Both the position numbers and the translations under genes were made by a program. Under the pieces are notes generated by a model that saw only the letters and a program-made list of their open reading frames with translations, was not told the DNA's origin and ran no database searches. DNA of 64,000 bases from Odiellus spinosus (taxonomy: Eukaryota > Arthropoda > Arachnida > Opiliones > Phalangiidae): contig OY987225.1 of assembly GCA_963920705.1 (NCBI GenBank), positions 3,856,501 to 3,920,500 of the forward strand, read 5' to 3'. Below, one piece after another: positions 1 through 64,000 of the stretch; within the stretch, counting starts at the first letter, position 1, and every line of letters begins with the position of its first letter.

Positions 1-3000
1 ACACTCAATATAAAATAAATAATCAAAAATTTTATAGGGTACCCCTTGTAAAAAAAAAAATAATACACCCCCTGTAAAATAAATAATCAAAAATTTTATA
101 GGGGTACCCCTAGTAAAAAAAATAATACACCCCCTGTAAAATAAATAATCAAAAATTTTAAAGGGGTACCCCTTGTAAAAAAAATAATACACCCCCTGTA
201 AAATAAATAATCAAAAATTTTAAAGGAGTACCCCTTGTAAAAAAAATAATACACCCCCTGTAAAATAAATAATCAAACATTTTACAGGGGGTACCCCTTG
301 TAAAAAAATAATTCACCCCCTGAAAAATAAATGATCAAAGATTATACAAGGGGTATCAATTGTAAAAAAAATAATACCTCCTGTAAAATAAATAATCAAA
401 AATTTTATAGGGTACCCCTTGTAAAAAAAAAATAATACACCCCCTGTAAAATAAATAATCAAAAATTTTATAGGGGTACCCCTAGTAAAAAAAATAATAC
501 ACCCCCTGTAAAATAAATAATCAAAAATTTTAAAGGGGTACCCCTTGTAAAAAAAATAATACACCCCCTGTAAAATAAATAATCAAAAATTTTAAAGGAG
601 TACCCCTTGTAAAAAAATAATACACCCCCTGTAAAATAAATAATCAAAAATTTTACAAAGGGTAACTTTTATAAAAAAAATAATACACCCCCTGTAAAAT
701 AAATAATCAAACATTTTACAGGGGGTACCCCTTGTAAAAAAATAATTCACCCCCTGAAAAATAAATGATCAAAGATTATACAAGGGGTATCAATTGTAAA
801 AAAAATAATACCTCCTGTAAAATAAATAATCAAAGATTTTACAAGGGGTACACCTTGGAAAAAAAAATAATACACTCCCTATAAAATAAATAATCAAAAA
901 TTTTATAGGGTACCCCTTGTAAAAAAAAATAATACACCCCCTGTAAAATAAATAATCAAAAATTTTATAGGGGTACCCCTAGTAAAAAAAAATAATACAC
1001 CCCCTGTAAAATAAATAATCAAAAATTTTAAAGGGGTACCCCTTGTAAAAAAAATAATACACCCCCTGTAAAATAAATAATCAAAAATTTTACAAGTGGT
1101 ACCCCTTGTAAAAAAATAATACACAATCTGTAAAATAAATAATCAAAAATTTTACAAGGGGTAACTCTTATAAAAAAAAATAATACACCCCCTGTAAAAT
1201 AAATAATCAAAGATTTTACAAGGGGTACCTCTTGTAAAAAAAATAATATACCCCCTGTAAAACAATTTATCAAAAATTTTACAAGGGGTAACTCTAATAA
1301 AAAAAATAATACACCCCCTGTAAAATAAATAATCAAAGATTTTACAAGGGGTACCCCTTGTAAAAAAATAATAAACCTCATATAAAATAAATAATCAAAG
1401 ATTTTACAAAAAAATAATACACTCAATATAAAATAAATAAACAAAAATTTTATAGGGTACCCCTTGTAAAAAAAAAATAATACACCCCTGAAAAATAAAT
1501 AATCAAAAATTTTATAGGGGTATCCATAGTAAAAAAAAATAATACACCCCCTGTAAAATAAATATTCAAAAATTTTAAAGGGGTACCCCTTGTAAAAAAA
1601 ATAATACACCCCCTGTAAAATAAATAATCAGAAATTTTACAAGGGGTACCCTTTGTAAAAAAAATAATACACCCCCTGTAAAATAAATAATCAAAGATTT
1701 TAAAGGGTTATCCCTTGTAAAAAAATATCCACCCCCTGTAAAATAAATAATCAAACATTTTACAGGGGGTACCCCTTGTAAAAAAATAATTCACCCCCTG
1801 AAAAATAAATGATGAAAGATTATACAAGGGGTAACAATTGTAAAAAAAATAATACACTCCCTATAAAATAAATAATCAAAAATTTTATAGGGTACCCCTT
1901 GTAAAAAAAAAATAATACACCCACTGTAAAATAAATAATCAAAAATTTTATAGAGGTACCCCTAGTTAAAAAATAATACACACCCTGTAAAATAAATAAT
2001 CAAAAATTTTAAAGGGGTACCCCTTGTAAAAAAAAATAATACACCCCCTGTAAAATAAATAATCAGAAATTTTACAAGGGGTACCCTTTGTAAAAAAATA
2101 ATACACCCCCTGTAAAATAAATAATCAAAGATTTTACAAGGAGTACCTCTTGTAAAAAAATAATATACCCCCTGTAAAATAAATAATCAAAAATTTTAAA
2201 GGGGTACCCCTAGTAAAAAAAAATAATACACCCCCTGTAAAATAAATATTCAAAAATTTTAAAGGGGTACCCCTTGTAAAAAAAATAATACACCCCCTGT
2301 AAAATAAATAATCAGAAATTTTACAAGGGGTACCCTTTGTAAAAAAAATAATACACCCCCTGTAAAATAAATAATCAAAGATTTTAAAGGGTTATCCCTT
2401 GTAAAAAAATATCCACCCCCTGTAAAATAAATAATCAAACATTTTACAGGGGGTACCCCTTGTAAAAAAATAATTCACCCCCTGAAAAATAAATGATGAA
2501 AGATTATACAAGGGGTAACAATTGTAAAAAAAATAATACACTCCCTATAAAATAAATAATCAAAAATTTTATAGGGTACCCCTTGTAAAAAAAAAATAAT
2601 ACACCCACTGTAAAATAAATAATCAAAAATTTTATAGAGGTACCCCTAGTTAAAAAATAATACACACCCTGTAAAATAAATAATCAAAAATTTTAAAGGG
2701 GTACCCCTTGTAAAAAAAAATAATACACCCCCTGTAAAATAAATAATCAGAAATTTTACAAGGGGTACCCTTTGTAAAAAAAATAATATACCCCCTGTAA
2801 AATAAATAATCAAAAATTTTAAAGGGGTACCCCTTGTAAAAAAAATAATACACCCCCTGTAAAATAAATAATCAAAGATTTTAAAGGGTTATCCCTTGTA
2901 AAAAAATATCCACCCCCTGTAAAATAAATAATCAAACATTTTACAGGGGGTACCCCTTGTAAAAAAATAATTCACCCCCTGAAAAATAAATGATCAAAGA

Positions 3001-4790
3001 TTATAAAAGGGGTATCAATTGTAAAAAAAATAATACCTCCTGTAAAATAAATAATCAAAGATTTTACAAGGGGTACACCTTGTAAAAAAAATAATACACT
3101 CCCTATAAAATAAATAATCAAAAATTTTATAGGGTACCCCTTGTAAAAAAAAATAATACACCCCCTGTAAAATAAATAATCAAAAATTTTATAGGGGTAC
3201 CCCTAGTAAAAAAAAATAATACACCCCCTGTAAAATAAATAATCAAAAATTTTAAAGGGGTACCCCTTGTAAAAAAAATAATACACCCCCTTTAAAATAA
3301 ATAATCAAAAATTTTACAAGTGGTACCCCTTGTAAAAAAATAATACACCCCCTGTAAAATAAATAATCAAAAATTTTACAAGGGGTACCCCTTGTAAAAA
3401 AATAATACACCCCCTGTAAAATAAATAATCAAAAATTTTACAAGGGGTAACTCTTATAAAAAAAAATAATACACCCCCTGTAAAATAAATAATCAAAGAT
3501 TTTACAAGGGGTACCTCTTGTAAAAAAAATAATATTCCCCCTGTAAAATAATTAATCAAAAATTTTACAAGGGGTAACTCTAATAAAAAAAATAATACAC
3601 CCCCTGTAAAATAAATAATCAAAGATTTTACAAGGGGTACCCCTTGTAAAAAAATAATAAACCTCATATAAAATAAATAATCAAAGATTTTACAAGGGGT
3701 ACACCTTGTAAAAAAAATAATACACTCAATATAAAATAAATAATCAAAAATTTTATAGGGTACCCCTTGTAAAAAAAAAAAAATAATACACCCCCTGTAA
3801 AATAAATAATCAAAAATTTTACAAGTTGTAACTCTTATAAAAAAAAATAATAAACTCCCTATAAAATAAATAAGCAAAGATTTTGCAAGTGGTGCCCCTT
3901 GTGAAAATATAACACTCCCCCTGTAAAATAAATAATCAAAAATTTTAAAGGGTACCCCATGTAAAAAAAATAATACACCACTGTAAAATAAATAATCAAA
4001 GATTATACACGGGGTACCCCTTGTAAAAAAAATGATACATCCCCTGTAAAATAAATAATCTAAGATTTTAATAGGGGTACCCCTTGTAAAAAAATAATAC
4101 ACCTCTTGTTAAATAAATAATCAAAGATTATACAAGGGGTACCCCTTGTAAAAAAAATAAAACACCCCCTGTAAAATAAATAATCAAAGGTTTTACAAGG
4201 GGTACCTCTTGTAAAAAAAATTAATACACCCCCTGTAAAATAAAAAATAAAAAATTTTACACGGGGTATCGCTTAAAAGAAATAATCCACCCCTTGTAAA
4301 ATAAATAATCAAAAATTTTACAAGTGATACCCCTTGTAAAAAAATAATACACCCCCTGTAAAATAAATAATCAAAAATTTTACAAGGGGTAACTCTTAAA
4401 AAAAAAATAATACACCCCCTGTAAAATAAATAATATACCCCCTGTAAAATAAATAATCAAAAATTTTACAAGGGGTACCCCTTGTAAAAAAAATAATACA
4501 CCCCCTGTAAAATAAATAATCAAAAATTTTAAAGGGGACCCCTTGTAAAAAAAATAATACACCCCCTGTAAAATAAATAATCAAAAATTTTACAAGGGGT
4601 ACCCCTTGTAAAAAAATAATACACCCCCTGTAAAATAAATAATCAAAAATTTTACAAGGGGTAACTCTTATAAAAAAAATAATACACCCCCTGTAAAACA
4701 AATAATCAAAGATTTTACAAGGGGTACCTCTTGTAAAAAAAATAATATACCCAATGTGAAATAATTAATCAAAAATTTTACAAGGGGTAA
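1..4790. repeat. Higher-order satellite block, copy A1 (matches 6785-11640)
   Basis: The order of monomer variants here repeats with an offset of 6784 bp: base 1 corresponds to 6785, 903 to 7687 and 1028 to 7812. From about 2650 the offset is 6783. After about 3800 the second copy carries one additional monomer-sized unit near 10560-10620, so the offset becomes about 6849. This shows a duplication much longer than the monomer, as expected from unequal exchange. Confidence 0.85.
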
Positions 4791-4969
4791 CTCTAATAAA
4801 AAAAATAATACACCCCCTGTAAAATAAATAATCAAAGATTTTACAAGGGGTACCCCTTGTAAAAAAATAATAAACCTCATATAAAATAAATAATCAAAGA
4901 TTTTACAAGGGGTACACCTTGTAAAAAAATAATAAACCTCATATAAAATAAATAATCAAAGATTTTACA

Positions 4970-7900
4970 AAAAAATAATACACTCAATATAAAATAAATA
5001 AACAAAAATTTTATAGGGTACCCCTTGTAAAAAAAAATAATACACCCCTGAAAAATAAATAATCAAAAATTTTATAGGGGTACCCCTAGTAAAAAAAAAT
5101 AATACACCCCCTGTAAAATAAATATTCAAAAATTTTAAAGGGGTACCCCTTGTAAAAAAAATAATACACCCCCTGTAAAATAAATAATCAGAAATTTTAC
5201 AAGGGGTACCCTTTGTAAAAAAAATAATACACCCCCTGTAAAATAAATAATCAAAGATTTTAAAGGGTTATCCCTTGTAAAAAAATATCCACCCCCTGTA
5301 AAATAAATAATCAAACATTTTACAGGGGGTACCCCTTGTAAAAAAATAATTCACCCCCTGAAAAATAAATGATGAAAGATTATACAAGGGGTAACAATTG
5401 TAAAAAAAATAATACACTCCCTATAAAATAAATAATCAAAAATTTTATAGGGTACCCCTTGTAAAAAAAAATAATACACCCACTGTAAAATAAATAATCA
5501 AAAATTTTATAGAGGTACCCCTAGTTAAAAAATAATACACACCCTGTAAAATAAATAATCAAAAATTTTGAAGGGGTACCCCTTGTAAAAAAAAATAATA
5601 CACCCCCTGTAAAATAAATAATCAGAAATTTTACAAGGGGTACCCTTTGTAAAAAAAATAATACACCCCCTGTAAAATAAATAATCAAAGATTTTACAAG
5701 GAGTACCTCTTGTAAAAAAATAATATACCCCCTGTAAAATAAATAATCAAAAATTTTAAAGGGGTACCCCTAGTAAAAAAAAATAATACACCCCCTATAA
5801 AATAAATATTCAAAAATTTTAAAGGGGTACCCCTTGTAAAAAAAATAATACACCCCCTGTAAAATAAATAATCAGAAATTTTACAAGGGGTACCCTTTGT
5901 AAAAAAAATAATACACCCCCTGTAAAATAAATAATCAAAGATTTTAAAGGGTTATCCCTTGTAAAAAAATATCCACCCCCTGTAAAATAAATAATCAAAC
6001 ATTTTACAGGGGGTACCATTTGTAAAAAAATAATTCACCCACTGAAAAATAAATGATCAAAGATTATAAAAGGGGTATCAATTGTAAAAAAAATAATACC
6101 TCCTGTAAAATAAATAATCAAAGATTTTACAAGGGGTACACCTTGTAAAAAAAATAATACACTCCCTATAAAATAAATAATCAAAAATTTTATAGGGTAC
6201 CCCTTGTAAAAAAAAATAATACACCCCCTGTAAAATAAATAATCAAAAATTTTATAGGGGTACCCCTAGTAAAAAAAAATAATACAATCCCTGTAAAATA
6301 AATAATCAAAAATTTTAAAGGGGTACCCCTTGTAAAAAAAATAATACACCCCCTGTAAAATAAATAATCAAAAATTTTACAAGGGGTACCCCTTGTAAAA
6401 AAATAATACACCCCCTGTAAAATAAATAATCAAAAATTTTACAAGGGGTACCCCTTGTAAAAAAATAATACACCCCCTGTAAAATAAATAATCAAAAATT
6501 TTACAAGGGGTAACTCTTATAAAAAAAAATAATACACCCCCTGTAAAATAAATAATCAAAGATTTTACAAGGGGTACCTCTTGTAAAAAAAATAATATTC
6601 CCCCTGTAAAATAATTAATCAAAAATTTTACAAGGGGTAACTCTAATAAAAAAAATAATACACCCCCTGTAAAATAAATAATCAAAGATTTTACAAGGGG
6701 TACCCCTTGTAAAAAAATAATAAACCTCATATAAAATAAATAATCAAAGATTTTACAAGGGGTACACCTTGTAAAAAAAATAATACACTCAATATAAAAT
6801 AAATAATCAAAAATTTTATAGGGTACCCCTTGTAAAAAAAAAAATAATACACCCCCTGTAAAATAAATAATCAAAAATTTTATAGGGGTACCCCTAGTAA
6901 AAAAAATAATACACCCCCTGTAAAATAAATAATCAAAAATTTTAAAGGGGTACCCCTTGTAAAAAAAATAATACACCCCCTGTAAAATAAATAATCAAAA
7001 ATTTTAAAGGAGTACCCCTTGTAAAAAAAATAATACACCCCCTGTAAAATAAATAATCAAACATTTTACAGGGGGTACCCCTTGTAAAAAAATAATTCAC
7101 CCCCTGAAAAATAAATGATCAAAGATTATACAAGGGGTATCAATTGTAAAAAAAATAATACCTCCTGTAAAATAAATAATCAAAAATTTTATAGGGTACC
7201 CCTTGTAAAAAAAAAATAATACACCCCCTGTAAAATAAATAATCAAAAATTTTATAGGGGTACCCCTAGTAAAAAAAATAATACACCCCCTGTAAAATAA
7301 ATAATCAAAAATTTTAAAGGGGTACCCCTTGTAAAAAAAATAATACACCCCCTGTAAAATAAATAATCAAAAATTTTAAAGGAGTACCCCTTGTAAAAAA
7401 ATAATACACCCCCTGTAAAATAAATAATCAAAAATTTTACAAAGGGTAACTTTTATAAAAAAAATAATACACCCCCTGTAAAATAAATAATCAAACATTT
7501 TACAGGGGGTACCCCTTGTAAAAAAATAATTCACCCCCTGAAAAATAAATGATCAAAGATTATACAAGGGGTATCAATTGTAAAAAAAATAATACCTCCT
7601 GTAAAATAAATAATCAAAGATTTTACAAGGGGTACACCTTGGAAAAAAAAATAATACACTCCCTATAAAATAAATAATCAAAAATTTTATAGGGTACCCC
7701 TTGTAAAAAAAAATAATACACCCCCTGTAAAATAAATAATCAAAAATTTTATAGGGGTACCCCTAGTAAAAAAAAATAATACACCCCCTGTAAAATAAAT
7801 AATCAAAAATTTTAAAGGGGTACCCCTTGTAAAAAAAATAATACACCCCCTGTAAAATAAATAATCAAAAATTTTACAAGTGGTACCCCTTGTAAAAAAA

Positions 7901-10130
7901 TAATACACAATCTGTAAAATAAATAATCAAAAATTTTACAAGGGGTAACTCTTATAAAAAAAAATAATACACCCCCTGTAAAATAAATAATCAAAGATTT
8001 TACAAGGGGTACCTCTTGTAAAAAAAATAATATACCCCCTGTAAAACAATTTATCAAAAATTTTACAAGGGGTAACTCTAATAAAAAAAATAATACACCC
8101 CCTGTAAAATAAATAATCAAAGATTTTACAAGGGGTACCCCTTGTAAAAAAATAATAAACCTCATATAAAATAAATAATCAAAGATTTTACAAAAAAATA
8201 ATACACTCAATATAAAATAAATAAACAAAAATTTTATAGGGTACCCCTTGTAAAAAAAAAATAATACACCCCTGAAAAATAAATAATCAAAAATTTTATA
8301 GGGGTATCCATAGTAAAAAAAAATAATACACCCCCTGTAAAATAAATATTCAAAAATTTTAAAGGGGTACCCCTTGTAAAAAAAATAATACACCCCCTGT
8401 AAAATAAATAATCAGAAATTTTACAAGGGGTACCCTTTGTAAAAAAAATAATACACCCCCTGTAAAATAAATAATCAAAGATTTTAAAGGGTTATCCCTT
8501 GTAAAAAAATATCCACCCCCTGTAAAATAAATAATCAAACATTTTACAGGGGGTACCCCTTGTAAAAAAATAATTCACCCCCTGAAAAATAAATGATGAA
8601 AGATTATACAAGGGGTAACAATTGTAAAAAAAATAATACACTCCCTATAAAATAAATAATCAAAAATTTTATAGGGTACCCCTTGTAAAAAAAAAATAAT
8701 ACACCCACTGTAAAATAAATAATCAAAAATTTTATAGAGGTACCCCTAGTTAAAAAATAATACACACCCTGTAAAATAAATAATCAAAAATTTTAAAGGG
8801 GTACCCCTTGTAAAAAAAAATAATACACCCCCTGTAAAATAAATAATCAGAAATTTTACAAGGGGTACCCTTTGTAAAAAAATAATACACCCCCTGTAAA
8901 ATAAATAATCAAAGATTTTACAAGGAGTACCTCTTGTAAAAAAATAATATACCCCCTGTAAAATAAATAATCAAAAATTTTAAAGGGGTACCCCTAGTAA
9001 AAAAAAATAATACACCCCCTGTAAAATAAATATTCAAAAATTTTAAAGGGGTACCCCTTGTAAAAAAAATAATACACCCCCTGTAAAATAAATAATCAGA
9101 AATTTTACAAGGGGTACCCTTTGTAAAAAAAATAATACACCCCCTGTAAAATAAATAATCAAAGATTTTAAAGGGTTATCCCTTGTAAAAAAATATCCAC
9201 CCCCTGTAAAATAAATAATCAAACATTTTACAGGGGGTACCCCTTGTAAAAAAATAATTCACCCCCTGAAAAATAAATGATGAAAGATTATACAAGGGGT
9301 AACAATTGTAAAAAAAATAATACACTCCCTATAAAATAAATAATCAAAAATTTTATAGGGTACCCCTTGTAAAAAAAAATAATACACCCACTGTAAAATA
9401 AATAATCAAAAATTTTATAGAGGTACCCCTAGTTAAAAAATAATACACACCCTGTAAAATAAATAATCAAAAATTTTAAAGGGGTACCCCTTGTAAAAAA
9501 AAATAATACACCCCCTGTAAAATAAATAATCAGAAATTTTACAAGGGGTACCCTTTGTAAAAAAAATAATATACCCCCTGTAAAATAAATAATCAAAAAT
9601 TTTAAAGGGGTACCCCTTGTAAAAAAAATAATACACCCCCTGTAAAATAAATAATCAAAGATTTTAAAGGGTTATCCCTTGTAAAAAAATATCCACCCCC
9701 TGTAAAATAAATAATCAAACATTTTACAGGGGGTACCCCTTGTAAAAAAATAATTCACCCCCTGAAAAATAAATGATCAAAGATTATAAAAGGGGTATCA
9801 ATTGTAAAAAAAATAATACCTCCTGTAAAATAAATAATCAAAGATTTTACAAGGGGTACACCTTGTAAAAAAAATAATACACTCCCTATAAAATAAATAA
9901 TCAAAAATTTTATAGGGTACCCCTTGTAAAAAAAAATAATACACCCCCTGTAAAATAAATAATCAAAAATTTTATAGGGGTACCCCTAGTAAAAAAAAAT
10001 AATACACCCCCTGTAAAATAAATAATCAAAAATTTTAAAGGGGTACCCCTTGTAAAAAAAATAATACACCCCCTGTAAAATAAATAATCAAAAATTTTAC
10101 AAGTGGTACCCCTTGTAAAAAAATAATACA
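4970..10130. repeat. Higher-order satellite block, copy B1 (matches 27347-32508)
   Basis: Rare variants at 5819, 6190, 6377, 7097, 7687, 9433 and 9910 recur in the same order at 28196, 28567, 28754, 29474, 30064, 31811 and 32288, a constant offset of 22377-22378 bp. About 5 kb of variant order is kept, so this is a recent segmental duplication within the array. It overlaps the A blocks, so the events are nested. Confidence 0.85.
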
Positions 10131-11640
10131 CCCCCTGTAAAATAAATAATCAAAAATTTTACAAGGGGTACCCCTTGTAAAAAAATAATACACCCCCTGT
10201 AAAATAAATAATCAAAAATTTTACAAGGGGTAACTCTTATAAAAAAAAATAATACACCCCCTGTAAAATAAATAATCAAAGATTTTACAAGGGGTACCTC
10301 TTGTAAAAAAAATAATATTCCCCCTGTAAAATAATTAATCAAAAATTTTACAAGGGGTAACTCTAATAAAAAAAATAATACACCCCCTGTAAAATAAATA
10401 ATCAAAGATTTTACAAGGGGTACCCCTTGTAAAAAAATAATAAACCTCATATAAAATAAATAATCAAAGATTTTACAAGGGGTACACCTTGTAAAAAAAA
10501 TAATACACTCAATATAAAATAAATAATCAAAAATTTTATAGGGTACCCCTTGTAAAAAAAAAAAAATAATACACCCCCTGTAAAATAAATAATCAAAAAT
10601 TTTATAGGGTACCCCTTGTAAAAAAAAAAAAATAATACACCCCCTGTAAAATAAATAATCAAAAATTTTACAAGTTGTAACTCTTATAAAAAAAAATAAT
10701 AAACTCCCTATAAAATAAATAAGCAAAGATTTTGCAAGTGGTGCCCCTTGTGAAAATATAACACTCCCCCTGTAAAATAAATAATCAAAAATTTTAAAGG
10801 GTACCCCATGTAAAAAAAATAATACACCACTGTAAAATAAATAATCAAAGATTATACACGGGGTACCCCTTGTAAAAAAAATGATACATCCCCTGTAAAA
10901 TAAATAATCTAAGATTTTAATAGGGGTACCCCTTGTAAAAAAATAATACACCTCTTGTTAAATAAATAATCAAAGATTATACAAGGGGTACCCCTTGTAA
11001 AAAAAATAAAACACCCCCTGTAAAATAAATAATCAAAGGTTTTACAAGGGGTACCTCTTGTAAAAAAAATTAATACACCCCCTGTAAAATAAAAAATAAA
11101 AAATTTTACAAGGGGTATCGCTTAAAAGAAATAATCCACCCCTTGTAAAATAAATAATCAAAAATTTTACAAGTGATACCCCTTGTAAAAAAATAATACA
11201 CCCCCTGTAAAATAAATAATCAAAAATTTTACAAGGGGTAACTCTTAAAAAAAAAATAATACACCCCCTGTAAAATAAATAATATACCCCCTGTAAAATA
11301 AATAATCAAAAATTTTACAAGGGGTACCCCTTGTAAAAAAAATAATACACCCCCTGTAAAATAAATAATCAAAAATTTTAAAGGGGACCCCTTGTAAAAA
11401 AAATAATACACCCCCTGTAAAATAAATAATCAAAAATTTTACAAGGGGTACCCCTTGTAAAAAAATAATACACCCCCTGTAAAATAAATAATCAAAAATT
11501 TTACAAGGGGTAACTCTTATAAAAAAAATAATACACCCCCTGTAAAACAAATAATCAAAGATTTTACAAGGGGTACCTCTTGTAAAAAAAATAATATACC
11601 CAATGTGAAATAATTAATCAAAAATTTTACAAGGGGTAAC
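6785..11640. repeat. Higher-order satellite block, copy A2 (matches 1-4790)
   Basis: This is the second copy of the block at 1-4790, distinguished by an extra monomer-sized unit near 10560-10620. Part of the same block appears a third time around 24265-24600, at an offset of 13036 from this copy. Confidence 0.85.
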
Positions 11641-12099
11641 TCTAATAAAAAAAATAATACACCCCCTGTAAAATAAATAATCAAAGATTTTACAAGGGGT
11701 ACCCCTTGTAAAAAAATAATAAACCTCATATAAAATAAATAATCAAAGATTTTACAAGGGGTACACCTTGTAAAAAAAATAATACACTCAATATAAAATA
11801 AATAATCAAAAATTTTATAGGGTACCCCTTGTAAAAAAAAAAATAATACACCCCCTGTAAAATAAATAATCAAAAATTTTATAGGGGTACCCCTAGTAAA
11901 AAAAATAATACACCCCCTGTAAAATAAATAATCAAAATTTTTAAAGGGGTACCCCTTGTAAAAAAAATAATACACCCCATGTAAAATAAATAATCAGAAA
12001 TTTTACAAGGGGTACCCTTTGTAAAAAAAAAATAATACACCTCCTGTAAAATAAATAATCAAAAATTTTAAAGGGGTACCCATTGTAAAAAAAATAAAA

Positions 12100-15000
12100 C
12101 ACCCCCTGTAAAATAAATAATCAAAGATTTTAAAGGGTTATCCCTTGTAAAAAAATATCCACCCCCTGTAAAATAAATAATCAAACATTTTACAGGGGGT
12201 ACCCCTTGTAAAAAAATAATTCACCCCCTGAAAAATAAATGATGAAAGATTATACAAGGGGTAACAATTGTAAAAAATAATACACTCCCTATAAAATAAA
12301 TAATCAAAAATTTTATAGGGTACCCTTGTAAAAAAAAAATAATACACCCCCTGTAAAATAAATAATCAAAAATTTTATAGGGGTACCCCTAGTTAAAAAA
12401 TAATACACACCCTGTAAAATAAATAATCAAAAATTTTAAAGGGGTACCCCTTGTAAAAAAAATAATACACCCCCTGTTAAATAAATAATCAGAAATTTTA
12501 CAAGGGGTACCCTTTGTAAAAAAAATAATACACCCCCTGTAAAATAAATAATCAAAGATTTTACAAGGGGTATCCCTTGTAAAAAAATATCCACCCCCTG
12601 TAAAATAAATAATCAAACATTTTACAGGGGGTACCCCTTGTAAAAAAATAATTCACACCCTGAAAAATAAATGATCAAAGATTATACAAGGGGTAACAAT
12701 TGTAAAAAAAATAATACACCTCCTGTAAAATAAATAATCAAAAATTTTATAGGGTACCCCTTGTAAAAAAAAATAATACACCCCCTGTAAAATAAATAAT
12801 CAAAAATTTTATAGGGGAACCCCTAGTAAAAAAAATAATACACCCCCTGTAAAATAAATAATCAAAAATTTTAAAGGGGTACCCCTTGTAAAAAAAATAA
12901 TACACCCCCTGTAAAATAAATAATCAAAAATTTTAAAGGAGTACCCCTTGTAAAAAAAATAATACACCCCCTGTAAAATAAATAATCAAAAATTTTATAG
13001 GGGAACCCCTAGTAAAAAAAATAATACACCCCCTGTAAAATAAATAATCAAAAATTTTAAAGGGGTACCCCTTGTAAAAAAAATAATACACCCCCTGTAA
13101 AATAAATAATCAAAAATTTTAAAGGAGTACCCCTTGTAAAAAAAATAATACACCCCCTGTAAAATAAATAATCAAACATTTTACAGGGGGTACCCCTTGT
13201 AAAAAAATAATTCACCCCCTGAAAAATAAATGATCAAAGATTATACAAGGGGTATCAATTGTAAAAAAAATAATACCTCCTGTAAAATAAATAATCAAAA
13301 ATTTTATAGGGTACCCCTTGTAAAAAAAAAATAATACACCCCCTGTAAAATAAATAATCAAAAATTTTATAGGGGTACCCCTAGTAAAAAAAATAATACA
13401 CCCCCTGTAAAATAAATAATCAAAAATTTTAAAGGGGTACCCCTTGTAAAAAAAATAATACACCCCCTGTAAAATAAATAATCAAAAATTTTAAAGGAGT
13501 ACCCCTTGTAAAAAAATAATACACCCCCTGTAAAATAAATAATCAAAAATTTTACAAAGGGTAACTTTTATAAAAAAAATAATACACCCCCTGTAAAATA
13601 AATAATCAAACATTTTACAGGGGGTACCCCTTGTAAAAAAATAATTCACCCCCTGAAAAATAAATGATCAAAGATTATACAAGGGGTATCAATTGTAAAA
13701 AAAATAATACCTCCTGTAAAATAAATAATCAAAGATTTTACAAGGGGTACACCTTGGAAAAAAAAATAATACACTCCCTATAAAATAAATAATCAAAAAT
13801 TTTATAGGGTACCCCTTGTAAAAAAAAATAATACACCCCCTGTAAAATAAATAATCAAAAATTTTATAGGGGTACCCCTAGTAAAAAAAAATAATACACC
13901 CCCTGTAAAATAAATAATCAAAAATTTTAAAGGGGTACCCCTTGTAAAAAAAATAATACACCCCCTGTAAAATAAATAATCAAAAATTTTACAAGTGGTA
14001 CCCCTTGTAAAAAAATAATACACAATCTGTAAAATAAATAATCAAAAATTTTACAAGGGGTAACTCTTATAAAAAAAAATAATACACCCCCTGTAAAATA
14101 AATAATCAAAGATTTTACAAGGGGTACCTCTTGTAAAAAAAATAATATACCCCCTGTAAAATAATTTATCAAAAATTTTACAAGGGGTAACTCTAATAAA
14201 AAAAATAATACACCCCCTGTAAAATAAATAATCAAAGATTTTACAAGGGGTACCCCTTGTAAAAAAATAATAAACCTCATATAAAATAAATAATCAAAGA
14301 TTTTACAAAAAAATAATACACTCAATATAAAATAAATAAACAAAAATTTTATAGGGTACCCCTTGTAAAAAAAAATAATACACCCCTGTAAAATAAATAA
14401 TCAAAAATTTTATAGGGGTACCCCTAGTAAAAAAAAATAATACACCCCCTGTAAAATAAATATTCAAAAATTTTAAAGGGGTACCCCTTGTAAAAAAAAT
14501 AATACACCCCCTGTAAAATAAATAATCAGAAATTTTACAAGTGGTACCCTTTGTAAAAAAAATAATACACCCCCTGTAAAATAAATAATCAAAGATTTTA
14601 AAGGGTTATCCCTTGTAAAAAAATATCCACCCCCTGTAAAATAAATAATCAAACATTTTACAGGGGGTACCCCTTGTAAAAAAATAATTCACCCCCTGAA
14701 AAATAAATGATGAATGATTATACAAGGGGTAACAATTGTAAAAAAAATAATATACTCCCTATAAAATAAATAATCAAAAATTTTATAGGGTACCCCTTGT
14801 AAAAAAAAAATAATACACCCACTGTAAAATAAATAATCAAAAATTTTATAGAGGTACCCCTAGTTAAAAAATAATACACACCCTGTAAAATAAATAATCA
14901 AAAATTTTAAAGGGGTACCCCTTGTAAAAAAAATAATACACCCCCTGTAAAATAAATAATCAGAAATTTTACAAGGGGTACCCTTTGTAAAAAAAAATAA

Positions 15001-15560
15001 TACACCCCCTGTAAAATAAATAATCAAAGATTTTACAAGGAGTACCTCTTGTAAAAAAATAATATACCCCCTGTAAAATAAATAATCAAAAATTTTACAA
15101 GGGGTAACTCTAATAAAAAAATAATAAACCCCCTGTAAAATAAATAATCAAAGATTTTACAAGGGGTACCCCTTGTAAAAAAATAATAAACCTCATATAA
15201 AATATATAATCAAAGATTTTACAAGGGGTACCCATTGTAAAAAAATAATAAACCTCATATAAAATAAATAATCAAACATTTTACAGGGGGTACCCCTTGT
15301 AAAAAAATAATTCACCCCCTGAAAAATAAATGATCAAAGATTATACAAGGGGTAACAATTGTAAAAAAAATAATACACCTCCTGTAAAATAAATAATCGA
15401 AAATTTTATAGGGTACCCCTTGTAAAAAAAATAATACACCCCCTTTAAAATAAATAATCAAAAATTTTATAGGGGTACCCCTAGTAAAAAAAATAATACA
15501 CCCCCTGTAAAATAAATAATCAAAAATTTTAAAGGGGTACCCCTTGTAAAAAAAATAATA
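12100..15560. repeat. Higher-order satellite block, copy C1 (matches about 36240-39810)
   Basis: Variant landmarks at 13212 and 13802 recur at 37401 and 37991, an offset of 24189. By about 15560 the offset is near 24251, one monomer more. Inside this block an additional shorter duplication of about 2100 bp is visible: 13212, 13802 and 13927 recur at 15312, 15902 and 16027. Confidence 0.75.
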
Positions 15561-18500
15561 CACCCCCTGTAAAATAAATAATCAAAAATTTTAAAGGAGT
15601 ACCCCTTGTAAAAAAATAATACACCCCCTTTAAAATAAATAATCAAAAATTTTACAAAGGGTAACTTTTATAAAAAAAATAATACACCCCCTGTAAAATA
15701 AATAATCAAACATTTTACAGGGGGTACCCCTTGTAAAAAAATAATTCACCCCCTGAAAAATAAATGATCAAAGATTATACAAGGGGTATCAATTGTAAAA
15801 AAAATAATACCTCCTGTAAAATAAATAATCAAAGATTTTACAAGGGGTGCACCTTGGAAAAAAAAATAATACACTCCCTATAAAATAAATAATCAAAAAT
15901 TTTATAGGGTACCCCTTGTAAAAAAAAATAATACACCCCCTGTAAAATAAATAATCAAAAATTTTATAGGGGTACCCCTAGTAAAAAAAAATAATACACC
16001 CCCTGTAAAATAAATAATCAAAAATTTTAAAGGGGTACCCCTTGTAAAAAAAATAATACACCCCCTGTAAAATAAATAATCAAAAATTTTACAAGTGGTA
16101 CCCCTTGTAAAAAAATAATACACAATCTGTAAAATAAATAATCAAAAATTTTACAAGGGGTAACTCTTATAAAAAAAAATAATACACCCCCTGTAAAATA
16201 AATAATCAAAGATTTTACAAGGGGTACCTCTTGTAAAAAAAATAATATACCCCCTGTAAAATAATTTATCAAAAATTTTACAAGGGGTAACTCTAATAAA
16301 AAAAATAATACACCCCCTGTAAAATAAATAATCAAAGATTTTACAAGGGGTACCCCTTGTAAAAAAATAATAAACCTCATATAAAATAAATAATCAAAGA
16401 TTTTACAAAAAAATAATACACTCAATATAAAATAAATAAACAAAAATTTTATAGGGTACCCCTTGTAAAAAAAAATAATACACCCCTGTAAAATAAATAA
16501 TCAAAAATTTTAAAGGGGTACCCCTTGTAAAAAAAATAATACACCCCCTGTAAAATAAATAATCAAAAATTTTAAAGGAGTACCCCTTGTAAAAAAAATA
16601 ATACACCCCCTGTAAAATAAATAATCAAACATTTTACAGGGGGTTCCCCTTGTAAAAAAATAATTCACCCCCTGAAAAATAAATGATCAAAGATTATACA
16701 AGGGGTATCAATTGTAAAAAAAATAATACCTCCTGTAAAATAAATAATCAAAAATTTTATAGGGTACCCCTTGTAAAAAAAAAATAATACACCCCCTGTA
16801 AAATAAATAATCAAAAATTTTATAGGGGTACCCCTAGTAAAAAAAATAATACACCCCCTGTAAAATAAATAATCAAAAATTTTAAAGGGGTACCCCTTGT
16901 AAAAAAAATAATACACCCCCTGTAAAATAAATAATCAAAAATTTTAAAGGAGTACCCCTTGTAAAAAAATAATACACCCCCTGTAAAATAAATAATCAAA
17001 AATTTTACAAAGGGTAACTTTTATAAAAAAAATAATACACCCCCTGTAAAATAAATAATCAAACATTTTACAGGGGGTACCCCTTGTAAAAAAATAATTC
17101 ACCCCCTGAAAAATAAATGATCAAAGATTATACAAGGGGTATCAATTGTAAAAAAAATAATACCTCCTGTAAAATAAATAATCAAAGATTTTACAAGGGG
17201 TACACCTTGGAAAAAAAAATAATACACTCCCTATAAAATAAATAATCAAAAATTTTATAGGGTACCCCTTGTAAAAAAAAATAATACACCCCCTGTAAAA
17301 TAAATAATCAAAAATTTTATAGGGGTACCCCTAGTAAAAAAAAATAATACACCCCCTGTAAAATAAATAATCAAAAATTTTAAAGGGGTACCCCTTGTAA
17401 AAAAAATAATACACCCCCTGTAAAATAAATAATCAAAAATTTTACAAGTGGTACCCCTTGTAAAAAAATAATACACAATCTGTAAAATAAATAATCAAAA
17501 ATTTTACAAGGGGTAACTCTTATAAAAAAAAAATAATACACCCCCTGTAAAATAAATAATCAAAGATTTTACAAGGGGTACCTCTTGTAAAAAAAATAAT
17601 ATACCCCCTGTAAAATAATTTATCAAAAATTTTACAAGGGGTAACTCTAATAAAAAAAATAATACACCCCCTGTAAAATAAATAATCAAAGATTTTACAA
17701 GGGGTACCCCTTGTAAAAAAATAATAAACCTCATATAAAATAAATAATCAAAGATTTTACAAAAAAATAATACACTCAATATAAAATAAATAAACAAAAA
17801 TTTTATAGGGTACCCCTTGTAAAAAAAAAATAATACACCCCTGTAAAATAAATAATCAAAAATTTTATAGGGGTACCCCTAGTAAAAAAAAATAATACAC
17901 CCCCTGTAAAATAAATATTCAAAAATTTTAAAGGGGTACCCCTTGTAAAAAAAATAATACACCCCCTGTAAAATAAATAATCAGAAATTTTACAAGTGGT
18001 ACCCTTTGTAAAAAAAATAATACACCCCCTGTAAAATAAATAATCAAAGATTTTAAAGGGTTATCCCTTGTAAAAAAATATCCACCCCCTGTAAAATAAA
18101 TAATCAAACATTTTACAGGGGGTACCCCTTGTAAAAAAATAATTCACCCCCTGAAAAATAAATGATGAATGATTATACAAGGGGTAACAATTGTAAAAAA
18201 AATAATATACTCCCTATAAAATAAATAATCAAAAATTTTATAGGGTACCCCTTGTAAAAAAAAAATAATACACCCACTGTAAAATAAATAATCAAAAATT
18301 TTATAGAGGTACCCCTAGTTAAAAAATAATACACACCCTGTAAAATAAATAATCAAAAATTTTAAAGGGGTACCCCTTGTAAAAAAAATAATACACCCCC
18401 TGTAAAATAAATAATCAGAAATTTTACAAGGGGTACCCTTTGTAAAAAAAAATAATACACCCCCTGTAAAATAAATAATCAAAGATTTTACAAGGAGTAC

Positions 18501-20989
18501 CTCTTGTAAAAAAATAATATACCCCCTGTAAAATAAATAATCAAAAATTTTACAAGGGGTAACTCTAATAAAAAAATAATAAACCCCCTGTAAAATAAAT
18601 AATCAAAGATTTTACAAGGGGTACCCCTTGTAAAAAAATAATAAACCTCATATAAAATATATAATCAAAGATTTTACAAGGGGTACCCATTGTAAAAAAA
18701 TAATAAACCTCATATAAAATAAATAATCAAACATTTTACAGGGGGTACCCCTTGTAAAAAAATAATTCACCCCCTGAAAAATAAATGATCAAAGATTATA
18801 CAAGGGGTAACAATTGTAAAAAAAATAATACACCTCCTGTAAAATAAATAATCGAAAATTTTATAGGGTACCCCTTGTAAAAAAAATAATACACCCCCTT
18901 TAAAATAAATAATCAGAAATTTTACAAGGGGTACCCTTTGTAAAAAAAATAATACACCCCCTGTAAAATAAATAATCAAAGATTTTACAAGGAGTACCTC
19001 TTGTAAAAAAATAATATACCCCCTGTAAAATAAATAATCAAAAATTTTAAAGGGGTACCCCTTGTAAAAAAAATAATACACCCCCTGTAAAATAAATAAT
19101 CAAAGATTTTAATGGGTTATCCCTTGTAAAAAAATATCCACCCCCTGTAAAATAAATAATCAAACATTTTACAGGGGGTACCCCTTGTAAAAAAATAATT
19201 CACCCCCTGAAAAATAAATGATCAAAGATTATAAAAGGGGTATCAATTGTAAAAAAAATAATACCTCCTGTAAAATAAATAATCAAAGATTTTACAAGGG
19301 GTACACCTTGTAAAAAAAATAATACACTCCCTATAAAATAAATAATCAAAAATTTTATAGGGTACCCCTTGTAAAAAAAAATAATACACCCCCTGTAAAA
19401 TAAATAATCAAAAATTTTATAGGGGTACCCCTAGTAAAAAAAAATAATACACCCCCTGTAAAATAAATAATCAAAAATTTTAAAGGGGTACCCCTTGTAA
19501 AAAAAATAATACACCCCCTGTAAAATAAATAATCAAAAATTTTACAAGGGGTACCCCTTGTAAAAAAATAATACACCCCCTGTAAAATAAATAATCAAAA
19601 ATTTTACAAGGGGTACCCCTTGTAAAAAAATAATACACCCCCTGTAAAATAAATAATCAAAAATTTTACAAGGGGTAACTCTTATAAAAAAAAATAATAC
19701 ACCCCCTGTAAAATAAATAATCAAAGATTTTACAAGGGGTACCTCTTGTAAAAAAAATAATATTCCCCCTGTAAAATAATTAATCAAAAATTTTACAAGG
19801 GGTAACTCTAATAAAAAAAATAATACACCCCCTGTAAAATAAATAATCAAAGATTTTACAAGGGGTACCCCTTGTAAAAAAATAATAAACCTCATATAAA
19901 ATAAATAATCAAAGATTTTACAAGGGGTACACCTTGTAAAAAAAATAATACACTCAATATAAAATAAATAATCAAAAATTTTATAGGGTACCCCTTGTAA
20001 AAAAAAATAATACACCCCCTGTAAAATAAATAATCAAAAATTTTATAGGGGTACCCCTAGTAAAAAAAATAATACACCCCCTGTAAAATAAATAATCAAA
20101 AATTTTAAAGGGGTACCCCTTGTCAAAAAAATAATACACCCCCTGTAAAATAAATAATCAGAAATTTTACAAGGGGTACCCTTTGTAAAAAAAATAATAC
20201 ACGCCCTGTAAAATAAATAATCAAAGATTTTAAAGGGTTATCCCTTGTAAAAAAATATCCACCCCCTGTAAAATAAATAATCAAACATTTTACAGGGGGT
20301 ACCCCTTGTAAAAAAATAATTCACCCCCTGAAAAATAAATGATGAAAGATTATACAAGGGGTAACAATTGTAAAAAAATTAATACAATCCCTATAAAATA
20401 AATAATCAAAAATTTTATAGGGTACCCCTTGTAAAAAAAAAATAATACACCCCCTGTAAAATAAATAATCAAAAATTTTATAGGGGTACCCCTAGTTAAA
20501 AAATAATACACCCCCTGTAAAATAAATAATCAAAAATTTTAAAGGGGTACCCCTTGTAAAAAAATAATACACCCCCTGTAAAATAAATAATCAAAGATTT
20601 TACAAGGGGTACCTCTTGTAAAAAAATAATATACCCCCTGTAAAATAAATAATCAAAAATTTTACAAGGGGTAACTCTAATAAAAAAATAATACACCCCC
20701 TGTAAAATAAATAATCAAAGATTTTACAAGGGGTACCCCTTGTAAAAAAATAATAAACCTCATATAAAATAAATAATCAAAGATTTTACAAGGGGTACCC
20801 CTTGTAAAAAAATAATAAACCTCATATAAAATAAATAATCAAACATTTTACAGGGGGTACCCCTTGTAAAAAAATAATTCACCCCCTGAAAAATAAATGA
20901 TCAAAGATTATACAAGGGGTAACAATTGTAAAAAAAATAATACACCTCCTGTAAAATAAATAATCAAAAATTTTATAGGGTACCCCTTG

Positions 20990-22880
20990 TAAAAAAAAAT
21001 AATAAACCCCCTGTAAAATAAACAATCAAAAATTTTATAGGGGTACCCCTAGTAAAAAAAATAATACACCCCCTGTAAAATAAATAATCAAAAATTTTAA
21101 AGGGGTACCCCTTGTAAAAAAAATAATACACCCCCTGTAAAATAAATAATCAGAAATTTTACAAAGGGTATCCTTTGTAAAAAAAATAATACAACCCCTG
21201 TAAAATAAATAATCAGAAATTTTACAAGGGGTACCCTTTGTAAAAAAATAATACACCCCCTGAAAAATAAATAATCAAATATTTTAAAGGGGTAACTCTT
21301 ATAAAAAAAAATAATACACCCCCTGTAAAATAAATAATCAAAGAATTTACAAGGGGTACCTCTTGTAAAAAAATAATATACCCCCTGTAAAATAAATAAT
21401 CAAAAATTTTACAAGGGGTAACTCTAATAAAAAAATAATACACCCCCTGTAAAATAAATAATCAAAGATTTTACAAGGGGTACCCCTTGTAAAAAAATAA
21501 TAAACCTCATATAAAATAAATAATCAAAGATTTTACAAGGGGTACCCCTTGCAAAAAATAATACACCCCCTGTAAAATAAATAATCAAAAATTTTAAAGG
21601 GGTACCCCTTGTAAAAAAAATAATACACCCCCTGTAAAATAAATAATCAGAAATTTTACAAGGGGTACCCTTTGTAAAAAAATAATACACCCCCTGGAAA
21701 ATAAATAATCAAATATTTTAAAGGGGTACCCCTTGTAAAAAAAATAATACACTCCCTATAAAATAAATAATCAAAAATTTATAGGGGTACCCCTAGTAAA
21801 AAAAATAATACACCCCCTGTAAAATAAATAATTAAAAATTTTAAAGGGGTACCCCTTGTAAAAAAAATAATACACCCCCTGTAAAATAAATAATCAGAAA
21901 TTTTACAAGGGGTACCCTTTGTAAAAAAAAATAATACACCCCCTGTAAAATAAATAATCAAAAATTTTAAAGGGGTACCCCTTGTAAAAAAAATAATACA
22001 CCCCCTGTAAAATAAATAATCAAAGATTTTAAAGGGTTATCCCTTGTAAAAAAATAATCCACCCCCTGTAAAATAAATAATCAAACATTTTACAGGGGGT
22101 ACCCCTTGTAAAAAAATAATTCACCCCCTGAAAAATAAATGATGAAAGATTATACAAGGGGTAACAATTGTAAAAAAAATAATACACTCCCTATAAAATA
22201 AATAATCAAAAATTTTATAGGGTACCCCTTGTAAAAAAAAATAATACACCCCCTGTAAAATAAATAATCAAAAATTTTATAGGGGTACCCCTAGTAAAAA
22301 AAATAATACACCCCCTGTAAAATAAATAATCAAAAATTTTAAAGGGGTACCCCTTGTAAAAAAAATAATACACCCCCTGTAAAATAAATAATCAGAAATT
22401 TTACAAGGGGTACCCTTTGTAAAAAAAAAATAATACACCCCCTGTAAAATAAATAATCAAAAATTTTAAAGGTGTACCCTTGTAAAAAAAATAATACACC
22501 CCCTGTAAAATAAATAATCAGAAATTTTACAAGGGGTACCCTTTGTAAAAAAAATAATACACCCCCTGTAAAATAAATAATCAAAAATTTTAAAGGGGTA
22601 CCCATTGTAAAAAAAATAATACACCCCCTGTAAAATAATTCACAAAGATTTTAAAGGGTTATCCCTTGTAAAAAAATATCCACCCCCTGTAAAATAAATA
22701 ATCAAACATTTTACAGGGGGTACCCCTTGTAAAAAAATAATTCACCCCCTGAAAAATAAATGATGAAAGATTATACAAGGGGTAACAATTGTAAAAAAAA
22801 TAATACACTCCCTATAAAATAAATAATCAAAAATTTTATAGGGTACCCCTTGTAAAAAAAAAATAATACACCCCCTGTAA
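20990..22880. repeat. Higher-order satellite block, copy D1 (matches about 33470-35440)
   Basis: Landmarks at 21035, 21424 and 21779 recur at 33515, 33903 and 34258, an offset of 12479-12480. The second copy then has a small internal rearrangement near 34430, where a unit is shortened to CCCCCTGTAAAAAAAATAAT. Confidence 0.75.
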
Positions 22881-25800
22881 AATAAATAATCAAAAATTTT
22901 ATAGGGGTACCCCTAGTTAAAAAATAATACACCCCCTGTAAAATAAATAATCAAAAATTTTAAAGGGGTACCCCTTGTAAAAAAAATAATACACCCCCTG
23001 TAAAATAAATAATCAAAAATTTTAAAGGGGTACCCCTTGTAAAAAAAATAATACACCCCCTGTAAAATAAATAATCAAAGATTTTACAAGGGGTACCTCT
23101 TGTAAAAAAATAATATACCCCCTGTAAAATAAATAATCAAAAATTTTACAAGGGGTAACTCTAATAAAAAAATAATACACCCCCTGTAAAATAAATAATC
23201 AAAGATTTTACGAGGGGTACCCCTTGTAAAAAAATAATAAACCTCATATAAAATAAATAATCAAAGATTTTACAAGGGGTACCCCTTCTAAAAAAATAAT
23301 AAACCTCATATAAAATAAATAATCGAACATTTTACAGGGGGTACCCCTTGTAAAAAAATAATTCACCCCCTGAAAAATAAATGATCAAAGATTATACAAG
23401 GGGTAACAATTGTAAAAAAAATAATACACCTCCTGTAAAATAAATAATCAAAAATTTTATAGGGTACCCCTTGTAAAAAAAATAATACACCCCCTGTAAA
23501 ATAAATAATCAAAAATTTTATAGGGGTTTCCCTAGTAAAAAAAATAATACACCCCCTGTAAAATAAATAATCAAAAATTTTAAAGGGGTACCCCTTGTAA
23601 AAAAAATAATACACCCCCTGTAAAATAAATAATCAAAAATTTTAAAGGGGTACCCCTTTTAAAAAAAATAATACATCCCCTGTAAAATAAATAATCAAAA
23701 ATTTTACAAGTTGTAACTCTTATAAAAAAAAATAATAAACTCCCTATAAAATAAATAAGCAAAGATTTTGCAAGTGGTGCCCCTTGTGAAAATATAACAC
23801 TCCCCCTGTAAAATAAATAATCAAAAATTTTAAAGGGTACCCCATGTAAAAAAAATAATACACCACTGTAAAATAAATAATCAAAGATTATACACGGGGT
23901 AGCCCTTGTAAAAAAAATGATACATCCCCTGTAAAATAAATAATCTAAGATTTTAATAGGGGTACCCCTTGTAAAAAAATAATACACCTCTTGTTAAATA
24001 AATAATCAAAGATTATACAAGGGGTACCCCTTGTAAAAAAAATAAAACACCCCCTGTAAAATAAATAATCAAAGGTTTTACAAGGGGTACCTCTTGTAAA
24101 AAAAATTAATACACCCCCTGTAAAATAAAAAATAAAAAATTTTACAAGGGGTATCGCTTAAAAAAAATAATCCACCCCTTGTAAAATAAATAATCAAAAA
24201 TTTTACAAGTGATACCCCTTGTAAAAAAATAATACACCCCCTGTAAAATAAATAATCAAAAATTTTACAAGGGGTAACTCTTAAAAAAAAAATAATACAC
24301 CCCCTGTAAAATAAATAATATACCCCCTGTAAAATAAATAATCAAAAATTTTACAAGGGGTACCCCTTGTAAAAAAAATAATACACCCCCTGTAAAATAA
24401 ATAATCAAAAATTTTAAAGGGGACCCCTTGTAAAAGAAATAATACACCCCCTGTAAAATAAATAATCAAAAATTTTACAAGGGGTACCCCTTGTAAAAAA
24501 ATAATACACCCCCTGTAAAATAAATAATCAAAAATTTTACAAGGGGTAACTCTTATAAAAAAAATAATACACCCCCTGTAAAACAAATAATCAAAGATTT
24601 TACAAGGGGTACCTCTTGTAAAAAAAATAATATACCCAATGTGAAATAATTAATCAAAAATTTTACAAGGGGTAACTCTAATAAAAAAAATAATACACCC
24701 CCTGTAAAATAAATAATCAAAGATTTTACAAGGGGTACCCCTTGTAAAAAAATAATAAACCTCATATAAAATAAATAATCAAAGATTTTACAAGGGGTAC
24801 ACCTTGTAAAAAAAATAATACACTCAAAATAAAATAAATAATCAAAAATTTTATAGGGTACCCCTTGTAAAAAAAAAAAATAATACACCCCCTGTAAAAT
24901 AAATAATCAAAAATTTTATAGGGGTACCCCTAGTAAAAAAAATAATACACCCCCTGTAAAATAAATAATCAAAATTTTTAAAGGGGTACCCCTTGTAAAA
25001 AAAATAATACACCCCATGTAAAATAAATAATCAGAAATTTTACAAGGGGTACCCTTTGTAAAAAAAAAATAATACACCTCCTGTAAAATAAATAATCAAA
25101 AATTTTAAAGGGGTACCCATTGTAAAAAAAATAAAACACCCCCTGTAAAATAAATAATCAAAGATTTTAAAGGGTTATCCCTTGTAAAAAAATATCCACC
25201 CCCTGTAAAATAAATAATCAAACATTTTACAGGGGGTACCCCTTGTAAAAAAATAATTCACCCCCTGAAAAATAAATGATGAAAGATTATACAAGGGGTA
25301 ACAATTGTAAAAAAAATAATACACTCCCTATAAAATAAATAATCAAAAATTTTATAGGGTACCCTTGTAAAAAAAAATAATACACCCCCTGTAAAATAAA
25401 TAATCAAAAATGTTATAGGGGTACCCCTAGTTAAAAAATAATACACACCCTGTAAAATAAATAATCAAAAATTGTAAGGGGTACCCCTTGTAAAAAAAAT
25501 AATACACCCCCTGTTAAATAAATAATCAGAAATTTTACAAGGGGTACCCTTTGTAAAAAAAATAATACACCCCCTGTAAAATAAATAATCAAAGATTTTA
25601 CAAGGGGTACCTCTTGTAAAAAAATAATATACCCCTGTAAAATAAATAATCAAAAATTTTACAAGGGGTAACTCTAATAAAAAAATAATACACCCCCTGT
25701 AAAATAAATAATCAAAGATTTTACAAGGGGTACCCCTTGTAAAAAAATAATAAACCTCATATAAAATATATAATCAAAGATTTTACAAGGGGTACCCATT

Positions 25801-27346
25801 GTAAAAAAATAGTAAACCTCATATAAAATAAATAATCAAACATTTTACAGGGGGTACCCCTTGTAAAAAAATAATTCACACCCTGAAAAATAAATGATCA
25901 AAGATTATACAAGGGGTAACAATTGTAAAAAAAATAATACACCTCCTGTAAAATAAATAATCAAAAATTTTATAGGGTACCCCTTGTAAAAAAAAATAAT
26001 ACACCCCCTGTAAAATAAATAATCAAAAATTTTATAGGGGAACCCCTAGTAAAAAAAATAATACACCCCCTGTAAAATAAATAATCAAAAATTTTAAAGG
26101 GGTACCCCTTGTAAAAAAAATAATACACCCCCTTTAAAATAAATAATCAAAAATTTTAAAGGAGTACCCCTTGTAAAAAAAATAATACACCCCCTGTAAA
26201 ATAAATAATCAAACATTTTACAGGGGGTACCCCTTGTAAAAAAATAATTCACCCCCTGAAAAATAAATGATCAAAGATTATACAAGGGGTATCAATTGTA
26301 AAAAAAATAATACCTCCTGTAAAATAAATAATCAAAAATTTTATAGGGTACCCCTTGTAAAAAAAAAAATAATACACCCCCTGTAAAATAAATAATCAAA
26401 AATTTTATAGGGGTACCCCTAGTAAAAAAAATAATACACCCCCTGTAAAATAAATAATCAAAAATTTTAAAGGGGTACCCCTTGTAAAAAAAATAATACA
26501 CCCCCTGTAAAATAAATAATCAAAAATTTTAAAGGAGTACCCCTTGTAAAAAAATAATACACCCCCTGTAAAATAAATAATCAAAAATTTTACAAAGGGT
26601 AACTTTTATAAAAAAAATAATACACCCCCTGTAAAATAAATAATCAAACATTTTACAGGGGGTACCCCTTGTAAAAAAATAATTCACCCCCTGAAAAATA
26701 AATGATCAAAGATTATACAAGGGGTATCAATTGTAAAAAAAATAATACCTCCTGTAAAATAAATAATCAAAGATTTTACAAGGGGTACACCTTGGAAAAA
26801 AAAATAATACACTCCCTATAAAATAAATAATCAAAAATTTTATAGGGTACCCCTTGTAAAAAAAATAATACACCCCCTGTAAAATAAATAATCAAAAATT
26901 TTATAGGGGTACCCCTAGTAAAAAAAAATAATACACCCCCTGTAAAATAAATAATCAAAAATTTTAAAGGGGTACCCCTTGTAAAAAAAATAATACACCC
27001 CCTGTAAAATAAATAATCAAAAATTTTACAAGTGGTACCCCTTGTAAAAAAATAATACACAATCTGTAAAATAAATAATCAAAAATTTTACAAGGGGTAA
27101 CTCTTATAAAAAAAAAATAATACACCCCCTGTAAAATAAATAATCAAAGATTTTACAAGGGGTACCTCTTGTAAAAAAAATAATATACCCCCTGTAAAAT
27201 AATTTATCAAAAATTTTACAAGGGGTAACTCTAATAAAAAAAATAATACACCCCCTGTAAAATAAATAATCAAAGATTTTACAAGGGGTACCCCTTGTAA
27301 AAAAATAATAAACCTCATATAAAATAAATAATCAAAGATTTTACAA

Positions 27347-30300
27347 AAAAATAATACACTCAATATAAAATAAATAAACAAAAATTTTATAGGGTACCCC
27401 TTGTAAAAAAAAATAATACACCCCTGAAAAATAAATAATCAAACATTTTATAGGGGTACCCCTAGTAAAAAAAAATAATACACCCCCTGTAAAATAAATA
27501 TTCAAAAATTTTAAAGGGGTACCCCTTGTAAAAAAAATAATACACCCCCTGTAAAATAAATAATCAGAAATTTTACAAGGGGTACCCTTTGTAAAAAAAA
27601 TAATACACCCCCTGTAAAATAAATAATCAAAGATTTTAAAGGGTTATCCCTTGTAAAAAAATATCCACCCCCTGTAAAATAAATAATCAAACATTTTACA
27701 GGGGGTACCCCTTGTAAAAAAATAATTCACCCCCTGAAAAATAAATGATGAAAGATTATACAAGGGGTAACAATTGTAAAAAAAATAATACACTCCCTAT
27801 AAAATAAATAATCAAAAATTTTATAGGGTACCCCTTGTAAAAAAAAAATAATACACCCACTGTAAAATAAATAATCAAAAATTTTATAGAGGTACCCCTA
27901 GTTAAAAAATAATACACACCCTGTAAAATAAATAATCAAAAATTTTGAAGGGGTACCCCTTGTAAAAAAAAATAATACACCCCCTGTAAAATAAATAATC
28001 AGAAATTTTACAAGGGGTACCCTTTGTAAAAAAAATAATACACCCCCTGTAAAATAAATAATCAAAGATTTTACAAGGAGTACCTCTTGTAAAAAAATAA
28101 TATACCCCCTGTAAAATAAATAATCAAAAATTTTAAAGGGGTACCCCTAGTAAAAAAAAATAATACACCCCCTGTAAAATAAATATTCAAAAATTTTAAA
28201 GGGGTACCCCTTGTAAAAAAAATAATACACCCCCTGTAAAATAAATAATCAGAAATTTTACAAGGGGTACCCTTTGTAAAAAAAATAATACACCCCCTGT
28301 AAAATAAATAATCAAAGATTTTAAAGGGTTATCCCTTGTAAAAAAATATCCACCCCCTGTAAAATAAATAATCAAACATTTTACAGGGGGTACCATTTGT
28401 AAAAAAATAATTCACCCACTGAAAAATAAATGATCAAAGATTATAAAAGGGGTATCAATTGTAAAAAAAATAATACCTCCTGTAAAATAAATAATCAAAG
28501 ATTTTACAAGGGGTACACCTTGTAAAAAAAATAATACACTCCCTATAAAATAAATAATCAAAAATTTTATAGGGTACCCCTTGTAAAAAAAAATAATACA
28601 CCCCCTGTAAAATAAATAATCAAAAATTTTATAGGGGTACCCCTAGTAAAAAAAAATAATACAATCCCTGTAAAATAAATAATCAAAAATTTTAAAGGGG
28701 TACCCCTTGTAAAAAAAATAATACACCCCCTGTAAAATAAATAATCAAAAATTTTACAAGGGGTACCCCTTGTAAAAAAATAATACACCCCCTGTAAAAT
28801 AAATAATCAAAAATTTTACAAGGGGTACCCCTTGTAAAAAAATAATACACCCCCTGTAAAATAAATAATCAAAAATTTTACAAGGGGTAACTCTTATAAA
28901 AAAAAATAATACACCCCCTGTAAAATAAATAATCAAAGATTTTACAAGGGGTACCTCTTGTAAAAAAAATAATATTCCCCCTGTAAAATAATTAATCAAA
29001 AATTTTACAAGGGGTAACTCTAATAAAAAAAATAATACACCCCCTGTAAAATAAATAATCAAAGATTTTACAAGGGGTACCCCTTGTAAAAAAATAATAA
29101 ACCTCATATAAAATAAATAATCAAAGATTTTACAAGGGGTACACCTTGTAAAAAAAATAATACACTCAATATAAAATAAATAATCAAAAATTTTATAGGG
29201 TACCCCTTGTAAAAAAAAAAATAATACACCCCCTGTAAAATAAATAATCAAAAATTTTATAGGGGTACCCCTAGTAAAAAAAATAATACACCCCCTGTAA
29301 AATAAATAATCAAAAATTTTAAAGGGGTACCCCTTGTAAAAAAAATAATACACCCCCTGTAAAATAAATAATCAAAAATTTTAAAGGAGTACCCCTTGTA
29401 AAAAAAATAATACACCCCCTGTAAAATAAATAATCAAACATTTTACAGGGGGTACCCCTTGTAAAAAAATAATTCACCCCCTGAAAAATAAATGATCAAA
29501 GATTATACAAGGGGTATCAATTGTAAAAAAAATAATACCTCCTGTAAAATAAATAATCAAAAATTTTATAGGGTACCCCTTGTAAAAAAAAAATAATACA
29601 CCCCCTGTAAAATAAATAATCAAAAATTTTATAGGGGTACCCCTAGTAAAAAAAATAATACACCCCCTGTAAAATAAATAATCAAAAATTTTAAAGGGGT
29701 ACCCCTTGTAAAAAAAATAATACACCCCCTGTAAAATAAATAATCAAAAATTTTAAAGGAGTACCCCTTGTAAAAAAATAATACACCCCCTGTAAAATAA
29801 ATAATCAAAAATTTTACAAAGGGTAACTTTTATAAAAAAAATAATACACCCCCTGTAAAATAAATAATCAAACATTTTACAGGGGGTACCCCTTGTAAAA
29901 AAATAATTCACCCCCTGAAAAATAAATGATCAAAGATTATACAAGGGGTATCAATTGTAAAAAAAATAATACCTCCTGTAAAATAAATAATCAAAGATTT
30001 TACAAGGGGTACACCTTGGAAAAAAAAATAATACACTCCCTATAAAATAAATAATCAAAAATTTTATAGGGTACCCCTTGTAAAAAAAAATAATACACCC
30101 CCTGTAAAATAAATAATCAAAAATTTTATAGGGGTACCCCTAGTAAAAAAAAATAATACACCCCCTGTAAAATAAATAATCAAAATTTTTAAAGGGGTAC
30201 CCCTTGTAAAAAAAATAATACACCCCCTGTAAAATAAATAATCAAAAATTTTACAAGTGGTACCCCTTGTAAAAAAATAATACACAATCTGTAAAATAAA

Positions 30301-32508
30301 TAATCAAAAATTTTACAAGGGGTAACTCTTATAAAAAAAAATAATACACCCCCTGTAAAATAAATAATCAAAGATTTTACAAGGGGTACCTCTTGTAAAA
30401 AAAATAATATACCCCCTGTAAAACAATTTATCAAAAATTTTACAAGGGGTAACTCTAATAAAAAAAATAATACACCCCCTGTAAAATAAATAATCAAAGA
30501 TTTTACAAGGGGTACCCCTTGTAAAAAAATAATAAACCTCATATAAAATAAATAATCAAAGATTTTACAAAAAAATAATACACTCAATATAAAATAAATA
30601 AACAAAAATTTTATAGGGTACCCCTTGTAAAAAAAAAATAATACACCCCTGAAAAATAAATAATCAAAAATTTTATAGGGGTATCCATAGTAAAAAAAAA
30701 TAATACACCCCCTGTAAAATAAATATTCAAAAATTTTAAAGGGGTACCCCTTGTAAAAAAAATAATACACCCCCTGTAAAATAAATAATCAGAAATTTTA
30801 CAAGGGGTACCCTTTGTAAAAAAAATAATACACCCCCTGTAAAATAAATAATCAAAGATTTTAAAGGGTTATCCCTTGTAAAAAAATATCCACCCCCTGT
30901 AAAATAAATAATCAAACATTTTACAGGGGGTACCCCTTGTAAAAAAATAATTCACCCCCTGAAAAATAAATGATGAAAGATTATACAAGGGGTAACAATT
31001 GTAAAAAAAATAATACACTCCCTATAAAATAAATAATCAAAAATTTTATAGGGTACCCCTTGTAAAAAAAAAATAATACACCCACTGTAAAATAAATAAT
31101 CAAAAATTTTATAGAGGTACCCCTAGTTAAAAAATAATACACACCCTGTAAAATAAATAATCAAAAATTTTAAAGGGGTACCCCTTGTAAAAAAAAATAA
31201 TACACCCCCTGTAAAATAAATAATCAGAAATTTTACAAGGGGTACCCTTTGTAAAAAAATAATACACCCCCTGTAAAATAAATAATCAAAGATTTTACAA
31301 GGAGTACCTCTTGTAAAAAAATAATATACCCCCTGTAAAATAAATAATCAAAAATTTTAAAGGGGTACCCCTAGTAAAAAAAAATAATACACCCCCTGTA
31401 AAATAAATATTCAAAAATTTTAAAGGGGTACCCCTTGTAAAAAAAAATAATACACCCCCTGTAAAATAAATAATCAGAAATTTTACAAGGGGTACCCTTT
31501 GTAAAAAAAATAATACACCCCCTGTAAAATAAATAATCAAAGATTTTAAAGGGTTATCCCTTGTAAAAAAATATCCACCCCCTGTAAAATAAATAATCAA
31601 ACATTTTACAGGGGGTACCCCTTGTAAAAAAATAATTCACCCCCTGAAAAATAAATGATGAAAGATTATACAAGGGGTAACAATTGTAAAAAAAATAATA
31701 CACTCCCTATAAAATAAATAATCAAAAATTTTATAGGGTACCCCTTGTAAAAAAAAATAATACACCCACTGTAAAATAAATAATCAAAAATTTTATAGAG
31801 GTACCCCTAGTTAAAAAATAATACACACCCTGTAAAATAAATAATCAAAAATTTTAAAGGGGTACCCCTTGTAAAAAAAAATAATACACCCCCTGTAAAA
31901 TAAATAATCAGAAATTTTACAAGGGGTACCCTTTGTAAAAAAAATAATATACCCCCTGTAAAATAAATAATCAAAAATTTTAAAGGGGTACCCCTTGTAA
32001 AAAAAATAATACACCCCCTGTAAAATAAATAATCAAAGATTTTAAAGGGTTATCCCTTGTAAAAAAATATCCACCCCCTGTAAAATAAATAATCAAACAT
32101 TTTACAGGGGGTACCCCTTGTAAAAAAATAATTCACCCCCTGAAAAATAAATGATCAAAGATTATAAAAGGGGTATCAATTGTAAAAAAAATAATACCTC
32201 CTGTAAAATAAATAATCAAAGATTTTACAAGGGGTACACCTTGTAAAAAAAATAATACACTCCCTATAAAATAAATAATCAAAAATTTTATAGGGTACCC
32301 CTTGTAAAAAAAAATAATACACCCCCTGTAAAATAAATAATCAAAAATTTTATAGGGGTACCCCTAGTAAAAAAAAATAATACACCCCCTGTAAAATAAA
32401 TAATCAAAAATTTTAAAGGGGTACCCCTTGTAAAAAAAATAATCAAAAATTTTAAAGGGGTACCCCTTGTAAAAAAAATAATACACCCCCTGTAAAATAA
32501 ATAATCAA
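27347..32508. repeat. Higher-order satellite block, copy B2 (matches 4970-10130)
   Basis: This is the second copy of the 5-kb block described for 4970-10130. Differences are sparse, for example CAAAATTTTTAAAG near 30182 where the first copy reads CAAAAATTTTAAAG. A short local deletion or expansion follows near 32440 as the copies diverge. Confidence 0.85.
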
Positions 32509-35500
32509 AAATTTTACAAGTGGTACCCCTTGTAAAAAAATAATACACCCCCTGTAAAATAAATAATCAAAAATTTTACAAGGGGTACCCCTTGTAAAAA
32601 AATAATACACCCTCTGTAAAATAAATAATCAAAAATTTTACAAGGGGTAACTCTTATAAAAAAAAATAATACACCCCCTGTAAAATAAATAATCAAAGAT
32701 TTTACAAGGGGTACCTCTTGTAAAAAAAATAATATTCCCCCTGTAAAATAATTAATCAAAAATTTTACAAGGGGTAACTCTAATAAAAAAAATAATACAC
32801 CCCCTGTAAAATAAATAATCAAAGATTTTACAAGGGGTACCCCTTGTAAAAAAATAATAAACCTCATATAAAATAAATAATCAAAGATTTTACAAGGGGT
32901 ACACCTTGTAAAAAAAATAATACACTCAATATAAAATAAATAATCAAAAATTTTATAGGGTACCCCTTGTAAAAAAAAAAAATAATACACCCCCTGTAAA
33001 ATAAATAATCAAAAATTTTATAGGGGTACCCCTAGTAAAAAAAATAATACACCCCCTGTAAAATAAATAATCAAAAATTTTAAAGGGGTACCCCTTGTAA
33101 AAAAAATAATACACCCCCTGTAAAATAAATAATCAGAAATTTTACAAGGGGTACCCTTTGTAAAAAAAATAATACACGCCCTGTAAAATAAATAATCAAA
33201 GATTTTAAAGGGTTATCCCTTGTAAAAAAATATCCACCCCCTGTAAAATAAATAATCAAACATTTTACAGGGGGTACCCCTTGTAAAAAAATAATTCACC
33301 CCCTGAAAAATAAATGATGAAAGATTATACAAGGGGTAACAATTGTAAAAAAAATAATACAATCCCTATAAAATAAATAATCAAAAATTTTATAGGGTAC
33401 CCCTTGTAAAAAAAAAATAATACACCCCCTGTAAAATAAATAATCAAAAATTTTATAGGGTACCCCTTGTAAAAAAAAATAATACACCCCCTGTAAAATA
33501 AACAATCAAAAATTTTATAGGGGTACCCCTAGTAAAAAAAATAATACACCCCCTGTAAAATAAATAATCAAAAATTTTAAAGGGGTACCCCTTGTAAAAA
33601 AAATAATACACCCCCTGTAAAATAAATAATCAGAAATTTTACAAAGGGTATCCTTTGTAAAAAAAATAATACAACCCCTGTAAAATAAATAATCAGAAAT
33701 TTTACAAGGGGTACCCTTTGTAAAAAAATAATACACCCCCTGAAAAATAAATAATCAAATATTTTAAAGGGGTACCCCTTGTAAAAAAAATAATACACCC
33801 CCTGTAAAATAAATAATCAAAGAATTTACAAGGGGTACCTCTTGTAAAAAAATAATATACCCCCTGTAAAATAAATAATCAAAAATTTTACAAGGGGTAA
33901 CTCTAATAAAAAAATAATACACCCCCTGTAAAATAAATAATCAAAGATTTTACAAGGGGTACCCCTTGTAAAAAAATAATAAACCTCATATAAAATAAAT
34001 AATCAAAGATTTTACAAGGGGTACCCCTTGCAAAAAATAATACACCCCCTGTAAAATAAATAATCAAAAATTTTAAAGGGGTACCCCTTGTAAAAAAAAT
34101 AATACACCCCCTGTAAAATAAATAATCAGAAATTTTACAAGGGGTACCCTTTGTAAAAAAATAATACACCCTCTGTAAAATAAATAATCAAATATTTTAA
34201 AGGGGTACCCCTTGTAAAAAAAATAATACACTCCCTATAAAATAAATAATCAAAAATTTATAGGGGTACCCCTAGTAAAAAAAATAATACACCCCCTGTA
34301 AAATAAATAATTAAAAATTTTAAAGGGGTACCCCTTGTAAAAAAAATAATACACCCCCTGTAAAATAAATAATCAGAAATTTTACAAGGGGTACCCTTTG
34401 TAAAAAAAAATAATACACCCCCTGTAAAAAAAATAATACACCCCCTGTAAAATAAATAATCAGAAATTTTACAAGGGGTACCCTTTGTAAAAAAAAATAA
34501 TACACCCCCTGTAAAATAAATAATCAAAAATTTTAAAGGGGTACCCCTTGTAAAAAAAATAATACACCCCCTGTAAAATAAATAATCAAAGATTTTAAAG
34601 GGTTATCCCTTGTAAAAAAATAATCCACCCCCTGTAAAATAAATAATCAAACATTTTACAGGGGGTACCCCTTGTAAAAAAATAATTCACCCCCTGAAAA
34701 ATAAATGATGAAAGATTATACAAGGGGTAACAATTGTAAAAAAAATAATACACTCCCTATAAAATAAATAATCAAAAATTTTATAGGGTACCCCTTGTAA
34801 AAAAAAATAATACACCCCCTGTAAAATAAATAATCAAAAATTTTATAGGGGTACCCCTAGTAAAAAAAATAATACACCCCCTGTAAAATAAATAATCAAA
34901 AATTTTAAAGGGGTACCCCTTGTAAAAAAAATAATACACCCCCTGTAAAATAAATAATCAGAAATTTTACAAGGGGTACCCTTTGTAAAAAAAAATAATA
35001 CACCCCCTGTAAAATAAATAATCAAAAATTTTAAAGGGGTACCCTTGTAAAAAAAATAATACACCCCCTGTAAAATAAATAATCAGAAATTTTACAAGGG
35101 GTACCCTTTGTAAAAAAAATAATACACCCCCTGTAAAATAAATAATCAAAAATTTTAAAGGGGTACCCATTGTAAAAAAAATAATACACCCCCTGTAAAA
35201 TAATTCACAAAGATTTTAAAGGGTTATCCCTTGTAAAAAAATATCCACCCCCTGTAAAATAAATAATCAAACATTTTACAGGGGGTACCCCTTGTAAAAA
35301 AATAATTCACCCCCTGAAAAATAAATGATGAAAGATTATACAAGGGGTAACAATTGTAAAAAAAATAATACACTCCCTATAAAATAAATAATCAAAAATT
35401 TTATAGGGTACCCCTTGTAAAAAAAAAAATAATACACCCCCTGTAAAATAAATAATCAAAAATTTTATAGGGGTACCCCTAGTTAAAAAATAATACACCC

Positions 35501-38500
35501 CCTGTAAAATAAATAATCAAAAATTTTAAAGGGGTACCCCTTGTAAAAAAAATAATACACCCCCTGTAAAATAAATAATCAAAAATTTTAAAGGGGTACC
35601 CCTTGTAAAAAAAATAATACACCCCCTGTAAAATAAATAATCAAAGATTTTACAAGGGGTACCTCTTGTAAAAAAATAATATACCCCCTGTAAAATAAAT
35701 AATCAAAAATTTTACAAGGGGTAACTCTAATAAAAAAATAATACACCCCCTGTAAAATAAATAATCAAAGATTTTACGAGGGGTACCCCTTGTAAAAAAA
35801 TAATAAACCTCATATAAAATAAATAATCAAAGATTTTACAAGGGGTACCCCTTCTAAAAAAATAATAAACCTCATATAAAATAAATAATCGAACATTTTA
35901 CAAAAAAATAATACACTCAATATAAAATAAATAAACAAAAATTTTATAGGGTACCCCTTGTAAAAAAAAATAATACACCCCTGTAAAATAAATAATCAAA
36001 AATTTTATAGGGGTACCCCTAGTAAAAAAAAATAATACACCCCCTGTAAAATAAATAATCAAAATTTTTAAAGGGGTACCCCTTGTAAAAAAAATAAGAC
36101 ACCCCATGTAAAATAAATAATCAGAAATTTTACAAGGGGTACCCTTTGTAAAAAAAAAATAATACACCTCCTGTAAAATAAATAATCAAAAATTTTAAAG
36201 GGGTACCCATTGTAAAAAAAATAAAACACCCCCTGTAAAATAAATAATCAAAGATTTTAAAGGGTTATCCCTTGTAAAAAAATATCCACCCCCTGTAAAA
36301 TAAATAATCAAACATTTTACAGGGGGTACCCCTTGTAAAAAAATAATTCACCCCCTGAAAAATAAATGATGAAAGATTATACAAGGGGTAACAATTGTAA
36401 AAAAAATAATACACTCCCTATAAAATAAATAATCAAAAATTTTATAGGGTACCCTTGTAAAAAAAAAATAATACACCCCCTGTAAAATAAATAATCAAAA
36501 ATTTTATAGGGGTACCCCTAGTTAAAAAATAATACACACCCTGTAAAATAAATAATCAAAAATTTTAAAGGGGTACCCCTTGTAAAAAAAATAATACACC
36601 CCCTGTAAAATAAATAATCAAAAATTTTATAGGGGTACCCCTAGTTAAAAAATAATACACACCCTGTAAAATAAATAATCAAAAATTTTAAAGGGGTACC
36701 CTTTGTAAAAAAAATAATACACCCCCTGTAAAATAAATAATCAAAGATTTTACAAGGGGTACCTCTTGTAAAAAAATAATATACCCCTGTAAAATAAATA
36801 ATCAAAAATTTTACAAGGGGTAACTCTAATAAAAAAATAATACACCCCCTGTAAAATAAATAATCAAAGATTTTACAAGGGGTACCCCTTGTAAAAAAAT
36901 AATAAACCTCATATAAAATATATAATCAAAGATTTTACAAGGGGTACCCATTGTAAAAAAATAGTAAACCTCATATAAAATAAATAATCAAACATTTTAC
37001 AGGGGGTACCCCTTGTAAAAAAATAATTCACACCCTGAAAAATAAATGATCAAAGATTATACAAGGGGTAACAATTGTAAAAAAAATAATACACCTCCTG
37101 TAAAATAAATAATCAAAAATTTTATAGGGTACCCCTTGTAAAAAAAAATAATACACCCCCTGTAAAATAAATAATCAAAAATTTTATAGGGGAACCCCTA
37201 GTAAAAAAAATAATACACCCCCTGTAAAATAAATAATCAAAAATTTTAAAGGGGTACCCCTTGTAAAAAAAATAATACACCCCCTGTAAAATAAATAATC
37301 AAAAATTTTAAAGGAGTACCCCTTGTAAAAAAAATAATACACCCCCTGTAAAATAAATAATCAAACATTTTACAGGGGGTACCCCTTGTAAAAAAATAAT
37401 TCACCCCCTGAAAAATAAATGATCAAAGATTATACAAGGGGTATCAATTGTAAAAAAAATAATACCTCCTGTAAAATAAATAATCAAAAATTTTATAGGG
37501 TACCCCTTGTAAAAAAAAAATAATACACCCCCTGTAAAATAAATAATCAAAAATTTTATAGGGGTACCCCTAGTAAAAAAAATAATACACCCCCTGTAAA
37601 ATAAATAATCAAAAATTTTAAAGGGGTACCCCTTGTAAAAAAAATAATACACCCCCTGTAAAATAAATAATCAAAAATTTTAAAGGAGTACCCCTTGTAA
37701 AAAAATAATACACCCCCTGTAAAATAAATAATCAAAAATTTTACAAAGGGTAACTTTTATAAAAAAAATAATACACCCCCTGTAAAATAAATAATCAAAC
37801 ATTTTACAGGGGGTACCCCTTGTAAAAAAATAATTCACCCCCTGAAAAATAAATGATCAAAGATTATACAAGGGGTATCAATTGTAAAAAAAATAATACC
37901 TCCTGTAAAATAAATAATCAAAGATTTTACAAGGGGTACACCTTGGAAAAAAAAATAATACACTCTCTATAAAATAAATAATCAAAAATTTTATAGGGTA
38001 CCCCTTGTAAAAAAAAATAATACACCCCCTGTAAAATAAATAATCAAAAATTTTATAGGGGTACCCCTAGTAAAAAAAAATAATACACCCCCTGTAAAAT
38101 AAATAATCAAAAATTTTAAAGGGGTACCCCTTGTAAAAAAAATAATACACCCCCTGTAAAATAAATAATCAAAAATTTTACAAGTGGTACCCCTTGTAAA
38201 AAAATAATACACAATCTGTAAAATAAATAATCAAAAATTTTACAAGGGGTAACTCTTATAAAAAAAAATAATACACCCCCTGTAAAATAAATAATCAAAG
38301 ATTTTACAAGGGGTACCTCTTGTAAAAAAATAATATACCCCCTGTAAAATAATTTATCAAAAATTTTACAAGGGGTAACTCTAATAAAAAAAATAATACA
38401 CCCCCTGTAAAATAAATAATCAAAGATTTTACAAGGGGTACCCCTTGTAAAAAAATAATAAACCTCATATAAAATAAATAATCAAAGATTTTACAAAAAA

Positions 38501-41500
38501 ATAATACACTCAATATAAAATAAATAAACAAAAATTTTATAGGGTACCCCTTGTAAAAAAAAATAATACACCCCTGTAAAATAAATAATCAAAAATTTTA
38601 TAGGGGTACCCCTAGTAAAAAAAAATAATACACCCCCTGTAAAATAAATATTCAAAAATTTTAAAGGGGTACCCCTTGTAAAAAAAATAATACACCCCCT
38701 GTAAAATAAATAATCAGAAATTTTACAAATGGTACCCTTTGTAAAAAAAATAATACACCCCCTGTAAAATAAATAATCAAAGATTTTAAAGGGTTATCCC
38801 TTGTAAAAAAATATCCACCCCCTGTAAAATAAATAATCAAACATTTTACAGGGGGTACCCCTTGTAAAAAAATAATTCACCCCCTGAAAAATAAATGATG
38901 AATGATTATACAAGGGGTAACAATTGTAAAAAAAATAATATACTCCCTATAAAATAAATAATCAAAAATTTTATAGGGTACCCCTTGTAAAAAAAAAATA
39001 ATACACCCACTGTAAAATAAATAATCAAAAATTTTATAGAGGTACCCCTAGTTAAAAAATAATACACACCCTGTAAAATAAATAATCAAAAATTTTAAAG
39101 GGGTACCCCTTGTAAAAAAAATAATACACCCCCTGTAAAATAAATAATCAGAAATTTTACAAGGGGTACCCTTTGTAAAAAAAAATAATACACCCCCTGT
39201 AAAATAAATAATCAAAGATTTTACAAGGAGTACCTCTTGTAAAAAAAAATATACCCCCTGTAAAATAAATAATCAAAAATTTTACAAGGGGTAACTCTAA
39301 TAAAAAAAATAATAAACCCCCTGTAAAATAAATAATCAAAGATTTTACAAGGGGTACCCCTTGTAAAAAAATAATAAACCTCATATAAAATATATAATCA
39401 AAGATTTTACAAGGGGTACCCATTGTAAAAAAATAATAAACCTCATATAAAATAAATAATCAAACATTTTACAGGGGGTACCCCTTGTAAAAAAATAATT
39501 CACCCCCTGAAAAATAAATGATCAAAGATTATACAAGGGGTAACAATTGTAAAAAAAATAATACACCTCCTGTAAAATAAATAATCGAAAATTTTATAGG
39601 GTACCCCTTGTAAAAAAAATAATACACCCCCTTTAAAATAAATAATCAAAAATTTTATAGGGGTACCCCTAGTAAAAAAAATAATACACCCCCTGTAAAA
39701 TAAATAATCAAAAATTTTAAAGGGGTACCCCTTGTAAAAAAAAATAATACACCAACTGTAAAATAAATAATCAAAAATTTTAAAGGAGTACCCCTTGTAA
39801 AAAAAATAATACACCCCCTGTAAAATAAATAATCAAAGATTTTAAAGGGTTATCCCTTATAAAAAAATAATCCACCCCCTGTAAAATAAATAATCAAACA
39901 TTTTACAGGGGGTACCCCTTGTAAAAAAATAATTCACCCCCTGAAAAATAAATGATCAAAGATTATACAAGGGGTATCAATTGTAAAAAAAATAATACCT
40001 CCTGTAAAATAAATAATCAAAGATTTTACAAGGGGTACACCTTGGAAAAAAAAATAATACACTCCCTATAAAATAAATAATCAAAAATTTTATAGGGTAC
40101 CCCTTGTAAAAAAAAATAATACACCCCCTGTAAAATAAATAATCAAAAATTTTATAGGGGTACCCCTAGTAAAAAAAAATAATACACCCCCTGTAAAATA
40201 AATAATCAAAAATTTTAAAGGGGTACCCCTTGTAAAAAAAATAATACACCCCCTGTAAAATAAATAATCAAAAATTTTACAAGGGGTACCCCTTGTAAAA
40301 AAATAATACACCCTCTGTAAAATAAATAATCAAAAATTTTACAAGGGGTAACTCTTATAAAAAAAAATAATACACCCCCTGTAAAATAAATAATCAAAGA
40401 TTTTACAAGGGGTACCTCTTGTAAAAAAAATAATATACCCCCTGTAAAATAATTTATCAAAAATTTTACAAGGGGTAACTCTAATAAAAAAAATAATACA
40501 CCCCCTGTAAAATATATAATCAAAGATTTTACAAGGGGTACCCCTTGTAAAAAAATAATAAACCTCATATAAAATAAAAATCAAAGATTTTACAAGGGGT
40601 ACACCTTCTAAAAAAAATAATACACTCAATATAAAATAAATAAACAAAAATTTTATAGGGTACCCCTTGTAAAAAAAAAAATAATACACCCCTGTAAAAT
40701 AAATAATCAAAAATTTTATAGGGGTACCCCTAGTAAAAAAAATAATACACCCCCTGTAAAATAAATATTCAAAAATTTTAAAGGGGTACCCCTTGTAAAA
40801 AAAATAATACACCCCCTGTAAAATAAATAATCAGAAATTTTACAAGGGGTACCCTTTGTAAAAAAAAATAATACACCCCCTGTAAAATAAATAATCAAAG
40901 ATTTTAAAAGGTTATCCCTTGTAAAAAAATATCCAGCCCCTGTAAAATAAATAATCAAACATTTTACAGGGGGTACCCCTTGTAAAAAAATAATTCACCC
41001 CCTGAAAAATAAATGATGAAAGATTATACAAGGGGTAACAATTGTAAAAAAAATAATACACTCCCTATAAAATAAATAATCAAAAATTTTATAGGGTACC
41101 CCTTGTAAAAAAAAAATAATACACCCACTGTAAAATAAATAATGAAAAATTTTATAGGGGTACCCCTAGTTAAAAAATAATACACACCCTGTAAAATAAA
41201 TAATCAAAAATTTTAAAGGGGTACCCCTTGTAAAAAAAATAATACACCCCCTGTACAATAAATAATCAGAAATTTTACAAGGGGTACCCTTTGTAAAAAA
41301 ATAATACACCCCCTGTAAAATAAATAATCAAAGATTTTACAAGGGGTACCTCTTGTAAAAAAATAATATACCCCCTGTAAAATAAATAATCAAAAATTTT
41401 ACAAGGGGTAACTCTAATAAAAAAATAATACACCCCCTGTAAAATAAATAATCAAAGATTTTACAAGGGGTACCCCTTGTAAAAAAATAATAAACCTCAT

Positions 41501-43925
41501 ATAAAATATATAATCAAAGATTTTACAAGGGGTACCCATTGTAAAAAAATAATAAACCTCATATAAAATAAATAATCAAACATTTTACAGGGGGTACCCC
41601 TTGTAAAAAAATAATTCACCCCCTGAAAAATAAATGATCAAAGATTATACAAGGGGTAACAATTGTAAAAAAAATAATACACCTCCTGTAAAATAAATAA
41701 TCAAAAATTTTATAGGGTACCCCTTGTAAAAAAAAATAATACACCCCCTGTAAAATAAATAATCAAAAATTTTATAGGGGTACCCCTAGTAAAAAAAATA
41801 ATACACCCCCTGTAAAATAAATAATCAAAAATTTTAAAGGGGTACCCCTTGTAAAAAAAATAATACACCCCCTGTAAAATAAATAATCAAAAATTTTAAA
41901 GGAGTACCCCTTGTAAAAAAAATAATCCACCCCCTGTAAAATAAATAATCAAACATTTTACAGGGGTACCCCTTGTAAAAAAATAATTCACCCCCTGAAA
42001 AATAAATGATCAAAGATTATACAAGGGGTATCAATTGTAAAAAAAATAATACCTCCTGTAAAATAAATAATCAAAGATTTTACAAGGGGTACACCTTGGA
42101 AAAAAAAATAATACACTCCCTATAAAATAAATAATCAAAAATTTTATAGGGTACCCCTTGTAAAAAAAATAATACACCCCCTGTAAAATAAATAATCAAA
42201 AATTTTATAGGGGTACCCCTAGTAAAAAAAAATAATACACCCCTTGTAAAATAAATAATCAAAAATTTTAAAGGGGTACCCCTTGTAAAAAAAATAATAC
42301 ACCCCCTGTAAAATAAATAATCAAAAATTTTACAAGTGGTACCCCTTGTAAAAAAATAATACACCATCTGTAAAATAAATAATCAAAAATTTTACAAGGG
42401 GTAACTCTTATAAAAAAAAATAATACACCCCCTGTAAAATAAATAATCAAAGATTTTTCAAGGGGTACCTCTTGTAAAAAAAATAATATACCCCCTGTAA
42501 AATAATTTATCAAAAATTTTACAAGGGGTAACTCTAATAAAAAAAATAATACACCCCCTGTAAAATAAATAATCAAAGATTTTACAAGGGGTACCCCTTG
42601 TAAAAAAATAATAAACCTCATATAAAATAAATAATCAAAGATTTTACAAGGGGTACACCTTGTAAAAAAAATAATACACTCAATATAAAATAAATAAACA
42701 AAAATTTTATAGGGTACCCCTTGTAAAAAAAAAATAATACACCCCCTGTAAAATAAATAATCAAAAATTTTATAGGGGTACCCCTTGTAAAAAAAATAAT
42801 ACACCCCCTGTAAAATAAATAATCAGAAATTTTACAAGGGGTACCCTTTGTAAAAAAAAATAATACACCCCCTGTAAAATAAATAATCAAAAATTTTAAA
42901 GGGGTACCCATTATAAAAAAAATAATACACCCCCTGTAAAATAAATAATCAAAGATTTAAAAGGGTTATCCCTTGTAAAAAAATATCCACCCCCTGTAAA
43001 ATAAATAATCAAACATTTTACAGGGGGTACCCCTTGTAAAAAAATAATTCACCCCCTGAAAAATAAATGATGAAAGATTATACAAGGGGTAACAATTGTA
43101 AAAAAAATAATACACTCCCTATAAAATAAATAATCAAAAATTTTATAGGGTACCCCTTGTAAAAAAAAAATACACCCCCTGTAAAATAAATAATCAAAAA
43201 TTTTAAAGGGGTACCCCTTGTAAAAAAAATAATACACCCCCTGTAAAATAAATAATCAGAAATTTTACAAGGGGTACCCTTTGTAAAAAAAATAATACAC
43301 CCCCTGTAAAATAAATAATCAAAGATTTTACAAGGGGTACCTCTTGTAAAAAATAATATACCCCCTGTAAAATAAATAATCAAAAATTTTACAAGGGGTA
43401 ACTCTAATAAAAAAATAATACACCCCTGTAAAATAAATAATCAAAGATTTTACAAGGGGTACCCCTTGTAAAAAAATAATAAACCTCATATAAAATAAAT
43501 AATCAAAGATTTTACAAGGGGTACCCCTTGTAAAAAAATAATAAACCTCATATAAAATAAATAATCAAACATTTTACAGGGGGTACCCCTTGTAAAAAAA
43601 TAATTCACCCCCTGAAAAATAAATGATCAAAGATTATACAAGGGGTAACAATTGTAAAAAAAATAATACACCTCCTGTAAAATAAATAATCAAAAATTTT
43701 ATAGGGTACCCCTTGTAAAAAAAAATAATACACCCCCTGTAAAATAAATAATCAAAAATTTTATAGGGGTACCCTTAGTAAAAAAAATAATACACCCCCT
43801 GTAAAATAAATAATCAAAAATTTTAAAGGGGTACCCCTTGTAAAAAAAATAATACACCCCCTGTAAAATAAATAATCAAAAATTTTAAAGGGGTACCCCT
43901 TGTAAAAAAAATAATACACCCCCTG

Positions 43926-44343
43926 AGGCAGATTTTCCGGTTTTTTACCCGCTACTAGCGAGCATGAAAATGGACCTTTAAACTCTCCGTTCCCCAAAAG
44001 TGTTTCAACTGCTTTATGTCTCACCAAGAATAGATTCAACACAAGAATATGGAAGAGCTATCCCTTTGTCCGCGCGCTAGTCTCAAGAGGATGGAGCCTA
44101 CGGGGGTCTTACGCCGCGCCTCATGTCAAGTGCACAGGAAGCGGTTGGCTGTTTTCTACGATAAGTGCGGGGGTGGGAGGATATCAGGCTGCGGGGATAG
44201 ACGCTGCCGGCGGGGATAGACGCTGCCGGCAGAGCTAGCTCTATGTCGCAGACCTCGAAAGCTCGTGATAGGGTGAAAATCATAACGCGTGTAACGTCAA
44301 ATCCTCCACCCGCTCGAAACTAGCGTTATACCAGAGGTATAGA
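43926..44343. other. GC-richer unique junction next to the satellite
   Basis: The array ends inside a monomer at the CCCCCTG block and is followed directly by DNA of clearly higher GC content. A 19-bp unit beginning CGGGGATAGACGC is duplicated in tandem at 44192-44210 and 44211-44229. Minus-strand open frames cross this stretch, including one that starts at 44042 and runs into the satellite, but none resembles a protein I know. No gene is called here. Confidence 0.6.
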
Positions 44344-44784
44344 GTACGGTTCGATATTCTTGTAAGGTCAAAGATAGAGTATTGCTGCTTTGTATATAAT
44401 GGTTTTAGTGAATACTGGAAAAATACGGTGGAAGGCGTTCAAAATAAGTTTGCTCAGCTCTACTCGTATAACTACTATCCAGTGACTAATTATAGGTATA
44501 AAAAAGTATAAGAAATTTGTAATTTAGGCTCAATTAAAAATAGGTTAATCTACCACGAAATTATGTTTACATATAAACTTTTAAATTCAAAAATTGATTC
44601 GAGATAGCTGTTAAATCAGATTAATATTAGAACTCCAAATTTCTATACTAGAAGTATATCACTTTTTTATATATCCGATAAATCCACTTTAAACCCAATA
44701 AAGATAACGCAAAAAATCTGTAATAACTTCTGCGAACATTTAGATTTCTTCGAAATTCATCAGAATAAATTAAGAATCAAATAA
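44344..44784 (+). pseudogene. LINE (non-LTR retrotransposon) ORF2 C-terminal remnant
   Basis: One reading frame of 147 codons with two internal stops (after YRYKKV and after SKIDSR) gives a sequence typical of the region after the reverse transcriptase of jockey/CR1-type LINEs. It reads LVRSKIEYCCFVYN, then EGVQNKF, then LGSIKNRLIYHEIMFTYKLL, and ends at a TAA. In an intact element this region would belong to the ORF2 endonuclease-reverse transcriptase. No catalytic RT motif is left: the copy is 5'-truncated, as LINEs often are, and no longer codes. The exact clade cannot be assigned from this tail. Confidence 0.8.
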
Positions 44785-45100
44785 TTAAAAGCTCTCTCGC
44801 TTACTTAAATTACTTGAATTAATTAAATTAATTTGTATAATTTGATCTGTATAATTTTTTATTCTATTTGTTATTGTAACTCTTTAAAGTTTTAACTCTT
44901 TAAAGTTATAGTGTGTAACCTTTTTAATTTTAATTTGTACTTACACGATGGTAATCTAGAGTAATTATTTAATTATTTATTTATTTATTAATTCATTTCC
45001 TTTCTTTTATGTTTTTCTTTTGCTTTAAAACGACGTTACAAATTATGTGTTAAAATTAGATCGAATAATAATATAACAGTATAGTGTTTTCAACAGTAAG
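44785..45100. other. AT-rich tail after the LINE remnant
   Basis: This is AT-rich DNA with no gene, probably the 3' untranslated part of the LINE copy at least in its first portion. It contains a doubled CTCTTTAAAGTT (44880-44905). AATATAACAGTATAGTG near 45070 is an inverted match to sequence inside the following TA microsatellite. Confidence 0.4.
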
Positions 45101-45285
45101 TTTATATATATATATAAATATATATATATATATGTGTTATATATATATATATATATATGTGTTATATATATATATATATATATGTGTTATATATATATAT
45201 ATATATATGTGTTATATATATATATATAAGTGTTATATATATATATAAAAAACATACTATACTGTTATATTACCTGTTATTACTG

Positions 45286-45326
<41 letters not shown>

Positions 45327-45376
45327 ACTACACTGTTATATTACCTACTATACTGTTATATTACCTGTTATTACTG

Positions 45377-45417
<41 letters not shown>
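45101..45417. repeat. Compound TA microsatellite / minisatellite
   Basis: Long (TA)n runs are interrupted at regular spacing by TGTGTTA (45100-45240). They are then interrupted by a longer unit containing ACATACTATACTGTTATATT and CCTGTTATTACTGTTATA, present two to three times between 45248 and 45380. The stretch could be a tail expansion of the LINE copy or an independent microsatellite. Open frames rich in Tyr and Ile across it are not genes. Confidence 0.9.
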
Positions 45418-45418
<1 letters not shown>

Positions 45419-46863
45419 CTACATTTCATTTATCTATTAATCAATTTTTTTTTTCTAAATATTTCCTGGCCCAAGATCGCCTCTCGCACCTGCCAAGAGA
45501 ACCAAACCCTTTCTCAAACAATTACCCAGAAATCAAACAAACCTATATCTAGGGGATTAGAAAGGCTGTACATTGGCTACTACGAGGGAGACTATGGGTA
45601 ACAATATCAAGAATCTTGAACAGTTGGAAGCAGCAAAAAGAGCCGTTAAAATGCACCCGTTTATATCGAAGATATTACCTTTTTTCAAGGTTGGGTTTAA
45701 TCAAGTTTAACATAGTGCACATAACTTTACGTGTAACGTTCGAAACGGACAGACAGATAGACTTACCTAGAGAATTATGTATTTTGATATTTTTCTTAAA
45801 GTGTATCTTTCTATACTGTGATTTTTTACCGAAGTTTTGAATAACCTCAGTGGTCCGAGTACGTCCATTGAAGCCCTATTGAATTTCGGGGCAAAATGTC
45901 ACTCTTATGATAATTTTAAGTTTAATAATTTTCGAATTTTTCGCCCTCCTTTGAATGGCGCCCAGGGCACGCGCCCTAGTTGGCCCACTAAATCTCTTGT
46001 TCTTCCATGGTTGAGGGTTCCTATAGTCGAATAATAAAATAAATTAACGCCCCCATCGCCGCGAGGATCGAAATTCTACAGACTGGCGATGATATAAAGC
46101 AAGGAACGAGGGGTCCGACATTATTGAATCTGCTGTAGCCTGTACATCTGAGTTCTGCTTTGAGAATGCATTGAGTTGGAACTCCGAGTTCAGCTTTGAT
46201 AGTGCAAAAAGTTCAAACATTTTGCACACCTGAGTTCGCGAGTGTCTGCCCCCTCATGAAGGAACCAACGTCGCTTATTATATAGATATCGTACCTGATC
46301 GTACATACGTTAAAATTTAATAAAAAAATGTTGGTAATCTTTTTACTTTATTTTGTTTTCGATTTATATTAGTTTGGTTAGAACACGTGGGGAAGAACTT
46401 TGGGTTATATTTTGATTTTCTCATCTTGTCAAACTCCCTATAAAAAAGGCTTCAAAGTGCTTATATAATGCAGAGTTAGGCCTGGGGCAAAGATAATTAT
46501 AATAGGAGGACCTGCCAGGAGAGAGTGTTCTCGAAAAGAGTTTTCTCTCTTCTAAAGTTCTTAGTGAGGTTTCGTGTTAACACGGGGAGGGAGTTAAGAT
46601 CGCGATTGCGAACCCTCCTTCCTTTTCCATGGGTAGAAATGATGAGAACGAAATCTGGTTTTTATTTTCAATAGGCACGTGATAACGAAGATTGAAAACT
46701 GTCTCCGATTATTCCAAACATGTGATTCAGCCGAAAATTCCGCGTTCATAATCATTTAGAATATGAAGAGTAGTACCAACAGATAATATTAGACTGACGT
46801 TTTAGTTTATTTAATAAATAGTTAAAGAGTTTCGACACGAAGGAATACTCTCGTTCCGTTAGG
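45418..46863. other. Unassigned sequence between microsatellite and I29 exon
   Basis: Nothing here is recognisable as a gene. Short open frames on both strands (for example 45616-45840 plus and 46044-46229 minus) match no family I know. A GC-richer patch with GGCGCCCAGGGCACGCGCCC lies near 45957-45977. A TATA-like CTATAAAAAAGG sits at about 46439, and a purine/pyrimidine-rich GC-richer segment follows at 46495-46640. The layout from about 46330 could be an old LTR or a promoter region, but no terminal repeat or primer site confirms either. Confidence 0.35.
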
Positions 46864-47020
46864 ATGTCGGTTTTGTTATTATGTACGGTGGTCCTTGATG
46901 TCCAGCGCTTTTCTTGGAAGCGACGACGCGATCGACTCTTTCCAAGCTTTTATCAGGGCGCACAATAAGAGATACCATCCTGCCACCGCCGAATACGTAA
47001 AGAGGAGGTATATATTTATG
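46864..47020 (+). pseudogene. First-exon fragment of a papain-family cysteine protease or I29 inhibitor (frameshifted)
   Basis: A start at 46864 opens a hydrophobic signal-peptide-like run (MSVLLLCTVVL). One base out of frame, from 46898, comes SDDAIDSFQAFIRAHNKRYH and then EYVKRRYIF. The last part fits the first half of the ERFNIN signature of cathepsin propeptides: E, three residues, R, three residues, F. The frame is followed by GTAATT at 47021, a plausible splice donor. Known members are secreted or lysosomal proteases, or stand-alone propeptide inhibitors. No further exon was recognised downstream. The one-base offset between signal peptide and propeptide means a decayed copy, a sequence error, or an unrelated upstream ATG. 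Confidence 0.5.
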
Positions 47021-47314
47021 GTAATTACCGAAATTCATTTAATATTATTTTATTATCGCTGATTTTCGGTATATTGCACCCGTACCGTTACCGTTAACCA
47101 ATCAGAATACTATAAGCATTAAGAACTTTATACGGTTTTGGAAAGGGCAATTTCTAAAAATTTGGAGACAAATGTATAATTGTCAAGAAATACAATTATT
47201 TTCTTAAATGGTCGATTTGAACATTCAAATTGTTTCAAACGCGACTTGTTTTTTAAAAATCAGTTCTTTTCGTTGGCTTCCCTCGTACCCGCGTTCAGTC
47301 ACGAGGCCAGAGTT
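47021..47314. other. Unassigned sequence downstream of the I29 exon
   Basis: No gene is recognised. CCGTACCGTTACCGTTAACC lies near 47080. If the I29 exon is real, this would be intron. Confidence 0.3.
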
Positions 47315-47760
47315 AAAGGCAAGGTGACCACTTTTCCTATATTTCCAATTTTTCCTATATTTTCACCTCCTTCCTATTTTCTCCTAAAATTTAATAGCAA
47401 TTCCTATAATCTCCTATATTTCTACTCAATATCTCTAGTTAAGGTTAAAGTTATAAATCATACTGTCAGCTGTGTCTGTATAAGATTATTTTAGCTTAAC
47501 TGTACATTTTCCAGTTAAAATTCCATACTATTTAAGCAATTGGATCATATTAATGCCATGTTTAAACTGGTGGCGAGAGTTGTGACGCAATAATATACAT
47601 GGTTCCTACTTTTCATTAATTATTTTCCTATATTATTTTCCTATTTTATCATATATTTTCCACTTATTTCTTCCTATTTTATCCTATATTTTACATAAAA
47701 TTCTTCCTATATTTTCCTATATTTCGCAAAGAAATTTCCTATATTTCCTATATAGGATTT
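47315..47760. repeat. TCCTATATTT-rich degenerate repeat region
   Basis: TTCCTATATTTTCCTAT-type words recur at both ends of this stretch (47330-47430 and 47630-47755), with a less repetitive middle. It resembles the low-complexity part of a non-autonomous element, but I found no terminal inverted repeats or target duplication, so its class is open. Confidence 0.5.
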
Positions 47761-48088
47761 TCAAATTTTCAGTAAAGGGCAAGTACCGCTACAACAGGGA
47801 AATTTTTATTACGCTGGGGACACTAATTCCTACAAAACATTCGGTTCTTTCTCTTGTAATCAACCGCAAAGATCTCGAGGAATTTGCAAATCTGCTATGA
47901 CCGTAATAAAGACGTTGTGATATTGAACTTAAACTTGGTGCTATCAAATTTCGCGTTGTATTTGAGCTTTTTAAGCATCAGGTTTACAGGCTTAGTAAAA
48001 ATAATATAACAGCTCTTAATTCTTATTTTTATCAAGAATGACAAACGTGGGAAATTAGGTGGTACTATCTCATTAATAAAGAACTTCA
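47761..48088. other. Unassigned AT-rich sequence
   Basis: I see no supported gene. A 64-codon minus-strand open frame (47895-48089) rich in Lys, Ile and Phe looks like chance composition. Confidence 0.3.
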
Positions 48089-48096
48089 ATTATAAC

Positions 48097-48335
48097 CAGG
48101 GACGGAAATAAGCACAAGTCACTGGTCATTTGTCCGATAAATTTTCCAAATGTCTCATAACTTTTTATTTTTAAGAGGGGGGTCACTGGACAAATGTCCG
48201 TTAAATAAAAAGTACTTTTCAATACAGGAAATGTAGTATTGTCCGGTATTTTGTTAAATGTCCGATAACTTTTGAATTTTAAAGGGGGTTACTGGACATT
48301 TGTCCAATAAGAAAAATTTCTTATTTCCGTCCCTG
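48097..48335. mobile_element. hAT-type MITE with perfect 8-bp target duplication
   Basis: A 239-bp element begins CAGGGACGGAAATAAG and ends with the exact inverse, CTTATTTCCGTCCCTG. It is flanked on both sides by ATTATAAC (48089-48096 and 48336-48343), an 8-bp target-site duplication. CAGGG-type ends with 8-bp duplications are the hallmark of the hAT superfamily. The inside has no transposase and carries repeated words of the type CACTGGACAAATGTCCG in both orientations, like subterminal transposase-binding repeats. The perfect duplication suggests a fairly recent insertion. Confidence 0.9.
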
Positions 48336-48343
48336 ATTATAAC

Positions 48344-49025
48344 AGCTACCCCTGACAACGAACTGATGATACTACAGTTTCGACTCCTACACCTCATTTA
48401 GCAGACGAAACTCCTAAAGTTTATATTGTAATAGAATTTGGGCTTTTGTTGAGACCACAGTTGATTCTCGTGCATTTTGGTAAGTGAGAAGGTAACTTTC
48501 GCTCGGTTTCTTTCGTAAAAGTACTTAATCCAGAAAGTCATACCTTTCGTATGAATTTATCGTATAATTAAGTTCAAGAAATAAACTACCGTCATATATC
48601 GGGAAAAAATTTGTACTTATATATTTTTGAAATTTTATTTTTGAAGTTTATTTCGGACGCGTCAATCCGAAGGTATCAAATTTCGAATATGCCGTTTTAT
48701 TAGTGTGATAATACTAAAAAATATAATCCAGACATTAGAAAAAAAATGGTGACAACCTCACTTGAAAAAGTTAAAATAGGTTCGTTTTTATCTGTAGGCG
48801 TCTAAGCGATGCTAAATTAATAACCGCTGTAGAACAGGTTATGGTTATACACTAATTTAAAAAGTCATGTTCATGGAAGCGAATAAATTGACGGTGAAAA
48901 TGGCCAATTTGAGATATTTTCCTAATTTGCGCCGCTACTATGATTTTAAATGTAAACAAAAATGACTTTAGGTTTTAAAACTCAATTTAGTTTGTGGTAC
49001 TATACTTCTATACTTAACCATAGAC
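48344..49025. other. Unassigned sequence
   Basis: This is AT-rich sequence with no open frame of note and no repeat structure I could identify. Confidence 0.3.
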
Positions 49026-49184
49026 CTTGCGCTAGAAAAAGGGGTAGGCAAACCGCTGAATCAGACGTGCAAAGGGGGATGAAACGTCGTAGTCTCTGCG
49101 CATGAGCTCATGCGCAGAATCGGCCACTTATCATCCCCCTTTGCAGGTCTGATTTAGTGGGTTACCTCGTTCTTCTAGCGTAAG
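49026..49184. mobile_element. Short foldback element with central palindrome
   Basis: The two ends are imperfect inverted repeats of about 55 bp (49026-49082 and 49131-49184). They share CTTRCGCTAGAA at the outside and TGCAAAGGGGGATGA inside. The loop contains a perfect 24-bp palindrome at 49095-49118 whose half is TCTGCGCATGAG. No coding capacity. I could not settle a target duplication, so the superfamily is unknown. Confidence 0.75.
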
Positions 49185-50087
49185 ATATGTATTTTATCGC
49201 TTTATATGGTTTCTGGTTAGACACAAACATTGGGAGCATAAATTAACAATACCAAAACCAAATAATTATTATCGTTTATTCGTTTTCTTAACTCTGCCGA
49301 ACTTGAAGGTCTTTGTCTAAAATGTCCTTTTAACCAGCTAGGGCCTTTTTAATTTGAAATTCCGCATAGTCTAACCTTTGAGTAAGTGATTCAAGGCTAA
49401 TTTTCACCAAGCCGTGTTTGCAGCAAAAAGCGACGTGACGACTTGTTTTCGAGGCCCAAGTTAAGTTCTTAGTTAAAACCGAAGTTTTTTTTTAAGATAT
49501 TTCACTTAACCTCACAGCAAATGATTATTTTACTATTTCTTATCGTCTAAAAAGCAAAAAAGATTTACAAACAAATATTAAACTTGAAATATATACAAAA
49601 CCACAGGTAAATCATGCTTCAAGCGTAGAACAAGGCATATTATGATTGGTATGCGGTTCTGAAAGTTTTGTCGTCAGGGCTTTCACCCGGGGAGAAAGAA
49701 AAAATTCAAAAACTATAGATGGTCGAGATACGGAATTTGAAATTACCCCCTCTAGCGGTTGAGATTGGAAGTATGTCGGCGGTGCTAATATTGCACTGAA
49801 CTTTCTAGACGATTACGGGGGTGAGAATGTATCGACGGAAAACAACTCTCGCCTCTCTCTCGCAAAACAAAGGAGCGTGTCTCGCCCGGCCGTCGCAATT
49901 TCAACTTTGATTTACTCTGGAAAGAATATACTGGACCTGGCCACCTTTCTGTACAAATTTCGGAATACTTCGGGTAAAACCATGGACTGAGAAAATCGAA
50001 CTCACTTCATCGTCACCCACAGTATGTAGTCTTATAAACTTGAAGGATGATATACTTGTGATAAAACTTAACCGTAATATAAGCTTA
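49185..50087. other. Unassigned sequence
   Basis: No gene or repeat is recognised. The stretch 49690-49990 is GC-richer than its surroundings, with CCCCCTCTAGCGGTTGAG at 49745, and could be an old exon or element, but no frame gives a known protein. Confidence 0.3.
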
Positions 50088-50395
50088 GCTAGATCAAGAA
50101 GGATCAGATAAGGAGAGGAAAAGTGGGGACGGCGCGGTTCCTACTGCGTCGACCTAAACTCCCACTCTGGGAGAACGGGGGTAGAGACGTTTCGTGGTAA
50201 ATTGTTGTCACGTGGGTAAAACGGATCCTTTATCAGCTTCATAGTAGTCGACGACGCTAGTGACCACCTGACAACAGTTTACCTCGAGAATTTCCTATCC
50301 CCCCCCTTTACAGCCGAGTGGGAGGTTGGCTCTTCTCTATCTAACTCAACGCAGCCCCACTTTTCCTCTCCTTGTCTGATCCTTCTTGGCTAGAT
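50088..50395. mobile_element. MITE-like inverted-repeat element
   Basis: The ends are about 40-bp inverted repeats sharing CAAGAAGGATCAGA and AAGGAGAGGAAAAGTGGGG. Weaker inverted similarity continues inward around CTCCCACTC. The roughly 310-bp unit codes for nothing. The outer boundary at CTAG is approximate, because CTAG is itself palindromic and could be either target site or element end. Confidence 0.8.
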
Positions 50396-50930
50396 TCATG
50401 TAAATCCTGAATATATTCGCATTGATGAGTAAAGGCCGTCGTTAAAGCTAGATCTCTAGCTTTCGATTGGTCTCTGACCCTTATATGCGAAGAAATTTAG
50501 GATCTCTAAGAATCCCGCTAAGCCTATTTTCCGGGTAAATTTTTAATTTATTTCTAGTATAATATTTGTTTGTAAAATTTTTTCTGGTGTATTAGGCCTT
50601 TTTGAACAATAAGGAATGGATAAAAATGTACTGTTGTTGGTTGCATTTTTCCTTTAAGTAGTTCTTGCGGCTACCATAGCATGAACTCTATAGCGACTCA
50701 AAACAGTTTTGCCTAACTAACATCTTCAAAATTCCCGTAATCATATCTTTCAAAATAAATAAAAGCGATTAAAGCATTAGCAGAAATCTTTTTTTAAACC
50801 TCTCTACTGAGGTGAAATTCTTAAATGTATAGTTTAGTAATTGAAATAAACTTTCTTTCGGGAATCTTCAGGAGGATTGATACATGATGTTAAATTAAAA
50901 GGTCGTAAATGAGCAAAAACCTTCATTTAT
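50396..50930. other. Unassigned sequence
   Basis: AT-rich sequence with no gene or clear repeat. Confidence 0.3.
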
Positions 50931-51698
50931 ACAAAAACTGCATTTATACCCAACGATGGAGGACCAAAGCCGTAAAGGTACAGAAATTAAAAAATTCAAA
51001 ACCGTGAAGGGTCAGAAATTAAAAATTAACGGTTAAAGAAATAAGTAAGCCGGTAAGCCACATTCTAAGAAATTAGGAAGTTAGATATTAATATGAATAA
51101 AAATTATACAAAAAAAAAAAAAAAGGACGTATAAATTCGGCCTATGGAAAGTTTTAATTATGTAGTCATTCTATAGGGAGACAGCGCGAATAGCCAAGGG
51201 TCAAAAGAAAGCCTGACGTCATGGAACCCTCTTATTGGGGGAGCGTTTGTAATGGCTATTGCTGAAACTCCATCACTAAGGGGGATGACATCGAGGTGAG
51301 AGATAGAAACCTCCGACGTATCAATTCTCCCTTGCTGACTCACTATAGTAGAATACAGCCTTGGACCAGTTATTTTTTTACGCCACCCCTATATATGTAA
51401 ATAGTTTCCTTCTTCAAGGGTAAAATTCTATTATAAAAACTTTCCATAGGACGGGTTTATACGTCTTTTTTTTTGTATCATTTTTATTCATTAAAAAGTA
51501 TACATTTCTTAGACTGTGGCTTTCTTATTACTTTAACCGTTAATTTTTAATTTCTGAACGTTCACGGTTTTGAATTTTTAATTTCTGTACCTTTACGATT
51601 TTGAATTTTTAATTTCTGACCATTCATGGTTGTGAATTTTTAATTTCTGTACCTTTGCAGCTTTGGTCGACCATCTTTGGGTAAAAATGCACTTTTTA
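50931..51698. mobile_element. Foldback element with minisatellite-bearing arms
   Basis: Two long inverted arms (about 50931-51150 and 51436-51698) share, from outside in, TGCATTTWTACCCAA, GACCAAAGC, repeated AGAAATTAAAAATT units, ATTAACGGTTAAAG, GAATAAAAAT and CTATGGAAAGTTTT. A unit of about 31 bp (GGTACAGAAATTAAAAATTC plus a variable tail) occurs twice in the left arm and four times in the right. Arms built of tandem repeats that change in number are typical of Foldback-type elements. The roughly 285-bp middle includes a 61-codon minus-strand open frame (51158-51343) of unknown meaning. Confidence 0.85.
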
Positions 51699-52469
51699 AA
51701 TTAAATCAGAATTAGGGTGCATTAACTCGGTTGGCACAGGAGGAGAATCTAGAAAAATCTTTAGTTCTTCAGCTTCAAAATAGTCAAATACCCGAGATTA
51801 TTTACCCTTCATAAAAATTGTTCAAATATTCAACTAACACTTAACTTATTTTCCGTCTTGTATTAAAACCATTCGTAGAAAGCTTAGCATTCGCTTATCT
51901 TTTTTAAACAATAGCATAGCACATGTGTATTTTCCTTGCTTTGAACAGACAAACCAATGTTCCTTTATAGCACTTGGTGGACACGTTTTTTCGTAAATTT
52001 GTAGCCATTTGTAGCCATTTGTCACAATAGAATATAATAGAATAGAAAATATTTCACACTTTCGTCGCTTTGTAGTGTGTTGTTTCGGCACCCAGTATAA
52101 AAACAGTACTTTTTCCTTCCCATCCTCTCTAAATACTCAACCGACAGGCAGGCAAAGGCTCATAAGCCTGGCCAGGAGCTTCTGAAATAAGGATATTTAT
52201 TTTTGGGATAAAAAAATATAATTATAGTTAATTTTATTAAAACTATTATGTTTATTACTTTAAAACTGTACATTATTAAAATATATTCACCAGAGAAACT
52301 AATTCTTGACGCTGTACTTCTTCGTTGGCATTAGAACTATTTTTCGGCCTATAAGGGGGGGGTCGGGAAATATTCCGGCTTCAGGGGGAGATAAGTAGTT
52401 CTCCATATTTCAGGTTCTATACTCAAAGTCGAGTAGCGCCCTTTTTACTTTCTATCCCCTTTTGATAAC
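51699..52469. other. Unassigned sequence
   Basis: No gene can be supported. An 81-codon minus-strand open frame (51846-52091) beginning MPKQHTTKRRK has no recognisable domain. TTTGTAGCCA is doubled near 51999-52020. Confidence 0.3.
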
Positions 52470-52522
52470 ACACCCGAAAGACTTCCCCAAGACCTCTTAA
52501 GACTAACTTTTTTTGGTAAGGG
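52470..52522. mobile_element. One-ended fragment of the CCCTTACC MITE
   Basis: This short stretch matches one end of the element at 57373-57564 in inverted sense: CCCGAAAGACTTCCCCAAGA, then CTTAAGACTAAC, a T-run and the end GGTAAGGG. The other end is absent, so the copy is truncated. Confidence 0.65.
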
Positions 52523-52563
52523 TGTCTAATTCAGCAGTTGCTCTTTTTTTTCTGATGGCACAG

Positions 52564-52740
52564 AGAAATAGAGATCGTAATCATGGATCTCGTATTGTGG
52601 ATGTTTACTATTACACCCCAGGTTCCATAGTAGGGAAACTACTCTCATTTAGAGATATTGAAAAATGCCTGTCCCTACACCCTGTTCAAGCTAAATCACT
52701 GACAAGTAAAAACTTTTCTATAACCCTTAAACCAATTGCA
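52564..52740 (+). pseudogene. MBD-like (methyl-CpG-binding domain) exon fragment, apparently degenerate
   Basis: After a T-rich tract ending in CAG (a plausible splice acceptor at 52561-52563), the frame gives RIVDVYYYTP, then GKLLSFRDIEKCL, then LTSKNFSITLKPI. The order DVYYY-P, a K-rich turn, a helix of the IEKYL type and an NFSF-like strand is that of an MBD domain. MBD proteins read methylated CpG in chromatin. The second arginine finger expected in the KxRS turn is replaced by leucine (KLLS), and there is an irregular insertion before it. The copy is therefore either diverged in function or dead. The open frame runs on to 52842 without a clear donor site. Confidence 0.5.
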
Positions 52741-53417
52741 TATCTTCCTCTGGAGATCTTCCATAAATTGTTGACTACTTATTTACTACCCTTGCATAAT
52801 TGCTATTATGGTTTAATTTCCTTTAATTTCTCTTTTCTTTAAATGCAATGTGTTAGTTCCGATACAAAAATTCGGCACAGTAAAATTTCAATTACATGGG
52901 TAACTACGTCAGTTATGCCTCTGACGATTAGTCCTAAGTTACTTGAGGGCATTAAACCATTACCTCCAAAAAACTTGAAAACTACTTTCAGAAAATAGGT
53001 GACCTCCAATCCCTTATTGAATTCTTGTATATATGAATCAGTTGTTACTCCTTTTGGGGTCTGCCCGGATAATCTCTCTATATGGTGAAATGGACAGTAT
53101 CTGTCTGATGGTTGGCATTCCAACGCAAGAGCGTTAGAGGCGCATCTCTTAGAGAACACACTTAATCAAGCTCTTGCTTATCGCAATGTTAGCAGGTTGC
53201 CGGGGTTTTTGGGTTAGATTATATCAAGGTCATTGAATCTTGTCCTAAAGATATACAGCATTCAGCATTTCACAAACAGATCATTTTGGTAATCCTCATT
53301 TTAACTTATAGGGGGGGGCTCGTTTTAACTTATAGGGGAAGTTAGTACTTGCCCATGAATTGCTGGCTAAATTTAGTATTTTCCCCTTACTCGCAGAATC
53401 AAACTCCCCAATACTCA
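52741..53417. other. Unassigned sequence, possibly downstream of the MBD-like gene
   Basis: Both strands have moderate open frames (including a 106-codon minus-strand one at 52839-53159), none with a known motif. TTTTAACTTATAGGGG occurs twice at 53299-53337. No gene called. Confidence 0.3.
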
Positions 53418-53424
53418 TTACACC

Positions 53425-53735
53425 CATGGATTAATCAACCTCACAGGGATAATTCACTCTGGTACAATTTTCTATACTAGTAGTTGAAGATGATTGTTTC
53501 AAACATGGCTGTAAGAAATTTTCTCCGGCCTCTCAATTTTACCCCCTTACCGATACAAATCCGGAAGTAATCCATGAGAGCATCATCTGCTTTAGAGTTT
53601 TTTCCCCTTCAATATTTCACCGCGTGTATCGGTACCTAGAAACTTCCAGTGTAGAGACAGTTTTTGTCACCATGGTGCGATTCGAACAATCATTTTACTA
53701 AAGTGAATTATCCCTGTGAGGTTGATTAATCCATG
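53425..53735. mobile_element. CATGG-ended DNA transposon A, non-autonomous
   Basis: A 311-bp element has perfect terminal inverted repeats of about 34 bp, starting CATGGATTAATCAACCTCAC. The flanks are TTACACC on the left (53418-53424) and TTACACA on the right (53736-53742), a 7-bp duplication with one mismatch. It has no transposase. It is clearly related in its ends to the neighbour at 53781. A P-element-like origin (CATG-type ends, 7-8 bp duplications) is possible but unproven. Confidence 0.85.
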
Positions 53736-53780
53736 TTACACATATATCTGGGGTACGATCTTACTCAAGATGCATCAACC

Positions 53781-54521
53781 CATGGATTAAATAAACTTAC
53801 AGGGATAAATCACACTCGTAGACTTTACATTAGAAAAAGAGGGCTGCCGGATTTGATGCCGATTTTTTATTTGGCGACTCAAATCCGGAAATAGATTTAT
53901 AGAAATTTCGCCATCTCGCGGTGACTTCAGGAATTTTAATGTAAAAAATGACGTCTAATACCATGGACGCGTTGAACGGTTGAAGATTTGTTAAATTTGT
54001 TAATGTTGATCAACACGATTAGAAAGTGTAAGTAACTTGCTTAAGTTGTTTTTAAGTAAGTTAATATGCAATTCAATAATTGATATTCGAATTTCTTCAT
54101 CATCTTTAAAATTACACAGCAAAAAGCATTATGAAATGAATATAAGCCTTGGGTTTAAAATTTAGAATTCTTTAAATACCTGTTAAAAAATCTCTTTCCA
54201 AACTTTCCTTTTAGGGAACGGGGCACGGTATACATAAAAGGTCGTAGGGGCGCGCCGAAAACATTTCATTTACTTTTAAATACCTTTCAAATCATTAAAA
54301 CCTTTTAAACCATGTATAAACATTAATTAACCTCGCGAAGTTATGATAATGCAATATCCATGTGGCTAGTAAACTAGCAGACGACACCAAAAAATTTGAC
54401 CCCGAGACGTGAAGCGCAAAATTTTGGAGAGTTCCGGTTGTATAAATTTCGGCCGCGAGGGTGCGGCTTAAACAAACATTTTACCCCTCTGATTTATCCC
54501 TGTAAGTTTATTTAATCCATG
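53781..54521. mobile_element. CATGG-ended DNA transposon B, non-autonomous
   Basis: A 741-bp element has inverted ends of about 32 bp beginning CATGGATTAAATAAACTTAC. It is flanked by a perfect 7-bp duplication ATCAACC (53774-53780 and 54522-54528). Its ends are a variant of those of element A, 45 bp to the left. The interior is mostly AT-rich with no long frame. A CTCF-like GCCATCTCGCGGTGA lies near 53910. Superfamily undecided. Confidence 0.9.
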
Positions 54522-54528
54522 ATCAACC

Positions 54529-54950
54529 TCTATTATTTATTAGGTCTTGCGAAACTTGTCAAAGATTTATGGAATTCCCATGTCTGATATGGCCCAGACA
54601 ATTCGAGCACAAATCTATGAAATCCTTAGCAATAATTTTTTTTTTTTTTTCAGTAAACCATTTCAGTATAATTCACACATACATTGGGAACTAGGTAATA
54701 CAAGGGAAGGGAAATGGAAAGGACAAACAATTCAGTTCTGATCTCCATTTCATTTTTGACATTGAAGTATGTAAAGGTAGCGGACAAGTGTTTTTGAAAT
54801 ATCAAAGACCTTCTTTGTGACTCCTGGTACACTCATTCTATTTCAGTTAAATGCAAAATAGACATATTGCACTTTGCAGAAATCACAAAAGTTGCAACCC
54901 TATTTTTGTTTTACTCACTGATTTTTTTTCTCTGGCAGTGGTTATAATAC
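54529..54950. other. Unassigned sequence between DNA elements
   Basis: It contains a 64-codon plus-strand open frame at 54547-54741 whose first half (SKIYGIPMSDMAQTIRAQIY) looks protein-like but matches nothing I know, then a T-run ending in CAG. A second T-rich tract ending TCTGGCAG lies at 54922-54938. These could be splice acceptors of a host gene, but no exon chain can be built. Confidence 0.3.
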
Positions 54951-54954
54951 TTAA

Positions 54955-55438
54955 AGGGAGAATGAAAGGCCAAAACAATTAACCTATTTTTAATAGATTA
55001 AGAATGCTAAAATAATGAGAAAAACAATAATTTAACTCACCAAAAATATTTCCTTATTTTATAATCAATTTCCAAAGTTTCGAAACTTGCAGATGCTAGG
55101 CCTTGGCTGCCGAGCTCGGCGAACTAGGCGAGCACGAGCCATATTTTTTTTTTAATATTCCCGTCTGATCTAGTCGCCAATCACGAGCGAGTACGCCTTC
55201 TATTTAAAATATGCGCACTCGCTCGTGATTGGCGACAAGAACAGCCGCGAATATTAAAAAAAATACAGGTCGTGCTAGCCTAGTTTACCGAGCTAGGCAG
55301 CCTAGGCTTAGCATCGGAACTTTGGAAATTGATTCTAAAATAACGAAATATTTTTGGTGAGTTATATTAATGTTTTTCTCATTATTTTGGCATTCTTAAT
55401 CGATTAAAAATAGGTTGTTTCAGCCTTTCATTCTCCCT
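54955..55438. mobile_element. Near-complete palindromic element at a TTAA site
   Basis: A 484-bp element consists of two arms of about 235 bp that are inverted copies of each other. Outer ends are AGGGAGAATGAAAGGC and its inverse; the hairpin tip lies near 55203 (TATTTAAAATA). Both sides carry TTAA (54951-54954 and 55439-55442), the target duplication used by piggyBac and Kolobok transposons. The arms differ by scattered changes and one gap of about 10 bp, so it is not an assembly artefact of an exact fold. It codes for nothing. Confidence 0.85.
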
Positions 55439-55582
55439 TTAAGCTTAACACCATAATTATTTGTTGTTTTAAAACAGCGGTGACCATTTCAGCTTGTGTC
55501 GGAACAGCGGCTGTGTTTGCGTTAAAAAATATAGCCTGAACTAAATTTTATAGTTTACATTCATAAAGAAACGGAAAACGAG

Positions 55583-55729
55583 ATGAGCTTCTCCGAGTTT
55601 ACTTGGATCATCAACAATAAATGTGGAGCAGTTAAAAAGGCCTATGAAGGACTAAACAGTCAGAGTAAAAGGCCTCGTGTTGAAGATGATGCTGCGGATG
55701 AACGCGGTGCAACTGAAGAGCGGGTGTAA
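55583..55729 (+). CDS. Small ORF, 48 codons, function unknown
   Basis: ATG to TAA gives a 48-residue product starting MSFSEFTWIINNKCG, with a basic stretch (SKRPRVEDD) resembling a nuclear localisation signal, followed by an acidic tail. Codon use looks less AT-driven than the surroundings and AATAAA-type sites follow within 40 bp. Just upstream another frame ends with a hydrophobic stretch (TISACVGTAAVFALKNIA) before a stop at about 55544. That could be the end of a host coding exon. Neither is recognised, and both may be chance. Confidence 0.2.
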   Translation: MSFSEFTWIINNKCGAVKKAYEGLNSQSKRPRVEDDAADERGATEERV

Positions 55730-56037
55730 TACAAAAATAAAAATGGATTTTAATAAAACTGTGTTCTTAATCAATAATTCCATAGCATCATGAACACTCA
55801 ACAGTTTAATTAATGAGGCTGCATGTAGATGGGTTTAAGCCTAAAAGTTTTTGGGTATATTCTGTCAAATATTTGCTAATATCCTTTTAAATCCAGAATT
55901 AAAACAGTGAAAGGATATAGACAAAAAGTTGGATTATATCAGTTTCATTAATTAAACTCTTTTTTATTATTATTATTCTATTTCACCATGGTTTAATATT
56001 ATAAAATAGTAAAAAAGGTGAAAGAAGGACCTTAATT

Positions 56038-56415
56038 AATTAAGACTCTAATAATGAGTTAAATAAGCTTGAAACGAGACTCCAAAATTGAGCATTAAAT
56101 AAGACACTGCAAAATACAGTCTTAAATAAGATTACAAATTAAAGTCTTAAATAAGACTCCTAAAATAAGATATAAATAAAACTTAAATAAGACTGATAAT
56201 TAAAGCTTAAATTTAGACTTCCAGAAGTCTAAAGAATATAGTTTAAAAAGAGGCTTATAAAAGTCTTCAAATTGAATCTCAAAATAAGGCTTATAAAAGT
56301 CTTCAAAATATAAGTTACATTAAGACTTAATCTCTTTATTAAGACTGAAACAAGTATCTTTTTGAGACTCAGGCAGATTACTTTGAGCCATTTATGAGTC
56401 TTAAAAAAAAAACTC
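56038..56415. repeat. Degenerate AAGACT / AGTCTT repeat field
   Basis: The words AAGACT and AGTCTT recur irregularly about every 15-40 bp in AT-rich sequence, with TTAAATAAGACT and GGCTTATAAAAGTCTTCAAA the longest repeated forms. The same hexamer dominates the MITE at 57373, so this may be an eroded relative or an unrelated degenerate minisatellite. Minus-strand open frames here reflect composition. Confidence 0.55.
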
Positions 56416-56925
56416 AAAATGCAGTTTAAATTGATCGTGCTTAATATTTGCTTCAGGTCTCGATTTTACCTTGATTCCAACTGGATTATCAAATTATTTC
56501 AATAAATATATTTTTTTTTTTGTTTTTTTGCTTTTGTCCAGGCTGTCAATGTTTTTCTCTCTCATTCCCTTTCTTTTTTGTAAAGTGGGGTATTGTAACA
56601 GGGACACTCTTACAAATACAGTGAAATATCCTAGGTACTCTTCTATCCAGATGCCATCATTTTCAGGAGCTAAACAGCATCCTTAAACTCCACCCAGGAA
56701 GAAACCTTGGGTAAGAGTGCGCTACCCATGAGGTCACCATCAAATGTAAATCAAATATTAGTATATAAGTTCTATTATTTCTATGTGGAATTGATAAAAC
56801 AATAACTTACCCTCATTTCATTATGTCTTAAATGATTTCTCTTTTAATTAAGTTTAAAGCGTTCACCTCATTTGTAAGAATAGTAGAAAAGTTAATTATT
56901 TACCCTGAGATCCTTTATGAGGTTT
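56416..56925. other. Unassigned AT-rich sequence
   Basis: A T-rich tract at 56508-56530 and a 71-codon plus-strand open frame (56471-56686) without known motifs are all that can be seen. Confidence 0.3.
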
Positions 56926-57024
56926 TTAAGCCTTGGTAAGTTGTTCAATATTTTCTCTTTGTTTCGCTATCATTTGCACGTTTTCGAGCTGTTGTTGTCT
57001 CGAATTTGCAACCAAAGCGTCATA
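56926..57024 (-). CDS. Candidate terminal exon, coiled-coil-like, unknown gene
   Basis: On the minus strand a T-rich tract ending TTTTTAG (57025-57031) is followed by 32 codons and a TAA. The peptide runs YDALVANSRQQQLENVQ, then MIAKQRENIEQLTKA, a charged Gln-rich segment that looks helical and protein-like. Upstream, a donor GTGAGT near 57223-57228 follows a frame ending TEYGYLV that would join in phase. I do not recognise the protein. There is no start exon that can be tied to it with confidence. Confidence 0.3.
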   Translation of the reverse strand, partial: YDALVANSRQQQLENVQMIAKQRENIEQLTKA

Positions 57025-57372
57025 CTAAAAATACAACCAAAAAAATTATCAACAAAAGCTACAGGAACATTGTAATTGTTATAGTTTTTAATTGATCTGG
57101 ACTGTTATAATATAAGTCATATAAAATTTCACCAAACGTTTTGAGGTAATTTTCAGTTAATTATTAAAGTTTCTGTAACGGTGACCACCCTTTTCGCCCT
57201 TCAATATAATGTAAGACCATCACTCACCACTAAGTAGCCATATTCAGTCCTGTACTTCAATTAAAACTTCTAGCTAATTTCAACGACTAAGGAAACCTCC
57301 CATAGAGGGCACCACTGGTCACGTTATCTGGTTCTCTGACGTAAGTCCCAAATAGAGGATATATAAAACCAA

Positions 57373-57564
57373 CCCTTACCAAAAAAAAATTTGTCTTAAG
57401 ATATGTCTTGGGGAAGTGTTTCGGGCGTCTTATGTAGTCTTTAGAGGTTTTGGGAAGTCTTCCACTATGTCAAGAAGTCTTGGGGAAGTCTTTAAGACTT
57501 CCCCAAGACTTTTGTAGTGTTCTTGAAGACCTCTTCAGATCAGACTAACTTTTTTCCGTAAGGG
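57373..57564. mobile_element. CCCTTACC-ended MITE
   Basis: A 192-bp element has ends CCCTTACC-A(n)-TTTGTCTTAAGA and, inverted, CCCTTACGG-A(n)-GTTAGTCT. The inside holds a near-perfect palindrome at about 57477-57513 made of AAGTCTTGGGGAAGTCTT and its inverse. A one-ended fragment of the same family lies at 52470-52522. No convincing target duplication was found. Confidence 0.75.
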
Positions 57565-57839
57565 ACACAATCAATCGTCAGCAGATCACATCCAACCCAT
57601 GATCACTTTATTTTTAAACCCTTTTTAAAGTATTGTACACACCTAACTGGTTTAAAGTCAATAAATATTAAATGAAATATGTTAACATACTATTTTAATT
57701 CTACTACCAAAAGCGGCGATTATATCGCGAACTCTACTCGCTAAGCCTAAATCCATAAAAAATAAATTTTAAACTGAAAATATTCTAGAAAAATTTCGTC
57801 GCTGATGCCAAAGATGATGAGGTCTCGTGTGTGCTACCA
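57565..57839. other. Flank of copia-1 with primer-site-like TGGTAGCA
   Basis: Mostly AT-rich. On the minus strand TGGTAGCAC (57831-57839) directly abuts the presumed outer end of the copia-1 LTR. That is the word used as primer-binding site by copia-2, and it would not be expected outside a 3' LTR. No gag coding follows it. A short minus-strand frame beginning MDLGLASRVRDI (from about 57756) is unassigned. Confidence 0.35.
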
Positions 57840-58124
57840 TTAAATCGATCAACGTTGTAGTTAATTAAAGTCTTTAATTAAATTCGATAAAACATTATAA
57901 CTTGTTAATATAACAAAGGTAAACTCTTTAAAGTTATTAAAAACTAGATCACATAACTGACTTAATAGATGACTTGTCTGTAAGGAGACTGAGGAGAGAC
58001 TGACTGTAGAATAAATTTGAGTGGCCCTAAAAAGAAATCAACTTTCTCTGCCAGTAGGTGGCGCTAATATAAAATGACCTTTGAAACCAAACATGTAAAA
58101 GCAATAATAGGTCATAAAATCACA
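57840..58124 (-). mobile_element. Copia-1 3' LTR (outer boundary tentative)
   Basis: Directly after a purine-rich tract, the minus strand starts TGTGATTTTATGACCTATTA, the same kind of start as the copia-2 LTR (TGATATAATGACCT). The length of about 285 bp is close to the 318 bp of copia-2. The outer end was placed by the TGGTAGCA word and lacks the usual CA, so it is uncertain. The LTR holds two AGGTCA half-sites and a CTCF-like site. Confidence 0.6.
58051..58064 (+). promoter_or_regulatory. CTCF-consensus-like site in the copia-1 LTR
   Basis: CCAGTAGGTGGCGC fits all 14 positions of the common CTCF consensus CCASYAGRKGGCRS. CTCF is an insulator/architectural zinc-finger protein of bilaterian animals. 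That it binds here is inference. Confidence 0.4.
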
Positions 58125-58137
58125 TTCTCCCTCTTTT
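58125..58137 (-). promoter_or_regulatory. Copia-1 polypurine tract
   Basis: The minus strand reads AAAAGAGGGAGAA immediately before the TG of the 3' LTR. Such a tract primes plus-strand DNA synthesis in LTR retrotransposons. Confidence 0.65.
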
Positions 58138-58183
58138 ACATAATTAGATTCCCAAACCATTTCACAATTCGTTTATATTTAAA

Positions 58184-59107
58184 TTATTCAATTTGTAACA
58201 TTTTAACACAGTTTATAAAAATATTTTTGTTTAACAATTTGGTTAAAATATCCGCAACGTTTTTCTTAGATTCCACAAATTTTAAACAAAACATATTACT
58301 GGCTAAATGGTCTCTAACAAAATGATATCTTATATCGATATGCTTGGATCGTTGGTTCTCGACACAGTTCTTTGAGTAGAAAATTGCTGACTGATTATCA
58401 CAATGAATTACTGGTTGTCTAAAGTTTAAATGAAATTGTTCTAATTCACGAAAAATTGGTATCAGCCACAGAAGTTCTTTGGTAGCTTCCGATACAGCTA
58501 CGTATTCCGCCTCCATTGTTGAGAGTGAGACGGACTTTTGTTTAATTGATCGCCAGGCAATGGGAGAAGATCCGATTCTGATGATATAACCACTAGTTGA
58601 TTTCCTGGTGTCACGATCCGAACCCCAATCGCTATCGCTATAGATTGATAATTCTGGATTCTGTTGATGTTGATAAATGATGCCTTGATCTGCCGTAGTT
58701 AATACATATCGAGTTAGTTGGCAAAGATGACTCCAGTGCGAATATCCAGGGTTACTGCTATACTGTGAGAGGGCTATTACGTAAAATAAAATGTCTGGAC
58801 GAGTTCTCTGCGCAACAAATAATAAACTTCCAATTAAGGATCTATAAGGGAATTTTTTCATTCTTTCCTGTTCCTCTTCTTCCGTCGGAGAGTCCTTTCG
58901 AGTTAATATAACGCTTGAAGCCATAGGTAGACTTACTGGTTCTTCTACTGTAATCTCGTAACGTTTTCCAATCTGATGAATATATGTAGATTGGTGAATC
59001 TTTAAAGATCCGTCTTCACGAAAGTTGAATTCGATCCCCAAGAGTTTACGTATCGGACCAAGATTCTTGATTGCAAAACGTCGTGATATGATCTTGAATA
59101 CTTCTTT
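58184..59107 (-). pseudogene. Copia-1 pol: end of reverse transcriptase and RNase H
   Basis: The frame opens after the TAG at 59108-59110 with FKIISRRFAIKNLG and LLGIEFNF, the end of the RT palm/thumb. It continues through the connection (GSLLFVAQRTRPDI, YSSNP) into RNase H. The RNase H catalytic acids are visible in YSDSDWGSD, STMEAEYVA, HCDNQSA and RSKHIDIRYH. The C-terminus NVADILTK leads to a TAA at 58184-58186. This part is undamaged. It lies about 60 bp before the LTR, the normal place for the end of copia pol. Confidence 0.92.
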
Positions 59108-59314
59108 CTATATATCTTCTGTTTTCGTGATTACTACGAGATCATCTACATAGACGAGAACTATAACCTTCTTTGGTAAATAATAAATACAGTTAGTCCC
59201 AATTAGTTTTGTGAATCCCAATTCGTGGAAGCTCTTATCGAGTTCGATAAACCATTGTCTTCCGCTCTGGGGTAGACCATACAACGCTTTTCTAAGTCGT
59301 AAGCAATATTTTCA
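59108..59314 (-). pseudogene. Copia-1 pol: RT active-site segment between two stops
   Basis: Between an in-frame TGA (59312-59314) and an in-frame TAG (59108-59110) the same frame reads RKALYGLPQSGRQW and LVYVDDLVVIT. YVDD (59141-59152) holds two of the three catalytic aspartates of reverse transcriptase. Both stops lie in the frame shared by the flanking segments, so they are point mutations, not frameshifts. Confidence 0.9.
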
Positions 59315-60589
59315 AGTTTCGGCAACGTGGAATCCTGGAATTTGCTTCATGAAGACATCATGATCGAGATTCCCATACAAATAGGCATTTTTGACGTCCA
59401 AATGACAATGCTTCCAACCAAGGCAGGTGACGAATAGTACGAGAAATAATCGAATTAAACTGAAGTTAATTACCGGGGAAAATGTATCGTCGTAATCAAT
59501 CCCTTCAAATTGATTGTATCCCTGAGCGACTAGTCTAGCTCGATAACGTGTTATTTTCCCTTCGGTATCTTTCTTCACTGTATAAACCCAGCGACATCCT
59601 ACAATCTTCTTTCCCGCTGGTTTTTCCGCAACTTCCGTTACGTGTCGTTCTTGTAACGTCTCGACTTCACTTTGCATGGCTATTTTCCACTGCTTAGCTT
59701 GATTAGACGCTACAGCTTCATCATACGTTGTTGGTATGACTATATTACTGCAATATGCAGCTAAAACTTCAGGAACTTCTTCATTAATAGGTTGATTAAT
59801 ATTTTCAGGAAGGTCTTCTGTTTCTTGTTTTAAGTATTTCTTCAATGATTTCTTTACCGATTTTCTTGAAAATTTAAATATCGCTGGATCATGCGTGAAA
59901 TCATTATCTTTCAAATATTGCGTTATTTCTGGTTTCGAACGAAATTGCCTTCCTTCTGGATTATAATAATAAACATCCGCATCTCCTTTTGATGCTCCCT
60001 TCTGTCGTATTGAGACACGTTTCATCCAACCTTCCGGTAATTCTTTGGTTTTGTGTTTCTTCGATATATCGACTGCTACTTCTTTAGAATCATCTCCCAA
60101 TAGGGTATTGGGTAATTCGTCTGATATTGCATCTTCAACCTGTTCGTTTTCTTCACCAGGATTTCCAATTGTAGTTTCATCAACGAAATCTTCAGTTAAA
60201 GATTCTTCAGTAGTCCATTGAAATTTAATATTATCTTCAATTAGAAGTTCTGGATTGATATTTCGAATACCCATCTTATCTTCATCAAATCTTAGATGTT
60301 TAGTTTCCACGACAATATTATCTTCTGGATACCAGATTCGGTGTCCTACGGTATGTGAAGCGTATCCAATTACTATTCCCGGTTTAGCTCTACTTTGGAA
60401 TTTGTTTTGTCTTCGTTCTTTCGGAATATGTACGTAAGCTAAACTTCCGATTCGTCGTAAGTGCATGGCACTAGGTTTATATCCCATCCAGAGCTCCAAC
60501 GGTACTGTATCTTCAAGTTTGGCATGTCTCGAGTGATTTTTAATATACGCCGCTGTCCTCACCAACTCGCCCCACAGCTTATTCGGCAA
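59312..60589 (-). pseudogene. Copia-1 pol: integrase C-terminus, MBD insertion, N-terminal half of reverse transcriptase
   Basis: A 425-residue open stretch. Residues 1-105 are the end of the copia integrase (KLWGELVRTAAYIKN, GYKPS, GSLAYVHIP, GIVIGYA). Residues 106-180 form an acidic linker. Residues 184-243 are a methyl-CpG-binding domain. A basic stretch (SVKKSLKKYLK) and another linker follow. RT begins near residue 300 (WKIAMQSEVETL, RWVYTVKKD, YRARLVAQGY, D-DTFSPV, LDVKNAYLYG with catalytic D398). The segment is a different frame from the upstream one because of a one-base loss near 60592, and it ends at a TGA. Confidence 0.9.
59861..60040 (-). other. Methyl-CpG-binding domain (MBD) inside copia-1 Pol
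   Basis: Sixty residues (184-243 of the segment ending at 59312) read LPEGWMKRVSIRQKG, then DADVYYYNPEGRQFRSK, PEITQYLKDN and a final IFKF strand. This is the full MBD layout of MeCP2/MBD1/MBD2: LPxGW start, first arginine finger (R195 in IRQKG), DVYY with the conserved Asp205 and Tyr207, second arginine finger (R217 in FRSK), helix, and closing strand. In known MBDs these residues contact methylated CpG. The domain is unbroken although the element around it is decayed. Its role in the element, such as steering integration or binding host chromatin, is inference. Confidence 0.85.
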
Positions 60590-61800
60590 TTTATACCTTC
60601 TTCAATAAAAGCTCGTACCATATTTAATAACGTTCGATTAATTCGTTCTGCTACTCCGATCATTTGTGGCGAATACGTATTAGTCTTTTCGTGTCGAATG
60701 CCTTCTTTAACGCAAAATTCTGTAAATTGATTAGAACAGAACTCCAACCCATTGTCAGTTCTAAGTGCCTTTATGTTCTTATTCTTCTGTTTTTCAACGT
60801 AGGTCTTATATTTCTGGAAACAGTCGAATGCTTCGCTTTTCTTCGCCATCAAATAAATAGTCAGGTAACGCGTTTTATCGTCCAAGAACGTGATGAAATA
60901 TTTCGCTCCACCACTTGATTTTATAGGGGCTGGTCCCCAGACATCACAATGGATTAATTCGAGTACGTCGTTACTTCTGATATCGTCGATCCTTTTGTGA
61001 GATTGTTTCGTTGATTTAGCTAATTGGCACGTAGAACAGTCGTTCAATGATCCTTTTAGCGTTTCCAATCCCCTCAGCATATTATTTGATGCCATAAACT
61101 TTAAGTCCTTTTCAAGTTCTCTAATTTCTCGATTTTCCGAAATATAGGTTTTCGACATTTCTTCAGGTTCATCTTCTGGTGGCCCATTAATTAATACAGT
61201 AAGGTCGACTTTGTAAAAATTATCCGATGATAATGGTGCTTCAAATGGAACTTTTCCTTTTGGCGAGTAGACTGTATATTTTTGATTCTCCCTGCGTCCA
61301 CTATACCCAGCTTGATCTATGATTCGTTCCGAGATCAAATTACGTCCCATTCCTGGAGTATATATAACATCTTCAAGTTTGATTATGTTTTTCAATTTAT
61401 TGTTCATTTGAATCCAAATATCGCCTCGTCCTTCTACCCTTGATTGTCCTTCGCCAACCATGGCCTGTCCTTGATACGGTGTAAATGAGTAAAACCACTC
61501 CCGCTGATTGCAAAAATGCTTGGTCGCACCAGAATCTACGATCCATTCCTTCATTATAGCCGTCGTGCATAATGCCGTTGCAAAGAAAACTTCTTTTTCT
61601 GATTTCTTATCATCTCTTGATTTCCTTTTATCAGGCAGTCGACAATCGTTCGCTCGATGACCCACTTTGTTACAGTTGAAACATGTTCCATTGAATCGAC
61701 TTGACTTATTACTCTCTTTGTTGTTGTATCGTTTGTACGTAGTATTTTCTTTATCTTTTGATTTTCTCTCTCTCCTGTCAGTGTTGAGCCGCAAAAACAT
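60559..61800 (-). pseudogene. Copia-1 gag end, protease and integrase catalytic core
   Basis: A 413-residue open stretch. A CCHC zinc knuckle lies at residues 40-53 (CFNCNKVGHRANDC). The aspartic protease motif DSGA is at 89-92 (WIVDSGATKHFC). The integrase core has D286 (HCDVWGP), D349 (LRTDNG) and E385 (GVAER), with exactly 35 residues between the last two, as in the D,D-35-E signature. The zinc-binding N-terminus of integrase keeps its two cysteines (CSTCQLAK) but the usual paired histidines are not visible. GVAER is preceded by MI where copia elements usually have QN. The frame ends by a one-base shift near 60592. Confidence 0.92.
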
Positions 61801-62001
61801 TGGTCATGGATTGATTCGCAGAATCTCGTTGAACTTGTCTTCCATGTTCATTAAGAAGAATCTTCTTTATCGGTTCGGGTTTAAAGTTATCATCGTCAAA
61901 TTGATAAATCTGCGCTGTCAGTGAATCGTAAGATATTGGCAATGTTCCAATCATCTTATAAGCAATGTCTTTATCTTCTGTTAGAATATGTTTATTTTTT
62001 T
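61780..62001 (-). pseudogene. Copia-1 gag remnant (N-terminus removed by copia-2)
   Basis: On the minus strand, directly next to the copia-2 LTR, the frame reads HILTEDKDIAYKMIGTLPIS and later LNEHGRQVQRDSANQ, then a TGA near 61786. This aligns with the copia-2 gag segment ISDAMLAYRLIGSLPPSY, a UBN2/Retrotran_gag family capsid region. A one-base shift near 61790 separates it from the zinc-knuckle frame. Confidence 0.85.
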
Positions 62002-62009
62002 TGATATAA

Positions 62010-62031
62010 TGACCTTTGACCTAATTGACCT
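62010..62031 (-). promoter_or_regulatory. Triple AGGTCA nuclear-receptor half-sites in the copia-2 LTR
   Basis: TGACCT occurs three times, at 62010-62015, 62017-62022 and 62026-62031. On the minus strand this is AGGTCA, 3 bp, AGGTCA, 1 bp, AGGTCA, that is a DR3 joined to a DR1. Such direct repeats are the classical binding sites of nuclear hormone receptors. Copia-1 has two scattered half-sites in the same part of its LTR. Function is inferred. Confidence 0.5.
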
Positions 62032-62043
62032 ACTAGGGGGCGT
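62030..62043 (+). promoter_or_regulatory. CTCF-like word in the copia-2 LTR
   Basis: CTACTAGGGGGCGT matches 12 of 14 positions of the CTCF consensus CCASYAGRKGGCRS and lies directly after the AGGTCA cluster. It is on the element's sense strand, whereas the copia-1 site is on that element's antisense strand. Confidence 0.3.
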
Positions 62044-62208
62044 TTTCACCCATGATCCTTGTTAAGTTCGTCTGCTTAGAATACTCAATTTGTTCATTCC
62101 ATTCTCTGCTCTCTCCCTGTACACTTCATGGTTTTTAGTGAGAAGAATATCTTAGGTTAGCTCTAAGTTAGTTAATTTTAGTTATGTTTAAGTTATTAAT
62201 ATGAATTA

Positions 62209-62214
62209 AATAAA
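62209..62214 (+). promoter_or_regulatory. AATAAA polyadenylation signal in the LTR
   Basis: A canonical hexamer in the second half of the LTR, about 105 bp before its end, as expected near the R region. Confidence 0.45.
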
Positions 62215-62319
62215 CAAGTTATTTTGTTATAAATTATGGTAGTCATTTATTTAAGCCCTATCGACAATATATATTACGCGGACCTCTGAAGAAATGGACG
62301 ACTATTTTCTCGTTCAACA

Positions 62320-62328
62320 TGGTAGCAG
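62320..62328 (+). promoter_or_regulatory. Primer-binding site, initiator-Met tRNA type
   Basis: TGGTAGCAG directly follows the LTR. It is complementary to the 3' end (CTGCTACCA) of animal initiator methionine tRNA, a common primer of Ty1/copia elements. Nine bases match; the next bases do not continue the match cleanly. Confidence 0.75.
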
Positions 62329-62548
62329 TAGCTTTGGTGCTCAACTTGGTCACAAGGCCTAACTTGGTTTCAACAATGAAGACAACAATGGATGATGATG
62401 CAATTTCACACTGGGCTTGCGTTGACTACACGTATAGTTAAGTACAACTGAATCGTTTTTTTTTAAAGAAGATTTTACTGGGAATTTATGAAAAGAGCAA
62501 CTTTCAACAATCTTTTTAAAGTGAAGATAACAGAGAGAGCTAACAAAT

Positions 62549-64000
62549 ATGGCGGAATCACAAAATTTTTCGAATTTCTCTATGGGACAATCAACTAAAT
62601 TGGATAGTCATAATTTTCGGACTTGGAGGTATGAGTTGGAACATATTTTGAAAGCATATCGTTTATGGGACATAGTCACTGGGGCAGAGACTATATCTGA
62701 GAAGAATCCAGAATCATTTAAAGCGAGAGAATCAAGGGCCCATGCTATAATAGCATTAAGCCTTAGTGAGGATGTCAGAGATATAATTATTGATAAACAT
62801 ACATCGGCCGAAGCGTGGATAGAGTTAAGTAACGCATTTATGCCCAAATCAAGGGCTAGGATAGGGGCTTTATTGAAGGAATTTACAACAATCGAATATC
62901 AGGAGGGCGAATCGATGAGTAGTTATATTGGAAGACTTACTCGCATTGTGAAACAATTAGCCGAAGCTGGGGAAACAATTTCCGATGCGATGTTAGCTTA
63001 TCGTTTAATTGGCTCTTTACCTCCTTCATATCAGATGTTGGCGGAACACTTGTATTTATTATCGGATTCTGACTTTACACCCACGTATATTAAGGATGCT
63101 TTATTGGCTGAATACGGTAGACGTACCATCGAAGCTGATCAGAAGTCAAATGCCTTGTCTGTTCAGAAAATATCTCAATCAAGACACAGTAAACAGCTAA
63201 ATCATTCATCAGGAAACCGTGATCAACAACAATCCCCACTGAATCGCCAATCTACTAGTCAAGGTCAACATTCAATGAACACTTATCCCAATCAACAATC
63301 GACCAACAATTATCGGAGTCACCAATCGACAAACAATTATCAAGGTCAACAACAATTAAATACAATTCGTCCAAGTCAACAGTCAAACAATTATCGGCGA
63401 CATCAATCATCGGACAACTTTCATCGAAGTTTCAATTCGAGATTCAACGGAGACTGTTTTAAATGCGGTAAACGTGGTCATAAAGGGGTGGACTGTCGTA
63501 GTCGATATCAGTCACCGTCTCGTCGGCCATTTCACGAAGATAGAACAAAAGCGAGTCTCGCTTTCGCCTGCGTTACTGAGCTAGAAGCGGATAAATGGGT
63601 GATCGATTCTGGAGCGACACATCATTTTTGCAATAAAAAGGAATGGTTTTCATCATATCAGCCTCACACGTCAGATGTTGGTGTTGGTTTTGGAAATACT
63701 CGAGCAATTGGTACAGGAAATATTTGGATTCAAGTGGGAAATATCGACCTTTGCCTGAAGAACGTCATTCATACCCCAGATATGAGACACAATTTAATAT
63801 CAGCACGTTTATTGGACGCGGCTGGTTTCAAGGGAGTATTTCATAAATCGAATTTACGAATATTTGAAGATGGAGTTTATCTATTCGAGGCACCATTAAA
63901 GAAGAATTTTTATACTATTGATGCGACAGTCTTCTTAACCGATCAACCTATTCCAGCAGCTTATAATACGATGGCCGAAGATACAAATTCTAGTCTACTC
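62549..64000 (+). CDS. Copia-2 gag-pol polyprotein, N-terminal 484 residues (runs off window)
   Basis: The frame opens at ATG 62549 (MAESQNFSNFS; a second Met lies at residue 12) and has no stop to the window end. Residues 15-200 are the copia capsid (DSHNFRTWRYELEHIL, AWIELSNAF, SSYIGRLTRIV, LAYRLIGSLPPSY). Residues about 215-300 are a Gln/Asn/Ser-rich linker of degenerate tandem repeats around QQSTNNY. A CCHC zinc knuckle starts at C303 (CFKCGKRGHKGVDC). The aspartic protease motif is at D353 (WVIDSGATHHFC), followed by protease/GAG-pre-integrase sequence (NVIHTPDMRHNLISARLLDA). Integrase and the rest lie beyond the edge, so whether it carries an MBD cannot be seen here. Gag packages the RNA; protease cuts the polyprotein. 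Confidence 0.95.
   Translation, partial: MAESQNFSNFSMGQSTKLDSHNFRTWRYELEHILKAYRLWDIVTGAETISEKNPESFKARESRAHAIIALSLSEDVRDIIIDKHTSAEAWIELSNAFMPKSRARIGALLKEFTTIEYQEGESMSSYIGRLTRIVKQLAEAGETISDAMLAYRLIGSLPPSYQMLAEHLYLLSDSDFTPTYIKDALLAEYGRRTIEADQKSNALSVQKISQSRHSKQLNHSSGNRDQQQSPLNRQSTSQGQHSMNTYPNQQSTNNYRSHQSTNNYQGQQQLNTIRPSQQSNNYRRHQSSDNFHRSFNSRFNGDCFKCGKRGHKGVDCRSRYQSPSRRPFHEDRTKASLAFACVTELEADKWVIDSGATHHFCNKKEWFSSYQPHTSDVGVGFGNTRAIGTGNIWIQVGNIDLCLKNVIHTPDMRHNLISARLLDAAGFKGVFHKSNLRIFEDGVYLFEAPLKKNFYTIDATVFLTDQPIPAAYNTMAEDTNSSLL

Follow-up and report, generated by a model that had tools for sequence, protein, structure and literature searches.

Integrases that carry a chromatin reader are known among retroelements. 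The nearest precedent that we found for the locus described here lies in the same superfamily, the CoDi-A Ty1/copia elements of diatoms, whose integrase took up a putative chromodomain at its C-terminus (Llorens et al. 2009, PMC2774666); neither "MBD" nor "methyl-CpG" occurs in the main text of that paper. In the Ty3/gypsy chromoviruses and in Ty3, a reader or tether, namely a chromodomain, follows the integrase C-terminal domain (PMC8632968). In Ty5, a copia element, the target chromatin is decided by a part of the integrase, a targeting domain of six residues that binds the host protein Sir4 (PMC7175516). DNA-methylation machinery, too, has been taken up by retrotransposons, namely by those bearing a methyltransferase (de Mendoza et al. 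2018, PMC5890265); the main text of that paper contains no MBD and describes Symbiodinium copia elements without any methyltransferase domain. Here we describe a Ty1/copia lineage of spiders and of Odiellus spinosus in which a methyl-CpG-binding domain (MBD) is a standing part of Pol, on the integrase tail.

The window (the whole stretch of 64,000 nucleotides of O. spinosus DNA that was analysed) contains a broken Ty1/copia element, copia-1, at 62020-58184 on the minus strand, delimited by stop-to-stop frames and Pfam matches. Its Pol pieces follow the Ty1/copia order, with integrase before an RVT_2-type reverse transcriptase (RT), and all of them lie on the minus strand. What is left of gag, at 61778..62020, matches the C-terminal part of Retrotran_gag_2 (PF14223) with 24.9 bits, short of the cut-off of 27, and precedes a frame at 60559..61803 that holds the zinc knuckle of gag (PF00098, 27 bits against a cut-off of 20.8), Pol_BBD, gag_pre-integrs (below cut-off), and the integrase core (rve). 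The frame with the C-terminal part of integrase, the MBD, and the N-terminal part of RT (429 aa stop to stop, 59312..60601) is followed by one at 58184..59107 that matches RVT_2 at its C-terminal end (27.5 bits, under the cut-off of 31.6). This last frame can be aligned to copia proteins over their RT-RNase H end and presumably includes RNase H. Because Pol is split over 61803-60559, 60601-59312, and 59107-58184 and only a remnant of gag is left, this copy is dead, as the initial annotation had stated. No LTR pair was found, in that 56800-62400 holds no direct repeat of at least 60 bp, and the 5' end is cut off by a second element, copia-2, on the plus strand (62002-64000). Copia-2 has gag, a zinc knuckle, and Pol_BBD in a single open frame (62531-64000) and a 5' LTR at about 62002-62319 (by eye), and over 212 aa it shares 39% identity with copia-1. 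It starts where the gag remnant of copia-1 stops (read by eye), so it was probably inserted into copia-1.

Three Pfam families match the 429-aa frame above cut-off, whereas a fourth, Crr6, stays below it: SH3_retrovirus, the integrase C-terminal domain (PF25597, E 8.2e-24, aa 40-110, 60272..60484); MBD (PF01429, aa 185-250, 59852..60049); and the N-terminal part of RVT_2, the copia reverse transcriptase (PF07727, E 1e-29, aa 322-426, 59324..59638). The MBD lies about 75 residues after SH3 and about 70 before RT, so that a domain of the reader type is placed after the integrase C-terminal domain. This is the arrangement that had been read from the DNA alone, a single frame running from the integrase C-terminus through an MBD into RT, and the Pfam match covers the 59861..60040 interval originally assigned to the domain. 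No chromodomain appears among the Pfam matches of the window frames or of the relatives tested; the element is thus not a chromovirus.

The identity of the domain was supported by hmmscan, phmmer, and Foldseek, used in place of HHpred. The Pfam match scores 54.3 bits, the cut-off being 21 (E=1e-14; hmmscan on the 429-aa frame), and the best match among solved structures is MBD2 (6c1a, 1.1e-12; phmmer), followed by MBD3 and MeCP2. An AlphaFold model of 82 residues, made from an alignment of 20 sequences, has a mean pLDDT of 75.5 with core block means of 81-91, and its predicted strand-strand-helix order is that of an MBD. Foldseek returned 34 matches to this model at E<=0.001, all to MBD-type domains; the leading ones are MeCP2 (6c1y on top, 2.1e-6) and MBD4, bound to methylated DNA, and the MBD folds of BAZ2 and SETDB2 are also among them. 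As a control, all 1,183 stop-to-stop pieces of at least 25 aa from the six frames of the window were scored by a copia-MBD profile that contained no window sequence: the 429-aa frame reached 3.9e-14 and the next-best piece 0.0079. Together with the domain matches, this control shows that the MBD of copia-1 is real and not a chance similarity.

The second-best piece of the window is a weakly MBD-like open reading frame at 52507-52842 on the plus strand (0.0079 and 0.00079 with two copia-MBD profiles; Pfam 0.021, below cut-off), in which a DVYYY motif is followed by a helix-like part. It has no relative among solved structures and may be what remains of a host MBD gene or of another element.

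In MeCP2 and MBD2, methylated CpG is contacted by two arginine fingers and an Asp-Val-Tyr motif. The roles of the corresponding residues in the window MBD are assigned by us from these two proteins, on the assumption that they are equivalent. The whole set is present: R199 (60005-60007) and R221 (59939-59941) in stop-to-stop numbering, which are R195 and R217 of the initial annotation with an offset of 4, together with D209 and Y211. The LPEGW, DVYYY, and FRSK motifs noticed at the outset were all found as well, and neither a stop nor a change of frame interrupts the domain. Not all members of PF01429 are known to bind methylated CpG selectively. Position 207, which we take to be the counterpart of an MBD2 lysine important for this selectivity, is D in the window MBD and R or K in the 32 other readable rows.

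Rather than being private to the window copy, the integrase-MBD-RT order recurs in further copia proteins, and the domain, far from being absent from other family members, is present in many of them. A protein search with the 429-aa frame (best 120 of 220 matches) and another that started from an Argiope protein (35 matches) together gave 151 proteins among the matches listed. By our own profile, 34 of these 151 carry the MBD; of the 24 pieces that went into the profile, 23 came from database proteins chosen by motif, so that 23 of the 34 fit by construction and 11 are further finds. The named hosts are the spiders Araneus ventricosus and Argiope bruennichi (Araneidae), and two of the proteins (P0001 and P0002) are ENA sequences. 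Two Araneus clusters are large, P0140 representing 217 member sequences and P0003 representing 47. Pfam gives the order rve-SH3-MBD-RVT_2 with every domain above cut-off in P0001, P0126, and P0140, the same order with rve below its cut-off in P0005, SH3-MBD-RVT_2 in P0016, and MBD-RVT_2 in P0058; P0002 has no Pfam MBD at E 0.001 and is matched by our own profile, itself partly built from P0002. In an alignment of 11 rows, the MBDs occupy the same place between SH3 and RT. A model of 420 aa for P0007, which is of the Araneus type, has a predicted MBD part with pLDDT 75-91, and Foldseek relates it to MeCP2 and MBD4 at a probability of 0.97-1.00, but with E values of 0.03-0.10 and ranks below the RT matches. 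The domain call itself was not hidden, since a few family members are already labelled "MBD domain-containing protein" in public records. Searched against proteins on its own, the MBD region gave nothing at E<=0.01 among 76 candidates, and thus no near host relative within its length range; the viral and genome contigs scanned held no relative, and NCBIfam had nothing further on MBD.

Is the domain under selection, as the initial annotation had judged probable for the time when the lineage was active? On the one hand, distant lineages conserve the MBD about as much as integrase and RT, and the linkers flanking it are not conserved: between P0001 and nine other copia rows, identity is 47-57% in the MBD, 47-53% in RT, and 14-29% and 17-30% in the two linkers, and it is 49-57% in SH3 (eight rows). 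The key residues are kept as well. Across 35 aligned MBDs, R occupies the position of the first arginine finger in all 33 readable rows, the placement of this finger in the Araneus/Argiope MBDs resting on a three-residue gap; the second finger is R in 32 of 35 rows (two G and one I otherwise), the Asp of the mCpG site is kept in 32 of 33, and the Tyr in 31 of 33. As far as sequence comparison goes, these two observations point to selection on the MBD. On the other hand, near copies show no additional constraint, since their MBDs and linkers are alike in identity (P0003 versus P0007, P0126, and P0140: 91-93% in the MBD, with 4-5 of 57 residues differing, and 90-100% in the linkers), and the window MBD is intermediate: it is 28-39% identical to the other copia MBDs, against 42-59% for its SH3 and 40-55% for its RT, and it reaches 46% with MBD2. 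The judgement is therefore supported by the distant lineages and the key residues, and not by the near copies or the window copy.

What might an MBD do on a copia integrase? The reading that we favour, with somewhat better than even confidence, is that of an inherited tether on the integrase tail that would hold the enzyme to methylated CpG, in spiders favouring gene bodies. After processing of Pol, the MBD would remain on integrase and would bind methylated CpG through its two arginine fingers, thereby keeping the integration complex on methylated DNA. The domain would act like a chromodomain or the Ty5 targeting domain, except that it would read DNA methylation itself. In such hosts, the methylated target would be mainly gene bodies, and mostly introns, which are transcribed and tolerant of insertion. 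This prediction follows from the methylation landscape of the spider Stegodyphus, which is mainly genic, and from the length of its introns: about a third of genic CpGs are methylated versus 5% of intergenic ones, and the listed lengths are 5,453 for introns and 381 for exons (PMC6409797). The same paper reports that transposable elements (TEs) are methylated inside genes and hypomethylated between genes, with means of about 35% methylated CpGs in DNA TEs and about 17% in RNA TEs, so that gene bodies would not be the sole methylated target; in an arthropod survey, TE methylation in chelicerates is described as low to moderate (PMC7343188). Given the genic bias in Stegodyphus, the comparison with heterochromatin-seeking chromodomains, which the initial annotation had drawn, may mislead. 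On the whole, what that annotation had observed is confirmed, and its interpretation is partly supported.

Around copia-1 CpG is not depleted, which counts against the tether and is in line with sparse methylation: the observed/expected ratio in the non-satellite DNA of the window is 0.87-1.24 in the longer pieces and 1.60 in the 231-bp MBD piece. The A+T-rich satellite at 11-43925 (62-bp unit, with longer periods of about 125 bp) is nearly devoid of CpG, with 20 in 44 kb.

The same undepleted CpG would suit a domain that is a general DNA- or chromatin-binding module, tying integrase to cDNA or nucleosomes with no reading of methylation. The weak points of the mCpG reading also argue for such a module: position 207, which is D in the window copy, and the three loop residues missing between the first finger and the DVYYY strand in the Araneus/Argiope MBDs (P0003, P0005, P0140, and kin). 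Since the full loop is present in P0001, P0016, P0058, and the window, the copia MBDs may, judging from their alignment, be of two types that differ in binding. The MBDs of BAZ2 and SETDB2, whose folds are among the Foldseek matches, are not known to be selective for mCpG. Both fingers and the Asp-Val-Tyr motif are nonetheless kept in nearly all readable rows, and we regard a general module as a minority possibility.

Whether the MBD was inherited was addressed with RT trees. In the first tree (132 rows), the MBD label needs four changes, and a group of 51 rows includes 29 without the domain. However, 27 of these 29 have at most two residues before the RT start and cannot show an MBD, because they begin at or just before that point or later; the other two have 46 (P0031) and 315 (P0052) residues upstream. 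Separately, 20 of 32 MBD-less RT rows (P0017 to P0080) begin at the same point just inside RT; most of these are lgn-source proteins, and a few come from Araneus. We therefore kept in the tree only the 69 of 131 rows that have 115 aa or more upstream and added the window (70 rows in all, 138 columns; midpoint root), with P0018 scored as an MBD row though only the C-terminal half of its MBD is present. All 22 MBD rows and P0052 then form one group (support 97/91), with the MBD-less P0004 and P0020, which have long upstream sequence, as its sister. P0052, a Trichonephila clavipes gene model that was kept in the tree, is the sole row without an MBD among them and the reason why two changes are still forced by the starred branches; it is doubtful evidence, since the model skips from SH3 straight into RT, and a clade of the 22 MBD rows alone is not rejected (p-AU 0.31). 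As 17 of the 22 rows belong to one Araneus/Argiope family, they amount to about six distinct lineages, counting P0058, which lies outside the tree; "clade" is used provisionally here, the trees being midpoint-rooted. The MBD-copia clade may be wider than spiders.

The single RT group speaks against recurrent capture, by which the window MBD, separately from those of spider copia, would have been gained or replaced from an MBD2-like gene of the host, and with which any function is compatible. What suggests it is that the window MBD shares 46% identity with MBD2 and 39% with MBD4, as against 23-32% with other copia MBDs (28-39% in another alignment). Being nearer to MBD2 than to the copia MBDs, it has either retained ancestral sequence or been recaptured. 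Moreover, the other lineages, each left out in turn, score 60-91 bits against a profile of the rest and the window only 52.6 bits. The same profile of other copia MBDs, however, places the window above MBD4 (42 bits) and MBD2 (35 bits), and the window and P0001 have in common a KDND stretch and the helix-to-tail spacing. We accordingly lean towards a common origin of the window and spider MBDs and hold recurrent capture to be unlikely. That an animal copia clade has long used an integrase-fused MBD to choose sites by DNA methylation, aiming at gene bodies, is a wider proposal, which we put forward tentatively, at slightly less than even confidence.

Pol products are produced at low levels and packaged into particles. 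This argues against the idea that the MBD is a decoy or counter-silencing device, competing with or hijacking host MBD2/3-type repressors at methylated copies and leaving integration unsteered, and so does its place on the integrase tail, the site of known targeting parts. That MBD2 is the closest solved structure to the window MBD and that spider TEs within genes are methylated (PMC6409797) would fit a decoy, which we nevertheless find quite improbable. That a host exon landed by chance in a dead copy, or that the assembly is at fault, is suggested by the broken state of copia-1 alone and is practically out of the question: the window frame is unbroken through the MBD, and homologues in at least two named species carry it at the same site between SH3 and RT, which rules out the insertion of a stray exon.

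The tether thus stays our preferred reading, and several things would follow from it. To our knowledge, the described integrase-borne readers and tethers bind histones or proteins, and we know of no earlier retroelement that reads a DNA mark directly with its own protein; if the reading is true, MBD-copia would be the first. A self-encoded methylation reader would tie host methylation directly to the sites of new insertions, and the effect of gene-body methylation on transposons in invertebrates would become testable with genomes and bisulfite data. As a methylation reader, the copia MBD would also be a natural tool domain. An MBD in a copia Pol, of which the initial annotation knew no description, is not described among the matches listed from a body of full-text literature from which subscription papers are largely, and bioRxiv preprints wholly, absent. 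While readers on retroelement integrases as such are known, the MBD as the reader, its occurrence in copia and in these hosts, and the mark that it is expected to read are, to us, new.

HIV integration guided by LEDGF is biased to gene bodies. By analogy, gene-body targeting by a copia MBD would be the reverse of heterochromatin seeking and closer to this choice by HIV (for LEDGF binding, see PMC8632968). The host proteins MBD2/MBD3, MBD4, and MeCP2 resemble the copia MBD in sequence and predicted fold but are cellular chromatin proteins outside any Pol. The methyltransferase-bearing retrotransposons (PMC5890265) acquired a writer enzyme and are other types of element, whereas MBD-copia has a domain of the reader kind. 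In Ty5, the part of the integrase that decides the target is likened to the proposed role of the MBD, but it is a short peptide for a host protein and not a folded domain of the type that reads a DNA mark (PMC7175516). The Ty3/gypsy chromoviruses and Ty3 have their reader or tether in the same position, after the integrase C-terminal domain, and differ in superfamily, gene order, and reader (PMC8632968). Closest are the CoDi-A elements, which share with MBD-copia both the superfamily and the capture of a reader at the integrase C-terminus; they differ in that a putative chromodomain does the reading in a diatom host (PMC2774666), where MBD-copia has an MBD and lives in animals.
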